This document shows, one piece after another, positions 1 to 64,000 of a DNA stretch of 64,000 bases. The notes under the pieces are model-generated. The model made no database searches. It was not told where the DNA came from and saw only the letters and a program-made list of their open reading frames with translations. The position numbers and the translations under genes are program-made. This stretch comes from a virus. The DNA lies in the IMG/VR virus record IMGVR_UViG_3300031857_000002, positions 248,001-312,000 of that record; one strand, 5' to 3'. The stretch's first letter is position 1; the number at the start of each line of letters is the position of its first letter.

Positions 1-762
1 AATGCCGTTTTGAATTTTAGATTGCTTGGGCCAAGTTTTGATAATGGCTTCAAGAATCTGTCCGGCTACTTTACCAGTTTTATCTGCGCCCATGGGCTTG
101 TAAGCATAGTCAAAGTGACTCATGTAAAAGTCTTGACGCTCGGCAGTAGGAATCATTTCTGGTTTTTCTACCAGGTCAATCTTGAGACGATTAAACTGTT
201 CTTGTAGGTTGTAGGCCGGAATAGTTTCCTCGTCCTGTACACCCAAGGTGTACAAACGAATGTTGTTGCGGTGGAAATCTGGCTTGCCAATTTTCTTGAC
301 CACACTGTTGCTGGTGCGGAATGCGTAGCTGGGAAATTTAGGATCATCGTCCACAACCACAGTGACATAGATCTCGTCAAAGCCCAGGATGGCCAGGGTC
401 ACACAACGATGTTGGGCATCGTACACAAACAGTCGTTTGAACTTGTAAATGTGTTTGACAGTATCTACCAGTTCTACCAAATCTGGGTAGGTGTTACAAG
501 CCGCTGGCTGGCAGATGCGATTGTCCCACTTGGCCAGTAGTGCCAAAATTGTTTTGATAATGACGTCTCGTTGTACTTCGTAGTCAATCCAGATAATTGA
601 TACGGGTACCCGGATTCCGCCTAATGGGAATCCATATCCTGAGTTAAAAACACGGCTTCGCAGTTGTGCGAGTTGTTGGTCAGTGACGCCATGTTCGTTC
701 TTGAGCTTGTCAAGAATTTCTACAGCAACATCTGACAGAGAGCGCGAAATTCGCTTTATCAT
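1..762 (-). CDS. DGQHR/ParB-like protein, 3' end outside window
   Basis: The reading frame is open from ATG at 762 to the window edge (254 codons), so the C-terminus is missing. Near residue 45-65 is a segment of the form V-S-I-I-W-I-D-Y-E-V-Q-R, followed by Y-D-A-Q-H-R at about residue 112-117. A hydrophobic strand leading into D-x-Q-H-R is the hallmark of the DGQHR (DndB-like) and ParB/sulfiredoxin nucleotide-binding folds. Those families include a DNA-modification regulator and DNA-binding partition proteins; which role applies here cannot be read. It lies downstream of a restriction-modification pair but has its own promoter (813-841), with a leader of about 44 nt holding a 6-bp hairpin (TGTAGC/GCTACA). 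Confidence 0.7.
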   Translation of the reverse strand, partial: MIKRISRSLSDVAVEILDKLKNEHGVTDQQLAQLRSRVFNSGYGFPLGGIRVPVSIIWIDYEVQRDVIIKTILALLAKWDNRICQPAACNTYPDLVELVDTVKHIYKFKRLFVYDAQHRCVTLAILGFDEIYVTVVVDDDPKFPSYAFRTSNSVVKKIGKPDFHRNNIRLYTLGVQDEETIPAYNLQEQFNRLKIDLVEKPEMIPTAERQDFYMSHFDYAYKPMGADKTGKVAGQILEAIIKTWPKQSKIQNGI

Positions 763-812
763 ATGTGAGTTCCAAGTTGGTTAATAATGTGTAGCGTTAG
801 GCTACATGATGA

Positions 813-841
813 ATTATACTTGAACTAGGAATTGTTGTCAA
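813..841 (-). promoter_or_regulatory. sigma-70 consensus promoter
   Basis: On the minus strand, TTGACA (841-836), a 17-nt spacer and TATAAT (818-813): both hexamers are perfect consensus. It reads into the DGQHR-like gene and overlaps the stop codon of the methyltransferase gene. Confidence 0.85.
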
Positions 842-1737
842 GCAGTTTCGTACTCAAATAATCTCTCAGCAGGAGGTGCGTTATCATAGTGATCCTCAAT
901 GCGACGACGACTGATATCAACATAGTGCTGGCTCATGTCAATTCCAACAAAGTTACAGCCTTCTTTTAAAGAACCAATGCCAGTGGATCCAGATCCCATA
1001 AACGGATCTAGTACTAGGCCGCCTTTTGGGGCATATACCCTGGCCAAGTATCTCATGAGGTCAATGGGTTTGGGAGTGGGATGGTCATTGTATTCGCCTC
1101 GTTCCTTGCGTGTGGCACGTGGCGCATAAAAGTATTTTTGGTGGTCAGGTTCATCAAAGTGGCCAATAATATTACTAGGGTATCTGCCGTTGGGGTTGGC
1201 ATCTTCAGTTTCTTTCACAGCCTGTTCAGATGCCTTGGCTACGTCACCACCAAATGCTCTACGTTTGCTACCGCCCTTGACCCAACCTGTAGGAGGCTTG
1301 CCGTCCCACGGCACCCGTGTTGTAGTTGTATTAATTTGACCACATCCCCATTTCTCAAAGTTGGCTTTGATAGATCCTTCTAGTGGCTTTTGTGCTACAA
1401 AGATAGGTTCGTGTGCGGGTTTGAGTCGATTGGCTTTGGCCATCTTGGTAGTGACCATCCATACCACCATGTCAAGTGGTCGGAAGCCTGCATCCTCAAC
1501 GTTCACTGCCATACGGTGATAGAATTCTGGAGCACAGAATGACAACACAAACGCACCCGGCTTGAGCACTCGGTAAACTTCCTGCCAAGTTTCAACTGGT
1601 GGCACGTCATGATCCCAACCTACACCAGCAATTTCCATTCCGTAAGGTGGATCCGTGATGCAGGCGTCAATAGAATTTTCTGCCATGGTTTGCATGGCTG
1701 TGATGTTGTTGGAGCAGATTAAGTTGTATGTGTTCAT
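838..1737 (-). CDS. DNA methyltransferase, beta class (DPPY)
   Basis: A 299-residue SAM-dependent DNA methyltransferase. The catalytic motif T-D-P-P-Y-G is at residues 28-33 and the SAM-binding motif L-D-P-F-M-G-S-G-S-T-G near residue 245. This order (catalytic before SAM-binding) defines the beta class, which makes N6-methyladenine or N4-methylcytosine; DPPY favours adenine. P-x-P-K-P near residue 220 is the usual motif X region. The gene starts 7 nt after the stop of a PD-(D/E)XK protein transcribed from the same promoter, which suggests a restriction-modification pair. A lone phage methyltransferase protecting against host restriction is the alternative. Confidence 0.93.
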   Translation of the reverse strand: MNTYNLICSNNITAMQTMAENSIDACITDPPYGMEIAGVGWDHDVPPVETWQEVYRVLKPGAFVLSFCAPEFYHRMAVNVEDAGFRPLDMVVWMVTTKMAKANRLKPAHEPIFVAQKPLEGSIKANFEKWGCGQINTTTTRVPWDGKPPTGWVKGGSKRRAFGGDVAKASEQAVKETEDANPNGRYPSNIIGHFDEPDHQKYFYAPRATRKERGEYNDHPTPKPIDLMRYLARVYAPKGGLVLDPFMGSGSTGIGSLKEGCNFVGIDMSQHYVDISRRRIEDHYDNAPPAERLFEYETA

Positions 1738-1744
1738 ATGTTAT

Positions 1745-2521
1745 TTACAGATTTTTAAGAATGTTGATTACATTTTGTTCACGGCGGGTACGATCAAGAC
1801 CGTTGCAGGTCTTTCTGTACCAATCATTGTTGCCTTTGCCCCATCCAACGATACCTCGCAAACTAGGTCGGCTGGCACATTCTTGAACATCTTTGTCATA
1901 CCCATCAACGGTGCGAATTTCTTTCACAAACTCGGCGTACTTTGCTAAAACTTTGTTGTAGTAATTGTAGGTTTTGTCATTCATCAGGTCTGCCATTTGA
2001 AACCAAGTGAACGGGGATTCTTTTGCTTCTTTGTGACGCGAGCACATAAGAACAAAAAATTGAGCTGGGATCGGTTTGTCGTTTAGTTTGCCTGCTAATC
2101 CGCCACCTGTTTTAATCTCCCAATACAGCATATAGCCGTTGATGATGATAAGAAAGTCTATGTGATTTTGAGGACCGTTAGGATGGCGGATAAAACAATT
2201 TGTCGGAAACACGCTATCTGTGTCTTGCCGAAGTTGAGTGTTGCTTAGTCCTCCGTAGGCATTTACGTATTCTTTAATTTCGTGGTATCTCTTTTTACGA
2301 GCACCTTTAGTAGATGCAGTTGAGAAGTAGCTGAGAAGACCTTTGTGACAGTTGTCAAGATCTCCTGTTAAGTCCTGAAATCCTGCCTTTAACAGGGTTT
2401 CTTGTACTAAGTCTTCAAGACTAGTTGATGATTTTTTGTTGGCTGTATTTTCGCTCATAATTTCAATATTATGCCGAAATTGTTCCAAAAAGTCGATAAC
2501 TGTCTTAGCATGCGAATTCAT
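1745..2521 (-). CDS. PD-(D/E)XK protein, candidate restriction endonuclease
   Basis: A 258-residue protein with a PD-(D/E)XK-type core: N-G-P-Q-N-H-I-D-F-L-I at about residues 115-125 and Y-W-E-I-K-T-G-G-G at 133-141, giving D122, E136 and K138 as likely metal-site residues. A P-N-G-x-Q-N before the first acidic residue is common in type II restriction enzymes. The N-terminus is polar and probably helical. It is the first gene of a two-gene unit with the DPPY methyltransferase and has its own consensus promoter at 2548-2576. I do not recognise the specificity. Start ATG 2521 has a weak Shine-Dalgarno; a later Met near residue 22 is an alternative. Confidence 0.65.
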   Translation of the reverse strand: MNSHAKTVIDFLEQFRHNIEIMSENTANKKSSTSLEDLVQETLLKAGFQDLTGDLDNCHKGLLSYFSTASTKGARKKRYHEIKEYVNAYGGLSNTQLRQDTDSVFPTNCFIRHPNGPQNHIDFLIIINGYMLYWEIKTGGGLAGKLNDKPIPAQFFVLMCSRHKEAKESPFTWFQMADLMNDKTYNYYNKVLAKYAEFVKEIRTVDGYDKDVQECASRPSLRGIVGWGKGNNDWYRKTCNGLDRTRREQNVINILKNL

Positions 2522-2547
2522 GGTGTGTTCTTTCTTAACATGTGTAT

Positions 2548-2576
2548 ATTATAACAAAACGGGAATTAAAAGTCAA
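2548..2576 (-). promoter_or_regulatory. sigma-70 promoter of the restriction-modification unit
   Basis: TTGACT (2576-2571), 17-nt spacer, TATAAT (2553-2548) on the minus strand, about 27 nt upstream of the endonuclease start. It overlaps the end of the neighbouring small gene. Confidence 0.8.
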
Positions 2577-2794
2577 ACAAAATCGTAAGCATATTCACCA
2601 TTGATAGGGCCGTTGATTTGAACTTTCCCCACACCAAATTTACGGCTCAATGTGTGGAAAATACTGCGAGCGGTTTCTTCTGAACAAGCGGCAAACAACG
2701 TACCGGTATCACCAAAAAATCCTGCGTGTTCGTTGTCATTTAACAACGGACGCACCAAATAACTAACGTCGCTTTCAAATTCTTGTTGGTTCAT
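2573..2794 (-). CDS. small hypothetical protein
   Basis: About 73 residues with no recognised family. It contains F-F-G-D-T-G-T-L-F-A-A and R-x-I-F-H-T-L-S-R-K-F, suggesting a small alpha/beta fold. The frame is open to GTG at 2803, but ATG 2794 sits 8 nt after AAAAGG and is the better start. It is expressed from a copy of the repeated promoter cassette (2824-2852). It is followed directly by the promoter of the next unit, so it is probably monocistronic. Confidence 0.7.
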   Translation of the reverse strand: MNQQEFESDVSYLVRPLLNDNEHAGFFGDTGTLFAACSEETARSIFHTLSRKFGVGKVQINGPINGEYAYDFV

Positions 2795-2823
2795 TCGGGA
2801 CACCTTTTAATTACTATACAAGT

Positions 2824-2852
2824 ATTATAGCAAATCGGGATTTATTGGTCAA
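2824..2852 (-). promoter_or_regulatory. repeated promoter cassette, copy 1
   Basis: TTGACC (2852-2847), 17-nt AT-rich spacer, TATAAT (2829-2824), then ACTTGTATAGTAATTAAAAGG as initial transcript and ribosome site. Nearly the same block recurs before six other small genes (13652, 14142, 14584, 47074, 47525, 47856). Confidence 0.9.
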
Positions 2853-2859
2853 CCAGCAA

Positions 2860-2884
2860 AAAACCCTAGTATTAGTAGGGTTTT
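2860..2884 (-). terminator. intrinsic terminator
   Basis: Perfect 9-bp stem (AAAACCCTA/TAGGGTTTT) with a 7-nt loop, 8 nt after the stop of the 124-residue gene and directly before the promoter of the next gene. The base of the stem is A/T, so it can work in both directions; the position fits the minus strand. Confidence 0.75.
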
Positions 2885-2891
2885 GTAGTAC

Positions 2892-3266
2892 TCAAGTATT
2901 ACCAAATTTTAGTGTAAAAAACGACAGTTCCTCGTCCCCGGCCAAGTAGATGTAGCCCTCTTCTGGACTGTTGGCAGGATGCGATCCAAATCGCCATGAC
3001 CAATGCGGATTAAACAATCGGTCTCTAGTGAGTCCTTTGACTGCGCCAAAAATTTCTATTTGGGTGCTGGCTCCATATGTTTTCCAACAAAAATGACAAG
3101 CGTCCACAAACTCTACAAATCGCAATCTTGGATTGGTCAACATCACATTCCCGGCCGCACTGGTTCCTACATTGTCTTTGGTAGCTGATTTTCCAATCAG
3201 CACTCGCCACTTGAACCACTCATGTCCGTTGTGTCGTTTGGTAAGTTTTTCGGGTTGAAACTTCAT
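2892..3266 (-). CDS. small hypothetical protein, FxLxW-like C-terminus
   Basis: A 124-residue protein, aromatic-rich, with no known domain. It ends in Y-I-Y-L-A-G-D-E-E-L-S-F-F-T-L-K-F-G-N. A similar C-terminal strand pair (aromatic-rich strand, acidic turn, then F-x-L-x-W or a variant) occurs in at least five other small proteins of this window, so it may belong to an expanded family. Its start overlaps the stop of the upstream gene by 4 nt (translational coupling), and it ends just before a terminator. Confidence 0.75.
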   Translation of the reverse strand: MKFQPEKLTKRHNGHEWFKWRVLIGKSATKDNVGTSAAGNVMLTNPRLRFVEFVDACHFCWKTYGASTQIEIFGAVKGLTRDRLFNPHWSWRFGSHPANSPEEGYIYLAGDEELSFFTLKFGNT

Positions 3267-3553
3267 TCAACCTCCCACTCATCAATGTTGTAAACTTTGG
3301 CCAGGGCCTTGGCTAGTTTCCTATGATTTTCTTGTGCGGCTCGATATCCATCATCCCATCCTTCCTTGTATATGGGATGATTATCAAGTTTGTCCTGATC
3401 TTCTTTGAGACCTTCGAGCAGAGCACGTAGCTTGCCGCGGCCTCCAGGGGGTTGATTGTTGTAGTCTCTCATTTGTAATTTCCTTGTAGAAATTGCTGAT
3501 CTGCCGTTGCCGATGTACAGACCGATTCTGCCATTAGCTACCATTGATATCAT
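3263..3553 (-). CDS. small hypothetical protein, start uncertain
   Basis: The conserved-looking part begins M-R-D-Y-N-N-Q-P-P-G-G-R-G-K-L and continues as a charged helical protein (G-W-D-D-G-Y-R-A-A-Q). Two starts have good ribosome sites: ATG 3553 (AGGGAG, 7-nt spacing, 96 residues) and ATG 3472 (AAGGA, 8-nt spacing, 69 residues). The upstream ATG 3586 has no clear site. Transcribed from the promoter at 3635-3663 with a GC-rich leader. Confidence 0.65.
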   Translation of the reverse strand: MISMVANGRIGLYIGNGRSAISTRKLQMRDYNNQPPGGRGKLRALLEGLKEDQDKLDNHPIYKEGWDDGYRAAQENHRKLAKALAKVYNIDEWEVE

Positions 3554-3634
3554 CGCTGGACTCCCTGTAATTTTCGCGTCCGGCATTGCACCGGGGGCCG
3601 GGGAGTTCTGAGGATCAACCTCTCAGTTAAATTT

Positions 3635-3663
3635 ATTATACACTGGTATCAACAGGTTGTCGA
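3635..3663 (-). promoter_or_regulatory. sigma-70 promoter with GC-rich leader
   Basis: TCGACA (3663-3658), 17-nt spacer, TATAAT (3640-3635). The transcript starts with a short hairpin (CTGAG/CTCAG) and a C/G-rich block at 3585-3610, unusual for this AT-rich genome. Confidence 0.7.
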
Positions 3664-3681
3664 TACATTTGGCAAACTTGC

Positions 3682-4014
3682 CTATCGGATCAATACCCGA
3701 TCTTCCTGTGCTCGATCACTATGCAAACAATTGCCACGTTCACGTATGGTGTCAGCGGCTGTCTGTGGCGAGTTCTCAAACATGTCTCGGATGTCATCTG
3801 CCGAGATGCCTTCTGTGGCTTCAACAGTGTAGATCTCATAGTGGCGTTGTTGGTTGTATCTAGCACGTAGAATCAAGTGGTGTAGGCTGGGCAGTTGACT
3901 CACAGGAGGTTTTCCCGTGAGTACAGACCAGGTGCGGTTTTTTTCATCTTCGGTGAGGTCAACCACACACTCAAGACCTTCGTTACACCACATGACTAAA
4001 AAATTGTGATTCAT
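3682..4014 (-). CDS. conserved T4-like phage hypothetical protein
   Basis: A 110-residue soluble protein with L-I-L-R-A-R-Y-N-x-Q-R-H-Y-E-I-Y-T-V and I-R-E-R-G-N near its end. I recognise the pattern as typical of a small protein widespread in T4-like marine phages, function unknown. Its start overlaps the stop of the preceding 74-residue gene by 4 nt, and the next unit downstream has its own promoter. Confidence 0.8.
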   Translation of the reverse strand: MNHNFLVMWCNEGLECVVDLTEDEKNRTWSVLTGKPPVSQLPSLHHLILRARYNQQRHYEIYTVEATEGISADDIRDMFENSPQTAADTIRERGNCLHSDRAQEDRVLIR

Positions 4015-4235
4015 TGCAGTTGAAATTTCTTAAGATAACGAGCGGCCTTGGCTGTGTCAGTCATGGTTGGCTCCATGCTCTCTAAAATAATTAGACACTG
4101 TAAAGATTCAGCCAACAACTGGTCTTCTCGATCCAACAGCTCGTACCATGCAAAGTATTCACTCTCTGTTTCCATCTCCCACATCGTGTCCAGCATCTCG
4201 CACTGGTAGGGTGTAAGTTTTTCAATTTGAATCAT
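4011..4235 (-). CDS. small hypothetical protein
   Basis: A 74-residue acidic, probably all-helical protein; no family recognised. Its stop overlaps the next start (ATGA). It begins 3 nt after the stop of the 87-residue gene, so these three genes form one operon from the promoter at 4509-4537. Confidence 0.75.
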   Translation of the reverse strand: MIQIEKLTPYQCEMLDTMWEMETESEYFAWYELLDREDQLLAESLQCLIILESMEPTMTDTAKAARYLKKFQLQ

Positions 4236-4238
4236 GCT

Positions 4239-4502
4239 TTATCCTCTTTTTGAATATCGTAATGTTGCATAAGTTAACATTTTTTCCACGTTGTCTATAG
4301 ACTCATCTAACCGAGTCATCAGGGTTTCGCTGTGTGCATTGAGCTTGCCTCGTCTGCGACACTCAACCAATTCCCGGCTCAATTCTGTTGCAATATCATA
4401 AGAGGCGTTGCACATTGTCAACATATCTGAACGTGCTACAGCATTGGACAAGGCCTTGCTCCTGTCCACCAGTTTATCAATACGTTCAAAATAATCTCCC
4501 AT
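4239..4502 (-). CDS. small helical hypothetical protein, probably leaderless
   Basis: An 87-residue helical protein with R-S-K-A-L-S-N-A-V-A-R-S-D and C-R-R-R-G-K-L; no family recognised. The consensus -10 ends only 6 nt before the ATG, so transcription should begin at the start codon, and no Shine-Dalgarno is present. First gene of a three-gene unit. Confidence 0.75.
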   Translation of the reverse strand: MGDYFERIDKLVDRSKALSNAVARSDMLTMCNASYDIATELSRELVECRRRGKLNAHSETLMTRLDESIDNVEKMLTYATLRYSKRG

Positions 4503-4508
4503 GCACTA

Positions 4509-4537
4509 ATTATAGCAAATTAGCAATATCCGGTCAA
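4509..4537 (-). promoter_or_regulatory. sigma-70 promoter predicting a leaderless mRNA
   Basis: TTGACC (4537-4532), 17-nt spacer, TATAAT (4514-4509), then TAGTGC and ATG at 4502. With initiation about 7 nt after the -10, +1 falls on the A of ATG. Confidence 0.8.
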
Positions 4538-4818
4538 GACCATTGTAGTGTAAAGGCAAAGAAATCTCTTTCTGTGTCAAAGTAGAAAATATAGCGCCCG
4601 GGACGGCGATCCGAACTTACGTCTACCAGTTGCCAACGCCAGTCTCCGACTATTTCGGTTTTGCACCAATCTATCACACGGTCCAATTCGCCAAAAGGTT
4701 TGGCAATTTCCCGGGCATAAAGGAAACTTTCTCGGCGTCTAGAGTCTATAACTCTTTCTTCTAGCATGTTGTAATTATTGTAAATCCAGTGAGTAGGGAA
4801 TATTTTGATCCAGCACAT
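4534..4818 (-). CDS. small hypothetical protein, FxLxW family
   Basis: A 94-residue protein ending Y-I-F-Y-F-D-T-E-R-D-F-F-A-F-T-L-Q-W-S, the C-terminal strand motif shared by several small proteins in this window. The body contains D-R-V-I-D-W-C and a basic D-R-R-P-G-R. The first 44 nt overlap the end of the DD-peptidase gene in another frame; an internal Met near residue 18 would reduce the overlap. Function unknown. Confidence 0.7.
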   Translation of the reverse strand: MCWIKIFPTHWIYNNYNMLEERVIDSRRRESFLYAREIAKPFGELDRVIDWCKTEIVGDWRWQLVDVSSDRRPGRYIFYFDTERDFFAFTLQWS

Positions 4819-5593
4819 GATTGTACATCATGTCTTTGACCACTTCAAAGCGGTGTGCTTTGTTTGGAGCACCCAATATTACAATCACATACTGCTCTTG
4901 CTTTTGAGAAACAGCAAGTCCCACACACCAACCGGCTGCCGATGTTAGCCCTGTTTTGCTCACAATAATGTTGTCAAACTCAAACAACATGGGTGCGCTA
5001 GTGTGTGCCAAACTGATAGTACGTACTCGTTTCTTTTGCTGTGTCTCTATGGCTACTTGTTTTTTGACTGAAGTTTCACGAATGAACCAGTAGCTAGAGG
5101 AGGTGGTGATCATGTTGGCAACATCATGCACTGTACTGATGTTGCCTGCACCAAGCCCGTGCGGGTCCACAAACTGTGTTCTGTTCATGTCCCACCCACG
5201 AGCCTGTGTGTTCATGCGTTGCACAAAAGCAGACACACCTCCAGGATAATCGCGGGCCAGGGTTTCTGCGGCACCATTGTCTGACTTGACCAGCATGGCT
5301 GTGAGTAGGTCTTGACGTGTGTACAGTTGTTGTGGTAAACTTGTACTCACACTGGGTCGATGCATGAGCTTTTTGCTCAGGTTTCGGTCATGGTCCAGTG
5401 CAACCATGGCAGTCATAACTTTGGTAATGCTGGCAATGCTTCGTTGTTGAGAGGCATTGCGTTCATATTCAGATCTGTTTTTTGACACGTTGAAGATCAA
5501 CACAGACTCGGTGGGCAAGTTGGCTGTTTTGGTCTTGCCCCACACAGGAGTCACAACAAGGGCTACAGCGAGTAAAAAATATTTCATGTCCAT
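4775..5593 (-). CDS. secreted serine DD-peptidase (peptidase S11, PBP7/DacA-like)
   Basis: A 272-residue protein with an N-terminal signal peptide (hydrophobic residues 5-18) and the three active-site motifs of the S11 penicillin-binding family: S-I-T-K (S55, K58), S-D-N (S104-N106) and K-T-G (213-215), with family-like spacing. S11 enzymes cut D-Ala-D-Ala or meso-DAP-D-Ala bonds in periplasmic peptidoglycan. It lacks the C-terminal membrane anchor domain of DacA and is close in length to PBP7 endopeptidase. In a phage it could weaken the wall for lysis, or remodel peptidoglycan during infection. It sits among small early-type genes, not next to a recognisable holin. Confidence 0.9.
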   Translation of the reverse strand: MDMKYFLLAVALVVTPVWGKTKTANLPTESVLIFNVSKNRSEYERNASQQRSIASITKVMTAMVALDHDRNLSKKLMHRPSVSTSLPQQLYTRQDLLTAMLVKSDNGAAETLARDYPGGVSAFVQRMNTQARGWDMNRTQFVDPHGLGAGNISTVHDVANMITTSSSYWFIRETSVKKQVAIETQQKKRVRTISLAHTSAPMLFEFDNIIVSKTGLTSAAGWCVGLAVSQKQEQYVIVILGAPNKAHRFEVVKDMMYNHVLDQNIPYSLDLQ

Positions 5594-5799
5594 TTTAATT
5601 GATAAAAAGTTGCTATGGCTGGATCAAGGAAATAAAACATTGCATAATTGCCACTGGTCTTTCCTGTAAAATTATCCCACCTAGATGGATGATATTTCCA
5701 GAAAAAATCATGATTCATCACTAGTCCTGCTTCAAGCAGTCGGCCCTTAAAGTTCACTGCTTCATCTGGCCCTATGTTTGAGATTGTAATCGAATGCAT
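5584..5799 (-). CDS. small hypothetical protein, FxLxW family
   Basis: A 71-residue protein with the C-terminal signature A-M-F-Y-F-L-D-P-A-I-A-T-F-Y-Q-L-K-W-T, the clearest example of the window's F-x-L-x-W small-protein family. The N-terminal half (T-I-S-N-I-G-P-D-E-A) suggests a beta strand followed by a helix. It overlaps the peptidase start by 10 nt and the end of the next family member by 28 nt. Confidence 0.75.
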   Translation of the reverse strand: MHSITISNIGPDEAVNFKGRLLEAGLVMNHDFFWKYHPSRWDNFTGKTSGNYAMFYFLDPAIATFYQLKWT

Positions 5800-6014
5800 T
5801 GTGCAGAACCATTGCGTAGGGTAAACAGAGTTTGATCACGTGGATCTCTGAACCACCAGATCATTTCGTTGATGCTGATGTCTGTGATATATCGGTCACC
5901 GGGCAGGCCAAAAGTTTCTATGCCCCAAGTGGCCACTTCGTCCCATTGTGTAATAGTGTCAAGTGGTCTACCCCATTTGATCTTGGCACCGTGCGGATAG
6001 TCAAGGTCTTTCAA
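5772..6014 (-). CDS. small hypothetical protein, FxLxW-like
   Basis: An 80-residue protein with E-M-I-W-W-F-R-D-P-R-D-Q-T-L-F-T-L-R-N-G, matching the shared C-terminal motif except that Trp is replaced and about 13 residues follow. D-R-Y-I-T-D-I-S-I precedes it as a likely beta strand. It lies between two overlapping small genes, in tandem with another family member, which suggests local duplication. Confidence 0.75.
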   Translation of the reverse strand: MKDLDYPHGAKIKWGRPLDTITQWDEVATWGIETFGLPGDRYITDISINEMIWWFRDPRDQTLFTLRNGSAQCIRLQSQT

Positions 6015-6255
6015 TCCATTCTCTCCTTATGAGTGTGTCACATCGTACCCAATCTCGTTCATAGTAAATTCTATGGTCTTGAATATCAAAGTGATTGCAA
6101 AAACTTTGCCCATATCTCACGTCTTGCAGGGCGTCAAATGTATATAACTTCTGCCAGGATTCATAGTCTGCTAGTTTAATTGGTAGATTAGTTTGGCGTG
6201 GATCATGTCGAGATAATAGGTCGTGGATCATTGAGTCAAACATCGAATCAGTCAT
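6001..6255 (-). CDS. small hypothetical protein
   Basis: An 84-residue protein, aromatic- and Asp-rich (D-I-Q-D-H-R-I-Y-Y-E-R-D-W-V-R); no recognised family. It overlaps the next gene by 14 nt and heads the run of small genes that ends at the DD-peptidase. Confidence 0.7.
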   Translation of the reverse strand: MTDSMFDSMIHDLLSRHDPRQTNLPIKLADYESWQKLYTFDALQDVRYGQSFCNHFDIQDHRIYYERDWVRCDTLIRREWIERP

Positions 6256-6285
6256 AGTTATTGATCATTGATTATAACACAATTG

Positions 6286-6759
6286 TTATTTGTTGTCAAC
6301 TTCTATCCAGGTGTAATCACCTAGCCATTTTATCTGTGTAATGTACTCGTAGCCTTCAGGAATTCCGGTTGCCCAATCTGTGGGTCCATTGATGCTCAAC
6401 CTAGTGCAATCCTTTCGTCGATCATACAGCAACCAATAGGTGTTGCCATGTGCAATTTGGAAATCATATTTGGCCAAATGTACCATGTCGGTAAGTTCTA
6501 ATCTGTGTTTGATCTCATCTGCTTGCTTGCTTAGTACTGTGACCAGATCCATGATTCGGTCATACTCTTGTTGAGCATGCAAACGGGCAACATTGACCAT
6601 GACATCCTTTTGTTTTTCAACAGGAATTAGGTCAAACTTGGGTCCGCTGGACTCGGTAGCGTAGGGTGTTACATTTCGATTAAAGAAATGAACCAGCGTG
6701 TTGCCTGTGGCAACATCAAAACTGGTTCTTCCTTTGGCAGAGTTTGACTCGTCTGCCAT
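6286..6759 (-). CDS. hypothetical protein
   Basis: 157 residues from ATG 6759, chosen because it forms a TGATG stop-start overlap with the upstream gene; the frame is open to 6768. It has a polar N-terminus, a central helix (D-R-I-M-D-L-V-T-V-L-S-K-Q-A-D-E-I) and a C-terminal beta-rich part ending W-L-G-D-Y-T-W-I-E-V-D-N-K. No family recognised. Confidence 0.75.
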   Translation of the reverse strand: MADESNSAKGRTSFDVATGNTLVHFFNRNVTPYATESSGPKFDLIPVEKQKDVMVNVARLHAQQEYDRIMDLVTVLSKQADEIKHRLELTDMVHLAKYDFQIAHGNTYWLLYDRRKDCTRLSINGPTDWATGIPEGYEYITQIKWLGDYTWIEVDNK

Positions 6760-7484
6760 CAATCCCACAGGCCTTGGTAGTACTTGCCAAACAAGCGGAA
6801 GCCGTTTTGAATACGTGTTTCAATCACACGTATGGCATCATAATCGCACTTGTAGGTATCCTTGGGACCATGCTTCATTTGGTAATGTTTGTGCTCGCCC
6901 TTGGGCACTTCGTTGCCATCCTTGTCCACAGGAATCCACAACAGGTCGTGTTCTCCTGAACGATAAGCATCTTGCCAGGAGTCATCCACTTTGCACTCAA
7001 ATGCAAAGATCATTTCGTCCATGACCCAGTCCCAACGCAGAAAGTGATTTGAGTCTGTGTCCCACTCGTTTTCTTTGGGTTCTGCGGCAGTGCTACGTAG
7101 GTGTTCGGGCACATCCTCATCATCCACAAGAGGACTACCATGCTTGGTGGCTTTGAGTTGTTTGAGCATGGGCAACACAATAATAGCCAAGGTGTGATCC
7201 ATACTCCAGGTATCCCACTTGTCAATCTTCACATAGTCAATCTTGGGATGAATTCGATCCAACACCCACATGATGCCCCGGCTGATGGGTTCAAGACGAT
7301 CACTCCAACGTTCGCACCAGTCGGGTCGTTCCACGTATGCAGACTTTTCTTGGCGTTCATTTTCCAGTGTTTGCAGAAGTTTCCAGCGAGCACATTTTGA
7401 CCAGTCAGTCCAGAAGAACATGTAGTCCAACATGGTGTAGGGTGAGATCCAGTGATCTCGATATTTGCCAATATAAACTTTCAT
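6759..7484 (-). CDS. conserved T4-like phage hypothetical protein
   Basis: 241 residues from ATG 7484 (GGAG, 7-nt spacing). Contains the recognisable phage pattern K-I-D-K-W-D-T-W-S-M-D-H-T-L-A-I-I-V-L-P and D-D-E-D-V-P-E-H-L-R-S. Many T4-like marine phages encode a protein of this type; its function is unknown. A frame extension to 7532 overlaps the upstream gene and has a poorer ribosome site. Coupled to its neighbours by TAATG and TGATG overlaps. Confidence 0.88.
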   Translation of the reverse strand: MKVYIGKYRDHWISPYTMLDYMFFWTDWSKCARWKLLQTLENERQEKSAYVERPDWCERWSDRLEPISRGIMWVLDRIHPKIDYVKIDKWDTWSMDHTLAIIVLPMLKQLKATKHGSPLVDDEDVPEHLRSTAAEPKENEWDTDSNHFLRWDWVMDEMIFAFECKVDDSWQDAYRSGEHDLLWIPVDKDGNEVPKGEHKHYQMKHGPKDTYKCDYDAIRVIETRIQNGFRLFGKYYQGLWD

Positions 7485-7690
7485 TACCAATCTCCGTTGT
7501 CTGTCCATGCTCGGACAGTTAAAAATAACCACGACACCATGTAGGTGTTTTCGTTGGGGCTAGGCCACTCTACTGGTTTCTCGTGCCGAGCTCTAGGTAT
7601 CCAACTCCAGTGTACAGGATTCAGTGTAACAATAACACTGGCACCGCTGTACCTGACCCACTTTAAATATCCACGGTAATTAACTGCCAT
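7484..7690 (-). CDS. small Trp-rich hypothetical protein
   Basis: A 68-residue protein with six or more Trp (K-W-V-R-Y-S-G, H-W-S-W-I-P, M-V-S-W-L-F-L). The stop overlaps the next start, so it is translationally coupled. Probably soluble beta-rich; no family recognised. Confidence 0.7.
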   Translation of the reverse strand: MAVNYRGYLKWVRYSGASVIVTLNPVHWSWIPRARHEKPVEWPSPNENTYMVSWLFLTVRAWTDNGDW

Positions 7691-8589
7691 AAATTTGCCT
7701 GCTCTTCATGTCCGTCATATCCACGTGGATTGCATATCACACGGGTTGATCCAATCATATAATCAAACACATCATGTGTGTGACCATGTGTCCACAACTT
7801 GATCTGTGGGTGATCCAAAATAAAGTCATCCAAGCTAGAACTGTAGGCACCGTTTACCAACACATCATGTTGATATCGAGGCTTTGTACTCAACTTGCTA
7901 GGCGCATGGTGTCCCACAACCACATAACGAGCAGTGGAATCTGCTTCCACAGTTGTCTTGATCATGTGCAACATGGCCTTGTGGTCAGTCACAGATGCTT
8001 CGGGTGTCCACTTGCCCGTTTTGGTCTTGAACTTCATCTCATTGCGACTTTCAAAAGGCAGCGCAAACCACTCTTCATCTGTCATTCCCACTGGCTTGTC
8101 CTTGTTGATCCAGGCTTTGTAGTGTACTTCTGCACGACTGTCATCAATGATGCGAAAGTCATTCATGTAGCCCTTCATGTGACCCAAGGTTTGTAGATCT
8201 CCCTGATTCATGTCAGTCCACAAGGTGCCTGCCACAAAGGTTGTGTCACCGATAGTCAAGCTCTCCTTTTCCATGATATGGAGGTTTCGGAGCCGGCTCA
8301 GACAGCTCCTCATGTGAGCAAGTGTGGTGGCATAGTCACCATGATAGTGTTCGTGATTGCCCAGCACATAGATCACGTGCGGGAAGCGAGCACAGCATCG
8401 TTCAAAGAAATTCTGGTAACGAGTGCTACGATAGTGCTCGCCCATTAAACCCATAGGGTCGGGCTGGGTCAAATCCTTGGCCACACAGATATCGCCTGAC
8501 AGGATCAGTACTTCTGCGCCTTCAGTATTGTCAAAATCTAAGTCTCCGAATTCAAGATGTATATCGGATACCACTGCTATTTTCATCAA
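7663..8589 (-). CDS. calcineurin-like metallophosphoesterase
   Basis: A 308-residue protein with the metallophosphoesterase metal-binding motifs in order: S-D-I-H-L (residues 9-13), S-G-D-I (31-34), G-N-H-E-H (97-101), G-H-H-A-P-S (about 227-232) and T-H-G-H-T-H-D near residue 270. These place a binuclear metal site. Substrate unknown: related phage enzymes act on phosphomonoesters, cyclic nucleotides or nucleic acids. It overlaps its neighbours on both sides, within the early-type small-gene run. One of three metallophosphoesterases in the window. Confidence 0.92.
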   Translation of the reverse strand: MMKIAVVSDIHLEFGDLDFDNTEGAEVLILSGDICVAKDLTQPDPMGLMGEHYRSTRYQNFFERCCARFPHVIYVLGNHEHYHGDYATTLAHMRSCLSRLRNLHIMEKESLTIGDTTFVAGTLWTDMNQGDLQTLGHMKGYMNDFRIIDDSRAEVHYKAWINKDKPVGMTDEEWFALPFESRNEMKFKTKTGKWTPEASVTDHKAMLHMIKTTVEADSTARYVVVGHHAPSKLSTKPRYQHDVLVNGAYSSSLDDFILDHPQIKLWTHGHTHDVFDYMIGSTRVICNPRGYDGHEEQANLWQLITVDI

Positions 8590-8926
8590 GTTCTTTCAAT
8601 TGGGATTTCAAAGTCCGTACTGCTGTTTCATCACCATTGTAGATGGCAGCGGACTTTTCGGGATAGCGTTGTTTGAATCTTTTTACTATCTCCACTAGGT
8701 TAACTCCCTGACACACAAAATCTTGTGTTATGCTATTATAACAGAAATACTGATTGTCCACAACCTCTACGGTAAGAGGAATCAGTCTTTCCAATTCTAA
8801 ATCATTAGATACTTCTTCAAGATCCGAATCCGTACGTCGTTTGATCATCCAGGTCATCAAGTTCAGTCCAACATGGATCAGTATCATGATTACCACCCCA
8901 TTCACAAGAAATTCTATAATGTCCAT
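8552..8926 (-). CDS. membrane-anchored hypothetical protein
   Basis: 124 residues with one N-terminal transmembrane segment (about residues 5-27), then a charged cytoplasmic domain containing V-E-V-V-D-N-Q-Y-F-C-Y-N-S. The 3' end overlaps the phosphoesterase start by 38 nt. A TAAATA site lies 5 nt before the ATG (8932-8937). Function unknown. Confidence 0.75.
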   Translation of the reverse strand: MDIIEFLVNGVVIMILIHVGLNLMTWMIKRRTDSDLEEVSNDLELERLIPLTVEVVDNQYFCYNSITQDFVCQGVNLVEIVKRFKQRYPEKSAAIYNGDETAVRTLKSQLKELDENSSGIRYTS

Positions 8927-8934
8927 GATTGTAT

Positions 8935-9237
8935 TTACATCCTCATTGATTCTAAAGTGATCATCTTGCCCAGTTCCTTGTCAAAGTCCAGGTCGTCAGA
9001 TACCACATACAGTTTGTAGTTGGTACGATCTGTCTTGTGATCATAATGTCGGAATGACACAATCTTGCCGCCCACAGCTTTGCGAACTGTGATATTGAGT
9101 CCGTCCTCTGAGTCAATATCATTACCGCGTATGGTAACTCTGTTTCGAAGAGATTTGCTAAGAGTAGCAGGTTCTTCATCATACATATCCCGACCGTCTT
9201 GATACCATCGATAGATCAAACGTTTAACCCACTTCAT
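8935..9237 (-). CDS. conserved T4-like phage hypothetical protein
   Basis: 100 residues from ATG 9237 (AAGGAAA upstream). The body has A-V-G-G-K-I-V-S-F-R-H-Y-D-H-K-T-D-R-T-N, a pattern I associate with a small conserved protein of T4-like cyanophages. Function unknown; predicted soluble and beta-rich. It overlaps the cupin gene stop by 4 nt. Confidence 0.85.
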   Translation of the reverse strand: MKWVKRLIYRWYQDGRDMYDEEPATLSKSLRNRVTIRGNDIDSEDGLNITVRKAVGGKIVSFRHYDHKTDRTNYKLYVVSDDLDFDKELGKMITLESMRM

Positions 9238-9686
9238 GCTGATTTCCTTTGTTTTAAATATTGTTCCCATTGTATCCACTGATTCTTGACCAGGAATCCC
9301 CAGTCGCGTTGTTTGGGTCCGGGCATGAACAAGGTCCAGGCTGTGATGTCAGGATCAAGTTCAATGCGATGAAAACTGTTGGCCTTGCTGATTCTAAAAT
9401 GTCCCGGTCCGCGCCACACCTGGTACTCACCAGTTTTTCTTCCCACAGTATCAAAGTGCGGGATCCATTCCCAGTAGCCACCTTTTAGTATGAGAGTGGC
9501 ATAAGGCCAAGGATGGTCATGCACATCATCGGGATCTGATTTGAGAAACTTGTGCAAAAACACATTAAACGGGAATCGTTCACGTTCCCGGAGAAACAAA
9601 TAATAGCGTTCAAGATATGGTTCATTTTGTACTCGGTCCATCACAATGCGTTTGCGTCCCAAACGGTCCAAAAGTTTTAATAGCAT
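9234..9686 (-). CDS. cupin-fold protein
   Basis: A 150-residue protein with D-D-V-H-D-H-P-W-P-Y-A-T-L-I-L-K-G-G-Y (about residues 53-71) and a second motif G-P-G-H-F-R-I-S-K-A-N-S-F-H-R-I (about 93-108). This H-x-H...G and later H pattern fits a metal-binding single-domain cupin. Cupins include dioxygenases, isomerases and non-enzymatic sugar-binding proteins; this one is a known but uncharacterised type in large phages. It diverges from the radical SAM gene at 9748. Confidence 0.8.
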   Translation of the reverse strand: MLLKLLDRLGRKRIVMDRVQNEPYLERYYLFLRERERFPFNVFLHKFLKSDPDDVHDHPWPYATLILKGGYWEWIPHFDTVGRKTGEYQVWRGPGHFRISKANSFHRIELDPDITAWTLFMPGPKQRDWGFLVKNQWIQWEQYLKQRKSA

Positions 9687-9747
9687 TGGCTACTCCTTTA
9701 CAACACAATTATACAACATCACGCATTATTTGTCAATAAGTATTTGG

Positions 9748-10890
9748 ATGGAAAATTATCATCCCGAAACCTATTGCACCTATGCGTTTGGTGGCTATGC
9801 CAGTCACGAAAAATGGATATGTTGTGCCGGAACAGGCCAGTTCAACAGCTTTGCCGAAGTTAACCAAAGTGAAGAAATCCAACAACTGCGGCAAGCACTA
9901 CAGCGTGGTGAGCGTCATCCCACCTGTGCAGTGTGTTGGGACGCAGAAGCGGCCGGGAACGCCAGTGCCAGGTCTGTAGGATCTGCTGATCGAGACTGGC
10001 AAAGGATTCAAATTGAATTTGCAGAACCCAAACTGCGACATCTTTGGATTGACAGTGGCAGTGTATGCAACTTGGCTTGCAGAATCTGCGAACCCAGATA
10101 CAGTAGCAGTCTCTACAAAGAGCACAAGGATCGATTTGGGCATACCACTGTGCCTATTACCAAGACCAATGTGGCGTATTTGATCACAGAAGACTTTAGC
10201 CAAATCGAAAACATCATGATACTAGGCGGTGAGCCATTTCTGAACCTGGACTATTGTGCTGTGTTAGAGGAAATTGTGCGCCAAGGTCGTGCTGGCCAAT
10301 GTACCTTGGTGTTTTTCAGCAATGGTACTGTGCGCCCAAGTCAACGTGTGATAGATTTGCTGGCGCAGTTTTCACAAGTGGTATTGTATTTCAGCACTGA
10401 TGCTGTGGGAGACCAATTTGGGTATGTACGTACCAATGGCATCTGGTCTCAGGTCATAGACAACATCGACTACATTGCATCGGCAAGTATTCCGCAGCTC
10501 AGGCAGAACTTTCACATAACAGTGAGCGCATTGAATGTGATGTATCTAGATGAGTTACTCTCCTGGATGGCCGAGTATTATGGTGCTGGACAAGATCCTC
10601 GTGCGGTAATTGCCCAAGCCATGAGCGAACACCGAATAACCTACATGGTAACCAATCGTCCCTCGCACTACTCGTTTGGTATTTTTACTGATGCCCAGCG
10701 TCAACAGGTATTAACACATTTGGAACATAGTGCTTTTGATCTACAAGGTATTGCAAATCAAATTACCAACTACTCCTATACACCTACACATGCTGAAAAG
10801 TTCTGGTCAGAGACTGAGTGGACCAAACAGTACCAAGGTCTAGCAGTTGAACAATACCTACCAAGGTTGGTCAACATCTTGCAGTCGTAA
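9748..10890 (+). CDS. radical SAM enzyme (twitch-type), copy A
   Basis: 380 residues from ATG 9748 (frame extends upstream to 9646 but that part overlaps the cupin gene). The radical SAM cluster motif is C-N-L-A-C-R-I-C (C107, C111, C114), followed by M-I-L-G-G-E-P-F-L (the GGE SAM-binding motif). Before it lie C10, C25-C26 and C60-x-x-C63, a Cys pattern shared with two other proteins in this window and possibly binding an extra Fe-S cluster. Substrate unknown; such proteins are scattered in large marine phages. Ends at a strong terminator, so probably monocistronic. Confidence 0.92.
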   Translation: MENYHPETYCTYAFGGYASHEKWICCAGTGQFNSFAEVNQSEEIQQLRQALQRGERHPTCAVCWDAEAAGNASARSVGSADRDWQRIQIEFAEPKLRHLWIDSGSVCNLACRICEPRYSSSLYKEHKDRFGHTTVPITKTNVAYLITEDFSQIENIMILGGEPFLNLDYCAVLEEIVRQGRAGQCTLVFFSNGTVRPSQRVIDLLAQFSQVVLYFSTDAVGDQFGYVRTNGIWSQVIDNIDYIASASIPQLRQNFHITVSALNVMYLDELLSWMAEYYGAGQDPRAVIAQAMSEHRITYMVTNRPSHYSFGIFTDAQRQQVLTHLEHSAFDLQGIANQITNYSYTPTHAEKFWSETEWTKQYQGLAVEQYLPRLVNILQS

Positions 10891-10918
10891 AAAAAGGCTG
10901 CCGTAAGCAACCTTTTTT
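10889..10918. terminator. intrinsic terminator
   Basis: Stem AAAAAAGG-c-TGC with GCA-a-CCTTTTTT, 5-nt loop, starting at the stop of the radical SAM gene. T-tract on the plus strand; A-tract means it may also act on the converging minus-strand gene. Confidence 0.8.
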
Positions 10919-10951
10919 GGTGTGACCCCTGGGATGGAGTCAGCGGGTCTA

Positions 10952-11218
10952 TTAGACCAGGCCCATGGCCATAGCTTTGTAACCAGCGGCTACTAACTTG
11001 CGGCTTGGTTTGCCAATCACATATTCTGTAACTTTAACACCATTGCCAGCCACACGCTGGTTGGCATATACTGCAAAGCCAGCTTGGCGGATGCGGCTGA
11101 CTTCGGCGCTGATGTTTTTAACACCAAAACGCTTTTCAGCTTGGCTAGCTGTAACTGTCTCGCCTTTGTGCAAAGCAGAGAACAATTTGTAAGTTTTTGT
11201 TTCAGGATTGAATCGCAT
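10952..11218 (-). CDS. winged-helix DNA-binding protein
   Basis: 88 residues from ATG 11218 (AAAGG, 10-nt spacing; an ATG at 11236 is possible). K-G-E-T-V-T-A-S-Q-A-E-K-R-F-G-V-K-N-I-S followed by A-E-V-S-R-I-R-Q-A-G-F-A-V-Y is a helix-turn-helix with recognition helix and wing, as in many small phage regulators. It is divergent from a secreted-protein gene; the intergenic region between them carries an array of TTTGGCA half-sites (11303-11368) that could be its operator. A bulk DNA-binding role is an alternative. Confidence 0.8.
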   Translation of the reverse strand: MRFNPETKTYKLFSALHKGETVTASQAEKRFGVKNISAEVSRIRQAGFAVYANQRVAGNGVKVTEYVIGKPSRKLVAAGYKAMAMGLV

Positions 11219-11302
11219 ATTAAATTTACCTTTCATGTAAAAATACTGTTTGCGTACAGTATGTCACTATTATACAGGCATTATAACACAAACACAACGG
11301 CA

Positions 11303-11368
11303 TTTGGCACAGCATTTGCCAAAACAAAATATTTTGGCAACATGTACAAAACGTGTAAACGTTTGGCA
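11303..11368. promoter_or_regulatory. operator-like array of TTTGGCA half-sites
   Basis: TTTGGCA at 11303-11309, TGCCAAA at 11317-11323, TTTTGGCAA at 11332-11340 and TTTGGCA at 11362-11368. TTGCCAAAA (11316-11324) and TTTTGGCAA (11332-11340) form a perfect 9-bp inverted repeat with a 7-nt spacer; the first pair forms a 7-bp repeat with the same spacer. Located between the divergent HTH gene and the gene at 11438. Confidence 0.55.
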
Positions 11369-11437
11369 GAGCTGTGGCGTTATATATGTGTAGCCAGGAA
11401 GGTCTTGGTCTACCAGTTTCTAATCAAGGAGATTACC

Positions 11438-11641
11438 ATGAAACAACTTATTACTCTTATTGCCACCACTGTATTTGCAGTTTCTGTTTTTGCCCAGGCA
11501 CCTGCTGCCAAGAAAGAAGAAAAGAAAGCTGATGCCAAGCCTGCTGTTACAGCACCAGCACCTGCCGCAACTGCGCCAGCAACGCCTGCCAAAAGTGAGC
11601 CTGCTAAGAAAGACGACAAGAAAGACGCTTCTAAGAAGTAA
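11438..11641 (+). CDS. small secreted Ala/Pro/Lys-rich protein
   Basis: 67 residues from ATG 11438 (AAGGAG, good spacing). A cleavable signal peptide (hydrophobic residues 4-17, V-F-A-Q-A) is followed by a low-complexity Lys/Glu/Ala/Pro tail with no cysteine. It is probably exported and unstructured. The same composition recurs in the unexported protein at 23264. Function unknown. Confidence 0.8.
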   Translation: MKQLITLIATTVFAVSVFAQAPAAKKEEKKADAKPAVTAPAPAATAPATPAKSEPAKKDDKKDASKK

Positions 11642-11822
11642 TCCTAAGGGTCTAGACGACGGTGATTTTGAAGTTGATGATGAAGTCACTTTTGGACGTA
11701 ATCGGAGGAGTTTGGAGTTTGGAAAACTAGTCCACGATGAAGATCTTTCTGATTATGTGCTAGATAGATTGTACTTGGCCAGGATGTTGGCCTTGAAAAA
11801 ACATCAAGAAGTTTGGACCTAA
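11595..11822 (+). CDS. possible small protein, start unclear
   Basis: After the secreted gene stops at 11641, a different frame stays open and reads a convincing acidic protein (D-D-G-D-F-E-V-D-D-E-V-T-F-G-R-N-R-R-S-L-E) ending L-K-K-H-Q-E-V-W-T at 11822, directly before a terminator. No ATG, GTG or TTG lies between 11641 and the protein-like part. The nearest in-frame candidate is GTG 11595, inside the upstream gene and without a Shine-Dalgarno. A +1 frameshift fusion with the upstream gene or a sequence indel are alternatives. Confidence 0.45.
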   Translation: MSLLRKTTRKTLLRSNPKGLDDGDFEVDDEVTFGRNRRSLEFGKLVHDEDLSDYVLDRLYLARMLALKKHQEVWT

Positions 11823-11828
11823 AAGGTA

Positions 11829-11856
11829 AAAAAACCTGTCGCAAGGCAGGTTTTTT
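11829..11856 (+). terminator. intrinsic terminator
   Basis: AAAAAACCTG and CAGGTTTTTT flank an 8-nt loop, seven nt after the stop at 11822. Perfect 10-bp stem with U-tract. Confidence 0.85.
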
Positions 11857-11880
11857 AATGGTTTTGTAATATTACGATGA

Positions 11881-11886
11881 TAAATA
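11881..11886 (+). promoter_or_regulatory. T4-late-like TAAATA site
   Basis: GATAAATAG, 27 nt upstream of the ATG at 11914 and just downstream of a terminator, so transcription must restart here. No -35 hexamer is evident. It resembles the TATAAATA late promoter of T4-like phages. Confidence 0.5.
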
Positions 11887-11913
11887 GCTGTACATAAAGA
11901 AACGGCGTATATT

Positions 11914-12345
11914 ATGTTACACACAATCACATGCATCACAGAAGACCTAGAAACTCTGATCAAAGACGACCCTGTTCGTCCAGAGATACCATTGACCGAT
12001 CGTGTCAATATTAACAGTCGAATGTATGTGCTCAAGGATGGTGACAAGACCGAAGCTGTGACCTGTGTGAAGTTTCTGAACTCAATTCCTGAGGCTGTGG
12101 AGGACATGGCTGGAATTGTGGAGAGTGCCACAACTGCTGTTTTTTACACAATTTGGAGTTACGCCGCAGGCGCTGGCCGTACCTTGATCCAAGAAGCCCA
12201 GAAGTCAATTGAAGCAGAGTTTCCGGGCATTGATACCTATGTGACCTTGAGTCCCAAGACTGAAATGGCTCGACGTTTCCATTTGAAGAATGGTGCTGGT
12301 ATCTACCGCGAAAATTCTACCACCATCAACTACATCTATAAGTAA
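11914..12345 (+). CDS. GNAT-like phage protein
   Basis: 143 residues. The core V-F-Y-T-I-W-S-Y-A-A-G-A-G-R-T-L-I-Q-E-A resembles the acetyl-CoA binding R/Q-x-x-G-x-G/A helix of GNAT N-acetyltransferases. The C-terminal L-S-P-K-T-E-M-A-R-R-F-H-L-K-N-G-A resembles their last strand-helix-strand. I recall close relatives in T4-like marine phages, annotated only as conserved. Acetyl-transfer activity and substrate are inferred. Confidence 0.75.
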   Translation: MLHTITCITEDLETLIKDDPVRPEIPLTDRVNINSRMYVLKDGDKTEAVTCVKFLNSIPEAVEDMAGIVESATTAVFYTIWSYAAGAGRTLIQEAQKSIEAEFPGIDTYVTLSPKTEMARRFHLKNGAGIYRENSTTINYIYK

Positions 12346-12417
12346 ACATGCTCGTGTAGCAATCTTGTCCTGCAAGGGGCGGGACTTGAACGACACACAC
12401 ATACACAGGAGAAAAAC

Positions 12418-12645
12418 ATGAGCAAAACACCTTACGAGATCCGTCTCGAACTTCTTAATCTGGCCAAAGAAATTCTTTCAACACCAGTCCATGAAAAACG
12501 CAACAAACTCAGCGACGAATATCATTCCAAACTGACTGATGCCAATCGTGATAGTTTACCGTTTCCAACCATGCCCGACTTTCCGTCAACAACGGCCATT
12601 GTTGCTGAAGCAGAAGCACTCAAGAAGTTTGTAGACCAAGCGTAA
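12418..12645 (+). CDS. small conserved phage protein
   Basis: 75 residues, begins S-K-T-P-Y-E-I-R-L-E-L-L-N-L-A-K-E, an amphipathic helix, with F-P-T-M-P-D-F-P in the centre. A strong ribosome site (AGGAG, 6 nt) precedes it. Similar short proteins occur in T4-like phages; function unknown. Ends at a terminator shared with the converging operon. Confidence 0.8.
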   Translation: MSKTPYEIRLELLNLAKEILSTPVHEKRNKLSDEYHSKLTDANRDSLPFPTMPDFPSTTAIVAEAEALKKFVDQA

Positions 12646-12651
12646 AAAACA

Positions 12652-12671
12652 AAAGCCCCGCAAGGGGCTTT
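12652..12671. terminator. bidirectional intrinsic terminator
   Basis: AAAGCCCC-GCAA-GGGGCTTT, a perfect 8-bp stem with a GNRA-type loop, between converging genes ending at 12645 (+) and 12673 (-). Confidence 0.9.
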
Positions 12672-12672
12672 C

Positions 12673-13020
12673 TTATGGTTGTATGCTTTTGACGTGTTTA
12701 CAATCACCTCGGAACCTAAATCCTGAACAGGTGCAAGAAAGGTAGCCATTGGCCTCAGTTACTTTGTACACATCACCCTTTGATCCTTGAACTTCCCATA
12801 CACGACCTTCGGGCTCTTCCTTTGTGACAATCTTGTACTGAGTAGAGCTCTCTACAAACTTGCGGCCACGAGTGTCAATTTTGATTGGGTTTTTGAACTG
12901 CTTGGGAGTGCCGCTACCGGGACTGACGTAGGCATACAGTTTGGTCTTGGAGTCGTTCAAGAGATAGGTGCCGTTGGGCATGCTATCTGTGTATGCGGTT
13001 GTCTCTGAGTACCACTTCAT
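12673..13020 (-). CDS. SWIM-type zinc finger protein
   Basis: 115 residues. The C-terminus carries L-S-C-T-C-S-G-F-R-F-R-G-D-C-K-H-V-K-S-I, which is the C-x-C-x(7)-C-x-H signature of the SWIM zinc finger, found in proteins that bind DNA or partner proteins. The N-terminal part (Y-S-E-T-T-A-Y-T-D-S and a Gly/Pro loop) is a small beta-rich domain ending in V-W-E-V-Q-G-S-K-G-D-V-Y. Last gene of a four-gene operon from the promoter at 13652; its start overlaps the preceding stop by 4 nt. Confidence 0.9.
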   Translation of the reverse strand: MKWYSETTAYTDSMPNGTYLLNDSKTKLYAYVSPGSGTPKQFKNPIKIDTRGRKFVESSTQYKIVTKEEPEGRVWEVQGSKGDVYKVTEANGYLSCTCSGFRFRGDCKHVKSIQP

Positions 13021-13250
13021 TCTACTAGGCCCACGCTTTTCTTGATCTCATAGCGAGCAATCTTCTCGTCAAAGTACATGCGGGTACCTTCCATGTAAGG
13101 ACTTGCTACCACAATCTCACCAATCTCTGCGGCCACTAACTGGGCAAAGCGAGTGAGAATGCTTTGAGTGTCTTCCATCTGATCCAAGGGATCTCGGTCC
13201 AGAATTGTTTGGTAGTCGTTAATGAGTTTTTGTACGTTCTGATGAATCAT
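13017..13250 (-). CDS. small helical hypothetical protein
   Basis: 77 residues, helical N-terminus (N-V-Q-K-L-I-N-D-Y-Q-T-I-L-D-R-D), then V-A-A-E-I-G-E-I-V-V-A-S-P-Y-M. AAGG lies 7 nt before the ATG. Translationally coupled to the SWIM gene (ATGA). No family recognised. Confidence 0.75.
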   Translation of the reverse strand: MIHQNVQKLINDYQTILDRDPLDQMEDTQSILTRFAQLVAAEIGEIVVASPYMEGTRMYFDEKIARYEIKKSVGLVE

Positions 13251-13259
13251 TTTGTTGCC

Positions 13260-13343
13260 TTAAATCTTTGTAAGAATCCAAACCTTCACAGCAAAGATCA
13301 CAACGACCACTGCTGTTGTTACAATAATTTCTAAGTCTGTCAT
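13260..13343 (-). CDS. 27-residue single-span membrane protein
   Basis: A micro-ORF: six polar or acidic N-terminal residues, then a run of hydrophobic residues (V-V-V-V-I-F-A-V-x-V-W-I-L) long enough to cross the membrane, ending T-K-I. Its ATG overlaps the stop of the 92-residue gene as TGATG, and it fills the gap before the next gene exactly, both typical of real coupled genes. Function unknown; small membrane proteins of this kind occur in T4-like phages. Confidence 0.6.
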   Translation of the reverse strand: MTDLEIIVTTAVVVVIFAVKVWILTKI

Positions 13344-13621
13344 CACATGCTCCAGTAGGCTTCGCTGTCAACTCGGCAAGCCCAAGGTGTGTCAGCATCA
13401 ATTTCCACAGGCTTGCCTGTCATCAAATTACGAACAGTGATCTTGGGTGCCGTGTAAGTGTCACGTGCCACAATGTTCAGTTGGCTTTCGTTCCAACCTG
13501 CTTTGTTGCAGAGACGTGTACGGGTGGCTTTGGCGGCACCAAATGTTTTGTATGCACGAGTTTTGTTAGGACCGTCTGTAACGATAAGACCGGTACCTTT
13601 AGCTACGATTACATAAGACAT
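13343..13621 (-). CDS. small hypothetical protein
   Basis: 92 residues from ATG 13621, which follows the cassette ribosome site (AAGGAG). Basic centre (F-G-A-A-K-A-T-R-T-R-L-C-N-K-A-G-W) and C-terminal P-W-A-C-R-V-D-S-E-A-Y-W. The frame extends upstream to 13828 but that part lies across the promoter and the next gene. No family recognised. First gene of the SWIM operon. Confidence 0.8.
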   Translation of the reverse strand: MSYVIVAKGTGLIVTDGPNKTRAYKTFGAAKATRTRLCNKAGWNESQLNIVARDTYTAPKITVRNLMTGKPVEIDADTPWACRVDSEAYWSM

Positions 13622-13651
13622 CTTGAACTCCTTTTTAATTACTATACAAGT

Positions 13652-13680
13652 ATTATAGCAAATTGGGATATTTTGGTCAA
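13652..13680 (-). promoter_or_regulatory. repeated promoter cassette, copy 2
   Basis: TTGACC (13680-13675), 17-nt spacer, TATAAT (13657-13652), followed by ACTTGTATAGTAATT and AAGGAG. Drives the four-gene SWIM operon. Confidence 0.9.
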
Positions 13681-13709
13681 CCTTTTTGTGTGTTGTAAAA
13701 AAACAACAC

Positions 13710-14111
13710 TTACAGCTCAATAGCCCTGCGGAACAAGATTTCTTGTTTGGCAAATGCCTGAATCTCCCAAGGCTGGTCCAGGTACGGCACCTTGCGTCCG
13801 TAGTACTTGCCTTTCCACAGCTTGCCACGTGGGGTCAACTGCAAGGTGCCTTTGGCAAACTGTGCTACATGAGTGAGCTCGTGTGCCAGGGTTGCACCCA
13901 ACAAGGTTTTGTCTTTTTGCGGTTTGATCACAACCAAGTAGGTGTCAAGGCCATTAAGCGGCACAGTGGTGCCCAGGTCCTCAAGATCACGGTCTATCAT
14001 AACATGCAGGAATTTTTTGCTGGTAGTCAGTTTCAACTGCTCTAGCATGGAAGGAAGCAAGCTCTCAACAAAACGTTTGGTTTGGCCTCGGCCGTCAACA
14101 TGAAATTCCAT
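13710..14111 (-). CDS. HExxH zinc metallopeptidase-like protein
   Basis: 133 residues with G-A-T-L-A-H-E-L-T-H-V-A-Q, the H-E-x-x-H zinc motif of the zincin/SprT-like type (about residue 76-80), followed by G-K-Y-Y-G and a C-terminal L-D-Q-P-W-E-I-Q-A-F-A that could supply the third ligand. At this size it is a minimal metallopeptidase domain, similar to SprT-like proteins of phages; the target is unknown. Driven by cassette copy 3, and followed by the promoter of the next unit, so probably monocistronic. Confidence 0.82.
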   Translation of the reverse strand: MEFHVDGRGQTKRFVESLLPSMLEQLKLTTSKKFLHVMIDRDLEDLGTTVPLNGLDTYLVVIKPQKDKTLLGATLAHELTHVAQFAKGTLQLTPRGKLWKGKYYGRKVPYLDQPWEIQAFAKQEILFRRAIEL

Positions 14112-14141
14112 GTGTCACTCCTTTTTAATTACTATACAAGT

Positions 14142-14170
14142 ATTATAGCAAATGGGGATTTATTGGTCAA
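14142..14170 (-). promoter_or_regulatory. repeated promoter cassette, copy 3
   Basis: TTGACC (14170-14165), 17-nt spacer, TATAAT (14147-14142), then the shared ACTTGTATAGTAATT-AAGGAG leader. The -35 overlaps the stop of the GGCT-like gene. Confidence 0.9.
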
Positions 14171-14577
14171 CCAAAGATTTCCATGGTGTTGTACAGTTGA
14201 TCCTGGGGTACATTATGCTGACGATAGCCCTCTAGTACTGTTGCAAAATAACCACGACTTGGAGGTTCATCCAAATGTCCAGGTTGCATGTAGTAAGTTT
14301 CTGCCAACACAGTCCTGCCCTCAAACGCCACTCTAAGAGCACGGCGATTGTAGTAGTAAGGAAACCCTTCTAAGCTGTCAAGTGCTTTTAGATGGCTGTT
14401 GTTGATTTCCCACAGTACTCCGTCCACAAAAGACCCGCGACATTTTACAACATCGGCATGGGTGGCAAAACGGAACACATGGTCAATCAAGCGGGCATGC
14501 CCAAAACTTGTTGCGCCAGGGCAACGTAGAGCCATTTCGGCCTGATTTGTGTTCATTCCATAAGAAAAATATAGCAT
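14167..14577 (-). CDS. gamma-glutamylcyclotransferase-like (AIG2 fold) protein
   Basis: 136 residues. The N-terminal Y-F-S-Y-G-M-N is the conserved ligand loop of the GGCT/AIG2 fold and L-D-S-L-E-G-F-P-Y-Y-Y-N-R (about residues 68-80) carries the catalytic Glu in its usual context. Members cyclise gamma-glutamyl amines or cleave gamma-glutamyl links. Because the glycine loop begins at residue 3, the start codon is secure; yet it lies only 6 nt after a consensus -10, so the mRNA should be leaderless. Physiological substrate in infection unknown. Confidence 0.88.
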   Translation of the reverse strand: MLYFSYGMNTNQAEMALRCPGATSFGHARLIDHVFRFATHADVVKCRGSFVDGVLWEINNSHLKALDSLEGFPYYYNRRALRVAFEGRTVLAETYYMQPGHLDEPPSRGYFATVLEGYRQHNVPQDQLYNTMEIFG

Positions 14578-14583
14578 ACAAGT

Positions 14584-14612
14584 ATTATAGCAAACTGTAG
14601 ATTAATGGTCAA
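14584..14612 (-). promoter_or_regulatory. repeated promoter cassette, copy 4, leaderless variant
   Basis: TTGACC (14612-14607), 17-nt spacer, TATAAT (14589-14584), then ACTTGTATG: the first bases match the cassette, but the sequence turns into the start codon in place of TATAG, so the usual leader with its ribosome site is absent. Confidence 0.85.
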
Positions 14613-14641
14613 CCGGGAGTTATAGGAATATATTAGTGGAA

Positions 14642-14658
14642 ACCACTAGTGGTAAATA
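14642..14658 (+). promoter_or_regulatory. palindrome abutting a TAAATA site
   Basis: ACCACTAGTGGT (14642-14653) is a perfect 12-bp palindrome whose last T begins TAAATA (14653-14658), 20 nt before the ATG at 14678. A third half-site (TAGTGG) lies just upstream at 14633. It looks like an operator overlapping a late-type promoter. Confidence 0.45.
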
Positions 14659-14677
14659 CGTAGAAGGAAATAAAATC

Positions 14678-14848
14678 ATGACACAAACCATAGCACGACT
14701 ACTGGAAAGGTTGGGTGAAATGTTCCCGGGATCTGACTACCAGAGCCGCTTGGACTCATATCTAAGCACCAAAGGCATTACCGATACTGCACAGTTGGAA
14801 ACCTACATCCGACAATATCAATATTCTCAAAAGGAAACTTATCTATGA
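14678..14848 (+). CDS. small hypothetical protein
   Basis: 56 residues from ATG 14678 (AAGGAAA upstream). Helical N-terminus I-A-R-L-L-E-R-L-G-E-M-F, then P-G-S-D-Y-Q-S-R-L-D-S-Y-L, faintly reminiscent of DUF3563-type small proteins. The stop overlaps the next ATG by 4 nt; first of four coupled micro-genes. Confidence 0.65.
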   Translation: MTQTIARLLERLGEMFPGSDYQSRLDSYLSTKGITDTAQLETYIRQYQYSQKETYL

Positions 14849-14949
14849 AAAACTTTATCAACACACTATATGACGGTCTAATTTCTTGGGCTGAAATGAT
14901 TCACGAATACCGTCAAAGCCCTGCCAGCAAATACAACTACTGGAAATGA
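14845..14949 (+). CDS. 34-residue micro-protein
   Basis: Starts as ATGA inside the preceding stop. N-F-I-N-T-L-Y-D-G-L-I-S-W-A-E-M-I-H-E-Y-R is a likely amphipathic helix, followed by a polar tail ending Y-N-Y-W-K. AAGGAAA lies upstream as a ribosome site. Its stop again overlaps the next ATG, which supports translation. Function unknown. Confidence 0.6.
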   Translation: MKNFINTLYDGLISWAEMIHEYRQSPASKYNYWK

Positions 14950-15035
14950 TTATGGACATAGAATTAGTGGCAATTCAAATTATTCTGTTTGGTATAATAA
15001 TTCTAGTGTATATGGTACAGGAGTTTGATAAATGA
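14946..15035 (+). CDS. 29-residue membrane micro-protein
   Basis: ATGA overlap with the preceding stop. A single hydrophobic span (L-V-A-I-Q-I-I-L-F-G-I-I-I-L-V-Y-M-V) with acidic residues on both sides, so probably an inner-membrane peptide. Its stop overlaps the next ATG. Confidence 0.6.
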   Translation: MIMDIELVAIQIILFGIIILVYMVQEFDK

Positions 15036-15130
15036 GCTTGATAGAAACTCTTGTGATGTTGTTGCGCTGGAAACAACAGGGATGGGAAGTGCATCCTTTA
15101 ATTGCCGACGAATTTGCCGGCTGGATTTAA
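15032..15130 (+). CDS. 32-residue micro-protein
   Basis: ATGA overlap with the preceding stop; a GGAG ribosome site lies within the preceding gene. S-L-I-E-T-L-V-M-L-L-R-W-K-Q-Q-G-W is an amphipathic helix with a positively charged end. Last of four coupled micro-genes; the stop codon overlaps a TAAATA site (15128-15133) that could start transcription of the radical SAM gene. Confidence 0.55.
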   Translation: MSLIETLVMLLRWKQQGWEVHPLIADEFAGWI

Positions 15131-15133
15131 ATA
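15128..15133 (+). promoter_or_regulatory. T4-late-like TAAATA site
   Basis: TTTAAATAG 30 nt upstream of the radical SAM start; a second TAAATA at 15154-15159 is only 4 nt from the ATG and less likely to be used. Confidence 0.4.
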
Positions 15134-15163
15134 GATGTTGCAGGGTCTAACATTAAATAGATC

Positions 15164-16291
15164 ATGCAATGTAAATTTTTAAAACATGGTCTGGCTATCA
15201 GTTACGACCACGTGGTCAAGCCCTGTTGTGAATGGCAGCAGGATTCCAATTACCCAATTCAGAATCACATCAGTCAAGTTGACCTATCAACTTGGCATCA
15301 AAAAAACAAAGTTTTTGAGCAACAATTGGCCAACAATGAATGGCCTGTAGCCTGTGGTCAATGTCAGCACAGAGAACAACAAAATCGTCAAGACAGCATA
15401 AGATTAAACGGCAAACAATCCTATGCTCATTACACCGAAGACGATATTACTTTGGAAATTCGTCCAGGCAATGTGTGTAACTTTAGCTGCCAAACTTGCT
15501 GGCCAGAAGCCAGCAGTCGTGTGAGTCAACATCATGCACAGGCAGGATTGATTAATATCAAGTCTATTGACAGTAAACAAATAGATAACTTTGACTTTTT
15601 ACTACCGATTGCCTCAAGGATCAAAGATGTAGTGTTGCTGGGCGGGGAACCATTTTATGATCCTAACTGTAAAAAGTTTCTAGCCTGGTCACAACAAAAT
15701 CTTCGCAGCCGCATCACAATGTTTACCAATGGTAGTGCGGTAGACTGGGATTGGGTTGATAGTTATCCTGGACGGATCACCATGGTGTTTAGCATAGATG
15801 CTGTGGGCACCGCAGCCGAGTACATTAGATTTGGAACCGACTGGTCACAAGTTCTATCTAATTTTCAACAGGCTCAAGCACACGCCAAGGTAGATCTACG
15901 GGTAAACATCACTGCATCTGTGTACAACTACTACCACCTGGACCAGGTGATTGATTTGTTACTGCCACACTGGCCTACAGTAGTGACATTTGGCAGTCCC
16001 AGAATTGAGTATTTTTTAGAATCCTGTGTGCCGCTAAGGCATCGTACTGCAATAATTGATCGATTACAATTGGCATGTGTGCGCATCATGAAAAGCACAG
16101 TACCACCAGATCAAAAAACCAATGCAATAAATGCACTAAAATCTATTATTACAAATTTAAAAGTCAAGGACTGGGACCAAGACCAGTACACCGCGTTAAA
16201 AATCTATGTGCAAAAGATGGATCAGGTCAAACATGTAACTGTGAGAGATCACTGTGAATTTTTAGCTGATGTGTTAGATTTTTCCGAATAG
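15164..16291 (+). CDS. radical SAM enzyme (twitch-type), copy B
   Basis: 375 residues. The cluster motif C-N-F-S-C-Q-T-C is at C105, C109, C112, followed by V-V-L-L-G-G-E-P-F-Y (SAM-binding GGE). N-terminal cysteines C3, C21-C22 and C64-x-x-C67 match the arrangement in copies A and C. The ribosome site is poor. Its 3' end converges on and overlaps by 65 nt an asparagine-synthetase-like gene. Substrate unknown; a peptide or surface-glycan modification is an inference only. Confidence 0.92.
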   Translation: MQCKFLKHGLAISYDHVVKPCCEWQQDSNYPIQNHISQVDLSTWHQKNKVFEQQLANNEWPVACGQCQHREQQNRQDSIRLNGKQSYAHYTEDDITLEIRPGNVCNFSCQTCWPEASSRVSQHHAQAGLINIKSIDSKQIDNFDFLLPIASRIKDVVLLGGEPFYDPNCKKFLAWSQQNLRSRITMFTNGSAVDWDWVDSYPGRITMVFSIDAVGTAAEYIRFGTDWSQVLSNFQQAQAHAKVDLRVNITASVYNYYHLDQVIDLLLPHWPTVVTFGSPRIEYFLESCVPLRHRTAIIDRLQLACVRIMKSTVPPDQKTNAINALKSIITNLKVKDWDQDQYTALKIYVQKMDQVKHVTVRDHCEFLADVLDFSE

Positions 16292-17405
16292 CACCAGTAT
16301 TTTTTTGATCGCTAATCCAGGCAGTGGCCCCTGGAAGATTTTTTTCTATTAGTTTTTTTGATATAGAACTATCTAATATTTGTGCCACTGCTGCCTCTAC
16401 AGGCAGTCTCAGCATTAACTTTAACACATCCAAATCACGTAACAAGGTCCAAGTTAGAGTATTACCTATGTGCCAGTGTTGCCAATCATTTACCAATACA
16501 TTACATATCTCGTAAGCTAACCAACGAGGGTTTGTGGTAGTCAGTGTTGATTCAAATATTTTCTGGTGTTTGGGCAACATAAAATATTCATAGTGCAAAC
16601 AATCAGGATGTGTTTTTAACAGTTCTGGAATACTGGTGCCGCGGCTGGCCAAATACATGTTGGCAGTTACCGGACTTCGCAACATAAATTCATCACCAGG
16701 TGCACCAGACGCTAGTATTGTGGGTTCTAACCAGTGATGTATTTGATTGTATGCCCAAAACTTTTTCAAGTGATGCGAATTGTATTTCCAAAAGTGATCA
16801 TAATCTATGTGAAGATAATCAACTGATTCGACCTCGGCACCTGCACGTTTGAGATAACTATATACCAGCAACGAATCAACCCCGCCTGTTAAAAACGATC
16901 GTATGGGCAAGATATTGTGTTCAATAAAATTCCTAGTTCTGGCCAGTAGTATTTCATCAACTTGATCCAGCACTTGAGATTCAGTCAACAGGGCAAGATC
17001 AAGTGTGCCAATCACATTGAAGTTCCGTAAGGTAACTGCAAGATCCAAGGTAGCCGAAATCACGTTATTGGTCCAGGCAGTGTTGCTCAATGGCACAAGA
17101 TTGGTGATTTCTTTTTGTTGTTCAAACCAGATAGGAAAACTGCGGTACTTGTCTGTTTTAATTTCCAACTGATCTGTGCTGATTGCAATTACACAAAAGT
17201 TCCCCAACAGCTCAGGGCATTGTTGTTGTAATATATCAGGCAGAATCTCTAGCATTGTACCTGATTCGGAATAACCTTTGTACACCACAAACTGATCTCC
17301 CACTATGGTCTGATTCCATCCAGCATCGGTATTGACAGTTATGCCATGCCAACGCCACTGGTGCGAAAAATCTAGATTATCACTGTGGGAGATCGAAAAA
17401 AACAT
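16227..17405 (-). CDS. asparagine-synthetase-like ATP-dependent enzyme lacking the glutaminase nucleophile
   Basis: 392 residues. S-F-L-T-G-G-V-D-S (residues 170-178) is the PP-loop (S-G-G-x-D-S type) of the AsnB synthetase domain and S-G-A-P-G-D-E-F (about 233-240) matches its second conserved motif. The N-terminal 110 residues resemble the glutamine-hydrolase fold (L-L-G-N-F-C-V-I-A-I...R-S-F-P-I-W-F) but there is no Cys at position 2. This is what is seen in beta-lactam synthetases and lasso-peptide cyclases, which adenylate a carboxylate and form an internal amide. The ATG overlaps the ClpP stop by one base (TAATG), so it is coupled to clpP. Reaction here unknown. Confidence 0.8.
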   Translation of the reverse strand: MFFSISHSDNLDFSHQWRWHGITVNTDAGWNQTIVGDQFVVYKGYSESGTMLEILPDILQQQCPELLGNFCVIAISTDQLEIKTDKYRSFPIWFEQQKEITNLVPLSNTAWTNNVISATLDLAVTLRNFNVIGTLDLALLTESQVLDQVDEILLARTRNFIEHNILPIRSFLTGGVDSLLVYSYLKRAGAEVESVDYLHIDYDHFWKYNSHHLKKFWAYNQIHHWLEPTILASGAPGDEFMLRSPVTANMYLASRGTSIPELLKTHPDCLHYEYFMLPKHQKIFESTLTTTNPRWLAYEICNVLVNDWQHWHIGNTLTWTLLRDLDVLKLMLRLPVEAAVAQILDSSISKKLIEKNLPGATAWISDQKNTGAIRKNLTHQLKIHSDLSQLHV

Positions 17406-18028
17406 TATGCTCGCTTTTCCACAATTTTGTCAGCAAGGCCATATGCTACTGCCTGTTCTGCACTGAGGAACGTGTCAAACTTCATGGCTTCATACAGTTC
17501 GTCATAGGTTTTGCCTGCTGTGTTGTGACGCACATACAATTCTGTAAGGCGCTGATTGATGCGTTTTGATTCTTCAAATGTTCTACGAGCATCTTCAAAT
17601 TCAAGTTCTTGCACATGGATTGAGCCACGTGTGCTGGGAGTACCAGAACTCACACGGTGAATCATGGTGCGGCTTTCGGGCAACACAAAACGCTTGCCCG
17701 GAGCACCTGCTTGAGCCAAGAATGACCCCATACTGGCAGCTTGGCCAATAACAATGGTATGAACGTCGGGTTTGATAAACTGCATGGTGTCGTAGATTGC
17801 AAGTCCAGCAGTAACAAGTCCGCCTGGACTGTTTATATATAGCGAAATATCCTTGTCAGGGTCTTCACTTTCGAGGTACAACAATTGGCTTACAATCAAG
17901 CTGGCTGTATGCTCCGAAACTTCTGTGTCCAACATGATAATACGATCTTTGAGCAAGCGACTGTAAATGTCGTAACTGCGCTCACCTTTTGAGGTTTGTT
18001 CAACAACCATTGGGATCAAACTGGGCAT
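17405..18028 (-). CDS. clpP: ATP-dependent Clp protease proteolytic subunit ClpP
   Basis: 207 residues from ATG 18028 (AGGAGA ribosome site), the usual ClpP length; the frame extends upstream but without a ribosome site. Catalytic triad in context: G-Q-A-A-S-M-G-S (S99), M-I-H-R (H124) and F-D-T-F-L-S-A (D185). Also Y-I-N-S-P-G-G and E-R-S-Y-D-I-Y-S-R. It should form the tetradecameric chamber and pair with the ClpX encoded at 40121, which keeps its I-G-F loop. A likely promoter (TTGTAT-N17-TATACT) lies near 18058. Could process phage proteins (for example heads) or degrade host proteins. Confidence 0.96.
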
Positions 18029-18089
18029 AAATTCTCCTGTGTTATGTAATGCTCTGTGATAAGTATAACATAATTCTCTGGGAAATACA

Positions 18090-19349
18090 ATGCGCGACCT
18101 ACTCGATTTACTCAAACTCTACGAAGCACCATCTAACAACTTGCCAAATGTTGATGAAATAGAAGCCTTTAAAAAGATCATTGCTGGCAAAATCAAACAA
18201 CTCCCCGACGATGACAACACTGCCAAGGCACTTCGTGAAATTGAGGACCTGCTTAAACACGTGAATGCCGGGGGAAAAATGGGCATTATCAATGGCGAAC
18301 TGGCCAGTGTCGATGACCCCACTGTGAGTGCGGCACAAAAGGAATTGGCCAGATATATCATGAGCATTGACATGACTCCTGCTGATCGTGATCAATTGTT
18401 TACATTATGGCGCAACAACAAGTTGGTCAAGATTGATCAACTGTTGGGACCTGGCAAAAAGAACTTTAGCGAAATCATCACTGGCTATAAAACAAACCCT
18501 GCTATCCGTGAATTGAGCAATGAACTCATGCGTATCAGTGCTCTAGGACAGGGCAAGGGCGAGTTTGGTCTCAGTGTCATGAGCAAAAGCATCAACAAAC
18601 AAGAAGGCAAGGGCGACCTGAACATCAGTGGACGACCTATTGAAGTCAAAACAACAGATGGCGGTGCAGGTCGATTCACTGACCAGGAAGTGCGCCCAGG
18701 CGCAGGGTTTGATCAGGCAGCTCGTCAACTGAACGCATTTATTAAACAATATCAACCCAACTTGGCCAAGAGTGGTGCCAACCTAGACGGACTTATTGGA
18801 TTTTATGAAGTGTTAAAGACCAACCCTGATCTCAAGGAAGATGCGGCAGCATTACTTGACATGATCAGCAATGTGATTCAAAATATTTTTGAAGGCGAAG
18901 ATATTTCTAAGATTATCAAGGCCATCGAGCGCAGTGATGTAAACGGCGCCAAGCAGGAGTATGCCAAGGCCAACTTCAACTACTACATGAGCAAGAAAAA
19001 AGACGAGGGTGTGTTATACATTAGTTTAGTCAAAGATCCAATCATGACAGTGTTCTTTAAAGATGCTGATGAGTTGGCCGACAGTGGATTGCGCTTGCAT
19101 GCTGGCACGACATACATTACCAGCACTTCGGATGTTCGCTTGCCATATCCGCAGATAGAAATTGTGGATACTACCGGTGGTGCAGGTGCAGGTGATGGCT
19201 CAGCTAACGCAGTCAATCCAGCGGCCTTGAGCAATCAAGATCTTGATGCTGTCAGCACAGGCGGACTACGTGGCCCAGGTGCAAAAAAAGCCCGAGCTCC
19301 AGTAGAACCTGATTTTGATGAGAAAACTACAGGGCGTAGAAAACGTTAA
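18090..19349 (+). CDS. candidate PD-(D/E)XK protein, conserved phage type
   Basis: 419 residues. The N-terminal 150 residues are helical and polar. The centre has [10 protein letters not shown], then [17 protein letters not shown], giving D176, E185 and K187, a typical short-spaced PD-(D/E)XK metal site. After a helical middle, the C-terminus is Gly/Ala/Pro-rich and basic (ends G-R-R-K-R). Possible role: a DNA nuclease or structural nuclease-fold protein. It lies between, and in opposite orientation to, two ClpP genes; its 3' end overlaps the second by 4 nt. Confidence 0.65.
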
Positions 19350-19918
19350 CGAGCCAGTTGGCTGATGTGATCGCAGATGCCTAGTTTCAGTGCTTCTTCG
19401 GCACTCAAATAAACATCATGTGGTGGCAACAGAGTTTTCTTGATCTCTTCTTCACTTAATCCTGTACAAGTCATATAGTGATTGACCATGCGTGTTTGTG
19501 TGAGTCCAAACTCTTTCATTGTGGCCAACAGCTCGTGATGTTTGCCATCACTGCCCCAGGCATACTGATGACTCATGATACTAGTGTTGGGTGTGAGTGT
19601 TCTGCGCCCTGGTGAACCTGCTAGGAATATCAGCAACCCTGCACTGGCAATTTGGCCCAGGCCCACAGTCTTGATGAATATGTTGGAACTCTTCATCACA
19701 TCAATCAAGGCAAAAGCCGCACTCATGTCTCCACCTTCTGAGCAGATCATCAGCAGGAGTTCTTTGCGCTTTTTCTTAGACACAAAGTTTTCATGCAAGA
19801 TCCACTCAATGATGGGTTTGATACTTTCATGGTCTACTTCACCCATAAAAACATACATGCCGTTGTCGGCTAGATCTTGACTGTGAGAGCTTTCGCTTGT
19901 GTTAGTTTCTGTGACCAT
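19346..19918 (-). CDS. divergent ClpP-family serine protease
   Basis: 190 residues with the ClpP fold motifs: M-I-C-S-E-G-G-D (oxyanion loop), G-Q-I-A-S-A-G-L (S92), I-M-S-H-Q-Y (H117) and P-P-H-D-V-Y-L-S-A-E-E-A (D168), so the triad looks complete. It lacks the canonical N-terminal processing region and the E-R-S-Y-D motif. It could form mixed rings with the other ClpP, act as a separate head-maturation type protease, or work without an ATPase. Confidence 0.9.
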   Translation of the reverse strand: MVTETNTSESSHSQDLADNGMYVFMGEVDHESIKPIIEWILHENFVSKKKRKELLLMICSEGGDMSAAFALIDVMKSSNIFIKTVGLGQIASAGLLIFLAGSPGRRTLTPNTSIMSHQYAWGSDGKHHELLATMKEFGLTQTRMVNHYMTCTGLSEEEIKKTLLPPHDVYLSAEEALKLGICDHISQLAR

Positions 19919-19930
19919 AATTGATAAATG

Positions 19931-19962
19931 ATTAACTAAGCAGGATTATGTGCTTAGTTAAT
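19931..19962 (-). other. 12-bp perfect hairpin between genes
   Basis: ATTAACTAAGCA and TGCTTAGTTAAT separated by 8 nt. It lies after the stop of the secreted gene (19966) and in the leader of the ClpP-like gene. There is no U-tract on the minus strand, so it may be an RNA-processing or stability element, not a terminator. Confidence 0.5.
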
Positions 19963-19965
19963 TAC

Positions 19966-21048
19966 TTATGCCGTGCATTGAGAGCTTTTAATAACAGATA
20001 ACTCAATATGCTGTACTGCCGCTAGAGCCTGAGTATTCTGCCCCAAACTCACCACAATACGGCTGTCTCGCACAAGATCACCATTGATACTGGTTTGATT
20101 GTTACGCCATTCTGCAAACGAAATGTCAGGTGCATACGGATGTGAATTGGTCCAATTTAGATCTTGCCATCTGTAACAATCACGTTTGATCACTCGTCTT
20201 TCAGAATCTCTCATGATCAACTGCATCACAGGTGTAGACCCAATAAATGCATCATTCACAAGATGTAGCTTTTGGTAGTCGTTGAATCCCAAGGTATTCT
20301 GCCATTTGGTCCAGCGATTGGGATCTTGCGCAATCACTCTAATGTAAGTTTGATTGGCACAGTCCTGATTTTGATTCCAACAGTTTCTTGCTTGAGGATT
20401 CTGTGAGGCAGCCTGTAACACTTCGTGCAGGCTGGTTATGTAACTATAGTTCCACTTCATTGAAAACGGAATTTCAATCAACGCCTGCCGATACTCGTCC
20501 ATTCTCAACACAGTGGCGCCCAAGGTGATATCGAACGCACGTCGGGGAAAATCCGCTAGCACCCGGGACACAATTTGATCACCGCTGGCTCGTTCAGCCA
20601 GCAAGGTCTCTACTCTAGCACTGGCCACTGGCCCGTTTAGTTGTCCTGCTACAGCGGATCTTCCTAGGATTCTGTTGGCAATGGCACTGTGACTGACCCA
20701 TATATCCATGACCATCACCGAGTTGTTGCCACGTGTGCTCTTGCTCAATATTTTGTAGTCTGTGACGTAGCCACTGCTGTAGTTGTACACATCGTTCTTG
20801 ATCAGTTGTTTTTTGTCCGACTCTCGTTCGCTGAGAATCAACGTGCCCACAGCTTGGTCTACTGCCAGTACAAATCCATTATGCCTGGCTTCGGTGTCAT
20901 TGACACCTTGTGCCTCAACTTGAATATAGAACGACCGGGTTTGATTCTTCAGTAGCCACTGTCCAACAGTGATTGCAATGCTGACGTTTGAGTTAGCATG
21001 CGCCGCTCCCAGGGCCAATAGTAGCACCACTGCAATTAGTTTTTTCAT
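19966..21048 (-). CDS. secreted protein with FlgT/LPP20-like N-terminus
   Basis: 360 residues with a cleavable signal peptide (M-K-K-L-I-A-V-V-L-L-L-A-L-G-A-A-H-A). Residues 40-115 (Q-V-E-A-Q-G-V-N-D-T-E-A-R...Y-S-S-G-Y-V-T-D-Y-K-I-L) resemble the periplasmic domain of flagellar FlgT and LPP20-type proteins. The rest has four Cys including C-W-N-Q-N-Q-D-C, suggesting a disulfide. It directly follows a lipoprotein gene (6-nt gap), so the two may form an envelope complex. Family match is weak. Confidence 0.65.
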   Translation of the reverse strand: MKKLIAVVLLLALGAAHANSNVSIAITVGQWLLKNQTRSFYIQVEAQGVNDTEARHNGFVLAVDQAVGTLILSERESDKKQLIKNDVYNYSSGYVTDYKILSKSTRGNNSVMVMDIWVSHSAIANRILGRSAVAGQLNGPVASARVETLLAERASGDQIVSRVLADFPRRAFDITLGATVLRMDEYRQALIEIPFSMKWNYSYITSLHEVLQAASQNPQARNCWNQNQDCANQTYIRVIAQDPNRWTKWQNTLGFNDYQKLHLVNDAFIGSTPVMQLIMRDSERRVIKRDCYRWQDLNWTNSHPYAPDISFAEWRNNQTSINGDLVRDSRIVVSLGQNTQALAAVQHIELSVIKSSQCTA

Positions 21049-21054
21049 GGCAGA

Positions 21055-21690
21055 TCAACGAGTGTTACCAAATTTATTTTGCAACATATTAGCAGTGCGT
21101 TCGCTGGTCTTGTCCCAGCGAATGGTCACTGCAACTTCTTGGCCGCCAACAACTTCTTCTTTCACTGTGTAGAACCCTCTAAGGATTGCTGAACTGTTGG
21201 CTTTCACACTGGATGTCAGTCTCATGGCAGTGTCGTTGCTGTTTTCACGCACACTCACATTGGTCTGCGTGGCTTCTTTGTCGGTCATCTCCACAGGATC
21301 ATGACCACCATGATTGGTGTTGAGTTTGTCTTTGGCCTTTTCCACGTTCTTGGCAATGGTACTGGTCACTCGTGAGCTGTTGATCTCTTCACGAATAAAG
21401 TGAGAAACATTGGCTCGAGCATTGTTGCCAGCATGAATCAGAGCTGTTTTACGATTCATCACAGTGTTGCCATTAGATGGTGCTGTGCCCACAGCTTCGA
21501 TACTTACAATTTCACAGTCGTCTTTGAAAGGTTTGTACCAGCGGCAGTTGGTCTCAATCTTCACACGCTCACTTACAAAACTTGTGGCCAGTTTCTGATT
21601 GCGAACTTGTTCATCACTGTTGGTAACTGCGGTGGTCGAACATCCTGTTATGGCCAAAGCGGCTACTAGGGTCAGTAATTTAAAATTCAT
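21055..21690 (-). CDS. outer-membrane-type lipoprotein
   Basis: 211 residues from ATG 21690 (GGAG, 6-nt spacing; frame open to 21702). L-A-I-T-G-C-S is a lipobox, so the mature protein is lipidated at Cys near residue 17. The residues after Cys (S-T-T) do not include the Asp that retains lipoproteins in the inner membrane, favouring the outer membrane. A disulfide-sized Cys pair (C-R-W-Y-K-P-F-K-D-D-C) follows. No family recognised. Coupled to the secreted FlgT-like protein. Confidence 0.75.
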   Translation of the reverse strand: MNFKLLTLVAALAITGCSTTAVTNSDEQVRNQKLATSFVSERVKIETNCRWYKPFKDDCEIVSIEAVGTAPSNGNTVMNRKTALIHAGNNARANVSHFIREEINSSRVTSTIAKNVEKAKDKLNTNHGGHDPVEMTDKEATQTNVSVRENSNDTAMRLTSSVKANSSAILRGFYTVKEEVVGGQEVAVTIRWDKTSERTANMLQNKFGNTR

Positions 21691-21737
21691 TTCAATCTCC
21701 AAAAAGTTTAAGATAGTGTATTGTAACGCAAAAAGAT

Positions 21738-21974
21738 TTATTCGTCAACTTGATCAATACCAAAATGGCGTCTGACTGCCCGGCTGGTGTTCCAGCCAAT
21801 GTTTTGGAACAGGTTTCGGTCAATCACTGTGGTACATTCTTCTACAATCAACTCGGCGAACTTTTGGTAAGCCTGTTCACATTCTTCGGCACCCATCCAT
21901 TTGGGCCATGGTTCGCCTTTGACGTCCACATACATTCCTGCCTCTTGAGCAAGTTCTTGAATTCGTTTGTTCAT
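21738..21974 (-). CDS. conserved small phage protein
   Basis: 78 residues: N-K-R-I-Q-E-L-A-Q-E-A-G start, central F-A-E-L-I-V-E-E-C and C-terminal V-R-R-H-F-G-I. This layout is shared by a very common small phage protein of unknown function. Overlaps the upstream stop by 4 nt. Last gene of a three-gene operon from the promoter at 22786. Confidence 0.88.
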   Translation of the reverse strand: MNKRIQELAQEAGMYVDVKGEPWPKWMGAEECEQAYQKFAELIVEECTTVIDRNLFQNIGWNTSRAVRRHFGIDQVDE

Positions 21975-22603
21975 GTTCGTTCCTCAATGGAATAAAACCA
22001 ATCATCCCCGGCTGACCACTTGCGTGTGCCATCCACTGTGAATATGGTCTGTGCGGCCTTGAAGTCTGGAAACTTAACATTGCCAGAAATCAAACTTTGA
22101 TCATACCACAAGCATCGATTGTTGGGCTGGCAGGCAAACTGTCCGTTTTCTAATCGAATAAAATTAAAGCTCTTGTGTTCTTCTGCAACTTCGGTAAAAC
22201 CGGTGTCCACATCCATGCCGTCGGCACAAAAGTCCACAGTGAACAAATAGGTTCCGTGATGCCATTCTTTGTCTTTGCCCAGAAACTTCACACCTAGATT
22301 ACGTAGACCTATTTTTTCAATGATAGTGAAACGATAACCCATACAATCCCAAAGCTGTAGGATATCTATGGGTAGATTGCCGGTGTGGTCTTGTTGCCAT
22401 ACATAGGCATGGATTGGCAATTTGTCGTAGAGTGCTCCGTAGTTGGGCAACAAGCTCTCAATACGAAACACTTGTCCACGTAGAGCTTTGAGACTGACCC
22501 AGATGGCGGGTTCAAGTTCTCCATGACCTTGTTCAAAGTTATAGAGAAATTCTCGTTTGACCCAACACTTGATGGGCGGTAATGATCCCACAATGTAACT
22601 CAT
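21971..22603 (-). CDS. conserved T4-like phage hypothetical protein
   Basis: 210 residues. L-P-P-I-K-C-W-V-K-R-E-F-L-Y near the start, L-P-I-H-A-Y-V-W in the first half and Q-P-N-N-R-C-L-W-Y-D in the second are familiar from a protein conserved in T4-like cyanophages. Function unknown; soluble, beta-rich. ATGA overlaps on both sides couple it to its neighbours. Confidence 0.9.
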   Translation of the reverse strand: MSYIVGSLPPIKCWVKREFLYNFEQGHGELEPAIWVSLKALRGQVFRIESLLPNYGALYDKLPIHAYVWQQDHTGNLPIDILQLWDCMGYRFTIIEKIGLRNLGVKFLGKDKEWHHGTYLFTVDFCADGMDVDTGFTEVAEEHKSFNFIRLENGQFACQPNNRCLWYDQSLISGNVKFPDFKAAQTIFTVDGTRKWSAGDDWFYSIEERT

Positions 22604-22752
22604 GCTGTGTCCCGGTTGCGATGTTTGACCTTGCGATTATACACGATCTTGGATTTTTCTGCACGTGATTTGAACGGGGTGTCGCGAGCGTACAACTCCA
22701 CAGCACGTCTGCGCAGTCTAGGTATTTGTAATACTAAAGTTATAGGTTTCAT
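22600..22752 (-). CDS. 50-residue basic protein
   Basis: Very basic: I-P-R-L-R-R-R-A-V-E-L-Y-A-R-D-T-P-F-K and R-K-V-K-H-R-N-R-D. The stop overlaps the next ATG (ATGA), and a consensus promoter lies 34 nt upstream, so it is a convincing short gene. Small basic proteins at this position occur upstream of the same conserved gene in other T4-like phages (from memory). A nucleic-acid-binding role is an inference. Confidence 0.7.
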   Translation of the reverse strand: MKPITLVLQIPRLRRRAVELYARDTPFKSRAEKSKIVYNRKVKHRNRDTA

Positions 22753-22763
22753 GTTTACTTCAT

Positions 22764-22805
22764 AAAAAAATCCGATCCATGCGTTATTATAGCACGAACC
22801 GGATT
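22764..22805 (-). terminator. intrinsic terminator whose loop holds a -10 box
   Basis: In minus-strand RNA, a 14-bp stem (including three G-U pairs) formed by 22805-22792 with 22782-22769, a 9-nt loop and a run of seven U at the 3' base. It ends transcription of the phasin gene. The G-U pairs would be A-C mismatches on the plus strand, so it has been kept for the minus strand. The loop carries TATAAT of the next promoter. Confidence 0.8.
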
Positions 22806-22814
22806 ATGTGTCAA
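22786..22814 (-). promoter_or_regulatory. perfect sigma-70 promoter inside a terminator
   Basis: TTGACA (22814-22809), 17-nt spacer, TATAAT (22791-22786): both hexamers consensus. The -10 is in the loop of the terminator hairpin at 22764-22805, so the new transcript should start in the 3' arm and cannot refold the terminator. Confidence 0.88.
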
Positions 22815-22838
22815 GTACCCTTACGGAGTACAGGGCAA

Positions 22839-23114
22839 TTACTTCTTAGAAGTAGTAGATTGGTAAGCCTTCATGATACCTTCACCAAACTTGGTGTAGT
22901 CAAACTTCATGGCTTCTTGTGAGGCCTTGACCATTTCGCTAGTTAATGTAGCAAATGTATCTGTACCAACTTTGGCAGCTTTCTTTGTGTAAGAGGCTTG
23001 CTCATCAATGAAAGTGTTCATTGCGTCTGCGATTTTTTCGTTTTGGACAAATGTCTTGACAAATTGTTTTTTACCGGTTTGTACGGCGTCGATTGTTGCG
23101 TCTAATGTAAACAT
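22839..23114 (-). CDS. phasin-family protein
   Basis: 91 residues, one amphipathic helical protein without Cys or Trp: V-Q-N-E-K-I-A-D-A-M-N-T-F-I-D-E-Q-A, then S-Y-T-K-K-A-A-K-V-G-T-D-T-F-A-T-L-T and F-D-Y-T-K-F-G-E-G-I-M-K-A. This matches small phasins, which coat polyhydroxyalkanoate granules in the cytoplasm. Strong AGGAG ribosome site. A perfect 9-bp inverted repeat (23189-23207) lies in its promoter region, as expected for a PhaR-type site. Unusual in a phage; a general helical chaperone or scaffold is an alternative. Confidence 0.65.
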   Translation of the reverse strand: MFTLDATIDAVQTGKKQFVKTFVQNEKIADAMNTFIDEQASYTKKAAKVGTDTFATLTSEMVKASQEAMKFDYTKFGEGIMKAYQSTTSKK

Positions 23115-23188
23115 AATTTTCTCCTATTAAGCGAGTTTACTACAGGGCCCGACCTATTCAGCACCCTATGTTCTATTGTAACATTATT

Positions 23189-23207
23189 TATGTTGCGGCG
23201 CAACATA
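23189..23207. promoter_or_regulatory. TATGTTGCG/CGCAACATA operator-like palindrome
   Basis: Perfect 9-bp arms around one G, between the divergent phasin gene (-) and the Ala/Pro/Lys-rich gene (+). On the minus strand it overlaps a possible -35 (TTGCGC-N17-TACAAT). Phasin genes of PHA-forming proteobacteria are repressed by PhaR at TGC-rich inverted repeats; this site would fit but is unproven. Confidence 0.55.
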
Positions 23208-23239
23208 TTTTGATATTTTTTCTAGTGAATGGTCACTAA

Positions 23240-23245
23240 TAAATA
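23240..23245 (+). promoter_or_regulatory. T4-late-like TAAATA site
   Basis: AATAAATAAC, 19 nt before the ATG at 23264 and followed by AGGAG. Just upstream, TAGTGA-ATGG-TCACTA (23223-23238) is a 6-bp inverted repeat. Confidence 0.45.
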
Positions 23246-23263
23246 ACTGTATAGGAGAACATT

Positions 23264-23515
23264 ATGTTTACAAAAATCAAAGAATTCTTGTTTGGTAAAG
23301 ACCCGGTACAATCACCTGTGGCGGCACCTTACAAGGTTGATGCACCGGCAGAAGTTGGCAAGCCAGCTGACGATCGAGTTGAAGCACCTGCACCAGTTGC
23401 GGCTGCTAAACCGGCTGTCAAGGCACCTGCCAAGAAAGCACCAGCACCAAAAGCTGAGCCTAAGCCCAAATCACCACCAAAACCGCGAGCTCCTCGAAAG
23501 CCTGCGGCCAAGTAA
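23264..23515 (+). CDS. Ala/Pro/Lys-rich histone-H1-like protein
   Basis: 83 residues: a short ordered start (F-T-K-I-K-E-F-L-F-G-K-D) then a tail of A-P-x-K repeats (P-A-K-K-A-P-A-P-K-A) ending R-K-P-A-A-K. No signal peptide. Tails of this kind bind DNA or RNA non-specifically in histone-H1-like and PhaF-like proteins. Since PhaF-type nucleoid phasins carry similar tails, its place next to a phasin is notable, but the link is inference. Ends at a strong terminator. Confidence 0.75.
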   Translation: MFTKIKEFLFGKDPVQSPVAAPYKVDAPAEVGKPADDRVEAPAPVAAAKPAVKAPAKKAPAPKAEPKPKSPPKPRAPRKPAAK

Positions 23516-23540
23516 AAAAACCCCGAAAGGGGCTTTTTTT
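23514..23540. terminator. bidirectional intrinsic terminator
   Basis: CCCC-GAAA-GGGG stem flanked by A7 and C-T7, between the converging genes ending at 23515 (+) and 23539 (-). GNRA tetraloop. Confidence 0.9.
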
Positions 23541-24021
23541 ATCTAGTAATCATAGCAAAAGTAAACAGCACGACAGGGACAGCTATTGCCATGAAACTGG
23601 TACCTATGAGTAGTCTATCTATCATGTCGGACTGTGCTTGAATTCTAGCATTTTTTATGTCTGCCTGTAGCTTGGCACGTTCTTTGTACATACGCACACG
23701 TTCAGCCATCATTTCGTCCCATACATCCTTGTTGCCTGACCATATCAACATCTCTTTTAGTTCTTTCTCAGCATCTCGCAGTGCCTTGCTCTGCATGGCA
23801 ATCTGTACAGACATTGCTCTGATCTGCCCGTCGGTGAGAATTTTTTTACTGGTTTGTGCCTCTATGCTGGCAGCGTGAATTGTGTCGCTGTTCTCAAAGA
23901 ACTTGGCAAACTGTCCGTAGAGACTGTTGACATCCTTGCCCAGAGCAATGGCTTTTTTGATATAATTTACCGATTGTTGGGCGGCTGTGAACGCAATGCC
24001 AATTGTGATAGGATCAAGCAT
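23539..24021 (-). CDS. membrane-anchored coiled-coil protein
   Basis: 160 residues. A weakly hydrophobic start, a long charged helix (about residues 55-130, with K-A-L-R-D-A-E-K-E-L-K-E-M-L) and a C-terminal transmembrane segment (S-F-M-A-I-A-V-P-V-V-L-F-T-F-A-M). Similar proteins occur in T4-like phages without known function. It overlaps the preceding small gene by 8 nt. Confidence 0.75.
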   Translation of the reverse strand: MLDPITIGIAFTAAQQSVNYIKKAIALGKDVNSLYGQFAKFFENSDTIHAASIEAQTSKKILTDGQIRAMSVQIAMQSKALRDAEKELKEMLIWSGNKDVWDEMMAERVRMYKERAKLQADIKNARIQAQSDMIDRLLIGTSFMAIAVPVVLFTFAMITR

Positions 24022-24181
24022 TTTTCTTGGGTTCCTTGTCTTTGGGCGGCTTTAGGGGCCTGTCCCATTGTACACATACCACCCGACGATTATAGACGTC
24101 ACCCGTCCATGTCCACTTTACACACCTTGGCTCATTTGCCAGCATGCCTGCCAACATCAATGAGCCAATGGCGTTGAACAT
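24014..24181 (-). CDS. 55-residue protein
   Basis: Short hydrophobic start (F-N-A-I-G-S-L-M-L-A-G-M-L-A), then W-T-W-T-G-D-V-Y-N-R-R-V-V-C-V-Q-W and a Pro/Lys tail. The W-T-G-D-V-Y-N-R pattern is familiar from small conserved proteins of T4-like marine phages. ATG 24181 lies just after the stop of the 206-residue gene, and the stop overlaps the next start, so it fits the operon. Confidence 0.65.
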   Translation of the reverse strand: MFNAIGSLMLAGMLANEPRCVKWTWTGDVYNRRVVCVQWDRPLKPPKDKEPKKNA

Positions 24182-24182
24182 A

Positions 24183-24803
24183 CTACTTGTTGGCCAATGG
24201 ATTGTCCATGGCTTTTTGTATCTTGCTGTCGACTTCTCTCTTGAGTGTTTCTACTTCGCGGTTGATTTCTCTACGAGCTGATGTAAATTCACTGTTGATT
24301 TCCTTGCGTGTGTTTTCCATGTCTCGGCGAATTGCAGCCGCTTCAGTTCTGGCTCTCTCTAAGTCTTCACGCACTGCCTTGCGCATATCTCGCATCTCTG
24401 ATTCAGTTTCACGCTGTGCTGTTTTGACACTGCGTTCCACTTGTTCTGTAACAGTTTCGTTACGACGAATATCATTCTTCAAATCAGTTTTGATATCACG
24501 AGTGTAGTCGCTGGTTTTGCTAGAGTTTTCTTCAATCACAGCTAAACGCTTGTCAAATTCACTTAGATCCGGAGCGGCGTATTCAGCAATCTTTTTCTTC
24601 ATGCCCACGTAGTCTTTGTACACTTCAAATGTTCCATATAGTCCGCCCAGTATACTACTAACAATAGTGGCGGCCACCATGAGCTTGGCTGGTGTAAATT
24701 CATATCCACCAATTGAGATAACAGTATCTTTTGAGGCGTACTTTTTGGCGGCTGCTTCTAGTTCATCAACCTTGGCATTAACATTTTTTATTTCTTCTGT
24801 CAT
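24183..24803 (-). CDS. single-span membrane coiled-coil protein
   Basis: 206 residues: acidic helix at the N-terminus, one transmembrane segment (about residues 38-60, L-M-V-A-A-T-I-V-S-S-I-L-G-G-L), then about 120 residues of charged heptad-like coiled coil (R-R-D-M-E-N-T-R-K-E-I-N-S-E). No catalytic motif. It may scaffold the neighbouring secreted proteins across the membrane; this is inference from context. Confidence 0.8.
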   Translation of the reverse strand: MTEEIKNVNAKVDELEAAAKKYASKDTVISIGGYEFTPAKLMVAATIVSSILGGLYGTFEVYKDYVGMKKKIAEYAAPDLSEFDKRLAVIEENSSKTSDYTRDIKTDLKNDIRRNETVTEQVERSVKTAQRETESEMRDMRKAVREDLERARTEAAAIRRDMENTRKEINSEFTSARREINREVETLKREVDSKIQKAMDNPLANK

Positions 24804-24813
24804 TTTTGTTTCC

Positions 24814-27048
24814 TTATTTGTATTGTAAGTTCACCAGTTCTTGGTGTAATCGATCACTGGCTAGTCCACGCAACAATCTCACATTGTCAACGTTGACTTG
24901 ATTTCGATAAATCTCTCGTGGTGCATAAAAGCTCGCATCTGGCATGGCCACTGCGTATGCTTGATAACCTTGAGGTTGTGTTGCCATTGTTGCAATGTCT
25001 ACTCGGCCTGCTAATTCATTTGGTTGAACATTCTTGTTTACTGCGTCTGTTTTTTGTTCTTGTGCATTTGCGTTTAATATCGCTGGACGTTGTTCCATTG
25101 CATCATTTAATGCTGACCGTCCACCCACTTTGATACCTTCATTCTGTGGAACTTCTACGTCTGGTTGTCTGTTATTAATGCCCGGTGGTGCTTGTAAACT
25201 GTACATATCAAATTGACTCTGCATCATACTTGAGGATAACGATGCGCTTGGGTCAGCAAATACGCTTTGTGTTGCTGGACGTAGTCCACCAACATTGACC
25301 ACGCTAGTTTGTGATACACTGGCTACATTTACTGCAGGTGCCTGTGATTGAATGTTAACAGTCGCAGACAATCCTGTACTTGTATTAGATTGTGTCATAC
25401 TGCTAGAGATACTTTGTGTAGTTAATGTGCCTGCGACATTTTCTGCTTGTTGTTGTGCCTGTTGTGCATCTTTGGCTGCGGCTGACTCTGCGGCTTGAAC
25501 CACTGTTTTGGCTTCGTTGCCTATTCTAGCTTGATTACTACTAATCATACTCATAACACTACTTAAACTAGGACTTGATTTGCTAGTGCTGTCACCTGCT
25601 GTTTTAACTTCGCCTGCTTTGGGTTGACTGCCGCCACCTTGCGGAGGAGGTTGATTTGCTGGTGTATTATTTGTATTAGAAGCCGGCGGAGGTGGACCTT
25701 CTCGGGGAGGTGGACTACCTGGTGGCGGTTCTGAGCCTGGTGGAGGGGGAGGACTACCCGGTGGCGGTGGACTGCCAGGAGGAGGTGGAGGCTGTGTAGG
25801 ATCATTCGCTGACATTCCTGTTGCAGGATCCATTGTTGAGGACTGTGTACCATCTGTAGTTGATGTGCTTGCCGGCGCAAGTTGTTTTGCTATAGCGAAT
25901 GCATATCCTTTACAATTTGAACTGTATAAAGGATTAGCTATACAAGGATCAGCAGTGTAAATCATTGTTGCCCAAGCACCTTCTATAGACGAATTTGTAC
26001 CTGATGCGGACCCTACAATTCTACTCGTACCCAGTAATGATTGATTCATACTTGATGGCAACAGATATTTGTCACTAACTGATCCACTAGTGCCGTCACC
26101 TGTAAAACTATAACTCTTTGAATGTATAGACTGGTTGTTACTATTAGTAAGTGAGAATGTTGCATTTGCATATGCAGGCACGTTCATATACCATGAACAC
26201 GATCCGTCTTGGTTGGTAGCAGTACATCCGTACCAACTTTGTCCAACTCTCCAATTAAACCCGTAATTAAATCCATGTACTCTAGCACCAACACCTGCAC
26301 TTTGTAATGCTGTATTAATAGCAAATGCTTGATTTAGACTAGAACCACCTTGAGTTGAATCTAATAAATTATTAGTGTTAAGAATGTTACCAAAGCCAGC
26401 ACAAGTTGAACTATAAGCAGGATTACTAGCACAGGGATCAACTGAGTATTTTAATTTAGCGTATACATCAGTAACCACCGGCCCATACAAACCAGCCCAG
26501 CCTCCCGAGTCAACACCGGAGAATGAAATGTTTAGTTTATTAAGACCAGTGAGTGTGTATGGAGTTGCAAAGGTAACATTCTGATTTTCTTGCTGCCAGG
26601 CATATAGCCACGTGTTATAATTAAAATTCTGAGAATATACATTAGTACCTGCTGAGTTAGTTAAACTAACATTAGCACTTAATTGATCAACTATGCCATT
26701 TGAATCAGTGCAAGATTGTTCCCCACCTATTTGGTTCTTACACCAGTTAGCATACCGCCATCCATATTGTAGCCCGTTGACTACAATGCCTGTTCCATTT
26801 AAGGCTTGATTGACTGCAATTGATTGTGATACGGTGCCAGCTTGCCAACTAAATTGATAACCATAACTGCCCCCAGCGCCAAACAACCCGGGTTCACCAT
26901 TTCCAGTTGCGGTCCATCCAGTAGATCCGTTGGTGAATACTGGATTGGTAATCAAATTACCAGTAATAGATATATCTTGACTGTTAGAATAGCTTGTGAG
27001 CAAGAACGCCAAGGATAGCGCCAATGCCAACTTTCTTATAAGTGTCAT
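24814..27048 (-). CDS. large secreted protein with duplicated domain and Pro-rich linker
   Basis: 744 residues with a signal peptide (L-A-L-A-L-S-L-A-F-L-L). Two related domains follow, each ending in a D-P-C-x-x-N-P-x-Y-S-S-x-C-x-G-[FY] signature (near residues 205 and 375) and each with Y-G-[WF]-x-[YW] and paired Cys, so probably disulfide-bonded beta-sandwich repeats. Next comes a Pro/Gly linker of P-P-P-x-G-S repeats (about 405-450), then a Ser/Ala/Gln-rich coiled region. The first 65 nt overlap the preceding gene. Likely surface-exposed or periplasmic; adhesin or host-envelope remodelling are guesses. Confidence 0.8.
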   Translation of the reverse strand: MTLIRKLALALSLAFLLTSYSNSQDISITGNLITNPVFTNGSTGWTATGNGEPGLFGAGGSYGYQFSWQAGTVSQSIAVNQALNGTGIVVNGLQYGWRYANWCKNQIGGEQSCTDSNGIVDQLSANVSLTNSAGTNVYSQNFNYNTWLYAWQQENQNVTFATPYTLTGLNKLNISFSGVDSGGWAGLYGPVVTDVYAKLKYSVDPCASNPAYSSTCAGFGNILNTNNLLDSTQGGSSLNQAFAINTALQSAGVGARVHGFNYGFNWRVGQSWYGCTATNQDGSCSWYMNVPAYANATFSLTNSNNQSIHSKSYSFTGDGTSGSVSDKYLLPSSMNQSLLGTSRIVGSASGTNSSIEGAWATMIYTADPCIANPLYSSNCKGYAFAIAKQLAPASTSTTDGTQSSTMDPATGMSANDPTQPPPPPGSPPPPGSPPPPPGSEPPPGSPPPREGPPPPASNTNNTPANQPPPQGGGSQPKAGEVKTAGDSTSKSSPSLSSVMSMISSNQARIGNEAKTVVQAAESAAAKDAQQAQQQAENVAGTLTTQSISSSMTQSNTSTGLSATVNIQSQAPAVNVASVSQTSVVNVGGLRPATQSVFADPSASLSSSMMQSQFDMYSLQAPPGINNRQPDVEVPQNEGIKVGGRSALNDAMEQRPAILNANAQEQKTDAVNKNVQPNELAGRVDIATMATQPQGYQAYAVAMPDASFYAPREIYRNQVNVDNVRLLRGLASDRLHQELVNLQYK

Positions 27049-28114
27049 CTAATTTTACCTCATCCAACTTTGGAATCTTGTGTGGATTAGCTTCCCAACT
27101 TGCCTTGGCTTGTTCACCAATCTTGCCTTCGTATGGGCAAGGTGTACCGGCTGCCAACATAGCGTCAAACACACGACGGTCTTGACACATGGTAGCAACT
27201 GCGGCTACCTTCATTCCCATGTCGTATAGTGTCTTTGAGAGTTTCAATCGTTCACAATTCATATCACGTACGGTACCACCTGAACTAACACCAAATACTT
27301 GTGTCTGAACTGATCCAGAACTACCTGTACTACATAGGTCAGCGTTACCACCTGACAGCATAGCAGGTGCTACCGCAGTAGGCGGAGGTTGAATAACACG
27401 TTGCGTAATCTCAGTTTGATTAATATTCTTGTTGGTTAACTCACCTTGCTGAATATTTGTGTTAACTGAATTATTTTGATTAACATTATTGTTAACTGAA
27501 GTACTTGTAGAATTATTAATATTACGATTGGTCATATCACCAGTGTTAACGTTGTTGTTGGTAGAGGTACTGGTGCTGACATTGTTGTTGTTATTTGTAG
27601 CTGTGCTGGTACTCACATTGTTGTTGTTATATGTCATTGTACCAGTATTTTCGTTTTTGTTGATATTGGTATTGTTGCTGGTACTGGTGCTGACATTGTT
27701 GTTGTTGTATGTCATTGTTCCAGAGTTGATGTTGTTATTGGTATAAGTCATTGATCCTGAATTCACATTGTTATTGTTAACAGTGCTTGTACCGCTATTG
27801 ATGTTGTTATTTGTGTTTACACTGGTACTGTTGTTATTGTTAGTATTTGCACTGGTACTATTAACTGTGGCTGCGCTGGTACTGGTACTGTTGCTGTTGG
27901 TATTGCTGTTTGAAGTAACTGTGCTGGTGCTGTTGCTGGTGCTGTTGGTATCAACCAGGGTTTTTGAGTCGTAGGTACCTTGGTTGATTAATGTACTTGT
28001 GCCAGTGGTTGTTCCACCAGCTGTACTAGATGTAGTGGTTGTTTGTGCTGTGGCAGTGACCACAAGCACAAGGCTGGCTAGGCCTATGGCAATTCTTTTT
28101 ATCATCGTACTCAC
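26984..28114 (-). CDS. secreted Asn/Ser/Thr-repeat protein with conserved C-terminal domain
   Basis: 376 residues. Signal peptide (A-I-G-L-A-S-L-V-L-V-V-T-A-T-A), then about 200 residues of degenerate repeats built on N-N-N-[VI]-[NS]-[ST]-[GS]-T with T-Y-N-N-N-N spacing, a pattern compatible with a beta-solenoid or amyloid-like fold. The C-terminal 120 residues form a separate domain (N-C-E-R-L-K-L-S-K-T-L-Y-D-M-G-M-K, four Cys) ending in a hydrophobic helix. Own TAAATA site and AAGGTGAG ribosome site; first gene of the secreted cluster. DNA repeats make it prone to length change. Confidence 0.8.
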   Translation of the reverse strand: MSTMIKRIAIGLASLVLVVTATAQTTTTSSTAGGTTTGTSTLINQGTYDSKTLVDTNSTSNSTSTVTSNSNTNSNSTSTSAATVNSTSANTNNNNSTSVNTNNNINSGTSTVNNNNVNSGSMTYTNNNINSGTMTYNNNNVSTSTSNNTNINKNENTGTMTYNNNNVSTSTATNNNNNVSTSTSTNNNVNTGDMTNRNINNSTSTSVNNNVNQNNSVNTNIQQGELTNKNINQTEITQRVIQPPPTAVAPAMLSGGNADLCSTGSSGSVQTQVFGVSSGGTVRDMNCERLKLSKTLYDMGMKVAAVATMCQDRRVFDAMLAAGTPCPYEGKIGEQAKASWEANPHKIPKLDEVKLDDTYKKVGIGAILGVLAHKLF

Positions 28115-28133
28115 CTTATAATTATTATGTTAA

Positions 28134-28139
28134 TATTTA
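28134..28139 (-). promoter_or_regulatory. T4-late-like TAAATA site
   Basis: CAATAAATATT on the minus strand, 19 nt upstream of the secreted repeat protein start, with the ribosome site between. It lies after the terminator at 28168-28189. Confidence 0.5.
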
Positions 28140-28167
28140 TTGCTCTAGAACAAAGAAATAGTGAGCA

Positions 28168-28189
28168 TAAAAAAGCCCCTTTCGGGGCT
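28168..28189 (-). terminator. intrinsic terminator after pstS
   Basis: AGCCCC-GAAA-GGGGCT followed by U6 on the minus strand, 45 nt after the pstS stop. Isolates pstS from the secreted cluster. Confidence 0.9.
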
Positions 28190-28234
28190 AGTGCTAGTTA
28201 CGAGTTCTAGCCGTACTCTATTTTTGTACGCGGT

Positions 28235-29236
28235 TTACTTGATCTGTGTCCAAACACGCTCACGGATCTGCTTTGTTAAACTGTCTGGCAGTGCCACATA
28301 GTCTAAGTCTGCGGCATCTTTCTTGCCATTCTTGAATGCCCAATCAAAGAATTTTAGTACTTCATCGCTGGTGGCTTTGCTCTTTGGCTCTTTGTACATG
28401 ATGATGAAACTGGCTGAACTTACTGGCCAAGCATTGGGGTTCTTTTGATCCACAATGCTCAATCCCATACCAGGAACACTAAACCAATCAGCACCGTCTG
28501 CCGCGGCTGCAAATGTTAGGTCATCTGGGCTAACATATTTGCCTGACTTGTTTTGTAACTGTAGGAATACCATATTGTTTTTCTTAACATAAGCATACTC
28601 TACATAACCAATTGAACCTTTGATACGGTTCACATTGGCAGCAACACCTTCATTGCCCTTGCCCCCTACACTATTTGGTGAGGGCCATTTAACTGCGGCA
28701 CCACGACCTACTTTAGCTAGCCACTCAGGACTTACTGTAGCAAGATAGTCGGTCCAGTTGAATGTGGTGCCAGAACCGTCGGCACGGTGAACCACTGTGA
28801 TCAGTTCGTTAGGCAAATTTTTGCCTGGATTCAATGCCACCAACTTAGGATCATTCCATCTAGCAATAGTACCCATGAATACTTCAGCCATAACTGGGCC
28901 GGTGATACGTAGTTCTCCAGGCTTGACGCCGTCTAAGTTAACTACTGGAACAGTGCCGCCAATGATGGCAGGAAATTGAACCTGACCGTTTTTGTCTAGG
29001 TCTTCACCTTTGACTGGAGCATCAGTTGCACCAAAGTCTACGGTCTTTGCGTTGATTTGTCTAATGCCACCTGAACTACCAATGCTTTGATAGTTCAAAC
29101 TGTTGCCAGTTGCTTTCTTGTATCCTTCTGCCCATTTAGAATAGATAGGCATTGGAAAAGTTGCACCAGCACCTGTAATGTCTGCGTTTGCTGAAAATGT
29201 TACTGCGGTTAATAAGATTGCTAGTAGTTTGTTCAC
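28235..29236 (-). CDS. pstS: phosphate ABC transporter substrate-binding protein PstS
   Basis: 333 residues. Signal peptide (L-L-A-I-L-L-T-A-V-T-F-S-A-N-A), then the PstS ligand loops: G-A-G-A-T-F-P-x-P-I-Y, S-x-G-S-S-G-G-I, D-F-G-A-T-D-A-P and H-R-A-D-G-S-G-T-T-F-N-W, which bind phosphate in the periplasm. Full family length. Phages of marine cyanobacteria carry pstS as an auxiliary gene to keep phosphate flowing through the host PstCAB channel; no other pst gene is present here. A three-repeat Pho box lies upstream (29279-29307), so host PhoB probably controls it. Monocistronic (terminator at 28189). Confidence 0.96.
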   Translation of the reverse strand: MNKLLAILLTAVTFSANADITGAGATFPMPIYSKWAEGYKKATGNSLNYQSIGSSGGIRQINAKTVDFGATDAPVKGEDLDKNGQVQFPAIIGGTVPVVNLDGVKPGELRITGPVMAEVFMGTIARWNDPKLVALNPGKNLPNELITVVHRADGSGTTFNWTDYLATVSPEWLAKVGRGAAVKWPSPNSVGGKGNEGVAANVNRIKGSIGYVEYAYVKKNNMVFLQLQNKSGKYVSPDDLTFAAAADGADWFSVPGMGLSIVDQKNPNAWPVSSASFIIMYKEPKSKATSDEVLKFFDWAFKNGKKDAADLDYVALPDSLTKQIRERVWTQIK

Positions 29237-29261
29237 TGAGTTCTCCTTGTTGTGACAAGAT

Positions 29262-29307
29262 TATTTAAGGAGAATAATATTACAGTTTTATTACAAAATT
29301 ATGACCA
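29262..29307 (-). promoter_or_regulatory. Pho box with TAAATA -10, pstS promoter
   Basis: Minus strand: TGGTCAT-AATT-TTGTAAT-AAAA-CTGTAAT (29307-29279), three 7-nt repeats at 11-nt period, with the last 18 nt matching the enteric Pho box at 15 positions. Exactly 11 nt later comes TAAATA (29267-29262). The box overlaps the end of the glycosyltransferase gene. Confidence 0.8.
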
Positions 29308-30021
29308 ATATTTGGATGAATCTAAACTGTCCCAGTATTTCTTGTTATTTCGGTTAATAAAGTTCTTGATTAGATACTTGCCCATTCCAAGATATCCCAT
29401 CTTCTTGAATCTACGACTATCCTGTCCAAAGTGATGTCGAACAATTTTAAACTTTCGAGGACTATACTTCCTTGACAAAAAGTAATCCTCAGAGGTTGCA
29501 AACTGTTCAGGAAACCCGCCAAACTCGTCAAACTTATCTTTGCGTGTTAGCATGAATGCACCAACTGCAAAAGGTGAGAAAAATTTCAGTGTGTGATTTA
29601 TGGTATTAAAAAGAGTGAATCCAACTATGGCCCGCATGTCACGATCATAACATTTGATGTTTAGCCCAACCAGGTCTAGATTCTTTGATTGAATTTTGTC
29701 AACTGCATCTTGAATCACAGTATTTTTAAAGAAGCGAACGTCAGCGTCAATAAACAAGATATAAGGAGTAGTGACTAATCTTGCTCCGTTGTTCTTGGCA
29801 ACACTAACAGGGCCACCATCAATGATTTCAACGTTCAATCCTGAGCTGTTATCTTGTATAACTTGTCTAGTATTGTCAGATGAACAATCAGCAATAATAA
29901 TTCTAGTGTCACCAATGTTTTGTGCTCGCAATGAGTTTAACAAATGATGAATATAATTTTCTTCATTCTTGCAAGGTACTACTATAGTGATTTTGTCACT
30001 TAATTTTGTTGTCGTTTGCAT
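29299..30021 (-). CDS. family 2 glycosyltransferase
   Basis: 240 residues. I-T-I-V-V-P-C-K-N-E-E-N-Y-I (residues 11-24) and I-L-F-I-D-A-D-V-R-F (about 88-97) are the nucleotide-sugar binding strand and D-x-D motif of GT-A fold GT2 enzymes; G-A-F-M-L-T-R-K and S-E-D-Y-F-L are the acceptor and catalytic-base regions. Second gene of a unit with the PlcP-like phosphoesterase behind a Pho box (22-nt gap, AAGGA ribosome site). In phosphate-starved bacteria PlcP makes diacylglycerol that a glycosyltransferase turns into glycolipid; this enzyme is placed to do that, though GT2 transferases also build surface glycans. Confidence 0.88.
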   Translation of the reverse strand: MQTTTKLSDKITIVVPCKNEENYIHHLLNSLRAQNIGDTRIIIADCSSDNTRQVIQDNSSGLNVEIIDGGPVSVAKNNGARLVTTPYILFIDADVRFFKNTVIQDAVDKIQSKNLDLVGLNIKCYDRDMRAIVGFTLFNTINHTLKFFSPFAVGAFMLTRKDKFDEFGGFPEQFATSEDYFLSRKYSPRKFKIVRHHFGQDSRRFKKMGYLGMGKYLIKNFINRNNKKYWDSLDSSKYWS

Positions 30022-30042
30022 TGTCCTTCAACCTTAAAATTG

Positions 30043-30924
30043 TTAAATTTTAACTGCCACTTCATTGACGCCAGTGTCATTTCGCAACTGATCTGGTCCT
30101 TGAATGCCAGTTCTATTCTTCCTGGCACGTCCTGAGGATTGTTCACGTGAACCGCTATTAATATCAGTAACCACATTGTCTTTCTCCCGAGTCCAAGTAA
30201 TGATTTCCCAATGGCCATCCCAGTGTTCTACAAGTGCTGTACATGATTCAACCCAGTCGCCATCATTCATGTATGTTACACCGTTGATTTCTTTTATTTC
30301 TGCATGGTGTATGTGTCCACAGATCACGCCATCAAATCCACGCTTCTTGCAATAGTCTGCTAGATTTTCTTCAAACTTGAATATAAAGTCTACTGCTTTT
30401 TTAACTTTGTGCTTAAGAAACTTGCTAAGGCTAAAGTACCCAAAACCCAAGCGACGACGAATCCAATTAAATTTATTGTTGAGGCCAAGAACAAAGTCAT
30501 AGGCTTTATCTCCTAAGAATGCTATCCAAGGTGCCAGTCTAGTAATACCATCAAACAAGTCACCGTGGACAACTAAGTAGTGCTTACCATCAGCACCTAT
30601 ATGTTCTATTTGATTGTGTATTTCTATTAGACCAAAACTGAAACCATAGGGTATCATGGGTCTTAGGAATTCATCGTGATTGCCTGCAATGAATACAACT
30701 CTAGTGCCACGCTTGGCATGACCTAGCACACGACGAACAACATTGGTGTGGCTCTGTTTCCAACGCCATTTGTTTTGTTGTATACGCCAGGCGTCGATGA
30801 TATCCCCTACCAGGTAGAGTGTATCACATGAGTTGTGTTTGAGAAAGTTATTGAGGCGATCGGCTTGACAATCTTTGGTTCCAAGATGGACATCACTGAC
30901 AAAGATTGAGCGATATGTCTTCAT
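30043..30924 (-). CDS. plcP: PlcP-like metallophosphoesterase (phospholipase C type)
   Basis: 293 residues. Motifs: V-S-D-V-H-L-G-T (residues 8-15), V-G-D-I-I-D-A-W-R, A-G-N-H-D-E-F-L-R, V-H-G-D-x-F-D and V-I-C-G-H-I-H-H-A, ending with Y-M-N-D-G-D-W-V-E-S-C. This pattern is that of the family often named UDP-2,3-diacylglucosamine diphosphatase but containing PlcP of Sinorhizobium and marine bacteria. PlcP removes phospholipid headgroups under phosphate starvation. The C-terminal 30 residues are a basic extension. A Pho box (30946-30963) precedes it. LpxH-type lipid A activity is the alternative. Confidence 0.85.
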   Translation of the reverse strand: MKTYRSIFVSDVHLGTKDCQADRLNNFLKHNSCDTLYLVGDIIDAWRIQQNKWRWKQSHTNVVRRVLGHAKRGTRVVFIAGNHDEFLRPMIPYGFSFGLIEIHNQIEHIGADGKHYLVVHGDLFDGITRLAPWIAFLGDKAYDFVLGLNNKFNWIRRRLGFGYFSLSKFLKHKVKKAVDFIFKFEENLADYCKKRGFDGVICGHIHHAEIKEINGVTYMNDGDWVESCTALVEHWDGHWEIITWTREKDNVVTDINSGSREQSSGRARKNRTGIQGPDQLRNDTGVNEVAVKI

Positions 30925-30928
30925 CTAT

Positions 30929-30963
30929 TATTTAAGATGATGACTATTACAATTTTATTACAG
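30929..30963 (-). promoter_or_regulatory. Pho box with TAAATA -10, plcP promoter
   Basis: Minus strand CTGTAAT-AAAA-TTGTAAT (30963-30946), 15 of 18 matches to the Pho box consensus, then 11 nt and TAAATA (30934-30929), the same geometry as at pstS. The ATG is only 4 nt after TAAATA, so the transcript has almost no leader or uses another start point. Confidence 0.75.
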
Positions 30964-30971
30964 AAACTAGA

Positions 30972-31625
30972 CTACTCAGGTACTCTGGTCCAGGCTATGA
31001 GTGCTCGTTTGCCCGGGATACCATTTGCTAGAAAGTTGTCACTGGTGTGAAACTTGAATCTAGCGGCAGCAAACATACTGCCTTTCTTCCACTTGAAGAT
31101 ATCTTCTATGGTAAACCAGTCAAACAAATCACCGGGAATGTGACTGAAATACTGTTGTCTTGTGGCAGCATCTATTGTGGGATTTTCATACGGCGGCACA
31201 TCTTTTGTGTACTCATGTGGTTCTTTGATGATGCTGCCTTCCTTGAACACTATGGTATGGCTGTCATAGGTGTCCAAGGGAATGATCAAGGTCCAAGCGG
31301 GCACAGTGGGTTCGGGACTTTTTTTCCAGCCACTGGCCACATCGCTGTGAACTCGATAAGGATCAACACAGTCAAAAATGTGTATTTGTTCAAAGAACAG
31401 GTCCTGACCAAATGCCTCTTGAAACTTGGGTGCCAGTATTTCAACTACCTTGGCAAAGTGTGAGTCATAGTAATCAAACACATAATAGTCACCGGACTTG
31501 ACAATTTCTCCTGACGGCGTGGGGTTGAAATTTTCATGCGGCTTCACTGCCATGACCATGGATTCAATAGTGTCTATTTCAGCATCAGACAAAAAGTTGT
31601 CAATAATTTTTGAGTCAAAGTTCAT
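30972..31625 (-). CDS. 2-oxoglutarate/Fe(II) oxygenase-like protein
   Basis: 217 residues from ATG 31625 (frame open to 31631). V-D-P-Y-R-V-H-S-D-V supplies an H-x-D pair, W-T-L-I-I-P-L-D is the following core strand, and the C-terminal K-F-H-T-S-D-N and K-R-A-L-I-A-W-T-R could supply the distal His and the 2OG-binding Arg. This double-stranded beta-helix arrangement occurs in many phage oxygenases that hydroxylate protein, sugar or nucleic acid. Substrate unknown. Sits directly upstream of the Pho-regulated unit but not under its Pho box. Confidence 0.75.
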   Translation of the reverse strand: MNFDSKIIDNFLSDAEIDTIESMVMAVKPHENFNPTPSGEIVKSGDYYVFDYYDSHFAKVVEILAPKFQEAFGQDLFFEQIHIFDCVDPYRVHSDVASGWKKSPEPTVPAWTLIIPLDTYDSHTIVFKEGSIIKEPHEYTKDVPPYENPTIDAATRQQYFSHIPGDLFDWFTIEDIFKWKKGSMFAAARFKFHTSDNFLANGIPGKRALIAWTRVPE

Positions 31626-31633
31626 GTGCATAT

Positions 31634-31921
31634 TTACATCAACATACGAATCAGACCCACACTGTCAATAGTGGTCAACAGTATATAGTTAGCCAGCATG
31701 CCAAAAGATTTCCTAGTCCAACTAGCCCAAGCATACAAACCACAGCCAAGGATCCACACAGGGTAAAGAGCAAGAAGCGGAGGCGTGGGTACGGTAAGTG
31801 CCATGACAATTGAACAACCAATACTAATACCCCAAGCAAGCAACTCAATAACAAAGCGAGTTCGGTTGGACTTAAAATCATCTCGTATCCAGTCAAATGT
31901 GTTAAGCAATATATCGTTCAT
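31634..31921 (-). CDS. small multi-span membrane protein
   Basis: 95 residues with about three hydrophobic spans (L-L-A-W-G-I-S-I-G-C-S-I-V-M-A-L; L-L-A-L-Y-P-V-W-I-L-G-C-G-L; L-A-N-Y-I-L-L-T-T-I). Small proteins of this shape are common in T4-like marine phages. It overlaps the end of the uvdE gene by 20 nt. Function unknown. Confidence 0.8.
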   Translation of the reverse strand: MNDILLNTFDWIRDDFKSNRTRFVIELLAWGISIGCSIVMALTVPTPPLLALYPVWILGCGLYAWASWTRKSFGMLANYILLTTIDSVGLIRMLM

Positions 31922-32921
31922 AAACTTGTTCGCTGGCTAAATTCTTGCCTTTGGCTTCGCATTGAATATCAAAGTTGTTAGCAAAGGTCAGAGCCCAATC
32001 AGTCACAGCGTCATTCCAATAGAAGTCGCTGTGGGCTCGTAGTTTCTGTTTCTTATAACCTCTAGCAAGAAGTTCAGCAAGATCGGGTCTAGTTCCTCGG
32101 TCATGGTCAACCAAAACGTCCTCGCGACTAACACTATAATGAAGTGCAGGACGAGTGCCGCGCCAAGAGTCAATAACCCGCTTGACGCGATCGTCCTGCG
32201 CGGTGATGTACTCTCCCGAGTTAATCCAGTGGTGGTGTAGGTCCAATACAAGAGCCACATGCTGAGCCACAGCCAAAGTAGTGTCAAGTCCATTTGTCAT
32301 CTCATCATTCTCGATGGTAATTAAGTTTCTTGCTTCGGGGCTGAGTCTACCCAAAGTACGCAAGAATTTAGCGGGACCACCTTTACCGCTCAAGTGTACG
32401 TTGATCTTAAAGCCGTTATCGTGCCAGGTATTACCATAACCCATCCAACGTGCCATATCAGCGTGGTATTCAAATTCTAGTATGCTACGTTCTACAATCT
32501 CATCTGCTTCGCTTGCTAGTACACAAAACTGGCCAGGATGAAAGCTCAAACGCACACCGTATTTACGTGCGGCTTCGCCAATTGGGGCAAAAATCTTTGC
32601 ACAGTGATCCTGAATTTCTTGGCGTTGCCACCATGCAATCCAGTTGGGCTCAGTGTAGCCCTGTAGCATTTCGCTACCAAGACGTACCATTCTACGTTCA
32701 ACGGGCAATGTGGCCACACGTTCAATCATCCGCACAGCCGCTGACGCATTGTGATTCATGATGTCCCATTGTCTCTGGTCTGCTTCGTTGGCATGTTCGC
32801 GAAGCCACCTCATGGTAGTTGATCTGCCGTTTAGGTCACGGTCCACTGCGTTGACTTTCATGCCACCACATTCAGTAGGGTCATTAAGCCATTTGCAACA
32901 AAAGCCAATTCGTGTGTTCAT
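31902..32921 (-). CDS. uvdE: UV damage endonuclease UvdE (UvsE)
   Basis: 339 residues with the TIM-barrel layout of UvdE: conserved N-terminus (I-G-F-C-C-K-W-L), R-L-S-F-H-P-G-Q-F, I-N-V-H-L-S-G-K, I-T-I-E-N-D-E and L-V-L-D-L-H-H-H-W-I, which hold the His/Glu/Asp ligands of the trimetal site. It nicks 5' to UV photoproducts and other lesions, giving the phage light-damage repair independent of the host. The start is fixed by the conserved N-terminus, yet the -10 ends 6 nt before the ATG, so the mRNA is predicted leaderless. Confidence 0.94.
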   Translation of the reverse strand: MNTRIGFCCKWLNDPTECGGMKVNAVDRDLNGRSTTMRWLREHANEADQRQWDIMNHNASAAVRMIERVATLPVERRMVRLGSEMLQGYTEPNWIAWWQRQEIQDHCAKIFAPIGEAARKYGVRLSFHPGQFCVLASEADEIVERSILEFEYHADMARWMGYGNTWHDNGFKINVHLSGKGGPAKFLRTLGRLSPEARNLITIENDEMTNGLDTTLAVAQHVALVLDLHHHWINSGEYITAQDDRVKRVIDSWRGTRPALHYSVSREDVLVDHDRGTRPDLAELLARGYKKQKLRAHSDFYWNDAVTDWALTFANNFDIQCEAKGKNLASEQVYERYIA

Positions 32922-32927
32922 ATGAGT

Positions 32928-32956
32928 ATTATATACTCAATTGTACAAAAAGTCAA
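32928..32956 (-). promoter_or_regulatory. sigma-70 promoter predicting leaderless uvdE mRNA
   Basis: TTGACT (32956-32951), 17-nt spacer, TATAAT (32933-32928), then ACTCAT and ATG at 32921. No Shine-Dalgarno is possible. Confidence 0.85.
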
Positions 32957-33876
32957 CTTCTTGCTTGCCGAACTAGATCTAATGTGACGCAATGGAATCC
33001 ACCACCCAATGTTCGACTGTGACGTAGTTCCAACGGAATTACCGTAAATCGATAACTTTCCAGTGTTTTGATCAATTCGGTTTGGTGCCGGTCCACAATC
33101 ACAGTTTCTGGATCCACTGTAAGCATGTTCATTGCTATCCATTTTGAAGCATACGGATAGCCGTAAAAACTCTGTGGTACTACATTGTTAATCCAAATCT
33201 TTTGCCAACCTTCAAACACCCGTGGCACATTATCAAAATTCACACGACTGGCATTGAGCATGACCAGGCCTTCACGCAGGGCCACAATAGTTGAATCAAT
33301 GTGAACTCCGGCATAAAAATTGCACATCTCTATTGTGACATTGGGAAATTGATCGCATAACCAATTGTAAGCTGATTTGCTGCCTGATGCACTTTCCAAG
33401 AACAGCATCTTGTTTGGGCCCAAACGCAACACATTGGCAGCATCTAATACCATGTCACCGCCACGTGGCATGTGTCGGATTTCGCCAGCATAGGTCAATA
33501 TGTCGTGATAGCACTGATATTCCATGTCTCTACAGGGATACATCATAGCAGGGTCAATCACTACATCACCGTGTACAATAAACCGATCTCTAGGACAATA
33601 GTTGTACAAGCCATCGTGGGCCTGAAAATTCATGTTCTCTGGGCGTAGTACTTCTACACCCAAGTTACCCAGTGTGTTGGCCAAGGTATCTAGATCTTCA
33701 TTGGCTTCGTCTATGATCCAGTCTGGCACAGGTCCTGACGGCACAGGTGATTCTGTCCATGTGGTCTTTTGGCTCTCCAAGCTAAACACAGGATCGTGAA
33801 CGGGCCAATTGGCGTGATCTGCACGACCAACCACAATCTTTTTCAGTGGATCCCACTCATTAAATGTGCTTATCAT
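32953..33876 (-). CDS. amidinotransferase / arginine deiminase-family enzyme
   Basis: 307 residues from ATG 33876, which overlaps the preceding stop (ATGA). The pentein-fold motifs are present: F-N-E-W-D-P-L-K-K-I-V-V-G start, R-D-x-x-x-V-H-G-D, M-P-R-G-G-D-M-V-L-D-A-A, G-V-H-I-D-S-T (His general base) and near the C-terminus L-G-G-G-F-H-C-V-T with the catalytic Cys. This combination is typical of glycine/inosamine amidinotransferases, which move an amidino group from arginine to an amine. Neighbouring sugar genes suggest an amino-sugar or polyamine acceptor; unproven. Confidence 0.9.
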   Translation of the reverse strand: MISTFNEWDPLKKIVVGRADHANWPVHDPVFSLESQKTTWTESPVPSGPVPDWIIDEANEDLDTLANTLGNLGVEVLRPENMNFQAHDGLYNYCPRDRFIVHGDVVIDPAMMYPCRDMEYQCYHDILTYAGEIRHMPRGGDMVLDAANVLRLGPNKMLFLESASGSKSAYNWLCDQFPNVTIEMCNFYAGVHIDSTIVALREGLVMLNASRVNFDNVPRVFEGWQKIWINNVVPQSFYGYPYASKWIAMNMLTVDPETVIVDRHQTELIKTLESYRFTVIPLELRHSRTLGGGFHCVTLDLVRQARS

Positions 33877-34391
33877 ACGTGTCCTGTAATTTGCAATGTA
33901 TATCGATCTTCCAGCCCAATATTGGCAGCCATGTGTGGTGCATCGTACACCCATTCTACAGTTGTACCTGCTGTCCATTTTACATAAGGCTGACCAATAA
34001 CTTCTAGGTAGTGCCCTGATTGCCAGTCCTCTAACAACACTAATGCACGTCGGATTGACTGTTCTTGTCCTTGCAGATTAAACAATTCAATGTAACGTTT
34101 GTACAGGTCTTGATGTACCGGCATTACAGTACCTGTGGGCATGCGATAAAACGCAAGACCAATATCTTTCCATCCCATCTCAGTATAGATCTTAATAAAC
34201 TTATCAGCCCATGCTGGTAAACGATGGCGCATGTCGCAAAGATCCCCGCATATTTTAGTGTGATATCCTTGTGCTAACCACTGAGACACGCTGACAGGAT
34301 CGTTAAAAGGCTCCTGAATGTAATCAAGAGCCTTAAACTCATCGTCCCAGAATACAGGAAGATGATACTTATTGACCACGTGTGTTGCCAT
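33873..34391 (-). CDS. 2OG-Fe(II) oxygenase-like protein
   Basis: 172 residues from ATG 34391 (AAGG, 9 nt). M-P-V-H-Q-D-L gives H-x-D, R-A-L-V-L-L-E-D-W-Q-S-G-H-Y-L-E is the facing strand, and A-P-H-M-A-A-N-I-G and R-Y-T-L-Q-I-T-G give the distal His and Arg: a compact oxygenase as found in T4-like phages. Overlaps the dehydrogenase end by 23 nt and is coupled to the amidinotransferase. Substrate unknown. Confidence 0.82.
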   Translation of the reverse strand: MATHVVNKYHLPVFWDDEFKALDYIQEPFNDPVSVSQWLAQGYHTKICGDLCDMRHRLPAWADKFIKIYTEMGWKDIGLAFYRMPTGTVMPVHQDLYKRYIELFNLQGQEQSIRRALVLLEDWQSGHYLEVIGQPYVKWTAGTTVEWVYDAPHMAANIGLEDRYTLQITGHV

Positions 34392-35607
34392 AGTGAACAA
34401 CCTTAACATCTGGGGTAGATGTCAGTTTGCGCCATGGGTCAACAATGATACTGCCCTTGGGGATGTCACAGTAGGCTTGTGTGTCTTGTTGCTCGCCTGT
34501 GTATTCGTAAGTGATCTTGCGATTGTGTGCCCACAAAAACACAGCAGGGCCGGCAACTTCCTTAATAACTTCGTCTTGGTTGTCTGCCAAGGGATCAACA
34601 TAGCGCACATTAAATCCAGCTTGTTTGACATAGTGTCCAACCAAGGTAGAATAGCTACCAATACAGTATTCAACGTCTGGTTTGTAGGCTTTGCCATGAA
34701 TCACAACACTCATGCCATTTTGTTTGGCTTGTTCTACCAGGAACAATGCCAGATTCTTGGCTTGGATTTCACGAGCATGCATGATTGTGTCAAACAAGTC
34801 ATATCCTACTTCGTAGTGTTCTGCTAACCAACGAAGTGCAATATTATCACGTGGATGACAAGCACCTGCATCTCCCATGCCTGCTGTCATGTACTTGGGA
34901 CCTTGTAGTCGCATGGTGCTTCGTGCCAAGGCGTTTGTAACAACGTCAACGTTGATGTTGCCAATCTTCATAGCAAAGTCTTGAATCATGTTAACAATAC
35001 CAACCTTGGCCGAGATGTAGGTGTTGTAGAAGATCTTGATAGCTTCACATTCGTCCCAGGTGCCAATTTCGTAACGTGGGTCGTTGTTCATGATTGTTTT
35101 GTACAACGCAATCAACTCACCTGCAATACCTGTAAGCTCGCCATCTTCTGTGCCAATGATAACCATCTCAGGATTGGCCATGTCCCACTTCACTGATCCC
35201 ATGGCAATGAGGTAAGGATTGTACAAGAATTGATGTTTGGGGTCTAGCAATGTAATAAACTTGCTACGTGTGGTACCAGGTAGCACCGTAGAAATCAACA
35301 CAACTTTCTTGCTGGTCTTGGCATGTTGGTTGACTTTGTTGATGGCATCAATCACCGCATCGTGGCCAAAGTCCTTGGGGGTCATGTGACTTGATGGGAC
35401 TGATCCATCATATCCTTCTGCGTGTGGGGTTGGCACAGCAATAAAGATCCATTCGCTTTCATTGACCAACTCGTCAATGTCGCAAACTTTTACAGTGTCG
35501 CTAGTACGTGGGTAAATATCATAACCCCGCACTGTGTGCTTTTCTGCCATAACTTCGGCGCAATCAAGGCCAAGTTTACCGATACCGATAAATCCAATTT
35601 TTTTCAT
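34369..35607 (-). CDS. UDP-glucose/GDP-mannose dehydrogenase family protein
   Basis: 412 residues. N-terminal Rossmann motif I-G-F-I-G-I-G-K-L-G-L-D (residues 4-15), I-F-I-A-V-P-T-P, a central helical linker with Y-N-T-Y-I-S-A-K, the catalytic Cys in G-A-C-H-P-R-D-N (canonical G-x-C-F-P-K-D) and a C-terminal UDP-binding half (G-K-A-Y-K-P-D-V). These enzymes oxidise a UDP-sugar at C6 to a uronic acid for capsules or glycans. The F-to-H and K-to-R changes at the active site are unusual. The start codon is 3 nt from that of the divergent gene at 35611. Confidence 0.9.
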   Translation of the reverse strand: MKKIGFIGIGKLGLDCAEVMAEKHTVRGYDIYPRTSDTVKVCDIDELVNESEWIFIAVPTPHAEGYDGSVPSSHMTPKDFGHDAVIDAINKVNQHAKTSKKVVLISTVLPGTTRSKFITLLDPKHQFLYNPYLIAMGSVKWDMANPEMVIIGTEDGELTGIAGELIALYKTIMNNDPRYEIGTWDECEAIKIFYNTYISAKVGIVNMIQDFAMKIGNINVDVVTNALARSTMRLQGPKYMTAGMGDAGACHPRDNIALRWLAEHYEVGYDLFDTIMHAREIQAKNLALFLVEQAKQNGMSVVIHGKAYKPDVEYCIGSYSTLVGHYVKQAGFNVRYVDPLADNQDEVIKEVAGPAVFLWAHNRKITYEYTGEQQDTQAYCDIPKGSIIVDPWRKLTSTPDVKVVHYGNTRGQ

Positions 35608-35610
35608 ATT

Positions 35611-36918
35611 ATGAGTGTTCCTTTAGATAGATTATACAATCACTTAGACAGTTTATGCAACCATGATGCTTTAATTTATCGCTTTTATCCGCATGGCTCA
35701 AAAAAACTTGAAGATATACATCCCTTGTATGATTTCTCTCAACGTGGATGGCAGTATCAAATTGGAACTCCAGGCATGCTGTGTCATGATCAGGAACCGC
35801 TGATGTTTGATCAGTATTCTAATCATGACATGTTGAATTATTTTGTGCATTATAACCCAGCAGTACTTGATGATACCAAAGCTGTTAATCGACTAAAAGA
35901 GTTAATCAATACGCAACATTTGCGATCAATGACCTGGTCACGGCATGGCATATACGACACCACGCTGTTGTTACACAGTGAAAAACACAGTGAAAATCTT
36001 GCCCGGTATGAACAAGTGGGATTTATAGGAGTATACTGGTGGGCACATGCCGCTATTGCCAATGATTGGTACCGATATGCCAAACATGATCCTGAGCTTG
36101 CAGTTAATTTTAACAATATCAGCCAGGATTTTTTGGTATACAATCGTGCCTGGACCGGCACACGAGAATATCGACTGAAATTTACCGAACTAGTAATCAA
36201 TTTAGATCTTCAATCCCGTTGTCTCATGAAGTTTTCTACCACCTGCGACGGGCAGCACTATTCTAAATTTAATTTTAAAAATCCAACATTGGCAATATCA
36301 CAACATGATTTAGAAGCACACTTTGATCCGTGCACCATCAATGCTACTGCTAGTGCAGATTACCATGCGCCGGATTACGCACACACTGGAATAGAGATTG
36401 TGTTAGAAACATTGTTTGATGATACACGATGGCACCTAACTGAAAAGTCACTTAGACCAATTGCCTGTGGTAGGCCTTTTATGCTAGCAGGCACCCCAGG
36501 TAGTTTAGAATATCTCAGGAGTTACGGGTTTGAAACGTTTGGCAACTTGATTGACGAGTCCTACGATCAAATTGCAAACTCAGTTGAGAGACTGCAATGC
36601 ATCACTGCGGAAATGTCACGTATTAGTAAGTTGCCACAAAAACAAAAACTTCAGCTATGGCAATCCTTGTATGAAATTGCAGACCGTAACAAACAGTTAT
36701 TTTTTAGTGACGCATGGCAACAACAAATTTTTGATGAGTTTGTCAGCAACTTTAATCAAAGTATTTCTATCATGGAACATTGCAAAACAGGGCAGCATTG
36801 GTTGAAATTTCGAGATGCGTGGATTGCATGCCCTGATCAATTCAAACTTGCTGACCCAGTAATATTAGAAAGTATGTTACATCAAGAAGAAGTTGAACAA
36901 CTGTTAAATCGTACTTAA
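35611..36918 (+). CDS. putative glycosyltransferase of large phages
   Basis: 435 residues from ATG 35611 (upstream frame lies inside the dehydrogenase gene). The C-terminal half has D-T-R-W-H-L-T-E-K-S-L-R-P-I-A-C-G-R-P-F and A-G-T-P-G-S-L-E-Y-L-R-S-Y-G-F. A T-E-K-x-x-x-x-x-x-x-G-x-P followed by G-S/T-P-x-x-x-x-x-x-x-x-G is the nucleotide-sugar end of GT10-like and related GT-B enzymes. I recall similar uncharacterised proteins in pelagic phages. No Shine-Dalgarno is visible before this ATG. Confidence 0.6.
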   Translation: MSVPLDRLYNHLDSLCNHDALIYRFYPHGSKKLEDIHPLYDFSQRGWQYQIGTPGMLCHDQEPLMFDQYSNHDMLNYFVHYNPAVLDDTKAVNRLKELINTQHLRSMTWSRHGIYDTTLLLHSEKHSENLARYEQVGFIGVYWWAHAAIANDWYRYAKHDPELAVNFNNISQDFLVYNRAWTGTREYRLKFTELVINLDLQSRCLMKFSTTCDGQHYSKFNFKNPTLAISQHDLEAHFDPCTINATASADYHAPDYAHTGIEIVLETLFDDTRWHLTEKSLRPIACGRPFMLAGTPGSLEYLRSYGFETFGNLIDESYDQIANSVERLQCITAEMSRISKLPQKQKLQLWQSLYEIADRNKQLFFSDAWQQQIFDEFVSNFNQSISIMEHCKTGQHWLKFRDAWIACPDQFKLADPVILESMLHQEEVEQLLNRT

Positions 36919-37271
36919 ATTGATTTTATGTATACTCCAGTCCAGTTGGGTCCTGGGGGATTGTTCCTGAATGCTCGAACACGATTTTGTATTTCTTCAT
37001 AGAACGTGTCTACTGTGCCGCCCCACTTGCCCTTGAGTTCTTCAAGTGCTTGCTCACAAAAATCCCAATGCTGTTCACGATAGTATTTAATCACATCTGC
37101 ATGCAGTTTCTTGTGTGCTTCGATTAATGGGAATTCATTCAGGGGAATTTTCTCTACTACACAATAAGCGGTAAATGGTTCTGCTCCGGGCTTGACACAG
37201 ATGGTATCTAGTTCTAGTACTGTATGCCCATTGGGCATCAATTTAACAGCTTCTCCAAATATAATGTTCAT
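36915..37271 (-). CDS. conserved T4-like phage hypothetical protein
   Basis: 118 residues. A-Y-C-V-V-E-K-I-P-L-N-E-F-P near the middle, then W-D-F-C-E-Q-A-L-E-E-L-K-G-K-W-G and D-T-F-Y-E-E-I are the recognisable core of a protein common in T4-like cyanophages. Function unknown. Good AAGGAAA ribosome site. Converges on the glycosyltransferase end by a 4-nt overlap. Confidence 0.88.
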   Translation of the reverse strand: MNIIFGEAVKLMPNGHTVLELDTICVKPGAEPFTAYCVVEKIPLNEFPLIEAHKKLHADVIKYYREQHWDFCEQALEELKGKWGGTVDTFYEEIQNRVRAFRNNPPGPNWTGVYIKSI

Positions 37272-37292
37272 GTGATTTCCTTTTAAATATGT

Positions 37293-38087
37293 ATGATGAA
37301 TTTTAATTTTGACTTAATTTCTGATTTACATATTGAAACCTGGTCTGAAGAAATAGATTGGACCGGCATTGCTACCAGCCCTGTGTGCGTGGTTGTTGGA
37401 GATATATCTAAGGACAGAAATATTGTAACCCGTGTGTTGACCAAACTTGGTCAATGTTATCAAGCTGTATTTTACATAGATGGCAACGACGAGCATCATG
37501 ATTACTTGCATAAACTTGGGTATAGTTACGCTGATCTAGTGAGCCGCGTTAACAACATACCCAATGTAGTTTATTTACAAGACAATGTTGTAGTAATTGA
37601 TGGAGTGGCTATCCTAGGTACCAATGGCTGGTGGGGGTTTGATTTTGATCTAGGAATCGACTATGTCAGCAGCCAAGAATGGTATCGTGAAAAATTTGGC
37701 TTGACTGCAGAAGCAACCCATGCAATATCTCGTATGGCCAACAATGATGCCATGTACATGATCAACTCAGTCAAGAGAATACAAACACACCAAGACGTTA
37801 AAAAGATTGTAATGATTACACATACTGTGCCAGATCCTGTGCTGATTGAACACGATATTGATCTAGAAGGCAAACTAAAGTTCAACACCATGGGCAACAG
37901 ATACATGAAACAGGTGTTAGAAGTTGATACTGAGAAAAAACTACATACCTGGTGTTTTGGACACTATCATGGTTCGATTGATCAAACTCGCAACGGCATC
38001 AGATATGTGAACAACTGTCGCGGCAGGGGTGACACACCTTATGGTAAACATGTGTACTACCCCTTGCGAATCACTGTGAGTTATTGA
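37293..38087 (+). CDS. metallophosphoesterase with variant GND-E-H motif
   Basis: 264 residues. L-I-S-D-L-H-I-E (residues 7-14), V-V-G-D-I-S, then I-D-G-N-D-E-H-H in place of the canonical G-N-H-[DE]; later I-T-H-T-V-P and F-G-H-Y-H-G. The missing His is offset by a following H-H pair, so the metal site may be shifted. Similar enzymes are found in T4-like phages. Substrate unknown. TAAATA lies 15 nt before the start. It converges with clpS by a 7-nt overlap. Confidence 0.88.
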   Translation: MMNFNFDLISDLHIETWSEEIDWTGIATSPVCVVVGDISKDRNIVTRVLTKLGQCYQAVFYIDGNDEHHDYLHKLGYSYADLVSRVNNIPNVVYLQDNVVVIDGVAILGTNGWWGFDFDLGIDYVSSQEWYREKFGLTAEATHAISRMANNDAMYMINSVKRIQTHQDVKKIVMITHTVPDPVLIEHDIDLEGKLKFNTMGNRYMKQVLEVDTEKKLHTWCFGHYHGSIDQTRNGIRYVNNCRGRGDTPYGKHVYYPLRITVSY

Positions 38088-38392
38088 ACAGTATCAGGCT
38101 CTAGCTTGATCTGAAGTGGATAGGCTTGAGCACGAGCACTTATAGTAACCTCAATACCTTTTTGTTCGGCAATCTCATAAGGCAACACAGCAACCACAGC
38201 TGATCCAGCTTCGTGGATGTCTTCGGTAATGGTCAAAGCCGTGTGTTCAGTATAGTTAAAAAATTCTACCAGACTTTCAACCACAAACTCCATGGTGGTT
38301 TGATTGTCGTTGAGATAGATTACCTTGTACATTGGTGGCTCTTTAACCTTTTCAGATGGTTTGATTTTTGTACGTGTATCTGCTTGAGACAT
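38081..38392 (-). CDS. clpS: ClpS-like protease adaptor
   Basis: 103 residues, with a disordered basic N-terminus then the ClpS core: P-P-M-Y-K-V-I-Y-L-N-D-N-Q-T-T-M-E-F-V, D-I-H-E-A-G and K-G-I-E-V-T-I-S-A-R-A. N-D near residue 28-29, Met and the His of D-I-H line the N-degron pocket in known ClpS. ClpS delivers N-end-rule substrates to ClpA, which the window does not encode; it would have to use host ClpAP or a phage-specific partner. Second gene after a 2OG oxygenase. Confidence 0.93.
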   Translation of the reverse strand: MSQADTRTKIKPSEKVKEPPMYKVIYLNDNQTTMEFVVESLVEFFNYTEHTALTITEDIHEAGSAVVAVLPYEIAEQKGIEVTISARAQAYPLQIKLEPDTVQ

Positions 38393-38406
38393 TGTGTTTC
38401 CTTAGG

Positions 38407-39069
38407 TTAGTGTGCGTGAATTTGCACGAGGTCTTTGTTGTTGAACTTTTTGTATTTTTTCCAATTGCCTGAGCAATGAATTTGTGATGCTTTGAAGAAT
38501 ATGCCACGGCCAGCTTGATATCTAAACACAGCATCTGGAGTAAGCCAGTCACCGAAATAAGTCTTGGTAAATGTTTCCATGGTGTGTTCGATATCTTCAG
38601 TTTCACTCCAGGTGTTTTTACGAGGATTAGCGTCACGGCCGCCCATGGCCCATGTCATGAACATTTCGTGCATGTGTTCACAGCTACGAGCTTCTTCTTG
38701 ATATAACACCGCACTGTGTTCTGGAATGTCATCCAGCGCCATGATAATTGTGTAGGTGGGGAACTCAGCGTAATCTTTGCAGTAGTCGTCAACGTGTAAA
38801 CTATGTGGATTAGTCTGGCGTTGATAGTTTGCCCAGATGTGACGCACATTGGGTAAGAATTGTCTAGTCACACGATCAATAATTTTGTGTACTTCATATT
38901 CTGGTTTGATTAGAATTCGATGATCAATCACTTGCCCTGGTTCAAACTCAGGGTGATTAGGAACGTACCCGTCAATCCAAGCTTCGCTTTGATGTTCATT
39001 ACGAAACTGCTTAAAGGCAGCAATTTCTTCTGCTGATATGATATTATCTACTATTTGTGCTCGAAACAT
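38407..39069 (-). CDS. 2OG-Fe(II) oxygenase-like protein
   Basis: 220 residues. P-H-S-L-H-V-D-D-Y gives H-x-D, T-I-I-M-A-L-D-D-I-P-E-H-S-A-V is the core strand pair and S-Q-I-H-C-S-G-N-W supplies the distal His. Fold assignment by pattern; substrate unknown. Transcribed with clpS. The leader contains a 10-bp hairpin (39082-39103) below a TAAATA site. Confidence 0.78.
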   Translation of the reverse strand: MFRAQIVDNIISAEEIAAFKQFRNEHQSEAWIDGYVPNHPEFEPGQVIDHRILIKPEYEVHKIIDRVTRQFLPNVRHIWANYQRQTNPHSLHVDDYCKDYAEFPTYTIIMALDDIPEHSAVLYQEEARSCEHMHEMFMTWAMGGRDANPRKNTWSETEDIEHTMETFTKTYFGDWLTPDAVFRYQAGRGIFFKASQIHCSGNWKKYKKFNNKDLVQIHAH

Positions 39070-39081
39070 GTTTGTCCTAAA

Positions 39082-39111
39082 GTGGCAGCAATCTTGCTGC
39101 CACTGTATTTA
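39082..39111 (-). promoter_or_regulatory. TAAATA site and GC-rich hairpin after hsp20
   Basis: TAAATA (39111-39106) followed by GTGGCAGCA-AGAT-TGCTGCCAC (39103-39082) and a short U-run. The hairpin can end the hsp20 transcript and would also sit at the 5' end of an mRNA started at the TAAATA. Confidence 0.55.
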
Positions 39112-39121
39112 CACTATTATA

Positions 39122-39580
39122 TTAGGAAGTGTATGTGATAGCAATAGTCTTTGGCTTGGCTTCTTCAGGTATTTCACGCTTTAGGTGAATGCTTAGGATA
39201 CCAAGTTCAAGATGTGCTCCGGTAATTTCCACATGGTCCGCTAGTTGGAATTCTCTACGGAAACTACGCTCACTGATTCCTTTGTGCAGGTATTTTGCAG
39301 TCGAATCTTCATTCTCCACAGTTTCACGACTGTGCTTGCCTTCAATAACCAAGATTTTTTTATCCTTGGTCACTGACAGATTGTCGTAGCCAAAACCAGC
39401 CACAGCCACGCTGATCATGTACTCGTCATCATTGACTTGTACAATATCATAAGGTGGATAGTTTGTTGAGCTTTGTTGAGCATTTACACGCATGAGTTCA
39501 TCAAACATGTTATCAAACCCGATACCAAATTTGGTGAGTGCGGGAATGTCGAAAGAGCGAAGGGTGAGAGTTTTTGTCAT
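39122..39580 (-). CDS. small heat shock protein Hsp20/IbpA
   Basis: 152 residues. Alpha-crystallin domain: Y-P-P-Y-D-I-V-Q-V-N-D-D-E-Y, V-A-V-A-G-F-G-Y-D-N-L, K-Y-L-H-K-G-I-S-E-R-S-F-R-R-E-F and the C-terminal G-I-L-S-I-H-L-K-R-E-I-P with I-x-I tail motif (I-A-I). Holdase chaperone; T4-like cyanophages carry similar genes. It has its own strong promoter and a 5' leader with a ROSE-like anti-Shine-Dalgarno hairpin (39588-39604), pointing to heat-responsive translation. Confidence 0.95.
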   Translation of the reverse strand: MTKTLTLRSFDIPALTKFGIGFDNMFDELMRVNAQQSSTNYPPYDIVQVNDDEYMISVAVAGFGYDNLSVTKDKKILVIEGKHSRETVENEDSTAKYLHKGISERSFRREFQLADHVEITGAHLELGILSIHLKREIPEEAKPKTIAITYTS

Positions 39581-39587
39581 TTGTTTT

Positions 39588-39604
39588 CTCCTTTATTAAG
39601 CAAG
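39588..39604 (-). promoter_or_regulatory. ROSE-like RNA thermometer, hsp20 leader
   Basis: In the mRNA, CUUGCUU (39604-39598) pairs with AAGGAG of the ribosome site (39593-39588) across a 4-nt loop, leaving the G of UUGCU bulged. U-U/C-G-C-U facing the Shine-Dalgarno is the hallmark of ROSE thermometers in proteobacterial hsp20 genes. A further upstream hairpin lies about 39612-39635. Confidence 0.6.
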
Positions 39605-39645
39605 ATGACTTGTGATGTAGCCCCACTATGGGCACTACAAATATA

Positions 39646-39674
39646 TTTATACAGGAAATCTCAACTGTTGTCAA
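39646..39674 (-). promoter_or_regulatory. sigma-70 promoter of hsp20
   Basis: TTGACA (39674-39669), 17-nt spacer, TATAAA (39651-39646); leader about 60 nt. No sigma-32-type (CTTGAA / CCCCAT) sequence is seen, so any heat response would be translational. Confidence 0.8.
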
Positions 39675-39889
39675 GACTTTTCGATATTTTTTATTGTGTA
39701 ATCACATGCCGTCCAGGTCATGGTAAAAAGAGTAAAATGCTCTGGTTGATTTAGGCCAAGTCGATATTTTAAACCCTTGGCAACTTTGGTTGTGTAAGGT
39801 ACCTTGTGACGATTAGCCCAGGCACTGACTGTATCTTTGAGACTGTCAAAACTGTCCATGCTTGTGACAATGTCAAACTCTATGTACAT
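39671..39889 (-). CDS. small hypothetical protein, FxLxW-like
   Basis: 72 residues: I-E-F-D-I-V-T-S-M-D-S-F-D start, then P-E-H-F-T-L-F-T-M-T-W-T as a variant of the F-x-L-x-W motif, followed by about 15 residues. One-base overlap with the S21 gene stop, so co-translated with it. Function unknown. Confidence 0.75.
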   Translation of the reverse strand: MYIEFDIVTSMDSFDSLKDTVSAWANRHKVPYTTKVAKGLKYRLGLNQPEHFTLFTMTWTACDYTIKNIEKS

Positions 39890-40113
39890 TAGAACTGTTT
39901 TTTAGGCAACTCTTGCTCACGTAGTTTTTTACGCCAACGTTGTTTGGCTGCTGATGCCTTGAGTTTGCGTTGAGTTGTGGGTTTGATATAAAATTCACGC
40001 TCTCTTAGATCATTTAACAATCCATCAGCTTGAATTTTCTTTTTGAATTTGCGCAATGCTTTTTCTACATTGCCATCTGTGACTAGTACCGATCTTCCGT
40101 GTAATTTTTCCAT
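39889..40113 (-). CDS. rpsU: ribosomal protein bS21
   Basis: 74 residues. V-E-K-A-L-R-K-F-K-K-K-I followed by G-L-L-N-D-L-R-E-R-E-F-Y-I-K-P-T and R-K-L-K-A-S-A-A-K-Q-R-W is the full bS21 pattern, including the C-terminal basic helix ending L-P-K-K-Q-F. bS21 sits at the 30S platform near the mRNA exit and anti-Shine-Dalgarno and helps initiation. Phage-encoded bS21 is known in some large aquatic phages and may replace the host copy to favour phage mRNAs. Lies 7 nt after clpX. Confidence 0.93.
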   Translation of the reverse strand: MEKLHGRSVLVTDGNVEKALRKFKKKIQADGLLNDLREREFYIKPTTQRKLKASAAKQRWRKKLREQELPKKQF

Positions 40114-40120
40114 AAATGCA

Positions 40121-41311
40121 TTAGAGCTCCTTAGGACTATTTACCAGGGCTTGATCAATATCTACGTGCTTAATTCCGTCTGTGCGATAACGTGCTAGAT
40201 TGTACATGTGCGGCAACAACACACGTTCTAGTTCTGAATGCAGGCCACGAGCGCCTGTTTTGTTTTTGATTGTGCGTTCTGCAATGAGATCCAGGCTGTC
40301 TGCAGTAAACTCAAGGTCAACTTCGTCTTGCTTGAACAACCACTGGTACTGACTTATGTAATTGTGCTTGACTTCATTAAGGATACGTACCAGGGCTGTT
40401 TTATCCAGCTCTTTGAGCGCAACCCAAGCAGGGAAGCGACCTACAAATTCTGGGATTAATCCAAATCGCACTAGGTCATCTGGCGTGGTCTTTGACAGGT
40501 GTAACTGCCCGTCTGTTTTGCTAGAAACTTCTGCACCAAATCCAATGTTGGTGCCTTGCACACGACTCTTGACAATGTTGTCTAGTCCAACAAATGCACC
40601 GCCTGCAATGAACAAGATGTTTGTGGTGTCAATTTCAATAGTGTCGCCCGACGGGTGTTTTCTGCCACCAGTGGGCATGACTCTACACTTGGTGCCTTCT
40701 ACCAGTTTGAGCAAGGCTTGTTGTACGCCCTCGCCTGACACATCTCTTGTGATACTGGTGCCTTCGCTCTTACGAGAGATCTTGTCAATCTCGTCCACAA
40801 ACACAATACCACGTTGTGTTTTGTCAACATCGCCGCCCGCGGCAGCATACAATCGACTGATCAAACTTTCAACATCATCGCCCACATAGCCTGCTTCTGT
40901 TAGGCTAGTAGCATCTGCAATCACAAATGGCACATCTAAATAACGTGCCACAGTTTTGGCCAGTAATGTTTTGCCTGACCCTGTTGGACCAAGCATGAGA
41001 ATGTTAGCTTTTTCAATTTCAGTGTTAGGGTCTTTGTTACGAATGCGTTTGTAGTGATTGGCAATGGCCACACTCAGCAACATCTTGGCATCGTCTTGTC
41101 CAATCACATATTGATCCAAATGCTTTCGAATTTCTCTTGGATCAAGATTGGGCGAAGCATCTGATATTTCAGGTTTATCTACCAACAGTGTTTGGCACAA
41201 GTCCACACACTCATTGCATATTGCAACACCTTCACCCACAATGAGTTTAGTCACTGTGTCTTTGTGTTTGTTACAAAAACTACAGGTGTCAAGATTATCG
41301 GATGTTTTCAT
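40121..41311 (-). CDS. clpX: ATP-dependent Clp protease ATPase subunit ClpX
   Basis: 396 residues, close to bacterial length (about 424). N-terminal zinc-binding domain C10-x-x-C13...C32-x-x-C35; Walker A G-P-T-G-S-G-K-T; pore loop G-Y-V-G; Walker [10 protein letters not shown]; the I-G-F loop that docks on ClpP is intact (N-I-G-F-G-A); sensor 2 T-G-A-R-G-L. So it should unfold substrates and feed ClpP, either the phage ClpP at 17405 or the host one. Overlaps the upstream membrane-protein gene by 4 nt; followed by S21. Confidence 0.97.
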
Positions 41312-42828
41312 GTATTATTTGTTTTGGTTTGTAAACGTTGTGCCACTTGTTCTTGTTCGCTGGCGCTGAGTAAGTCAACATCATATGTGCCACTATTGAT
41401 TTTGTCAATGAGGTGATCAATGTATGCTGTATCGTAAGTATAGTTATCTGCTGTGGCTTTGTCAACTAAAATCCAACGATTGCCGTTGAATTTGAACAAT
41501 TGATTTGGTGCTACATCTGTACGCACAAAACTGTCGCCACGTGCAGGAGCAGTAGGGAATGTGTTACCAAAGCTGGAGTTAGGGGCAGGCTTGAGATACT
41601 GCATCCATGGTAGCTCTGTTATCTCGCCACGCTCTAACATGTTGCGTTGACCCTTTAGTGTTTCGCCTGGATTGAGCTCTTTCCAGTGTTGCATTGCCGC
41701 TTTTTCTTCTGGCGTGCCGTAGTCGATAATTTCTGTTTCAAAACTAGGCATGTCAACATACACTGGTTCGCCGATGGGCTCAGATTTAGCAACCATGGGT
41801 TTGAGATTTTCAAAATGTACAAACGGCTTGTCTAAGTACGCATGGCGGCCGCGGTCAAACTCTGTTTTTAATTCTTCTACTTCTTCTTCAGTTGAAGGAT
41901 ATGTTGTTGTGGTAGTGTTGTACATCCAACCTGGTGGTGATGGATCTGTGCGTATCATCCAGTCTGGATGGTCTTGGGCCACTGTTTGTTTTATCTGATC
42001 AATCTGCTCAGTAGTCAATGGACCATCGTCTGGGGGATATGCAGGCTCGTCGTGTACAAATCCACCCCGGCCTTGTCGTGCCCATTCAAACTGTTTGTTA
42101 GCGGCAAGAATGAGTGTGAGTGCTAGTGGATCAAACACCAGCACAATCATGATAATAACAAGACGTACTGCTTTTTCTAACACATTGGCATCTGGATTAT
42201 CACCGTAAACCAGGGCCGCAATGTATTTTACAGGACCAACCTCGGCTTCAATCTTGCGGAACTCTGCTGCCAGCGGCGCCCGTTCTTCACTAAGCGTAGT
42301 AATCGTTTTTTGCTCGGCCGAGATTTCAGCAAGGAGACGCCCACGTTCCTTTTGTTGAGACCTACGGAGAGCCACGGACTTATCTGCCCCCGTTTCTGAT
42401 GTACTTCGGCCCATGACTTGGTCAACTGCCTCATCCATCTGTTTAAGCGCCTTGCGGTTAACATCTATATTTTCCTTTGCAATCTTAATTTTTTCATCAT
42501 ATATAGCAACCTTGCTTATAGAGTCACCAGACACTAGACTTTGATCACTGTGTGCCTTTGACAAGTATCCAAAAATACCCATTGATGTCAACAACATAAG
42601 GAATGCCACAGCAGGTATTAAGTATGCTTTGAATGCCCACCCTGCTCGTTTCCAGTTGTTGTGCAACCACACAGTGGCCACAATCTTGCCAAGCTCTAAA
42701 CTGCCACCCATGATGATCACAGGTATGGTTGCAGCCGAGAAAATGGCTGTGAGGCCTGCTACTGAATAATAGGCAGCCACAATGCTCAGTAGCAGAGCTG
42801 TGGCCAATATGCTGAAACCAAATATCAT
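41308..42828 (-). CDS. large phage membrane protein with coiled coil
   Basis: 506 residues. Three to four N-terminal transmembrane spans within residues 1-90, a coiled-coil stretch (about 110-200), another span ([18 protein letters not shown]), then an acidic Pro-rich cytoplasmic tail ending with [19 protein letters not shown]. Proteins with this architecture occur in T4-like cyanophages; role unknown. TAAATA lies 6 nt before the ATG. Upstream of clpX in the same operon. Confidence 0.85.
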
Positions 42829-42833
42829 AGTCT

Positions 42834-43154
42834 TTATTTACCGGGATTTTTTACCACTATCACAGCGTGTTTAACTGCGCACCAGGTAGCAAACGACGGA
42901 TCTGGCACTTCAAACCAAACGTAATTTTCTACACGATTTCTTTCCCACGCAAACTTTTCTAGTTTGCGTCGTACTCTAGGCTGGCCTTTCCAGCCATTGT
43001 GACCATATAGTGTAGTAGCTTCTTTCATGATTGCGTACCAAGTTTCGGTATCACGCAAATCAAACCAAATACGGTGCATGACCAAGGGCGTTGATTCAAG
43101 CGAGCTGAGTGACGCAGACATACTCGACGCAGAGGTCTCTGTTTCAACAGACAT
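42834..43154 (-). CDS. small hypothetical protein, FxLxW-related
   Basis: 106 residues. Ser-rich start, then W-F-D-L-R-D-T-E-T-W-Y-A-I and near the end Y-V-W-F-E-V-P-D-P-S-F-A-T-W-C-A-V-K, which matches the aromatic strand, D-P turn and second strand of the small-protein family but without the final Trp. An internal Met at residue 26 may be the true start. Function unknown. Confidence 0.7.
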   Translation of the reverse strand: MSVETETSASSMSASLSSLESTPLVMHRIWFDLRDTETWYAIMKEATTLYGHNGWKGQPRVRRKLEKFAWERNRVENYVWFEVPDPSFATWCAVKHAVIVVKNPGK

Positions 43155-43182
43155 TAAAAATATCCTTTCACTGTGTTAATCC

Positions 43183-43329
43183 CTAATGAGCATACTCCCG
43201 GGTATCAATCGGGGTTTGGACGAATCCAGGGACAGTGTCGCAACCTATGTGACTGACGTTCACATGCCACGGTAGTAGCAGGCCTAGGAACCCCACCACA
43301 CCATTGAACAGCACCATCTCCCTGATCAT
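43183..43329 (-). CDS. possible 48-residue membrane or secreted peptide
   Basis: From ATG 43329: a short N-terminus, a hydrophobic segment (V-L-F-N-G-V-V-G-F-L-G-L-L-L-P-W) and a polar tail with one Cys. A consensus promoter ends 8 nt before the ATG, and AGGGAG precedes a second in-frame start (GTG 43314), so translation could begin at either. It fills a gap otherwise without a gene. Confidence 0.5.
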   Translation of the reverse strand: MIREMVLFNGVVGFLGLLLPWHVNVSHIGCDTVPGFVQTPIDTREYAH

Positions 43330-43337
43330 GCTCTATA

Positions 43338-43366
43338 ATTATAACAACATGATCCAGTGCTGTCAA
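43338..43366 (-). promoter_or_regulatory. perfect sigma-70 promoter
   Basis: TTGACA (43366-43361), 17-nt spacer, TATAAT (43343-43338), both consensus. Reads into the 48-residue ORF and the 106-residue gene. Confidence 0.88.
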
Positions 43367-43379
43367 CAAGTCTGGCTAA

Positions 43380-43862
43380 TTACGTTGGAAATGGCCAATT
43401 ATTGCTGGCAATGGGGCGAGTCTTTAGTTTAATATTTTCTTCGATCACAGTGCCATCTTCATCGCACAGATCAACTTGGTATGGTGCAATGACGTGTACT
43501 GCGGCATCTTCTTCCTGCCATTCGTGTTCACCATCATACAACCAACCTGCACCACCTTCGTAGTAGGCTTCTTTTAACTCTTGTTGCTCTAGTTCTGTGA
43601 CGTCATCGCTGAATTCCCATTCAATACTGACGCTGTCATCAAACTCACAACCCCACCCTGCGTCTGTTCGAGCATAGGCAACAGGGTCGCCTTCCCAGGG
43701 TAGATTGCAATCTAGGTCTTCTTCAATAAAACCTTGTCCCCAACGATATGTTTCGTCGATGTTGAACCAACTGACGCTATCATCGGGGTTCCTACGATAC
43801 ATTTCTACATGGTAGACAATGCTTTTCTTTTGCAGTGGTTTGATTAGATATACAGTAGACAT
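43380..43862 (-). CDS. acidic hypothetical protein
   Basis: 160 residues, strongly acidic and Trp/Glu-rich (E-Y-Y-E-G-G-A-G-W-L-Y-D-G-E-H-E-W). Contains S-V-S-I-E-W-E-F-S-D-D-V-T-E. No family recognised, though acidic proteins of this size are common early products of large phages (DNA mimics are one class; inference only). Starts 3 nt after the BI-1 gene. Confidence 0.75.
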   Translation of the reverse strand: MSTVYLIKPLQKKSIVYHVEMYRRNPDDSVSWFNIDETYRWGQGFIEEDLDCNLPWEGDPVAYARTDAGWGCEFDDSVSIEWEFSDDVTELEQQELKEAYYEGGAGWLYDGEHEWQEEDAAVHVIAPYQVDLCDEDGTVIEENIKLKTRPIASNNWPFPT

Positions 43863-43864
43863 GT

Positions 43865-44551
43865 TTATTTCCGGTCACCAAACAACTGCAACAAGTTCAA
43901 GAACAAGTTGATAAAGTCCATGTACAAGGTCAGTGCTCCGCGCACTTCTGCTGAATCGTTGGTCTCTATACTCAGTTCCTCACGGATTTTCTGAGTGTCA
44001 TAAGCGGTTAAGCCAAGAAAGATGATAATAGCTAGGGCAGAGATCACCATCTGCATCACTGTTGATCCGATAAAGATATTCACAATGCTAGCAATCACAA
44101 TGGCAATCAAGCCCACAAACATAAACTTACCAACACTGTCTAGACTCTGTTTAGTAAAGTAGCCATAGCCGCTCATTACGCCAAACAAGATGCCTGCACC
44201 CATGAAAGCACTCACAATCGATCCCATGGTAAACACAGCAAAGATCATGGCAAAGCTCAGACCCATCAATGCCGCAAAACCATGTAGGCATAACTGTGCC
44301 ACACCCTTGCTGGGGTTATTGGCCAGCACATAGCCTACACCAAAGATGGCTGCCAGTGGTGAAAAGATCACAATCCATTTCAACCAACCTGTAAAAAAGA
44401 ATGCCAGCAACTCTGGACTGGATCCCACAAAGTAACTCACAAACATCGATACAATCACAGCCAGACTCATGTGTCCATACACACGACCCATTGCTGAGTT
44501 AACTTCGCTTGCAGAACGATAAGCACCGCTATTATAAGTTGTTTCAAACAT
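43865..44551 (-). CDS. Bax inhibitor-1/YccA family membrane protein
   Basis: 228 residues from ATG 44551 (AAAGGG, 9 nt; frame open to 44560). Seven hydrophobic spans and the family signature L-T-A-Y-D-T-Q-K-I-R-E near the C-terminus, which carries the di-aspartyl pH sensor region. Bacterial members are Ca/H leak channels or, like YccA, modulate the FtsH protease. In T4-like and other large phages BI-1 proteins are known but uncharacterised; blocking membrane-proteolysis responses to infection is one idea. Confidence 0.95.
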   Translation of the reverse strand: MFETTYNSGAYRSASEVNSAMGRVYGHMSLAVIVSMFVSYFVGSSPELLAFFFTGWLKWIVIFSPLAAIFGVGYVLANNPSKGVAQLCLHGFAALMGLSFAMIFAVFTMGSIVSAFMGAGILFGVMSGYGYFTKQSLDSVGKFMFVGLIAIVIASIVNIFIGSTVMQMVISALAIIIFLGLTAYDTQKIREELSIETNDSAEVRGALTLYMDFINLFLNLLQLFGDRK

Positions 44552-44552
44552 G

Positions 44553-44765
44553 TTAATCATCCCTTTCCATTTCTGTAGTTTCCTTGATCAAGGCCTGCAG
44601 TTGTTCCAGAGTAGGAACCATGAGTTTGACTGTTTTGTAATCACCCTCACTGTCGCGACCCGACACTTCAATCATGTACGCATTGTCGTACATGTACACT
44701 GTGAACGATTCATTGGCCTTGGCCAACTTGTCGCTGATTTTATTTACTGTTTTAGTCTTTGCCAT
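44553..44765 (-). CDS. small conserved phage protein
   Basis: 70 residues: basic start (A-K-T-K-T-V-N-K-I-S-D-K-L), a two-strand core F-T-V-Y-M-Y-D-N-A-Y-M-I-E-V-S-G-R and an acidic helix at the end. Overlaps its upstream neighbour by 14 nt. I recall similar short proteins in T4-like cyanophages; function unknown. Confidence 0.82.
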   Translation of the reverse strand: MAKTKTVNKISDKLAKANESFTVYMYDNAYMIEVSGRDSEGDYKTVKLMVPTLEQLQALIKETTEMERDD

Positions 44766-44982
44766 TTTGTTTTCCTATTGTTTCTGGTGCGTGATCTAAC
44801 ACATCGTTATATTCGTCACGATAAAAATATGCATCTTCATCGTTAATAGTAACTGTCAAGTCACTATGTCGTAAATCATAATCAACAAAATTATGATTGT
44901 CATCGTACACACGAAATACAGTTTGTCCTGTAAATATCTGTATCAAGTGTCCAGTAACACCGTTGGCTGATTGTGTTTTCAA
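44752..44982 (-). CDS. small conserved phage protein
   Basis: 76 residues: Q-I-F-T-G-Q-T-V-F-R-V-Y-D-D-N-H-N-F-V-D-Y-D-L-R-H-S-D-L is a compact beta hairpin core, followed by an acidic tail (D-E-D-A-Y-F-Y-R-D-E). Function unknown. ATGA overlap with the DNA ligase stop couples them. Confidence 0.82.
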   Translation of the reverse strand: MKTQSANGVTGHLIQIFTGQTVFRVYDDNHNFVDYDLRHSDLTVTINDEDAYFYRDEYNDVLDHAPETIGKQNGKD

Positions 44983-46352
44983 AGTTTCTCTCCTGGTTCA
45001 AATCCGCGGAATCGCACAAAGCGAGGAAATCTCAAACTGTATGATCCGTCTTGGTTTTGAGTAACTGCGTCCGCTTCAACCTCAACCACCCGATCAAGAA
45101 GCTCATTGCGAGCGGCCCAATACTCATCGCGATTGCTATCAGACAAACCGCTACCAACATTAACACGAATAGTTCTGTCATTGTCTTCTCCTTCACAAAT
45201 TATAGCACCCAGGCGGCCTAGATTGCGACCAGTACCTTCCTCAAATCCCACAATATTCAAATCAACTGTGATTGTGGGTTTCCATTTCATCCAGAAGTCC
45301 GAACGTTTGCACTCATAAGGTGCATCCATGCTCTTGATCATGATACCTTCGTAGCCTTCTTCTACCGAAGCTTCGGCAAATCGGCGCATGACGTCATGAC
45401 CTTCAGCTGTGTCCAAGTCCACATCCATACCTGGCATCACACGCACACAACCATTTTCTGGCAGGTGTGCTTGTGTACGTTTCAACAAGTCAATGCGTTT
45501 GTGTTGCTGTAGATTACAGAAGCCTTCGCGGAACTCACTTAGTGGTAAAATGTCAAACACATGATAAACCATGTCTGCGGTTTTGGCATCTCGTTTGCGT
45601 TGTGCTTGCTTCATCAAGTCCTGGAAGTTCTTGCCCACAATCTCACCATCCAACACAAACTGTCCACCAAAGGCAGAATCACGCTGGAATGCTTTGCGAT
45701 GTTCTTCGATAAAGTCTGCAATCTGTGGGAAGTTCTCAAACTCTTTGCCATTACGGCTGTACAATGTACAAGCAGATCCATTTACAACTGCCAACACACG
45801 TACACCATCAAGTTTGACTTCCAGGCGTTTGATACCTTTGAGCTTTTTAGGTTGGTCTGTGGAGTCCTGTGCTAGTTGGCAACTGAACACAGGAATCTTC
45901 CATTCAGTTTTGCCCAGCACTTTGTTGAGTGTTTTTTCAGAGATACCGCATCTCAAGTCCTTGATTAACACACGACGGGCTAGACCATTCCACTCTTCAG
46001 AGTCAAACATTTGACTGCAAGTTTCAATTGCTTCTCTTGCACGATTACCAGTGATACTACGAGTGCGTAGGCTTTCTAACAAGGCCCAAAATCCAGGCCA
46101 ATGATTTGGTTGGCCAGTCAAACCTTCAGTCTCAGGCACTTGCCGGATGCCAAACACATAGAAAGGATTGTAGGCTTGATAGCAGTTGAACAAGAAAGCC
46201 TGTGCGTCAGCACTGCCTAGTTTGGATGCCATCAAAGCCTTTTCGATTGTTTTTTCTTTGTGTATGCGGCTGTCCGAACTTTCTAAGTCGCGGATCCAAC
46301 CTGCTGCCATTACACCCGAGAACCTTGGGTCTGAGAAGTTTGTTTCATTCAT
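44979..46352 (-). CDS. ATP-dependent DNA ligase (T4 gp30-like)
   Basis: 457 residues. Motif I L-E-V-K-L-D-G-V-R-V puts the nucleophilic Lys at 180; further nucleotidyltransferase motifs are Y-S-R-N-G-K-E-F-E (III), D-G-E-I (IIIa), Y-E-G-I-M-I-K (IV) and W-M-K-W-K-P (V). The N-terminal helical domain and length fit the T4 gp30 ligase, which seals nicks in replication and repair using ATP, unlike the NAD-dependent host enzyme. First gene of a four-gene unit. Confidence 0.96.
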   Translation of the reverse strand: MNETNFSDPRFSGVMAAGWIRDLESSDSRIHKEKTIEKALMASKLGSADAQAFLFNCYQAYNPFYVFGIRQVPETEGLTGQPNHWPGFWALLESLRTRSITGNRAREAIETCSQMFDSEEWNGLARRVLIKDLRCGISEKTLNKVLGKTEWKIPVFSCQLAQDSTDQPKKLKGIKRLEVKLDGVRVLAVVNGSACTLYSRNGKEFENFPQIADFIEEHRKAFQRDSAFGGQFVLDGEIVGKNFQDLMKQAQRKRDAKTADMVYHVFDILPLSEFREGFCNLQQHKRIDLLKRTQAHLPENGCVRVMPGMDVDLDTAEGHDVMRRFAEASVEEGYEGIMIKSMDAPYECKRSDFWMKWKPTITVDLNIVGFEEGTGRNLGRLGAIICEGEDNDRTIRVNVGSGLSDSNRDEYWAARNELLDRVVEVEADAVTQNQDGSYSLRFPRFVRFRGFEPGEKL

Positions 46353-46364
46353 ATATTTAATCCG

Positions 46365-46772
46365 TTACCATGAACTATTATAAAACACTTTGAGTCCCAT
46401 GAACAACTCTGCACGAGCATTTTTAATGAACTCAAGATCGTCTTTACGGTAGTGCTCGTCTGCGTCGTTGCCAAAGAAGAATCCTGATGTACCGGGCAAG
46501 GTGCCTGCAATGACATCAAGTTCTAGTCGTTCAAGATCATCATATGTTAGCTCAAGCTCGTCACCATTGAAGTCGCCCGAGTTGCCTTGACTCTCCCACA
46601 ACTGTTGCATCCAGCCATGCAGGTTAGGATGTTTACGCCAGTAAGCAATCTCACGTGGCTTGGTCACAGGCGAGATAAGTTCTTTTGAATCGTTGTCCCA
46701 ATTGGCGGTGTCGTAGTATTCTTTTTGTTGGCCTGCACGAGCGGCCACGTATGCATACATATCAAGACCCAT
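46365..46772 (-). CDS. conserved phage protein of unknown function
   Basis: 135 residues beginning M-G-L-D-M-Y-A-Y-V-A, with W-R-K-H-P-N-L-H-G-W-M, D-F-N-G-D-E-L-E-L and G-F-F-F-G. This set of motifs is shared by a very common phage protein that databases sometimes mislabel as phosphoglycerate kinase; it has no kinase motif. Probably a small enzyme-like fold; role unknown. One-base overlap with the upstream gene. Confidence 0.9.
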   Translation of the reverse strand: MGLDMYAYVAARAGQQKEYYDTANWDNDSKELISPVTKPREIAYWRKHPNLHGWMQQLWESQGNSGDFNGDELELTYDDLERLELDVIAGTLPGTSGFFFGNDADEHYRKDDLEFIKNARAELFMGLKVFYNSSW

Positions 46773-47044
46773 TACGCGGCCTCCAACATATTGGCCGGTA
46801 CATTGAACAGGCCGCCTGGTGTGTTAACCAGCACAAATTTGATTTTGACTTTGCGCACGGTGCCAACGTATGTTAGGCCGTTGCGGTTGCTGGTGAACTT
46901 TACAGAGTCACCAATTGAAAAACTACGTTTCTTTTGTTGGGTGAGTTGCGCACGGGCAAACTTCACCGCATCAATCACTGTGGACAGTTCGTCGTTGGTG
47001 AGATTACCAAACATGATAGCAGAGTTAATTTCTTTGACATTCAT
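46772..47044 (-). CDS. small conserved phage protein, KOW/SH3-like
   Basis: 90 residues: helix L-T-N-D-E-L-S-T-V-I-D-A-V-K-F-A-R, then a small barrel S-I-G-D-S-V-K-F-T-S-N-R and G-T-V-R-K-V-K-I-K-F-V-L-V-N-T, the layout of SH3-like binding modules. Similar proteins occur in T4-like phages. Driven by cassette copy 5 with AAGGAG. Confidence 0.82.
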   Translation of the reverse strand: MNVKEINSAIMFGNLTNDELSTVIDAVKFARAQLTQQKKRSFSIGDSVKFTSNRNGLTYVGTVRKVKIKFVLVNTPGGLFNVPANMLEAA

Positions 47045-47073
47045 TTCAGGCTCCTTTTAGTTACTATACAAGT

Positions 47074-47102
47074 ATTATAGCAAAATGGGATTTATTGGTC
47101 AA
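47074..47102 (-). promoter_or_regulatory. repeated promoter cassette, copy 5
   Basis: TTGACC (47102-47097), 17-nt spacer, TATAAT (47079-47074), then ACTTGTATAGTAACTAAAAGG. The -35 to start-codon block is nearly identical to copies 6 and 7. Confidence 0.9.
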
Positions 47103-47108
47103 TCAAAC

Positions 47109-47495
47109 TTATACAGTTTGGTTTGCTACAAGTCGACGGATGCGTTGACCCATGTCCTCGGGCGTGTCGCCTTTGCCTGTGAGCATGTAGGCAGTGTACT
47201 CCACCATGTCGGCCTGTTTGAACTCCAAGGCAATACCCAAGTTCCGGAACACAAGGTTGACTTGTTTAAGAGTTTCTTCCACTGTTTTTTGTACAATGTC
47301 TAAGTGATCGGGGTCAACTTCGTCTTGCTCGTAGCCCATGTCACCTAACACGTCGTGAAAGGCTATTTGGTCATCCATAATGCAGAACTTGCCAAAAGCC
47401 TTGTTCAGGGTTTCGTCGCCAAAGTCCTCAATGTGCTCTCCAATGTCGTTGCTGTCAATCCAGGAAAGTTCTGTCTGTTTTGTGTATGTGTGCAT
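47109..47495 (-). CDS. acidic hypothetical protein
   Basis: 128 residues, acidic (E-H-I-E-D-F-G-D-E-T-L; Y-E-Q-D-E-V-D-P-D-H-L-D), mostly helical. No family recognised. Monocistronic between cassettes 6 and 5. Confidence 0.78.
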   Translation of the reverse strand: MHTYTKQTELSWIDSNDIGEHIEDFGDETLNKAFGKFCIMDDQIAFHDVLGDMGYEQDEVDPDHLDIVQKTVEETLKQVNLVFRNLGIALEFKQADMVEYTAYMLTGKGDTPEDMGQRIRRLVANQTV

Positions 47496-47524
47496 TGTTG
47501 GCTCCTTTTAGTTACTATACAAGT

Positions 47525-47553
47525 ATTATAGCAAAATGGGATTTATTGGTCAA
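47525..47553 (-). promoter_or_regulatory. repeated promoter cassette, copy 6
   Basis: TTGACC (47553-47548), 17-nt spacer, TATAAT (47530-47525), then ACTTGTATAGTAACTAAAAGG. The -35 overlaps the stop of the 91-residue gene. Confidence 0.9.
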
Positions 47554-47825
47554 CCGAATTCGTACATGTATTGAGCCACTGTAGGATCCAGTTTCACAAG
47601 GTCTTTTGCGGCCGCTGTGAGTTCACGGTAGCGTCTGTTAACTTCTGCACGTGGCAGTTCGCCATCACATGAAAGATTCTCAGGGCTCAGATCCGAATCA
47701 ATCATTTCAGCCACACGTTTACGACCTGCGGCAGTTTGAATTTCATAAACGGGTTCTGTACGTTGGCCGCGGAACAGGGCGGCATAACGGTTTTTGTTGT
47801 CAATAAAAGTGGTAAGTGCTCGCAT
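47550..47825 (-). CDS. small hypothetical protein
   Basis: 91 residues, basic-to-neutral, helical, with A-A-G-R-K-R-V-A-E-M-I-D-S-D-L and N-R-R-Y-R-E-L-T-A-A-A-K. No family recognised. Driven by cassette copy 7. Confidence 0.75.
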   Translation of the reverse strand: MRALTTFIDNKNRYAALFRGQRTEPVYEIQTAAGRKRVAEMIDSDLSPENLSCDGELPRAEVNRRYRELTAAAKDLVKLDPTVAQYMYEFG

Positions 47826-47855
47826 TGCTAACTCCTTTTTAATTACTATACAAGT

Positions 47856-47884
47856 ATTATAGCAAAATGGGATTTATTGGTCAA
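47856..47884 (-). promoter_or_regulatory. repeated promoter cassette, copy 7
   Basis: TTGACC (47884-47879), 17-nt spacer, TATAAT (47861-47856), then ACTTGTATAGTAATT and AAGGAG. Placed immediately after the terminator of the structural operon. Confidence 0.9.
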
Positions 47885-47886
47885 CC

Positions 47887-47911
47887 AAAAAAATGTGGCA
47901 AAAAAGCCACA
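47887..47911 (-). terminator. intrinsic terminator of the structural operon
   Basis: TGTGGC-UUUUUU-GCCACA followed by seven U on the minus strand, 20 nt after the Gly-rich protein stop. Ends the long tail/nrd transcript. Confidence 0.85.
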
Positions 47912-47930
47912 CTTTTAAGTGATTTTGTGC

Positions 47931-49085
47931 TTACATTGCACCGCCGCCACCACCACCACCACCTCCGCCTCCGTCGCCACCTCCGCCGTCGCCACCGCCC
48001 CCTGCACCATCACCGTTTGCGCCGCCGGCGTCAGTCCCGCCACCAAAGTCTGTGGCACCGTTTAATACTTGGAATGATTTTGTAAATGGTGTGATACTGG
48101 CAAAGGTAACAGTAAATTCCCAATCGCCAGCTTGAAGGGCAGTTCCTGCCACTGTGTCTTGGCCATTGGCATCAGTTGTACTTGACCCTGAGGCCCAGGG
48201 TAATGTGTAGGTGTACGCAGTAGACGGAGGACCGTTCACTACCAGTTGTAAAGTCTGGCCTTGATACACAATATCAATGTTGCCTGTAACAATGCCGGTG
48301 TACCAACCTGTTTGTTCCACTGCGGCTGTGACTGCGACCACTGCTGGTATCACATTCACTGTGGTTGAGGCTGAAACAAACTCTGGATTTACTGTTGTTT
48401 GACCAGCACTAAAAGTTAATGTAGCTGTGCCTGCGGCGCCCAAGTATGAACCTGGAATACGATACACACTACCAAGCCAGTTTGATGCACCATCACCAGC
48501 AGCCCATTCACTACCGGTTCCACCATACACAGTTCCACCAATAGTGCTGGTTAATGTAAACACTGTTGGGTCATAACCTGCCAGTGACACACTGGGTCTT
48601 ATTCGCAAATTAACATAAAAATCAGTATTGATCAACAACTCAGTTACAGGCGCTTGTGGGTCATATCCTAATGGTAATACGCTGTTTGATGCATATAGAT
48701 TTAGAACCGCAATTTTAACTGCAGGAGCCTCTACAGTTGGCTGAACATACGGATCTTGAGCTTTTGCTCTTGCAGTGCCTTCAACTCCGCAGGAATAGTC
48801 AGTAGAATTTGCGTTACCTGGTACTTGAAGTTCTGGCGGTGGTGGCAATGTAATTTTGGGATATTGTTGATTGACCAATAGTCTTGTGACTTCAACTGGC
48901 CGGGCTGCAAGAGTAGTACCAGTCACGGCTGTTAAAGCAGTGGATATTGCACCTAGTACCCTAGCCCCGCCAACTCCCGACGTTATGTCACCAACTTGTG
49001 CACCAATTCTAGCCACAGGAAATCCTGTAGTATTGTCAGACTCGGGCCATACACTGGGTACAATATTATCGTGCTTGATACTCAT
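47931..49085 (-). CDS. virion-type protein with poly-Gly C-terminus
   Basis: 384 residues, beta-rich, Thr/Val/Gly-rich, with Ig-like strands (V-T-A-A-V-E-Q-T-G-W-Y-T-G-I) and a short Pro run (L-P-P-P-P). The last 35 residues are almost only Gly with a few Asp, ending G-A-M. Gly-rich repeats are typical of phage receptor-binding tips such as T4-type gp38. It follows baseplate-type genes and precedes a terminator. Tail adhesin or baseplate decoration is likely; exact role unknown. The Gly codons produce a GGN/CCN-rich DNA tract (47938-48010). Confidence 0.75.
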   Translation of the reverse strand: MSIKHDNIVPSVWPESDNTTGFPVARIGAQVGDITSGVGGARVLGAISTALTAVTGTTLAARPVEVTRLLVNQQYPKITLPPPPELQVPGNANSTDYSCGVEGTARAKAQDPYVQPTVEAPAVKIAVLNLYASNSVLPLGYDPQAPVTELLINTDFYVNLRIRPSVSLAGYDPTVFTLTSTIGGTVYGGTGSEWAAGDGASNWLGSVYRIPGSYLGAAGTATLTFSAGQTTVNPEFVSASTTVNVIPAVVAVTAAVEQTGWYTGIVTGNIDIVYQGQTLQLVVNGPPSTAYTYTLPWASGSSTTDANGQDTVAGTALQAGDWEFTVTFASITPFTKSFQVLNGATDFGGGTDAGGANGDGAGGGGDGGGGDGGGGGGGGGGGAM

Positions 49086-49765
49086 GCTTTGTCCATTATT
49101 GAGTTGTTACGACCTTCTCTTAACGCACCAAGCACAGCTTGACCTGATTGCGTGTCAGCATCTGCTACTGCAATCAAGAAAGAATTCTGTCCACCAATCT
49201 CACGATCTAGGCCTGCATATTGCAGTCCACTCATAAAGCTCATTGTGGCCTGTTGTCCACCTGGTACCAAGTTGGCAAAATCTAGGCCGGCACGAACTTG
49301 GTTGTCGTATTCATATTCATACTGAGCACAGATTGAATTAAAACTGTTGTTCAATGATGTGGTATGAGCAGGATAGGCCGCAATCAATGCAGAAATTGCT
49401 GTGTTGGCCGCTGGTATTAACCCTGTGGTAAATGCATCATCACCTGACGCATACACGCCGGCTGCAGGGCCGCTGGGGATTGTTATTGGTCCTGCATTAG
49501 GACCATATGTTCCAGACACTGTGGCCAGCATGTCTGCGTAGATGCCGGTCAAGGTTGCGACATTCATGTTGGCAATAACAGCTGACGTATTTTCTAATGC
49601 ATTCTGTGTTTTTGTACCAACAGCAGAGCCCAAAAAGTCCTGCATGGTAAATGTGCCAAACTCGCCTGTGCCATTGGCAAATGTGTTTTTGTAGTAACTG
49701 GTCACTGTGTCTGGCACAGGCTTGGTTACATTTTCAACTAGATCAAGACCTTTGAGTGTTTCCAT
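49082..49765 (-). CDS. putative baseplate/tail structural protein
   Basis: 227 residues, Ala/Gly/Thr-rich, no Lys-rich stretches, typical virion composition. Contains S-S-V-like strands and M-S-F-M-S-G-L-Q-Y-A-G-L-D near the C-terminus. No family recognised. Between the PAAR-proximal gene and the Gly-rich protein with 2-4-nt junctions, so structural by context. Confidence 0.7.
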   Translation of the reverse strand: METLKGLDLVENVTKPVPDTVTSYYKNTFANGTGEFGTFTMQDFLGSAVGTKTQNALENTSAVIANMNVATLTGIYADMLATVSGTYGPNAGPITIPSGPAAGVYASGDDAFTTGLIPAANTAISALIAAYPAHTTSLNNSFNSICAQYEYEYDNQVRAGLDFANLVPGGQQATMSFMSGLQYAGLDREIGGQNSFLIAVADADTQSGQAVLGALREGRNNSIMDKA

Positions 49766-49767
49766 GA

Positions 49768-50973
49768 TTATCCTAACAATGCGGCTGCCAATTGCGGTGC
49801 AGTAACAGTAGAGATTCCAGTGACTTGTTGAAGACTGGACTGGAATGCTTTGTTTGCTACTGCTTGATCTGGCGGAATAATCTTTGCCAATTCGTCGCAG
49901 CCAGCAGGCAAGGTAATAGCTGTGCTGTCATTGAGTGCTGCCTGAATAGCAGGATTCACAGCGCCATCAGGTTCAAAAATCAATATGCTGGTACTACCCG
50001 GGGACGGTGGTGTGTTTGGATCAATCACTGTGCTAGGTGCTGTGGATATCACAGTCATGCTGGGCCAACTGGTTGGGAATATTTTTTTCAAGTCCAGCAA
50101 GTCACCTAGATTTGCAATATTTGGTATCACAGCATCTAGTATGTCCAGAGCATAGGTCAAACAGTCGCCATCAATGGCCACCATGGCAGCATAGGCTCGT
50201 TTCTGCAGTGTGTTAAATTCATTTTCAGTAGGGGTACGTTCACTGGCTTCAGGGGTGGCCAACAGAATAATATCACTTTGTGTTAGACCAAACTCTGCTA
50301 ATTTAGTAGCAATACAACTCAGTGTACCTGATGTGATGCCTGCTTGTTCGCTGATTTGTTGTAGTACACTTGCTGGTGTGCCAAAGTCTGCTAACTTGCC
50401 TAGGTTCAGTAGGTTACCACTCTTGGCAATATCTGCACCAAAACATTTCAGTGCCAAGTTGGCCGCAGTAAGTTGTCCTGTAATTAGATCATTCATTGTG
50501 GTAAATGTAGGACCAAGATATGTTGTGGCATTGACTGCACTGCATATTAAATCGTTTGCACTTTGTCTATATCCTGCCGCAATTTGAAATATCTGACAAA
50601 ACTTGTCTACACTGCCATCACCAAGATACATGGCAGCATTGTTGGCCACCAGATTGCCAAAGCCGCCCGGTTCGCTCACAGGTAACAGCACATTCATGCC
50701 AGCATATGATCCAGGCACACTGGATCCCAGGGCAGGACATGCGTTGCTGGCCAAGGTCTTTAGTGTGGTTACAATGTTGGCGCTGATGCCAAAACCAGGT
50801 GCGGCAGCAATAGCACCGTTCAAATTAGAAACAAAAGTAATTGAATTATAAGAGCTTACTGCATTGGTCAATGTGGCAGGAACTGCAATGCCTTGATTGT
50901 TCAGCAGGCCAGCGCCCGCAATCAATTGCAAAGGAGTGTATGTTCCCGGCGTTGAAAATCCTGCGCCGGCCAT
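49768..50973 (-). CDS. putative baseplate/tail structural protein
   Basis: 401 residues, Ala/Leu/Thr-rich with many short helices, six Cys and Pro-rich linkers (P-N-T-P-P-S-P-G-S). Starts immediately after the PAAR gene (one-base overlap). Its composition and place suggest a baseplate or spike-associated protein; no family recognised. Confidence 0.7.
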   Translation of the reverse strand: MAGAGFSTPGTYTPLQLIAGAGLLNNQGIAVPATLTNAVSSYNSITFVSNLNGAIAAAPGFGISANIVTTLKTLASNACPALGSSVPGSYAGMNVLLPVSEPGGFGNLVANNAAMYLGDGSVDKFCQIFQIAAGYRQSANDLICSAVNATTYLGPTFTTMNDLITGQLTAANLALKCFGADIAKSGNLLNLGKLADFGTPASVLQQISEQAGITSGTLSCIATKLAEFGLTQSDIILLATPEASERTPTENEFNTLQKRAYAAMVAIDGDCLTYALDILDAVIPNIANLGDLLDLKKIFPTSWPSMTVISTAPSTVIDPNTPPSPGSTSILIFEPDGAVNPAIQAALNDSTAITLPAGCDELAKIIPPDQAVANKAFQSSLQQVTGISTVTAPQLAAALLG

Positions 50974-51239
50974 TATCCTGCCCTTACATTGCTACTGCCG
51001 CCGGTGCGGGTGTGACCACAGGTGTCAGCATCACCTGTGACACTGATGGGTTTGCCTGCTACTCGCACAGTGCTTACTCCACCTGCAGTTTGTGGGCCTG
51101 CATGTGATTTTTTACCATGGAAACTAACAGCCAAACCAATCACAGCCGTGGGCTTGTTGTTGGTACGCACTGAGCCAATGCCCGATGTTACTACACCACC
51201 GCCTGAATCTGAATCACCTTGTCTCTGTACTGCTGGCAT
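50973..51239 (-). CDS. PAAR-motif spike tip protein
   Basis: 88 residues. Repeating Gly/His/Pro strands: G-I-G-S-V-R-T-N-N-K-P-T-A-V, F-H-G-K-K-S-H-A-G-P-Q-T, V-R-V-A-G-K-P-I-S-V-T-G-D and C-G-H-T-R-T-G-G-S-S-N-V-R-A-G. This is the cone-shaped PAAR fold with the zinc ligands (His/Cys) at the tip, the point of the cell-puncturing device in T4-like phages (gp5.4) and type VI secretion. Confidence 0.93.
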   Translation of the reverse strand: MPAVQRQGDSDSGGGVVTSGIGSVRTNNKPTAVIGLAVSFHGKKSHAGPQTAGGVSTVRVAGKPISVTGDADTCGHTRTGGSSNVRAG

Positions 51240-51240
51240 G

Positions 51241-51549
51241 TTATCCTAGTATGAGTTTTTTCTCTGGTACTTTGATACCAGTTGTTGCTTCTAGATATTT
51301 CATCTTGACCGAGTCATCAGTCTTAGATACCAAAGAAACGCTGTTAGTATTTAACCGAATTTCTTCCTTGGGATCTGCAGTAAACAAGCTGGGCACAAGT
51401 CCCATGCCCTGTGGTCCTGGGGCAATACTCACTGGTTCTTCCAAGACGATCCAGTCCCCGCCAGATTGTTTGACTTTGGCTACCATTTCCTCGCCAGAAT
51501 TCATTTTGAATGTGTATACTTGATTGTGTTCGAGTGCTAGTTGTGTCAT
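51241..51549 (-). CDS. conserved phage protein, small beta-barrel
   Basis: 102 residues. M-N-S-G-E-E-M-V-A-K-V, P-V-S-I-A-P-G-P-Q-G-M-G-L-V-P-S-L-F and Y-L-E-A-T-T-G-I are the recognisable core of a protein conserved in T4-like pelagi- and cyanophages; the first part resembles an Sm/Hfq-like barrel. Function unknown. One-base overlap with the glutaredoxin gene. Confidence 0.85.
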   Translation of the reverse strand: MTQLALEHNQVYTFKMNSGEEMVAKVKQSGGDWIVLEEPVSIAPGPQGMGLVPSLFTADPKEEIRLNTNSVSLVSKTDDSVKMKYLEATTGIKVPEKKLILG

Positions 51550-51779
51550 TAGACGCTTTCTGTTAGTTTAGCTTTAAGTTCTGTAAATCCACCCACAAGT
51601 TCTCCGTCAAGGATAATCTGTGGTACTGTTCTGGCTGTAGGGATTGCTTCTAACAATTCTTCTTTGGTATACCCGTCTCCGATCTTGCGTTCTTCAAACG
51701 GGATACCTTTTTGTTTTAATAGTGCCTTTGCTTGATCGCAGTAAGGGCAGTGGTACTTGCTCCACAAGATTGCTGTCAT
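51549..51779 (-). CDS. glutaredoxin
   Basis: 76 residues, monothiol-free: C-P-Y-C at residues 11-14, T-V-P-Q-I-I-L-D (cis-Pro) and G-G-F-T-E-L. Standard glutaredoxin size. It would pass electrons from glutathione to the class Ia ribonucleotide reductase encoded just upstream, as T4 NrdC does. Lies two genes downstream of nrdB in the same operon. Confidence 0.95.
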   Translation of the reverse strand: MTAILWSKYHCPYCDQAKALLKQKGIPFEERKIGDGYTKEELLEAIPTARTVPQIILDGELVGGFTELKAKLTESV

Positions 51780-51780
51780 T

Positions 51781-52215
51781 TTATTTTCCTAATAGTTTCA
51801 TCATTGTACGTACATGTACACGATCTTTTTCTTTTTCATCTTCGGGCAATTGATCATAGGGCACATGTTGTGCCGCATTATAGTCGGCCTTGGGATTGCG
51901 CTTCATCCATTCAATGTGAATGTACTCTGCGGCTTTTTCCATGTCAGTAGAAAATTTGGACACAGCGTCGGCGGCTGCTTTACCTGCGGCCAAGTTTTCC
52001 CTTTGCCAGTCCGGGTGAATCTTATCAAATGGTTGGTTGATATCGCCTTCAGATCCGTCGCTGTTCTTTTTGATCCTGGGCTTTGTTCCTGTAGGATCAA
52101 AATTACGACGCCATTCTTCGTGTGCTGAACTGGCAAATTGTGTGATAGGATCTTCGTTGATTTGCATCATCTCGTTAATTTTGTCTAAATGTTTTCTAAT
52201 ATCTTGTTGCATCAT
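51781..52215 (-). CDS. RyR-domain-like phage protein
   Basis: 144 residues. The second half, D-M-E-K-A-A-E-Y-I-H-I-E-W-M followed by P-Y-D-Q-L-P-E-D-E-K-E-K-D-R, is the pattern of the RyR domain (E-x-I-A-x-x-x-H-x-x-W...P-Y-x-x-L-x-x-x-E-K-x-x-D-R). RyR domains occur in ryanodine receptors and in phage and bacterial proteins thought to bind nucleotide-like ligands. Overlaps nrdB by 4 nt, suggesting a link to nucleotide metabolism. Confidence 0.8.
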   Translation of the reverse strand: MMQQDIRKHLDKINEMMQINEDPITQFASSAHEEWRRNFDPTGTKPRIKKNSDGSEGDINQPFDKIHPDWQRENLAAGKAAADAVSKFSTDMEKAAEYIHIEWMKRNPKADYNAAQHVPYDQLPEDEKEKDRVHVRTMMKLLGK

Positions 52216-53312
52216 AATTCTGGTAACTCCTCATAGTCAATGCTGTCGCTCATTATGCCGATAACATAATTAGTCGATTCGTTCTCCTGCAGTGCAGTTT
52301 GTTTCTTGCTGGTGTCAACGTGTTTGTTGAACCAAGGAATAGGGGTACTGCGTGGTGCAGGTTCCAAGTACTTGATACCAATTTCGTTGAGTGCGTTCTT
52401 GGCAGTGAAGTCCACAAAGTCTCTCAAGATGTTGGCATTGAGTCCAATCACAGGACCAAATTTAAACAAGTATTCTGCCCACTCTTTTTCTTCGCGGATC
52501 ACATCCAGGTACAATTGGTACACTTCTGCTTCGCATTCTGCTTTGACGTCAGCAAAGCGAGTATCTTCTTTCACAACCTGATTGATCAAAAATGCAGTCC
52601 ACTCTTTGTGTAGCAGTTCATCTTGCAAGATTAGTTGAATGATGTTGCCGTTGCCAATGAAGATCTTGTTCTCAACCATGGCCAATGAGGTTGCAAATGA
52701 TACCATAAAGCGGAATGCTTCCAATGCGTAACTAGCATGTAGAGCCATGTAAATTGCTTTGACGTGGTCTTGTTCAGTGACTGCTTCACCTAGTTGTTTG
52801 CGGCAGTTGACCACATGTAGTTCTTCATAGTAGTTGCCCACACTTGATGCCATATCTACAATTTCTTTAGTGTCGTGGATGGTGTTGAACACATCCTTGG
52901 GTACATTGTAGATGTTGCGAATGATGTGACTGTAACTTCTTGAGTGAATGTTGGTTTCAAAGAATGTCCAGTTATACACTAAAGCTTCTAGTTCTGGTAG
53001 GCTTACTACAGGAGTAAAGATTTGACTTGGGCCACGACCTTGCAAACTATCTAGTGCTGTTTGGCGTAACAGGTTTGATGTAAAGATATGCTTGACAGTA
53101 TCTGACGCATCTTTAAAGTCTTGTGAGTCTTTGGTCAATGAGATCTCTTCTGGCACCCAAAAGAATCCACGTGCCTCTTGCTCATACTTGGCAATCTTGT
53201 TGTACTTGACTTCTTCAAATCTTTGAATGGTCACAGGACCTGCTGGGTCCAGAAACATCTTGCGGTTCAAATAATCTGTTTTTGTTTTTAAATTGTATTG
53301 TTGTTTACTCAT
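52212..53312 (-). CDS. nrdB: class Ia ribonucleotide reductase beta subunit NrdB
   Basis: 366 residues. Diiron ligands in F-E-T-N-I-H-S-R-S-Y-S-H-I (Glu, His and the radical-bearing Tyr region) and E-E-L-H later; the C-terminal tail ending D-Y-E-E-L-P-E-L is the peptide that docks on NrdA. Generates the tyrosyl radical for deoxynucleotide synthesis. Separated from nrdA by a 63-residue membrane-protein gene, an arrangement common in T4-like phages. Confidence 0.96.
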   Translation of the reverse strand: MSKQQYNLKTKTDYLNRKMFLDPAGPVTIQRFEEVKYNKIAKYEQEARGFFWVPEEISLTKDSQDFKDASDTVKHIFTSNLLRQTALDSLQGRGPSQIFTPVVSLPELEALVYNWTFFETNIHSRSYSHIIRNIYNVPKDVFNTIHDTKEIVDMASSVGNYYEELHVVNCRKQLGEAVTEQDHVKAIYMALHASYALEAFRFMVSFATSLAMVENKIFIGNGNIIQLILQDELLHKEWTAFLINQVVKEDTRFADVKAECEAEVYQLYLDVIREEKEWAEYLFKFGPVIGLNANILRDFVDFTAKNALNEIGIKYLEPAPRSTPIPWFNKHVDTSKKQTALQENESTNYVIGIMSDSIDYEELPEL

Positions 53313-53315
53313 ATA

Positions 53316-53507
53316 TTACCAATGTCTGATTGTGTTGGCTATAATAAAGCCACAAGTTATAACGTGTATTATAACCCAAAACGTCTTGAAGAACAAGGCT
53401 ATGCGAGCTTCTCGAAGAGTCAAGATAGGCACATCTGGACGATCATGATCTGACTCGCCCATCAGGTGCCCAGTGGCTCTGGCCCATATCTTTTCTATAC
53501 TGTTCAC
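53316..53507 (-). CDS. small single-span membrane protein
   Basis: 63 residues. Polar N-terminus with D-H-D-R-P-D-V-P-I-L-T-L-R-E-A-R-I-A, then one transmembrane span (F-W-V-I-I-H-V-I-T-C-G-F-I-I-A). Overlaps nrdA by 4 nt and sits 3 nt before nrdB. A similar small gene between nrdA and nrdB occurs in related phages (from memory). Role unknown; could tether the reductase to the membrane. Confidence 0.82.
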   Translation of the reverse strand: MNSIEKIWARATGHLMGESDHDRPDVPILTLREARIALFFKTFWVIIHVITCGFIIANTIRHW

Positions 53508-55822
53508 AGTTTACAGCTTTCACAGTCTTCCTCAAGATCAAAATCAATTTCCTCCAAAGGAGCTGCCTCGTCGGCCTTTTGTTTTGATCCTGCTTTGTTG
53601 ATTAGACTGTAGTAGAATGTTTTCAATCCCCAGTAATGTGCCTGCATCAAGTTCTTGGCAATCAATGTGGTGGGCACTTTACGGTCAGCAAAGTGTGCGG
53701 GATTGTAAAATGTGTTTGTGCTGATTGACTGATCAATGTAGGCAGCCAATACTGCGGCAGTCTTCAAGTAGCCGTCACAGTCCTTCTGTGCCCACATCTG
53801 TTGATATTTGTTTTTCAACTTGTGATACTCAGGCACAACTTGTGTGAGCGAACCTGCCTTGGATTCTTTTACAGAGATCAAACTCATGGGCATTTCAATA
53901 CCGTTGGTTGAGTTGATCACCACTGAGCTGGACTCCACAGGAGCAATGGCCATTTGGGTGGCATTGCGTACTCCATAGCTACGCATTTCAGCACGTAGCC
54001 CTTCCCAGTTCAGTTCAGGTGTGAAGTCTGTGAGTTCGTTCACCCCCTTGGCACGTAGTTCCCAGGGAAAAATGCCTTTGCCGTAGCGTGTTCGGTCTGA
54101 GTCCGCACAACGACCACGTTCCTTGGCCAGTTCAACTGAGGCTTCTGTCAGGTAGTAGGCCTGGTGTTCCATCCACGTCTTGACGTCAGCCAGGGCGTCT
54201 CGCTCTCCGTATTTGAATCCACGCTTGGCGTGCCAATAGGCAAGGTTGGTGACTCCAATTCCAAGCGGTCTGATTTCGTCATTGGATAGTTTAGACTGGA
54301 TGGAAAGAAAGTCTTGATAATCAAGAATGTTGTTGAGGCTACGATGCAGTATGCGACAAGCACGGCGCATGTCTTCTGGGTTACGGAACGCACCCCAATT
54401 GATTGAGCCCAGAGTGCAAAGTGCGATACGACCATCGCTGTCATCCAGACGTTTAAAGGATTTAGTAGGTAAAAGTATTTCACAGCAAAGATTACTCTGG
54501 TAAATGGTATGATACTCAGGATCAAAAGGTCCTTGGTTCATCACATTGTCAATGAACACTAGATAGATACGACCAGTGTCTGTTCGTTCCTTGAGTATGC
54601 CTGATTTGAACACTTCTTCAGCACTCATGGTCTTTGTTCTCAAGTCTTTGCGTTTTTCATATTCGCAATAGAGCTGTTCAAACCGTTGTGTGTTTTGATA
54701 AAATGCTTCGTACAGGTCTGGTACTTCGTTTGGGTCAAAGAAAGTTATGTTTTCTTTGTTCTTGAATCGTCTCCAGAAGAAAGCACTAAGCACAACCCCA
54801 TAATCCATATGACGGACTCGGGTTTCTTCTGTTCCTTGGTTGTTCTTAAGAACAATAAGATCATCAAACTGATGATGCCAAATAGGATAAAATACAGTAG
54901 CACTTGCATTACGAATACCTCCTTGTGAGCATGAGCGCAAATCTCCAAACCATTTCTTCAAGAATGGTATCATGCCTGTATGCTGGATCTCACCACCACG
55001 GATGGGTGAACCTAATGAGCGCAGTCGTCCAATTTCTAAACCAATGCCTGCACGTTTGCTGGCATACTTGGCCATCATTTCTCCGGACGCGAAAATACTG
55101 TCCAAATCATCATCCGAGCGAATAAGCACACAACTACTAAACTGTTTAGTAGGAGTACCAAGCCCTGCCAACACTGGCGTGGCCAATGTGAAAAGCCCGT
55201 CGCTGGCTGCTGTGTAATACTCTTTGATGTAGCGCATTCTCGCTGAGTTCGGTTCTTCTGAGTGAAATACAGTAGCGGCCGCGACCATGTATCTAATTTG
55301 TGGAGTTTCATATATTTGTTTGGTACTACGGTTCTTGACCAAGTACTTCTCTATCAGTTGTTCAATTGCCGCATATGAATAGGTTTCATCTTTTGAGTGA
55401 TCCAACATGTCATTCATGCGGTTCCAGTCATCCTCTGTGTACCATTCCAGTAATTCTGGAGTGTATAGGCCAGTGTCTACATTGGTCTTTACAATTTCAT
55501 ACAAGTGTGGTGGAGTATATGAACCATATACATCTTTACGCAACATGCTGAGTCGTTGCTTGCCTGCTACGAATTGATAATTGGTGTGACCCACATCAGG
55601 ATTTGACTCTACGTCAATAAGGTCAACTATGGCACGTAAGGTAATTTCATCAATTTCCTTGGTGGTAATTCCATCGTAAAAATGCAACTGTGCCTTGATC
55701 TCTACCATGCTCTGGCTCACGTCTGCAATGCCTGCGCATATTTTGGCAATTTGTGTCTGCCACTTTTCCAATGCCAATGGCTCCCGCTGCCCTGAGCGTT
55801 TTACAACTGTTATTATTTTCAT
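53504..55822 (-). CDS. nrdA: class Ia ribonucleotide reductase alpha subunit NrdA
   Basis: 772 residues, full family length. Begins with a divergent ATP-cone (K-R-S-G-Q-R-E-P); catalytic motifs S-S-C-V-L-I-R, N-L-C-C-E-I (Asn-Cys-Glu) and the C-terminal C-E-S-C-K-L redox pair. Reduces ribonucleoside diphosphates; the C-terminal Cys pair is re-reduced by glutaredoxin, encoded four genes downstream. The start has the good frame through M-K-I-I-T-V-V-K-R-S-G. Confidence 0.97.
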   Translation of the reverse strand: MKIITVVKRSGQREPLALEKWQTQIAKICAGIADVSQSMVEIKAQLHFYDGITTKEIDEITLRAIVDLIDVESNPDVGHTNYQFVAGKQRLSMLRKDVYGSYTPPHLYEIVKTNVDTGLYTPELLEWYTEDDWNRMNDMLDHSKDETYSYAAIEQLIEKYLVKNRSTKQIYETPQIRYMVAAATVFHSEEPNSARMRYIKEYYTAASDGLFTLATPVLAGLGTPTKQFSSCVLIRSDDDLDSIFASGEMMAKYASKRAGIGLEIGRLRSLGSPIRGGEIQHTGMIPFLKKWFGDLRSCSQGGIRNASATVFYPIWHHQFDDLIVLKNNQGTEETRVRHMDYGVVLSAFFWRRFKNKENITFFDPNEVPDLYEAFYQNTQRFEQLYCEYEKRKDLRTKTMSAEEVFKSGILKERTDTGRIYLVFIDNVMNQGPFDPEYHTIYQSNLCCEILLPTKSFKRLDDSDGRIALCTLGSINWGAFRNPEDMRRACRILHRSLNNILDYQDFLSIQSKLSNDEIRPLGIGVTNLAYWHAKRGFKYGERDALADVKTWMEHQAYYLTEASVELAKERGRCADSDRTRYGKGIFPWELRAKGVNELTDFTPELNWEGLRAEMRSYGVRNATQMAIAPVESSSVVINSTNGIEMPMSLISVKESKAGSLTQVVPEYHKLKNKYQQMWAQKDCDGYLKTAAVLAAYIDQSISTNTFYNPAHFADRKVPTTLIAKNLMQAHYWGLKTFYYSLINKAGSKQKADEAAPLEEIDFDLEEDCESCKL

Positions 55823-55829
55823 TCTACTC

Positions 55830-56255
55830 CTACTTTATTTGTAGTTTTATTTGGTTTTGTGTTATCTGATGTCGAGTCTTTTTGAGACTCAGGTTGATAT
55901 TTACGACAGTGTCTCGGTCCCAATTCAATATATATTTTCCCTGGTTCACTTGGACTAAATTGTCGCTATCCACCTCTACAAGCACCGCATCTTGTAGGTC
56001 GGGTCTATCAAGTATTGTTATAGTATACAGGATTCCAAGGCCGCGAGCAAGGCCACAATACAAGTTGTCATCCAGTAATTGCCAGGGATCTGGCCAATTT
56101 GCACGGTCGTCCCAGTGTAGGTGATATGGCGTCCAGGGTGCGTCAAACCACCATGAATTGATGGCTGAGAGAGTTGCATCAGTGTCCAGGGATTCACACT
56201 GGCGACGAAGATTGGACCAACTTGCTAGTCGGTCACTAAAGGTTTTATGCCACAT
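55830..56255 (-). CDS. conserved T4-like phage hypothetical protein
   Basis: 141 residues. W-W-F-x-A-P-W-T-P-Y-H-L-H-W-D, W-P-D-P-W-Q-L-L-D-D-N-L-Y-C-G-L-A-R-G-L-G and N-W-D-R-D are the conserved core I associate with a protein found near tail or nrd genes of T4-like cyanophages. Function unknown. One-base overlap with the tail spike gene. Confidence 0.88.
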   Translation of the reverse strand: MWHKTFSDRLASWSNLRRQCESLDTDATLSAINSWWFDAPWTPYHLHWDDRANWPDPWQLLDDNLYCGLARGLGILYTITILDRPDLQDAVLVEVDSDNLVQVNQGKYILNWDRDTVVNINLSLKKTRHQITQNQIKLQIK

Positions 56256-58039
56256 TAAGCTAGGTGAGTGATAGAGTAAGTTATTGAGCCGGCTGTGCCA
56301 GTTGGGGTGGCATCTGCGTATGACACTGTGACCACACTGGTGGCTTCTGCAGCCGATAACACAAAGCCAGTTGACGCATTATCTGAATAGTCATCAGTAA
56401 ACGAGAATGTGGTTCCAGACACAATAGTAATTGTGCCTGTGCGATAAGTTGTGCCACGCTTGATAGTGTAATCCATTCGGAATGCTCGGATGCCTGTGGC
56501 ACTGCTGTCCACTGTGAACAAGGTAGAAGTTGCGGCTGAATCGGCCAGGGTGGATACCACGCCAGTAGTGCGCACATACTGACCCAGATTCATCTGGTTG
56601 GCAATAGTGGTATTGGCCACACCTGATATTACATAACCAATCTTGCTGGTGTTCATGCCAAACGCAATACTACCAGTGGCGCCTAGGCTCACACGAGGAT
56701 AGGTTGCGCTCTGTGCAGTGGTGCGCTGGAACATGTCGCCCATGCTGACATTGTTGTCTGTGTCAATACTGATCACAGGTGTGGTGGCTGTGACAGTGTA
56801 GTTGTTGCCCACATCATAGAATATGTTGTAGGCACTGATGTTAAATGTTGCTCCCACAATCTGAATGCCTTGAGTGTACACATCATCAAAGGTGTTGTGT
56901 ACCATGCGAACGCCTGTGGGACTGGTGTCTAAAATAATACCACGGTACATGGCATCAAAATAGCAGTTACTGATTGTGGCGCCGTTGATCACAGCATCAG
57001 TATTGACGCCATAAGTGACTCCGGTGAATCTGCAGTTATCAAAATAGATTTGGTTACAAGGATACGATATTGTGCTGGCAAAGTTTACTCCGCTGAGAGA
57101 GGCATCAGTCACTGTGTTTATGTTTGTGCTGGCAGTAAACGGGCCTTGGAATGTGATGTTGGTAAAAGATACTTGTTCAGCATCTTCCACCATTAAGATG
57201 TTGTGAGAGTTAGCAGAGTCATTGCCATATGTGGCTGTTTGGAATCGCATGCCAGATACTTCAATGCTTTGCGGAGCATATTGTGCGCCACCTGTGCCAA
57301 TGTCGCTGCCTACCTGTTGCAAGCTGTCTGCTGTGCGTACCACGTATTCTGGTAGGCCCGCTGGCACTGGGTCCCAAAAGTTGACATTTGTGATTGCTGT
57401 GCCAGCAGACACCGCGGCAATTGATCGGAAATAGTAGACACCGCCCGAGCCTGCAGGATAGTATACCAACACGCCTGTGGCATAAGGTATGGCACTAGAC
57501 CAGGTTTCTACAGCAAAGTTAATGATACTGGAGTTAGGACCTTCTCCGTACAACTGAGCAAATGGAGGAATCTTGATAGTGTCAGTGATTAGATATGTTC
57601 CTGCAGGGAAGAACAAACTTCTACGAATCTGTGTGTTGGTCTGGCGGCAGTACAACTGAAACAAGGCACGATTGATAGCGGCTGTGTCGTCTGTAACTCC
57701 GTCTCCGGTGGCGCCAAAGTCTGTGACCACGGCATAGCTGTCCAGTCTGCTCTGCAGGCTTTGACTTACTGGTGAACCTGATGTGGCACCTGTTTGTACG
57801 TCATATCCGGCAGCAGAACCTTTGTAGGTATAGGCTGTGGTATATTGCAACAGATCTGAAAATTCTGTAAGGATTTCAGTGTTGCCCACAACAGGAGCAC
57901 CTTCGGTTAGTTCGCCATTGCCAATGAACAATTGTCGTGTGTCTACTGCCCAGCCCAATTCTGCGCCAGCCAGTGGCTCAGGTAAGTCTTGTGCCAGACC
58001 TTTTCGTTGTGTAATTCTAGATATTTGTAAAATGGCCAC
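56255..58039 (-). CDS. tail spike / fibre with pectate-lyase fold
   Basis: 594 residues from GTG 58039 (GAGGA ribosome site). Residues 1-35 (R-I-T-Q-R-K-G-L...L-A-G-A-E-L-G-W-A-V-D-T-R-Q-L-F-I-G-N-G) match the short N-terminal attachment module of phage tail proteins. V-T-D-F-G-A-T-G-D-G-V-T-D-D-T-A-A-I (about 105-122) begins a right-handed beta-helix (pectate lyase_3 type), with many N/V/I repeat turns to about residue 420; a beta-rich C-terminal domain follows. Likely the receptor-binding, possibly glycan-degrading spike. Confidence 0.9.
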   Translation of the reverse strand: MAILQISRITQRKGLAQDLPEPLAGAELGWAVDTRQLFIGNGELTEGAPVVGNTEILTEFSDLLQYTTAYTYKGSAAGYDVQTGATSGSPVSQSLQSRLDSYAVVTDFGATGDGVTDDTAAINRALFQLYCRQTNTQIRRSLFFPAGTYLITDTIKIPPFAQLYGEGPNSSIINFAVETWSSAIPYATGVLVYYPAGSGGVYYFRSIAAVSAGTAITNVNFWDPVPAGLPEYVVRTADSLQQVGSDIGTGGAQYAPQSIEVSGMRFQTATYGNDSANSHNILMVEDAEQVSFTNITFQGPFTASTNINTVTDASLSGVNFASTISYPCNQIYFDNCRFTGVTYGVNTDAVINGATISNCYFDAMYRGIILDTSPTGVRMVHNTFDDVYTQGIQIVGATFNISAYNIFYDVGNNYTVTATTPVISIDTDNNVSMGDMFQRTTAQSATYPRVSLGATGSIAFGMNTSKIGYVISGVANTTIANQMNLGQYVRTTGVVSTLADSAATSTLFTVDSSATGIRAFRMDYTIKRGTTYRTGTITIVSGTTFSFTDDYSDNASTGFVLSAAEATSVVTVSYADATPTGTAGSITYSITHLA

Positions 58040-58056
58040 GGTGCGTCCTCAATAGA

Positions 58057-58776
58057 TCACGTATTTAGCAGATAGAACTGCTCAACACGGCGCCACCACA
58101 GATCTCTGTAGCGATCAAACTCTGCACCTTCCAACACAAACTCTTGATATTCTGGGGGTTTAATGATGTTGAACTGCTCGTCAACATCTGGTTTGACGCA
58201 CATCAAGATCACACCCTTGCGTATGCGTGTGCCATGCACTTCATTGTGTGCTTCTGCATAGGCGCATAACTGCACAAAATAGTCCTCAATCCATTCACGC
58301 CGTTTGGGCTTGTTGCTTTGCTTGTAGTCCAAGATTGATTCTTCATTCAGATGAATCCCGGCGCCGTCTGTTGTGCCTGCGTAGATCCCGGGAAAGTATA
58401 GCGGAACTTCGATGCCCCAAAATTCGTTCACATTCTTCAAACCCTTTTCCACCACCACATGTGCCATGGCATGACTGGCCCAGCTGTAAGGATTTGTAGT
58501 GCGTTCTTTGATTTCACCTGTCTTTACATAGTCCTCAAGATAGGTGTGCATACGTGTGCCTCGATTGGCAGCTTCCGTAGTGATCTGCTGTGCTTTTTCT
58601 GCACCCACACTACGACGCCATCGGTTCAGTGCTTCCCGGCTTTCTTCGCTTTTGGTTTTGTCAAGTATTGTGGTAACTGAAGGTAAATTTTTGCCATCTG
58701 GTGTGGAGTAAAAACGTTTGCCTTCAACTACTACTCGGGGAATGGGTTGGTAATCAAATTTAGGATTGTACATCAA
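58057..58776 (-). CDS. PD-(D/E)XK exonuclease (RecB/Mgm-like)
   Basis: 239 residues. L-P-S-V-T-T-I-L-D-K-T is the typical start of the Cas4/RecB-like phage exonuclease family; R-G-T-R-M-H-T-Y-L-E, G-T-T-D-G-A-G and I-L-D-Y-K-Q-S-N-K give His, Asp and Asp-x-Lys of the metal site. Likely a DNA exonuclease in replication or recombination. A TAAATA site (58067-58062) near its stop is placed as the late promoter for the tail spike gene. Confidence 0.88.
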   Translation of the reverse strand: MMYNPKFDYQPIPRVVVEGKRFYSTPDGKNLPSVTTILDKTKSEESREALNRWRRSVGAEKAQQITTEAANRGTRMHTYLEDYVKTGEIKERTTNPYSWASHAMAHVVVEKGLKNVNEFWGIEVPLYFPGIYAGTTDGAGIHLNEESILDYKQSNKPKRREWIEDYFVQLCAYAEAHNEVHGTRIRKGVILMCVKPDVDEQFNIIKPPEYQEFVLEGAEFDRYRDLWWRRVEQFYLLNT

Positions 58777-60160
58777 GTTTCTTAAAGAATGCCACCCGGT
58801 GAGTTATTTCCAGGGAGAATTGTTTTTCTATATCAATGTCATTAGTCATGATATTGATCAATTCTTTGTCAGGGGCATCTAGTAGATTATACAGTCTTTC
58901 ATTAAGTAAAGCAAATGATTGGTCAGTCTTTTTGTCAAAATAGGCATTATGGCTTAGAAATTTTAACCATTGTTCATGACTTTCGGGCATGTTCTTTAAT
59001 TCTTCAATTGTGGAATTTATAAAATTAAAAAGCACCCGGGTATGGTCAGGATATTTCTTAAAGATGCCATGCCCGACACAGATCTGTAAAAACTCAATCA
59101 ACGCTGGTCGATATCGTATAGGCAAGGCTTCTACGTCCAGGTGGCGGGTCTGATTTGTAAGATTAATAGGTTTTATAGGAAATGAATAATGCTGTTGATC
59201 AAACCAGGCTGACCAATAGGTCATAAATTCGTCAATGTACATGATGTTGTTGAGGCTGAACACTGGTGTGATCAAACAACGCCATCTAGGAGTATATGTT
59301 TTCTTTCCAGACACAATACTCAGAGTGGTTTGATGACTCATTAGTGTGGCTAAATTGTTTTCAATCTTTTCAAATTTAGCCGGCCACCGCAGATATTGAT
59401 AATTGTCGCCCACTGAGTCAATGCTTAAATTGATATCTACATCTCTAAACTGTGACATCTTGCTCATGAGATCGTAGCCTGGCCGTACTGACAGTGCAGT
59501 GGTCACACGCAGATGCACACGAGGTGCAATTCCTTGAGCAATCATCCAGTTCAAAAGTTTTTTCATGCCTGGCTGCACAAGACTTTCCCCACCAATGAAA
59601 TGCACATAAAAATGCTCTACCTCGGGCAATTTTTCTAATATGGTTGTGGTAATCAACTTCCAGTGTTCAGGACTTGTACTAATATCTATTTCATACTGTT
59701 CGCTCACAGGAGTATTGGTTATTCTAGCCCAGGTCGAGCTTTCTGTTTTTGAACAACTCCTGCAGGCTAGATTACAAAAGTTACTGAACTTGACCCGCAG
59801 TTCAAACTCAGGAAGTGCTTGTTTTTCTACAAAACTCCTTAATCTATCTTCAATGTATCCCAAGAAACCATTCACACGTTCACTAGCACCACTGTGGTCT
59901 TCTTCAGATTTACAGCGCCAGCATGCTTCAGGCCATTGTTCATTTAACTGTTGCTCTTTGATATCAGCAAATGGATCTGCTCCTGCACTGGGCACAAAAG
60001 TTCTGTCGTCAAGATTGCAACAACAGGTTTTGTACACGGGTTCTGAACTCAGCTCTGAATAACGTGTGTCTAGTGTGACATAGGGATATATGCACAATGT
60101 GGGATTTTGTTCAGCCCATAACAGTCGTTGGTCTACAGACTTTTTCAGTGCGTCGGTCAT
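58760..60160 (-). CDS. radical SAM enzyme (twitch-type), copy C
   Basis: 466 residues from ATG 60160 (ATGA overlap with iscA; GGAGAAAG upstream). Radical SAM motif C-N-L-A-C-R-S-C (C129, C133, C136) and H-F-I-G-G-E-S-L; preceded by C23, C46-C47-C48 and C80-x-x-C83. It is the largest of the three related enzymes, with about 90 extra residues at the C-terminus. It is translationally coupled to an Fe-S carrier, which fits its need for one or more clusters. Substrate unknown. Confidence 0.93.
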   Translation of the reverse strand: MTDALKKSVDQRLLWAEQNPTLCIYPYVTLDTRYSELSSEPVYKTCCCNLDDRTFVPSAGADPFADIKEQQLNEQWPEACWRCKSEEDHSGASERVNGFLGYIEDRLRSFVEKQALPEFELRVKFSNFCNLACRSCSKTESSTWARITNTPVSEQYEIDISTSPEHWKLITTTILEKLPEVEHFYVHFIGGESLVQPGMKKLLNWMIAQGIAPRVHLRVTTALSVRPGYDLMSKMSQFRDVDINLSIDSVGDNYQYLRWPAKFEKIENNLATLMSHQTTLSIVSGKKTYTPRWRCLITPVFSLNNIMYIDEFMTYWSAWFDQQHYSFPIKPINLTNQTRHLDVEALPIRYRPALIEFLQICVGHGIFKKYPDHTRVLFNFINSTIEELKNMPESHEQWLKFLSHNAYFDKKTDQSFALLNERLYNLLDAPDKELINIMTNDIDIEKQFSLEITHRVAFFKKLDVQS

Positions 60161-60477
60161 ACTCGAAAACTTTCTCCGCAACCGCAACGATCACGCTCAT
60201 TGGGATTGCGGAATTCAAATCCTTCATTTAGGCCGTTGCGCACAAAGTCCACAGTTACGCCTTGCAAGTAGGCACAACTCTTGGGATCTACATAAATTTC
60301 ACAGCCGTTACAGCTAAAGCATTGATCTTCAGTTTTGGGTGCATCAACATATTCCAACACATAGGCCAGGCCTGAACAGCCTGTGGTACGAACACCTAGT
60401 CTGATGCCTACACCATGCCCGCGACGTTGGAGTGTTTGTTTTATCTTTCTAGCCGCAATGTCAGTTACTGATACCAT
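60157..60477 (-). CDS. iscA: A-type Fe-S carrier IscA/HesB family
   Basis: 106 residues. V-R-T-T-G-C-S-G-L-A-Y near residue 30 and C-G-C-G-E-S-F at the C-terminus supply the three Cys that bind the cluster in A-type carriers; G-V-R-L-G-V fold start and F-x-N-P-N both present. Carries Fe-S clusters from the scaffold to apo-enzymes. Overlaps the upstream radical SAM gene by 13 nt and is coupled to the downstream one. Confidence 0.94.
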   Translation of the reverse strand: MVSVTDIAARKIKQTLQRRGHGVGIRLGVRTTGCSGLAYVLEYVDAPKTEDQCFSCNGCEIYVDPKSCAYLQGVTVDFVRNGLNEGFEFRNPNERDRCGCGESFRV

Positions 60478-61469
60478 GATTTTTTAGTGCAATATGTGTT
60501 GCAAGCAGTTAGTTGTTTAGGGGTGTCAAATGTGTCAATTATCTGATTGAACCACACTACGCCTTTTTCCAATGTGTCTACAGTGGCTCCGTCCCTGAGC
60601 ACATGAACATCTTCCACATATGTTGTGCCAGGCTTGCTGAAATTGCCAATGAAACAGCACGGATCTATATTGCCGTCGGATGCAATATACATACTCACTG
60701 GTGACCAAATGTGTAGGGCCTTGCACTCAACTTCATCGTAGGGTGCCTGGGCCAGTTTACGAGGTCCGTGCAGATTGATCCATTCTTCTGTGATTTGATC
60801 TGGGAAAGTTTTACCTGATTCTTTTTTGAGTTCAAATATTTTTTGGCCGTGTTGATTGTATACTGGTCCCCAGTCTCGGCCATGATGTCTCAAATTGAAT
60901 TTTTTAAATCCCAGTGCTTCACTGCGTTCACGTGCTTCGTTGATCTGATGACGATTGTGATCAAATTCAGTCATGCACCAATTGGCATGCCCACCGGCTG
61001 CAATAAAGATTTGAGCATTTTTGATCACTGTTTCAAACACTGTGTTTTGTCGGTAGATATGATGAGTGTCTTCAAGACCGTCAATGCAAAACTCCATAAC
61101 CACTCCTGTGGCTGCCAAGGATTGCCAAAATTCACGACCTTGGGCGCCGCCATTGGTGGATGCAGAAAGTGTTAATCCAGGTTTTCCAGGTTTAAATTTT
61201 TGTCCGTGTTGTCTAAACCAAGCCAATATACTGGGTGTTTCAGGATTCATCACTAGGTCGCCAAGGTTTCCATTTATTAACACACGTTTCAGTTGTGCAA
61301 CCACAGTCTCAGGCACAATTGTTTTGATTTTTTCCAAGGTCAAATTGGTTTCTTTATAACCAAAATTGTAGGGAAATCCATGATAGTTGCGCATGCACAT
61401 GGGGCACCTTGCGTTACACAAGGAACTGATTTCTATTTGTAATTCTCGAATGTCTGAGATGTTAATCAT
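60465..61469 (-). CDS. radical SAM enzyme with C-terminal Cys cluster
   Basis: 334 residues. C18-N-A-R-C22-P-M-C25 near the N-terminus, N-G-N-L-G-D as the SAM loop and a C-terminal C-K-A-L-H...D-P-C-C-F...C-N-T-Y-C set resembling a SPASM/twitch auxiliary-cluster domain. This layout occurs in peptide- and sugar-modifying enzymes. It differs from the three N-terminal-Cys enzymes in this window. Overlaps the SGNH gene by 4 nt. Confidence 0.92.
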   Translation of the reverse strand: MINISDIRELQIEISSLCNARCPMCMRNYHGFPYNFGYKETNLTLEKIKTIVPETVVAQLKRVLINGNLGDLVMNPETPSILAWFRQHGQKFKPGKPGLTLSASTNGGAQGREFWQSLAATGVVMEFCIDGLEDTHHIYRQNTVFETVIKNAQIFIAAGGHANWCMTEFDHNRHQINEARERSEALGFKKFNLRHHGRDWGPVYNQHGQKIFELKKESGKTFPDQITEEWINLHGPRKLAQAPYDEVECKALHIWSPVSMYIASDGNIDPCCFIGNFSKPGTTYVEDVHVLRDGATVDTLEKGVVWFNQIIDTFDTPKQLTACNTYCTKKSWYQ

Positions 61470-62275
61470 GATGTATTTAAGATATATTTGCTGGCTACCA
61501 TTTCAGCAAACCGTCTGTTGGTCTCTGCATTGTAATGCCCGCCTGGTAACTCACCTCTTGCACTACTGGCATAGGTTACAATATTGTTAATGTGCAACCA
61601 ATCAATGCCTGTGTCTTCCCAGGCTCCACGTATGTCAGGAAATTGGTTTAATAATTTGATACCACCAGCTGGGTCTAGAACAGAACTAACAAAGTTGTGG
61701 GTAGAAAACACATGTATGTTCTTGACTCCGTGACTGCGACATATGGCTTGTGAAATCATCACTGTGACTAGAAATCTATAAAAATTAGATTCCCATCCTT
61801 CTAGCAGTTTTAAGTTAACAAAATAATCAGTTTCAGGTCCTAATCGAGGCACTGTGCCAGCATTTACAAACCTTGGTAAAATTTTATCCTGATACTGATT
61901 ATTGAACAATACTTCTCGATCAATAGAACTAAACTGCAATATCACAGTGTCTGGTTTAATCTTTATTAGATCTTGTGCCAGCTTGTAAGGCCAGTAACTG
62001 GGGCCTGACTTGGCCGCAGACTGATTAATTACTGTTTGTTGAGTTATTTCTGCCAACTGCCCTGGCCAACATAACTTTGCTTCCAGGTCATGAAGTACCT
62101 TGTCACCTAGTGTTCTATGAAGTTCTTGACTTTCTTTTATTGCAATATCACTACCGCACCAGTTGTGATATTTGACTAGATTGGATGTGCGTTCTGTGTG
62201 GCCTGGCCAACTGGGGTACAAATAATCAGCTAGTTCACTGCCCGAACTAAAGCTGTCACCTAGCACATAGATCAT
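61466..62275 (-). CDS. SGNH/GDSL-like hydrolase
   Basis: 269 residues. V-L-G-D-S-F-S-S-G-S (residues 4-13) is the GDS block with nucleophilic Ser; V-I-L-Q-F-S-S-I-D is a weak block III (Asn replaced by Ser/Asp), and P-G-G-H-Y-N-A-E-T-N near the C-terminus carries the His (block V). SGNH enzymes (de)acylate sugars, lipids or peptides; several act on surface polysaccharides. Coupled by ATGA to iscU and to the radical SAM gene. No signal peptide, so it acts in the cytoplasm. Confidence 0.82.
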   Translation of the reverse strand: MIYVLGDSFSSGSELADYLYPSWPGHTERTSNLVKYHNWCGSDIAIKESQELHRTLGDKVLHDLEAKLCWPGQLAEITQQTVINQSAAKSGPSYWPYKLAQDLIKIKPDTVILQFSSIDREVLFNNQYQDKILPRFVNAGTVPRLGPETDYFVNLKLLEGWESNFYRFLVTVMISQAICRSHGVKNIHVFSTHNFVSSVLDPAGGIKLLNQFPDIRGAWEDTGIDWLHINNIVTYASSARGELPGGHYNAETNRRFAEMVASKYILNTS

Positions 62276-62649
62276 TGATGTCTTTTGCGATAGTCTTCTA
62301 CTGCCGCTTTGATTGCATCTTCTGCAAGTATTGAACAGTGAATTTTAACAGGGGGGAGGGCAAGCTCATCAGCAATCTCGCTATTTTTGATCGCTGCCGC
62401 TTCGTCAAGTGTGCGTCCTTTGACCCATTCAGTAACCAGCGAACTCGACGCAATCGCTGAGCCGCAACCATATGTTTTAAATCTTGCATCTGTGATTACT
62501 CCATCTTTTACTTTTATTTGTAACTTCATCACATCACCGCAGGCAGGTGCTCCTACCATGCCTGTACCTACATCTTCGTCGCCTTTTTCAAAGCTACCCA
62601 CGTTGCGTGGATTCTCATAATGATCTACTACTTGATTGGAATATGCCAT
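62272..62649 (-). CDS. iscU: Fe-S scaffold protein IscU
   Basis: 125 residues from ATG 62649 (frame extends upstream into the next gene). The three ligand Cys are in A-P-A-C-G-D, Y-G-C-G-S-A-I-A-S-S-S and I-H-C-S-I-L-A, and the HscA-binding L-P-P-V-K is intact, so it should work with host IscS and HscAB. Very close to betaproteobacterial IscU (H-Y-E-N-P-R-N-V-G-S-F), suggesting acquisition from such a host. First gene of the coupled Fe-S/radical SAM operon. No clear Shine-Dalgarno. Confidence 0.95.
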   Translation of the reverse strand: MAYSNQVVDHYENPRNVGSFEKGDEDVGTGMVGAPACGDVMKLQIKVKDGVITDARFKTYGCGSAIASSSLVTEWVKGRTLDEAAAIKNSEIADELALPPVKIHCSILAEDAIKAAVEDYRKRHQ

Positions 62650-62650
62650 A

Positions 62651-62962
62651 TTATTGTGTACAGGTTCTTTCGCGGTAGATTTTACCGTCGAGTGTTTGGA
62701 TTTCTTTCCAAGGCGTGCAAGACTCTTGCGGCACGTAGACGGGTTGTTGTTGCACAATCACTGTTTCTGCTTGTGCAGGTCTATTGGCAATAACAGCACC
62801 TACTACCCCGCCAATGATTAACGGGGCGACCCAATTATTATGACCATAATGGCCGTAGTATCTGGCATGTCCATACGGACCGTGGTGGCCATGTCGCCAA
62901 TGTTGTGCTAGTGCAGGCACTGTGACCATTAACAATGCTAGTGAAATTAAGATCTTTTTCAT
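62651..62962 (-). CDS. small secreted His/Gly-rich protein
   Basis: 103 residues. Signal peptide (I-S-L-A-L-L-M-V-T-V-P-A-L-A), then a His/Tyr/Gly-rich stretch (H-W-R-H-G-H-H-G-P-Y-G-H) that may bind metal, a short glycine-zipper-like hydrophobic segment (I-I-G-G-V-V-G-A-V-I-A) and a C-terminal part with two Cys. Resembles small periplasmic proteins of betaproteobacteria. It lies 1 nt before iscU and shares its promoter, so metal handling for Fe-S assembly is possible but unproven. Confidence 0.78.
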   Translation of the reverse strand: MKKILISLALLMVTVPALAQHWRHGHHGPYGHARYYGHYGHNNWVAPLIIGGVVGAVIANRPAQAETVIVQQQPVYVPQESCTPWKEIQTLDGKIYRERTCTQ

Positions 62963-62980
62963 AGTGATCTCCTTTAAGTT

Positions 62981-63009
62981 ATTATACTATATATAACGCC
63001 TAAAGTCAA
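62981..63009 (-). promoter_or_regulatory. sigma-70 promoter of the Fe-S/radical SAM unit
   Basis: TTGACT (63009-63004), 17-nt spacer, TATAAT (62986-62981), short leader with AAGGAG before ATG 62962. No terminator is seen between here and 47911, so a very long transcript is possible. Confidence 0.85.
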
Positions 63010-63029
63010 CCAAATGTTGACAGTTTTGA

Positions 63030-63389
63030 TTAAACGCCGCGGGATTTGTTCATTGCCGATTTGGCGGCATTGGCAACTATGTCTTGTGCTTTGTTCACAG
63101 GCATAGCAACCGGTTCGGCAGGTTCGCCTTCACCTTTGAATATGATTTCTTGTGCTTCTGGAGTCATTGGTTCTAGTACCGAACTCAATGGAGGTTGTCC
63201 CACAATCTCTTCAATGTTGTCTTCGGTAACATTAATGCCCAGACTTTGTGCTAGGCTGATAAATGCACCTCGAGAGATTTGTTTTTGTGCGCCTTCGTCG
63301 TCTGCACGTCCGGCAAGAAAGTTGACCAGCCCTAACAGTTCGTCGGGGCTGGGTGTTGTGGATTCTGTTATGAATTCACGGAATCGCAT
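63030..63389 (-). CDS. putative virion protein
   Basis: 119 residues beginning R-F-R-E-F-I-T-E, a start shared by several structural or head-associated proteins of T4-like marine phages. Acidic, helical, Pro/Ala-rich towards the end. One-base overlap with the upstream gene (stop/start TAATG), so co-translated. Exact role unknown. Confidence 0.75.
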   Translation of the reverse strand: MRFREFITESTTPSPDELLGLVNFLAGRADDEGAQKQISRGAFISLAQSLGINVTEDNIEEIVGQPPLSSVLEPMTPEAQEIIFKGEGEPAEPVAMPVNKAQDIVANAAKSAMNKSRGV

Positions 63390-64000
63390 TATCTACGTGC
63401 TCGGCCCAGACCAGCACCGCCTGCGGCTGCTTCTGGTTCTGCAGGAACTTCAGGAGGCATTGCGCCGCCCATTTCTGGAGCAGGAGCGGCACCCATGTTG
63501 GCTTGTACATCAACCACACCAGGAGCAGTGGCCATGCCAGCGTCAGGAGCAGGTGCTTGACCTGTTACCACGCCCAGGGCTTGATCCAAGGCAGCTTTGG
63601 CACCTTGTAAGTTTTGTACCAGGCCAGCAAGAGCGGCTGTGGCATCTGTGTTGAATTGTGTGGCTTGATCAATGCCCACTTGGTTCTTGATCGAGTCAAC
63701 TAGAGCTGGTAATTCTTTGAACTGTAATTCAGTTACATCTTCCAACATGCCTTGCATTTTGTCAACCATGTCTTGTGCGGCCAACACAACTTGAGCTTGT
63801 TGTACTTCGCTTTCATTCAAGCGAGTCATCACACGACGCAGACGACTTTCGGCCTGCATCATGGCAGCACCAGCAACAAGTTTTTGCTCATCAGGGTTGA
63901 GTGTTTGACCACTTTGGCTCTTTTTCAAAGCAGCAGCCAGTTTGGGATCTTTAACTTGCACAGTGCTTGGTTGTGCTGGCTTGGCGCCTGGTGCGGCACC
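63389..64000 (-). CDS. putative virion/head-associated protein, 5' end outside window
   Basis: The frame is open to the window edge: 13 codons upstream of the GTG at 63961 continue without a stop in the same Ala/Pro-rich style, so the true start is beyond 64000. A charged helical part (R-V-M-T-R-L-N-E-S-E-V-Q-Q-A-Q-V-V-L) is followed by an Ala/Gly/Pro/Met-rich tail ending G-R-A-R-R. Composition resembles scaffold-type or structural proteins; no family recognised. Confidence 0.7.
   Translation of the reverse strand, partial: GAAPGAKPAQPSTVQVKDPKLAAALKKSQSGQTLNPDEQKLVAGAAMMQAESRLRRVMTRLNESEVQQAQVVLAAQDMVDKMQGMLEDVTELQFKELPALVDSIKNQVGIDQATQFNTDATAALAGLVQNLQGAKAALDQALGVVTGQAPAPDAGMATAPGVVDVQANMGAAPAPEMGGAMPPEVPAEPEAAAGGAGLGRARR

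What the first reader, a model, noticed from the sequence alone, without database searches (positions are those of the whole stretch)
22764..22814. Consensus promoter nested inside a terminator hairpin
A 14-bp minus-strand terminator stem (three G-U pairs that are A-C mismatches on the other strand) with U7 has TATAAT as its loop, and the TTGACA of the same promoter overlaps the base of the upstream arm. Read-through RNA ends here; new RNA starts in the 3' arm and cannot reform the stem. One 50-bp element both stops the phasin transcript and starts the next operon.
Basis: seen in the sequence. Interest (0 to 1): 0.7.

Follow-up and report, generated by a model that had tools for sequence, protein, structure and literature searches.

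The report
Phage promoter nested inside a terminator
In a large environmental phage, one roughly 50-base stretch appears both to stop one gene's RNA and to start the next, because the start signal sits in the loop of the stop hairpin; relatives keep this arrangement through compensating mutations, and the laboratory phage RB49 carries one too.

Summary
Minus strand: TTGACA (22814-22809), 17-nt spacer, TATAAT (22791-22786). The spacer supplies the 5' arm of a 14-bp RNA hairpin (22805-22792 with 22782-22769, three G-U, -19.1 kcal/mol). Its 9-nt loop holds the -10, and a U tract follows. The -35 lies 3 nt outside the arm; two of the seven Us are in the stem. The plus strand folds weakly.

It is neither chance nor unique. 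Fourteen sequences near the same phasin-like gene keep the nested hairpin through compensatory changes (G-U:A-C 20:3). Eleven others have a separate terminator then promoter there. A second copy in the same 320-kb record precedes dnaJ; 35 relatives of it covary strikingly (301 Watson-Crick, 13 G-U, 1 A-C cells). Other viral genes carry more, and coliphage RB49 has one with TATAAT as the exact loop. The 3' arm often holds the Shine-Dalgarno; in one lipoprotein family the start codon lies in it at about +1.

Best reading: a nested terminator-promoter that often also hides translation signals in read-through RNA. Sequence evidence is strong; no RNA ends were measured. It is a new variant of PeSL-type cassettes combined with T4 gene-e-type hairpins.

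The parts
22839..23114 (-). Upstream gene, 91 aa, phasin-like (weak); its stop lies 24 nt before the -35
   Evidence: Phasin_2 weak match; 44 viral relatives
22809..22814 (-). -35 hexamer TTGACA
22792..22805 (-). 5' arm of the terminator stem, inside the promoter spacer
   Evidence: covariation
22786..22791 (-). -10 hexamer TATAAT, in the hairpin loop
22783..22791 (-). Hairpin loop TATAATAAC
22769..22782 (-). 3' arm of the stem; predicted transcription start at 22780-22778 inside it
   Evidence: start predicted from the distance to the -10
22764..22770 (-). T7 run (U tract); the first two T are also the last two stem pairs
22603..22752 (-). First gene of the next operon (50-codon frame, family ...RRRAVELY...)
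21971..22603 (-). Second gene of the next operon, 210 aa, start overlaps the previous stop; phrog_3704

Best explanation
This is a nested terminator-promoter. The 17-nt spacer of a strong sigma-70 promoter is also the 5' arm of an intrinsic terminator, the -10 box lies in or at the edge of the loop, and the first transcribed bases are the 3' arm followed by the U tract. Polymerase arriving from the upstream gene makes both arms, the hairpin forms and RNA is released at the Us. Polymerase starting at the nested promoter makes only the 3' arm, so no hairpin forms and the next operon is transcribed. In many copies the 3' arm also carries the Shine-Dalgarno, with the U tract as spacer to AUG, or even the AUG at about +1, so read-through RNA would also be poorly translated. 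Shown here: anatomy, conservation, covariation, strand specificity, recurrence, and exchange with separate terminator-promoter pairs. Inferred: the actual 3' and 5' RNA ends, termination efficiency and translational masking.
For: 12/12 promoter and 14-bp U-tailed stem. Spacer shuffles: 8 of 20,000 as stable. 14 sequences at the phasin-like locus: 95.3% of cells paired, 12 cells changed on both sides (3.8 in shuffles), covariation score 0.229 against at most 0.065 when slid; G-U:A-C 20:3. Second copy before dnaJ, 35 relatives with 301 Watson-Crick, 13 G-U, 1 A-C cells. Same place served by separate terminator + promoter in 11 relatives. Viral scans: 53/124 and 29/95 with 11 or more spanning pairs against 12.4 and 6.5 for shuffled spacers. 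RB49 copy, annotated as overlapping promoter and terminator in GEC-3S. The upstream same-strand frame ends before the element: 1 of 45 nested overlap it, 29 of 80 non-nested. 37 of 38 consensus promoters in the record lie on one strand. SD-like bases in the arm in 21/27 nested against 9/60 non-nested.
Against: No RNA ends or termination efficiencies were measured. The host and its RNA polymerase are unknown. Polymerase must cross the promoter before terminating, which a tandem layout avoids. The dnaJ set was collected by its TATAAT motif.
Confidence: 0.82

Rival explanations
1. Translation-only hairpin, as at T4 gene e: the stem hides the ribosome-binding site in read-through RNA and the U run is only a spacer; little termination occurs.
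For: SD-like bases in the 3' arm in 21 of 27 nested T7ATG hits; start codon in the arm in four lipoproteins; the T4 precedent (PMC3014915).
Against: The U tract is kept also where the Shine-Dalgarno lies beyond it (L034, L037, L040) or the arm has none (TGCTGTCTGC type). All 14 phasin-locus copies keep GGATTTTT. Related phages have a plain terminator at the same place.
Confidence: 0.09
2. DNA dyad: the inverted repeat is an operator or cruciform site for a regulator at the -10, not an RNA structure.
For: Dyads around a -10 are typical of operators; other promoters of this phage have small dyads without U tracts.
Against: Mismatches are G-U and not A-C on the transcribed strand (20:3 and 13:1). 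Arm sequence varies freely while pairing is kept. The U tract is always on the transcript's 3' side.
Confidence: 0.03
3. Only one half is real: an inert promoter-like loop in a terminator, or a promoter with a chance hairpin.
For: Consensus matches alone do not prove function; the number of promoter-like sites in this 10-kb stretch equals the shuffles.
Against: Both parts are kept in the same copies: TATAAT and TTGAC in sequence, the stem by covariation. Spacer shuffles rarely reach the observed fold.
Confidence: 0.05

Closest known systems
PeSLs (promoter early stem-loops) of T4-like phages (Arbiol 2010; Comeau 2014; titles seen in the reference list of PMC4503421, full texts not held)
   Same: Composite terminator plus strong early sigma-70 promoter between phage gene modules. 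RB49, where PeSLs were described, has at least eight tandem cassettes and one nested copy by the scan here
   Different: In the eight tandem RB49 cassettes the terminator lies entirely before the -35; here one hairpin contains the -10 and uses the spacer as an arm
T4 gene e / soc / 49 / I-TevI start-region hairpins with internal late promoters (PMC3014915)
   Same: The promoter lies in the DNA of the hairpin's 5' strand, so new RNA lacks that strand and is open while read-through RNA is folded
   Different: T4 hairpins act on translation and use late promoters; here there is a U tract (terminator) and a consensus sigma-70 promoter
Overlapping promoter and terminator annotated in Krischvirus GEC-3S (HE978309)
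   Same: Same architecture at the RB49 gene 39 junction, deposited as two overlapping features
   Different: Annotation only in the record; no discussion or test of it was found
N4 virion RNA polymerase hairpin promoters (own knowledge)
   Same: A hairpin overlaps a promoter
   Different: Those are small single-stranded DNA hairpins read by a phage enzyme; here the hexamers are sigma-70 type and the hairpin is long and U-tailed

Membership tests
sigma-70 promoter | TTGACA and TATAAT 16-18 nt apart | tested here: met
   12/12, spacer 17, TG before the -10
sigma-70 promoter | RNA 5' end about 7 nt after the -10 | not testable with these tools
   needs RNA end mapping
intrinsic terminator | Stable RNA stem followed by a U tract | tested here: met
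   14 bp, -19.1 kcal/mol, T7 run
intrinsic terminator | RNA 3' ends at the U tract | not testable with these tools
   needs RNA end mapping or in vitro transcription
PeSL | Stem-loop terminator together with an early promoter at a gene junction | tested here: met
   upstream gene ends 24 nt before the -35
PeSL | Terminator separate from and before the promoter (layout of the tandem cassettes found in RB49) | tested here: not met
   one hairpin spans the -10; the eight RB49 tandem cassettes are separate. Whether the PeSL definition requires this could not be checked
PeSL | Repeated cassettes that mediate module shuffling by recombination | tested here: inconclusive
   the element has different neighbours in relatives, but no recombination test was made
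T4 gene-e type RBS-masking hairpin | Promoter in the 5' strand of a hairpin, so that new RNA lacks that strand | tested here: met
   anatomy
T4 gene-e type RBS-masking hairpin | 3' arm contains Shine-Dalgarno and/or start codon of the next gene | tested here: inconclusive
   Met in many copies (SD-like in 21/27; AUG in the arm in L004, L010, L414, L415). In the window copy the AUG in the arm opens only a 6-codon frame, and GGA stands before a 2-codon frame

The most novel reading that the evidence does not exclude
The nested layout recycles polymerase: after releasing RNA at the U tract the enzyme stays on the DNA within about 30 bp of a perfect promoter and restarts there, so one polymerase passes down the genome making separate RNAs. 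Post-termination diffusion and reinitiation at nearby promoters are shown in vitro for E. coli polymerase (PMC6978380, PMC6978322), but not for this element.
Probability: 0.2. Interest if true: 0.85.

Novelty: new variant of a known kind. Interest (0 to 1): 0.64.

Why it matters
About 50 bp perform tasks that the tandem layout spreads over 70-80 bp or more: stop, start and, in many copies, ribosome binding or even the start codon and first signal-peptide codons. The 17-nt promoter spacer, usually treated as low-information, is here under pairing constraint. Gene finders, promoter tools and terminator tools each see only part of it. The RB49 copy (E. coli host) makes it testable with an ordinary laboratory phage, including whether terminated polymerase restarts on the spot.

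Tried and rejected
A DNA search for the window region in named phages found only cyanophage matches to the second downstream gene. Four short element queries found no convincing named relatives. mazG and KSNAVPV genes of named phages: the annotation shows no room for the element before most of them, and the one upstream region read (ACP17) has none. T4 (parts read) and part of Syn9 show no nested copy. Bacterial genomes: 13 hits to the strictest pattern and no excess of hairpins (2 against 1.1 expected), but the sample is tiny. Rfam: no family. Exact phrases for promoter-in-terminator found no papers. The two PeSL papers are not held. The dyad-operator idea was rejected on the G-U:A-C ratio.

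Full report
What is there. On the minus strand the sequence reads TTGACA CAT AATCCGGTTCGTGC TATAATAAC GCATGGATCGGATT TTTTT ATG. It is a perfect sigma-70 promoter with a 17-nt spacer and an extended -10. The spacer's last 14 nt pair with the 14 nt after the loop, three pairs being G-U. The minus-strand RNA folds at -19.1 kcal/mol (z -4.8), the plus-strand RNA only at -8.8 (z -1.3), and no U tract follows on the plus strand.

Chance. Shuffling only the spacer bases 20,000 times gave an equal or lower energy 8 times. Promoter-like sites as such are as common as in shuffles in this stretch, but near-perfect ones are not scattered: in the 320,175-bp virus record that holds the window (window = 248001-312000), 37 of 38 TTGACN-17-TATAAT sites lie on one strand.

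Same place in relatives. 44 viral contigs encode the upstream 91-aa protein. After it, or one or two small genes later, 14 distinct sequences including the window have the nested hairpin. Eleven others have an ordinary terminator followed by TTGAC-17-TATAAT: L012, L016, L017, L019, L021, L022 (weak -35), L023, L027, L032, L042, L043 (read by eye). In the nested set 95.3% of cells pair, 12 cells carry changes on both sides against 3.8 in shuffles, and sliding the register by one to three columns drops the covariation score from 0.229 to at most 0.065. Non-Watson-Crick cells are 20 G-U, 3 A-C and 6 others, as expected if RNA of this strand is what pairs.

A second copy and its family. The same record has another copy at 198278-198223 between a 72-aa gene, whose stop touches the -35, and a dnaJ gene whose ATG follows the T7 run. 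Among relatives of that dnaJ, 35 distinct upstream regions show the same plan with very different arms: TCCTGTA/TACAGGA, CCCTGTA/TACAGGG, GACAGTA/TGCTGTC, CCCAGTA/TACTGGG. In the nine pairs next to the loop there are 301 Watson-Crick, 13 G-U and 1 A-C cells; one position shows all four Watson-Crick types and another shows five pair types. TATAAT is constant in this set, but the set was collected by that motif. This is direct evidence that a hairpin around the -10 is selected.

How widespread. With spacer shuffles as control, 11 or more spanning pairs occurred in 53 of 124 (expected 12.4, largest 16) and 29 of 95 (expected 6.5, largest 11). Genes that follow include metallophosphoesterases, a MazG-like protein and a small KSNAVPV protein (names by eye, MazG supported). 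In the nested cases a same-strand open frame ends just before the -35, overlapping it by 4 nt in only 1 of 45, against 29 of 80 overlapping in non-nested hits. A scan of bacterial genomes with a stricter pattern gave 13 hits and no excess.

A laboratory phage. RB49 carries TTGACA TAC AAGGGAGATTCTC TATAAT GGGAGTCTCCCTT TTCTTTT between gene 39 and RB49p005, a 13-bp stem with TATAAT as the whole loop, besides eight tandem cassettes in the parts read. It is identical in five other Krischvirus records inspected. The GEC-3S record annotates an overlapping promoter and terminator there. In JSE a different gene precedes the element. T4 (parts read) has none by this test. RB49 early promoters as a class were confirmed by 5'-end mapping according to PMC1524935; whether this one was among them is not stated there.

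Translation. In the T7ATG set the 3' arm holds SD-like bases in 21 of 27 nested and 9 of 60 non-nested hits. In four diverged lipoproteins (52-58% identity to the first) the ATG lies in the 3' arm 5-6 nt after the -10, so the mRNA would be leaderless, and the arm plus U tract encode the first residues, M(N/S)(R/K)(I/V)F. In read-through RNA the hairpin would hide these signals. This resembles T4 gene e, where early read-through RNA folds over the start region and late promoters in the 5' strand give open RNA (PMC3014915). Elsewhere (L034, L037, L040) the Shine-Dalgarno lies after the U tract, so the terminator is the feature common to all.

Mechanism. Read-through RNA contains both arms, folds and is released at the Us. 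RNA started at the nested promoter begins in the 3' arm and cannot fold. The geometry is natural: the 17-nt spacer is the one stretch of a strong promoter that is nearly free in sequence and just long enough for an arm. One cost follows: polymerase crosses the promoter before it terminates, so the tandem plan protects the promoter better. One possible gain is restart of the same polymerase, known in vitro (PMC6978380, PMC6978322) and untested here.

Novelty. The kinds are known separately: PeSL cassettes and gene-e hairpins. The fusion into one hairpin, kept by covariation across many phages and often including the ribosome-binding site or start codon, I did not find described. The key PeSL papers could not be read, and phrase searches found nothing. 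I therefore call it a new variant of a known kind.

Noticed in passing
2811-2852, 13639-13680, 14129-14170, 47061-47102, 47512-47553, 47843-47884, minus strand: Six near-identical 42-bp promoter cassettes TTGACCAATAAATCCCATTTTGCTATAATACTTGTATAGTAA (0-3 mismatches, none expected by chance). The -10 sits in a small dyad TTGCTATA/TATAGTAA without a U tract; at least two follow a terminator. They look like PeSL-type repeats.
   Followed up: partly
L004:6327-6566, L010:6329-6541, L414:1001-1240, L415:1001-1210: Small lipoprotein family (MNRIFLL...GC...) whose ATG lies in the terminator's 3' arm 5-6 nt after the -10, so its mRNA should be leaderless.
   Followed up: yes
L195, L196, L222, L227, L230 (upstream of the dnaJ match): dnaJ genes of other phages whose ATG lies only 7-9 nt after TATAAT, with a short palindrome AGTATAATTACT but no terminator: probably leaderless dnaJ mRNA.
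   Followed up: no
43366-43338, minus strand: Perfect promoter whose -10 lies between palindromic arms GATCATG/CATGATC, with no U tract after it; perhaps an operator or a translation-only hairpin.
   Followed up: no
L005:6337 and L007:6007: A 24-codon frame (MNWIFLGCKQT...) starts in the 3' arm at about +1 and overlaps the next gene's start as ATGA: a possible leader peptide with translational coupling.
   Followed up: no
17405-18115, 19346-19918, 40121-41311, 38081-38392, 39122-39580: The phage carries a ClpP (Pfam CLP_protease) and, judged by eye from the translations, a second ClpP-like protein plus ClpX-, ClpS- and Hsp20-like proteins: an unusually full proteolysis set.
   Followed up: no

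Follow-up and report, generated by a model that had tools for sequence, protein, structure and literature searches.

The closest described systems are the bacterial PlcP-Agt loci of SAR11, Phaeobacter MED193, Methylosinus OB3b and Agrobacterium, in which a PlcP gene is followed by a glycosyltransferase gene and a Pho box lies upstream (PMC4796936, PMC8231724, PMC9239053). The locus described here shares this arrangement, but it is phage-borne, carries a GT2 (GT-A) glycosyltransferase in place of the GT4 (GT-B, retaining) enzyme, includes an additional small gene termed orf58, adjoins pstS and has a plcP mRNA that is probably leaderless. A second related system is found in cyanophages, where pstS and phoA are controlled by the host PhoBR, host PhoB binds the phage promoters and the phage pstS has been linked to normal lysis timing at low phosphate (PMC10976474). 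Thus, a phage pstS under PhoB was already known, and our locus has both the phage pstS and the apparent use of host PhoB in common with that system. However, no plcP-glycosyltransferase pair has been described there, and the box found here is the proteobacterial TGTMAY tandem, while that of the cyanophage system is the cyanobacterial PyTTAAPyPyT/A sequence. In the Pelagibacter (SAR11) phage isolate Mosig EXVC030M, pstS adjoins a plcP-like gene whose product is 49% identical to ours, although the two genes form a head-to-head pair, the PstS is of another type and no glycosyltransferase gene adjoins; a near relative (94% in plcP) carries the GT4. LpxH, finally, has the fold and the metal-binding motifs in common with the phosphoesterase of this locus, which differs from it by GNHD instead of GNRD, a low score against the LpxH model and a separate position in the tree. 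The literature search, which had preprints and most subscription journals outside its scope, found no description of a phage plcP or plcP-glycosyltransferase pair.

The window, that is, the whole 64,000-nucleotide stretch of DNA that was analysed, corresponds to bases 248001-312000 of a 320,175-base virus record, and the coordinates below are those of the window. By its sequence the record is a giant tailed phage of freshwater type: PHROG matches include a tail sheath, a baseplate wedge, a DNA polymerase, an SbcC-like exonuclease and a ribonucleotide reductase, and 26 tRNA genes were predicted. In the order of transcription on the minus strand, the genes of interest are a plcP-like phosphoesterase gene (30924-30043, 293 aa), a GT2 glycosyltransferase gene (30021-29299, 240 aa) and pstS (29236-28235, 333 aa), the positions of all three ORFs being as the sequence-only reading had given them. 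The product of 28235-29236 is PstS, the high-affinity phosphate-binding protein, as judged from equivalog-level matches to TIGR00975 (373 bits, cut-off 205) and PRK10918 (403 bits, cut-off 339) and a match to phrog_5385; it has a signal-peptide-like N-terminus, and its gene is preceded by the Shine-Dalgarno sequence AAGGAGA. At 34369-35607 lies a UDP-glucose-dehydrogenase-like gene that might have supplied the donor for glucuronosyl-diacylglycerol; it was left out of the module, as a close homologue occurred in the flank of only one relative.

We propose, with a probability of about 0.75, that these genes constitute a Pho regulon with which the phage scavenges phosphorus and in which PhoB drives both PstS and a lipid exchange encoded by plcP, orf58 and the glycosyltransferase gene. 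Phosphate starvation of the host would activate PhoR-PhoB, and PhoB would then bind the two phage Pho boxes. PstS would sustain phosphate uptake, while PlcP, as a manganese-dependent phospholipase C, would remove the headgroups of phosphatidylglycerol (PG) and phosphatidylethanolamine (PE) as phosphoalcohols, leaving diacylglycerol; by capping it with a sugar, the GT2 enzyme would keep the membrane a bilayer. Since PlcP would release a phosphorylated headgroup, host phosphatases would still be needed to free the phosphate for nucleotides and phage DNA synthesis. By simple arithmetic, a 320-kb genome contains about 640,000 phosphates, which suggests that in a small cell lipid phosphorus would be a pool that matters. 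The earlier proposal that the phage draws phosphate for its DNA from host lipid has its gene and promoter basis supported, while its last step, which we infer, requires the host phosphatase.

The glycosyltransferase (29299-30021, minus strand) matched Pfam PF00535 with 76.7 bits, and its predicted structure (pLDDT 87) showed a confident fold with GT-A matches. The DxD and ED motifs were invariant in 12/12 aligned GT2 proteins. Of 160 viral plcP loci that were inspected, 72 had a GT4 within the next three positions, 67 had a GT2 and none had both; of the remaining 21 loci, six were cut off right after plcP and 15 had other genes where the glycosyltransferase was expected. Conversely, in a scan of viral contigs for the GT2, plcP lay directly upstream in 76 of the 79 loci found, and the other three contigs started less than 80 nt before the GT2 gene, which indicates that this GT2 goes together with plcP and stands in for Agt. 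By parsimony on the PlcP tree, 17 partner changes were counted among 59 phage tips (a soft count, as the tree is weakly resolved), about as many as with shuffled labels (mean 18.8), so the type of partner shows hardly any dependence on PlcP descent. In sequence, the viral GT4 resembles Agt: of the 14 residues that mutation or docking had probed in the SAR11 GTcp, 10 were invariant in 67/67 viral copies, and the best identity to a bacterial GT4 was 47%. The GT2, in turn, appears to replace the lipid glycosyltransferase Agt. As agt does, its gene follows plcP directly in the operon, but its sequence is not of the GT4/GT-B type. Thus, the pairing of plcP with a glycosyltransferase that the sequence-only reading had proposed is supported by both the scan and the GT4/GT2 alternation, whereas the lipid glycosyltransferase that it saw here belongs to GT2 and not to GT4, GT21 or GT28, the families known for these glycolipids, and its proposed lipid role is based on position and on swapping with GT4, not on homology.

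The reading that competes best with this proposal accepts PlcP as such but lets the GT2 glycosylate a glycan or a protein and be merely co-transcribed. Members of the GT2 family and the structural neighbours of this protein, which are wall or capsule glycosyltransferases of the GT-A type, have wall polymers and glycans as their acceptors, the protein is not homologous to known lipid glycosyltransferases, and it lacks a transmembrane segment (max KD19 0.96); a search for an amphipathic C-terminal helix that could bind the membrane gave unremarkable moments. Nevertheless, no GT2 free of plcP was seen in viral contigs wherever sequence was available, the enzyme fills the GT4 slot and its DxD and ED motifs do not vary, and hence we regard another acceptor as unlikely, roughly a matter of one chance in several. 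No close bacterial relatives of the GT2 were detected in 274 + 385 (659) proteobacterial genomes at thresholds of 1e-30 and 1e-18, which is a weak negative as the search had no positive control. GT2 enzymes are inverting. The Agt-type GTcp is retaining (PMC8231724), and consequently the product of a GT2 acting on diacylglycerol should be beta-linked instead of alpha-linked.

Between the two enzymes lies orf58 (30000-30176, minus strand, 58 codons), which overlaps the tail of plcP in a different frame as well as the start of the glycosyltransferase gene and had been overlooked when the locus was first read as a plcP-glycosyltransferase pair; the pair itself stood, but it was incomplete. A match to orf58 was present in 79 of 80 close, window-like relatives, and in other loci it is a stand-alone gene between plcP and the glycosyltransferase gene. 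In the region of overlap, amino-acid identity was 0.65 in the orf58 frame and 0.43 in the frame of the plcP tail, and nucleotide diversity by orf58 codon position was 0.32, 0.18 and 0.41, the third position being the highest, as is typical when a gene is under selection. This pattern and the conservation of the frame indicate that the operon is plcP-orf58-GT. Searches of PHROG and Pfam with orf58 gave no match; given its hydrophobic N-terminus, the product is possibly a small protein of the membrane or the periplasm.

Both promoters carry a Pho box. That of the plcP operon, CTGTAATAAAATTGTAAT, is located at 30946-30963 (minus strand), 11 nt ahead of a −10-like TAAATA (30929-30934, minus strand) that ends 4 nt before the ATG. 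That of pstS, TTGTAATAAAACTGTAAT, is located at 29279-29296 (minus strand), again 11 nt before a TAAATA (29262-29267, minus strand), and a third, weaker half-site, TGGTCAT, lies 11 nt further up at 29301-29307. The identical 11-nt spacing and the three 7-mers with an 11-nt period before pstS had been described in the sequence-only reading and were confirmed, while its score of 15/18 for each box falls between the values obtained here, 16/18 against the degenerate consensus CTGTCATAWAWCTGTMAY and 13/18 against the fixed consensus. From the box through the −10 element the two promoters are identical at 30/37 positions. A motif of two TGTxAY half-sites plus TAAAT occurred twice in all 320,175 bases, exactly at these two promoters (chance expectation, mean 0.25 over 12 Markov shuffles), and among the genome-wide sites scoring at least 15/18 only these two had TAAATA 11 nt downstream.

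The box is also conserved in relatives. When upstream regions in the 160 viral loci were compared, 43 of the 116 distinct ones of plcP and 9 of the 13 of pstS (9/9 of the clustered phage pstS upstreams) contained the strict double half-site, which preceded 11/1644 other ORFs and 0/102 glycosyltransferase genes, the last figure being consistent with transcription of the glycosyltransferase gene from the plcP promoter. Nine of the 11 other ORFs belonged to one further family and one was a second plcP copy on the same contig; plcP, pstS and this further family were the only flanking gene clusters in which at least two members had the box. Between many contigs the flanking sequence is unrelated, while the box stays, as does its spacing from the −10 element. 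As many as 47 of 115 distinct phage plcP upstreams matched the motif with at least three errors, many of them in the marine-type group, the hosts of which may use a different box. Bacterial plcP upstreams were enriched for a similar site as well (15/80 with at most one mismatch, compared with 12/1600 random stretches). At the level of sequence, the claim of a Pho box on both promoters is therefore borne out by the two genome-wide sites and by conservation in relatives; judged from its promoter, plcP would be under Pho-box control, as is expected of a PlcP gene, and host PhoB apparently switches on both phage promoters.

The restriction of this box bears on the possibility that remodelling serves to alter the host surface or membrane, for example excluding other phages or preparing lysis, and that the release of phosphate is a by-product. 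PMC9938194 and PMC9457565 indicate that the lipid composition of marine bacteria affects phage attachment and predator interactions, and phage glycosyltransferases often serve surface change, as the GtrB-like matches recall. Yet the Pho-box control is shared with pstS, and the box is limited to plcP, pstS and one further family; a shared and restricted box of this kind points to phosphorus supply, which makes a primary surface function improbable.

The architecture of the plcP promoter differs from that of pstS in another respect. Of 107 distinct phage plcP upstreams, 64 had a −10-like element that ended 4–8 nt ahead of the ATG, and 85 had no Shine-Dalgarno sequence. In contrast, the corresponding spacing before phage pstS genes was 22–39 nt, and 12 of 14 had a Shine-Dalgarno sequence. 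From the distance between the −10 element and the ATG, it seems that the plcP mRNA is probably leaderless, with transcription starting at or beside the start codon.

The phosphoesterase itself (30043-30924, minus strand) matched Pfam Metallophos. Its predicted fold is that of an LpxH-like metallophosphoesterase, as the superfamily predicts, with a catalytic domain in residues 1 to about 245 and a low-confidence, disordered tail after residue 250 (about 250-293). The full set of metal-site motifs (DxHLG, GDxxD, GNH[D/E], HGD and GHxH) was present in 70–71 of the 71 phage proteins of the tree set. The nearest bacterial proteins in a scan of genome collections, with about 50–63% identity, came from Hyphomonadaceae, Neisseriales, Acetobacteraceae, Kordiimonas and others, and at least 27 of the 60 bacterial loci that were called, that of Kordiimonas included, had a GT4 gene immediately downstream, which matches the plcP-agt arrangement (PMC4796936, PMC8231724). 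An assignment to LpxH, the UDP-2,3-diacylglucosamine hydrolase, would instead make this a module modifying lipid A or LPS, in line with public annotation: Mosig is annotated with a phosphate ABC transporter gene and a UDP-2,3-diacylglucosamine hydrolase, neither of which is discussed in the announcement of that phage, and the plcP-like gene of the isolate S-SRM01 is annotated as LpxH. The closest solved structures are likewise LpxH, and there are weak matches to the LpxH model TIGR01854, but with 35.9 bits (30.2 bits in the genome search) the phosphoesterase stays far under the cut-off of 190 bits, as do its bacterial relatives with 22–50 bits, and 11 of the 16 bacterial genomes that carry such relatives have a separate true LpxH scoring 213–298 bits. 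GNHD was found in 70/71 phage proteins and in the bacterial PlcP relatives, whereas 10 of 11 extracted LpxH proteins had GNRD. The 11 LpxH in a 120-protein tree all fell into a single clade with a support of 100, apart from the phage and bacterial PlcP. The protein thus did not show the grouping with LpxH that the sequence-only reading had named as contradicting its choice of PlcP.

On these four counts, the score below cut-off, the separate true LpxH genes, GNHD and the position in the tree, an LpxH identity was rejected. Added to them are the plcP-agt synteny and the Pho boxes, which would be unexpected on lipid A synthesis, so that we consider a lipid A or LPS function of the module very improbable. 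Assignment of the phosphoesterase to the PlcP type is supported by its relatives and by synteny, on which it is founded because the tree was built without named characterised PlcPs. Least credible of all is the view that the genes follow ordinary phage timing and that their Pho boxes match by chance or as relics: the motif is A/T-rich, but both genome-wide sites sit on these promoters with identical spacing, their position is conserved across divergent contigs and bacterial plcP shows enrichment of a similar site.

The locus is not confined to a single phage. At least 599 viral stretches matched plcP patterns, and the isolates Mosig EXVC030M and S-SRM01 also have a plcP-like gene. Virome surveys list viral lpxH from Lake Baikal (PMC9611531) and from an oligotrophic offshore basin, there in surface waters (PMC10653327); these genes may be mislabelled plcP, a possibility that we derive from the PlcP evidence presented above. 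On a broader level, we think it slightly better than an even bet that aquatic phages have evolved a lipid-remodelling cassette of their own, in which a phage-restricted, inverting GT2, absent from the 659 proteobacterial genomes at the thresholds given above, has repeatedly displaced the retaining Agt beside plcP and an overprinted, membrane-type orf58 has been added, with a third Pho-box gene family in some phages, and that many virome "lpxH" genes are plcP.

If the proposed phage Pho regulon is correct, the mining of phosphate from membrane lipids would extend virocell phosphorus strategies past pstS, phoA and phoH by a class that is both new and widespread. The viral "lpxH" or "LPS" genes of low-phosphate waters and of Lake Baikal would then be relabelled as possible agents of lipid phosphorus scavenging. 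Two unrelated glycosyltransferases occupying one slot would represent a natural experiment that can be assayed directly, with a beta-linked instead of an alpha-linked glycolipid as the predicted product.

The start region of plcP lies at 30924–30934 of the window (minus strand), where a −10-like element is located close to the ATG. Since the ATG follows such an element by 4–8 nt and the Shine–Dalgarno sequence is missing in most phage plcP upstream regions, the plcP mRNA is probably leaderless, in the window and in most of these phages. A 58-codon overlapping gene (30000–30176, minus strand) was found between plcP and the GT2 glycosyltransferase gene; it is kept in 79 of 80 close relatives and was treated as part of the plcP–glycosyltransferase module.

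In some phages, the gene for a porin of the Gram-negative type (Porin_4, 102 bits) adjoins the plcP module or lies close to it, as at 5018–5896 of the viral plcP locus L039 and likewise in L070, L071, L006 and L017; these porin genes were without a Pho box. A third phage gene family, 'cluster 15' (members include L051:7710–8366, L081:4309–4953 and L069:7707–8351), was seen at 11 loci, 10 of which have a predicted Pho box of their own. Its proteins of approximately 215 aa, rich in Ala, Val and Glu, matched nothing in Pfam above the cut-off, and no copy was found in the genome of the window's phage. A plcP-like gene (56% identity), annotated as LpxH, is also present on the Pseudomonas aeruginosa plasmids NZ_CP137508.1, CP075839.1 and NZ_CP042268.1.

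The following genes near the module in the window are on the minus strand. Directly downstream of pstS, two large secreted-looking proteins are encoded (24814–28114), one of which (26984–28114) is very rich in Asn, Thr and Ser; their sole PHROG match was weak, to an entry of unknown function. At 31902–32921 lies a gene for a UV endonuclease of the UvdE type, which matches Pfam PF03851 at 110 bits. The UDP-glucose-dehydrogenase-like gene at 34369–35607, 3.4 kb upstream of plcP, could be a source of UDP-glucuronate for a glucuronosyl lipid.
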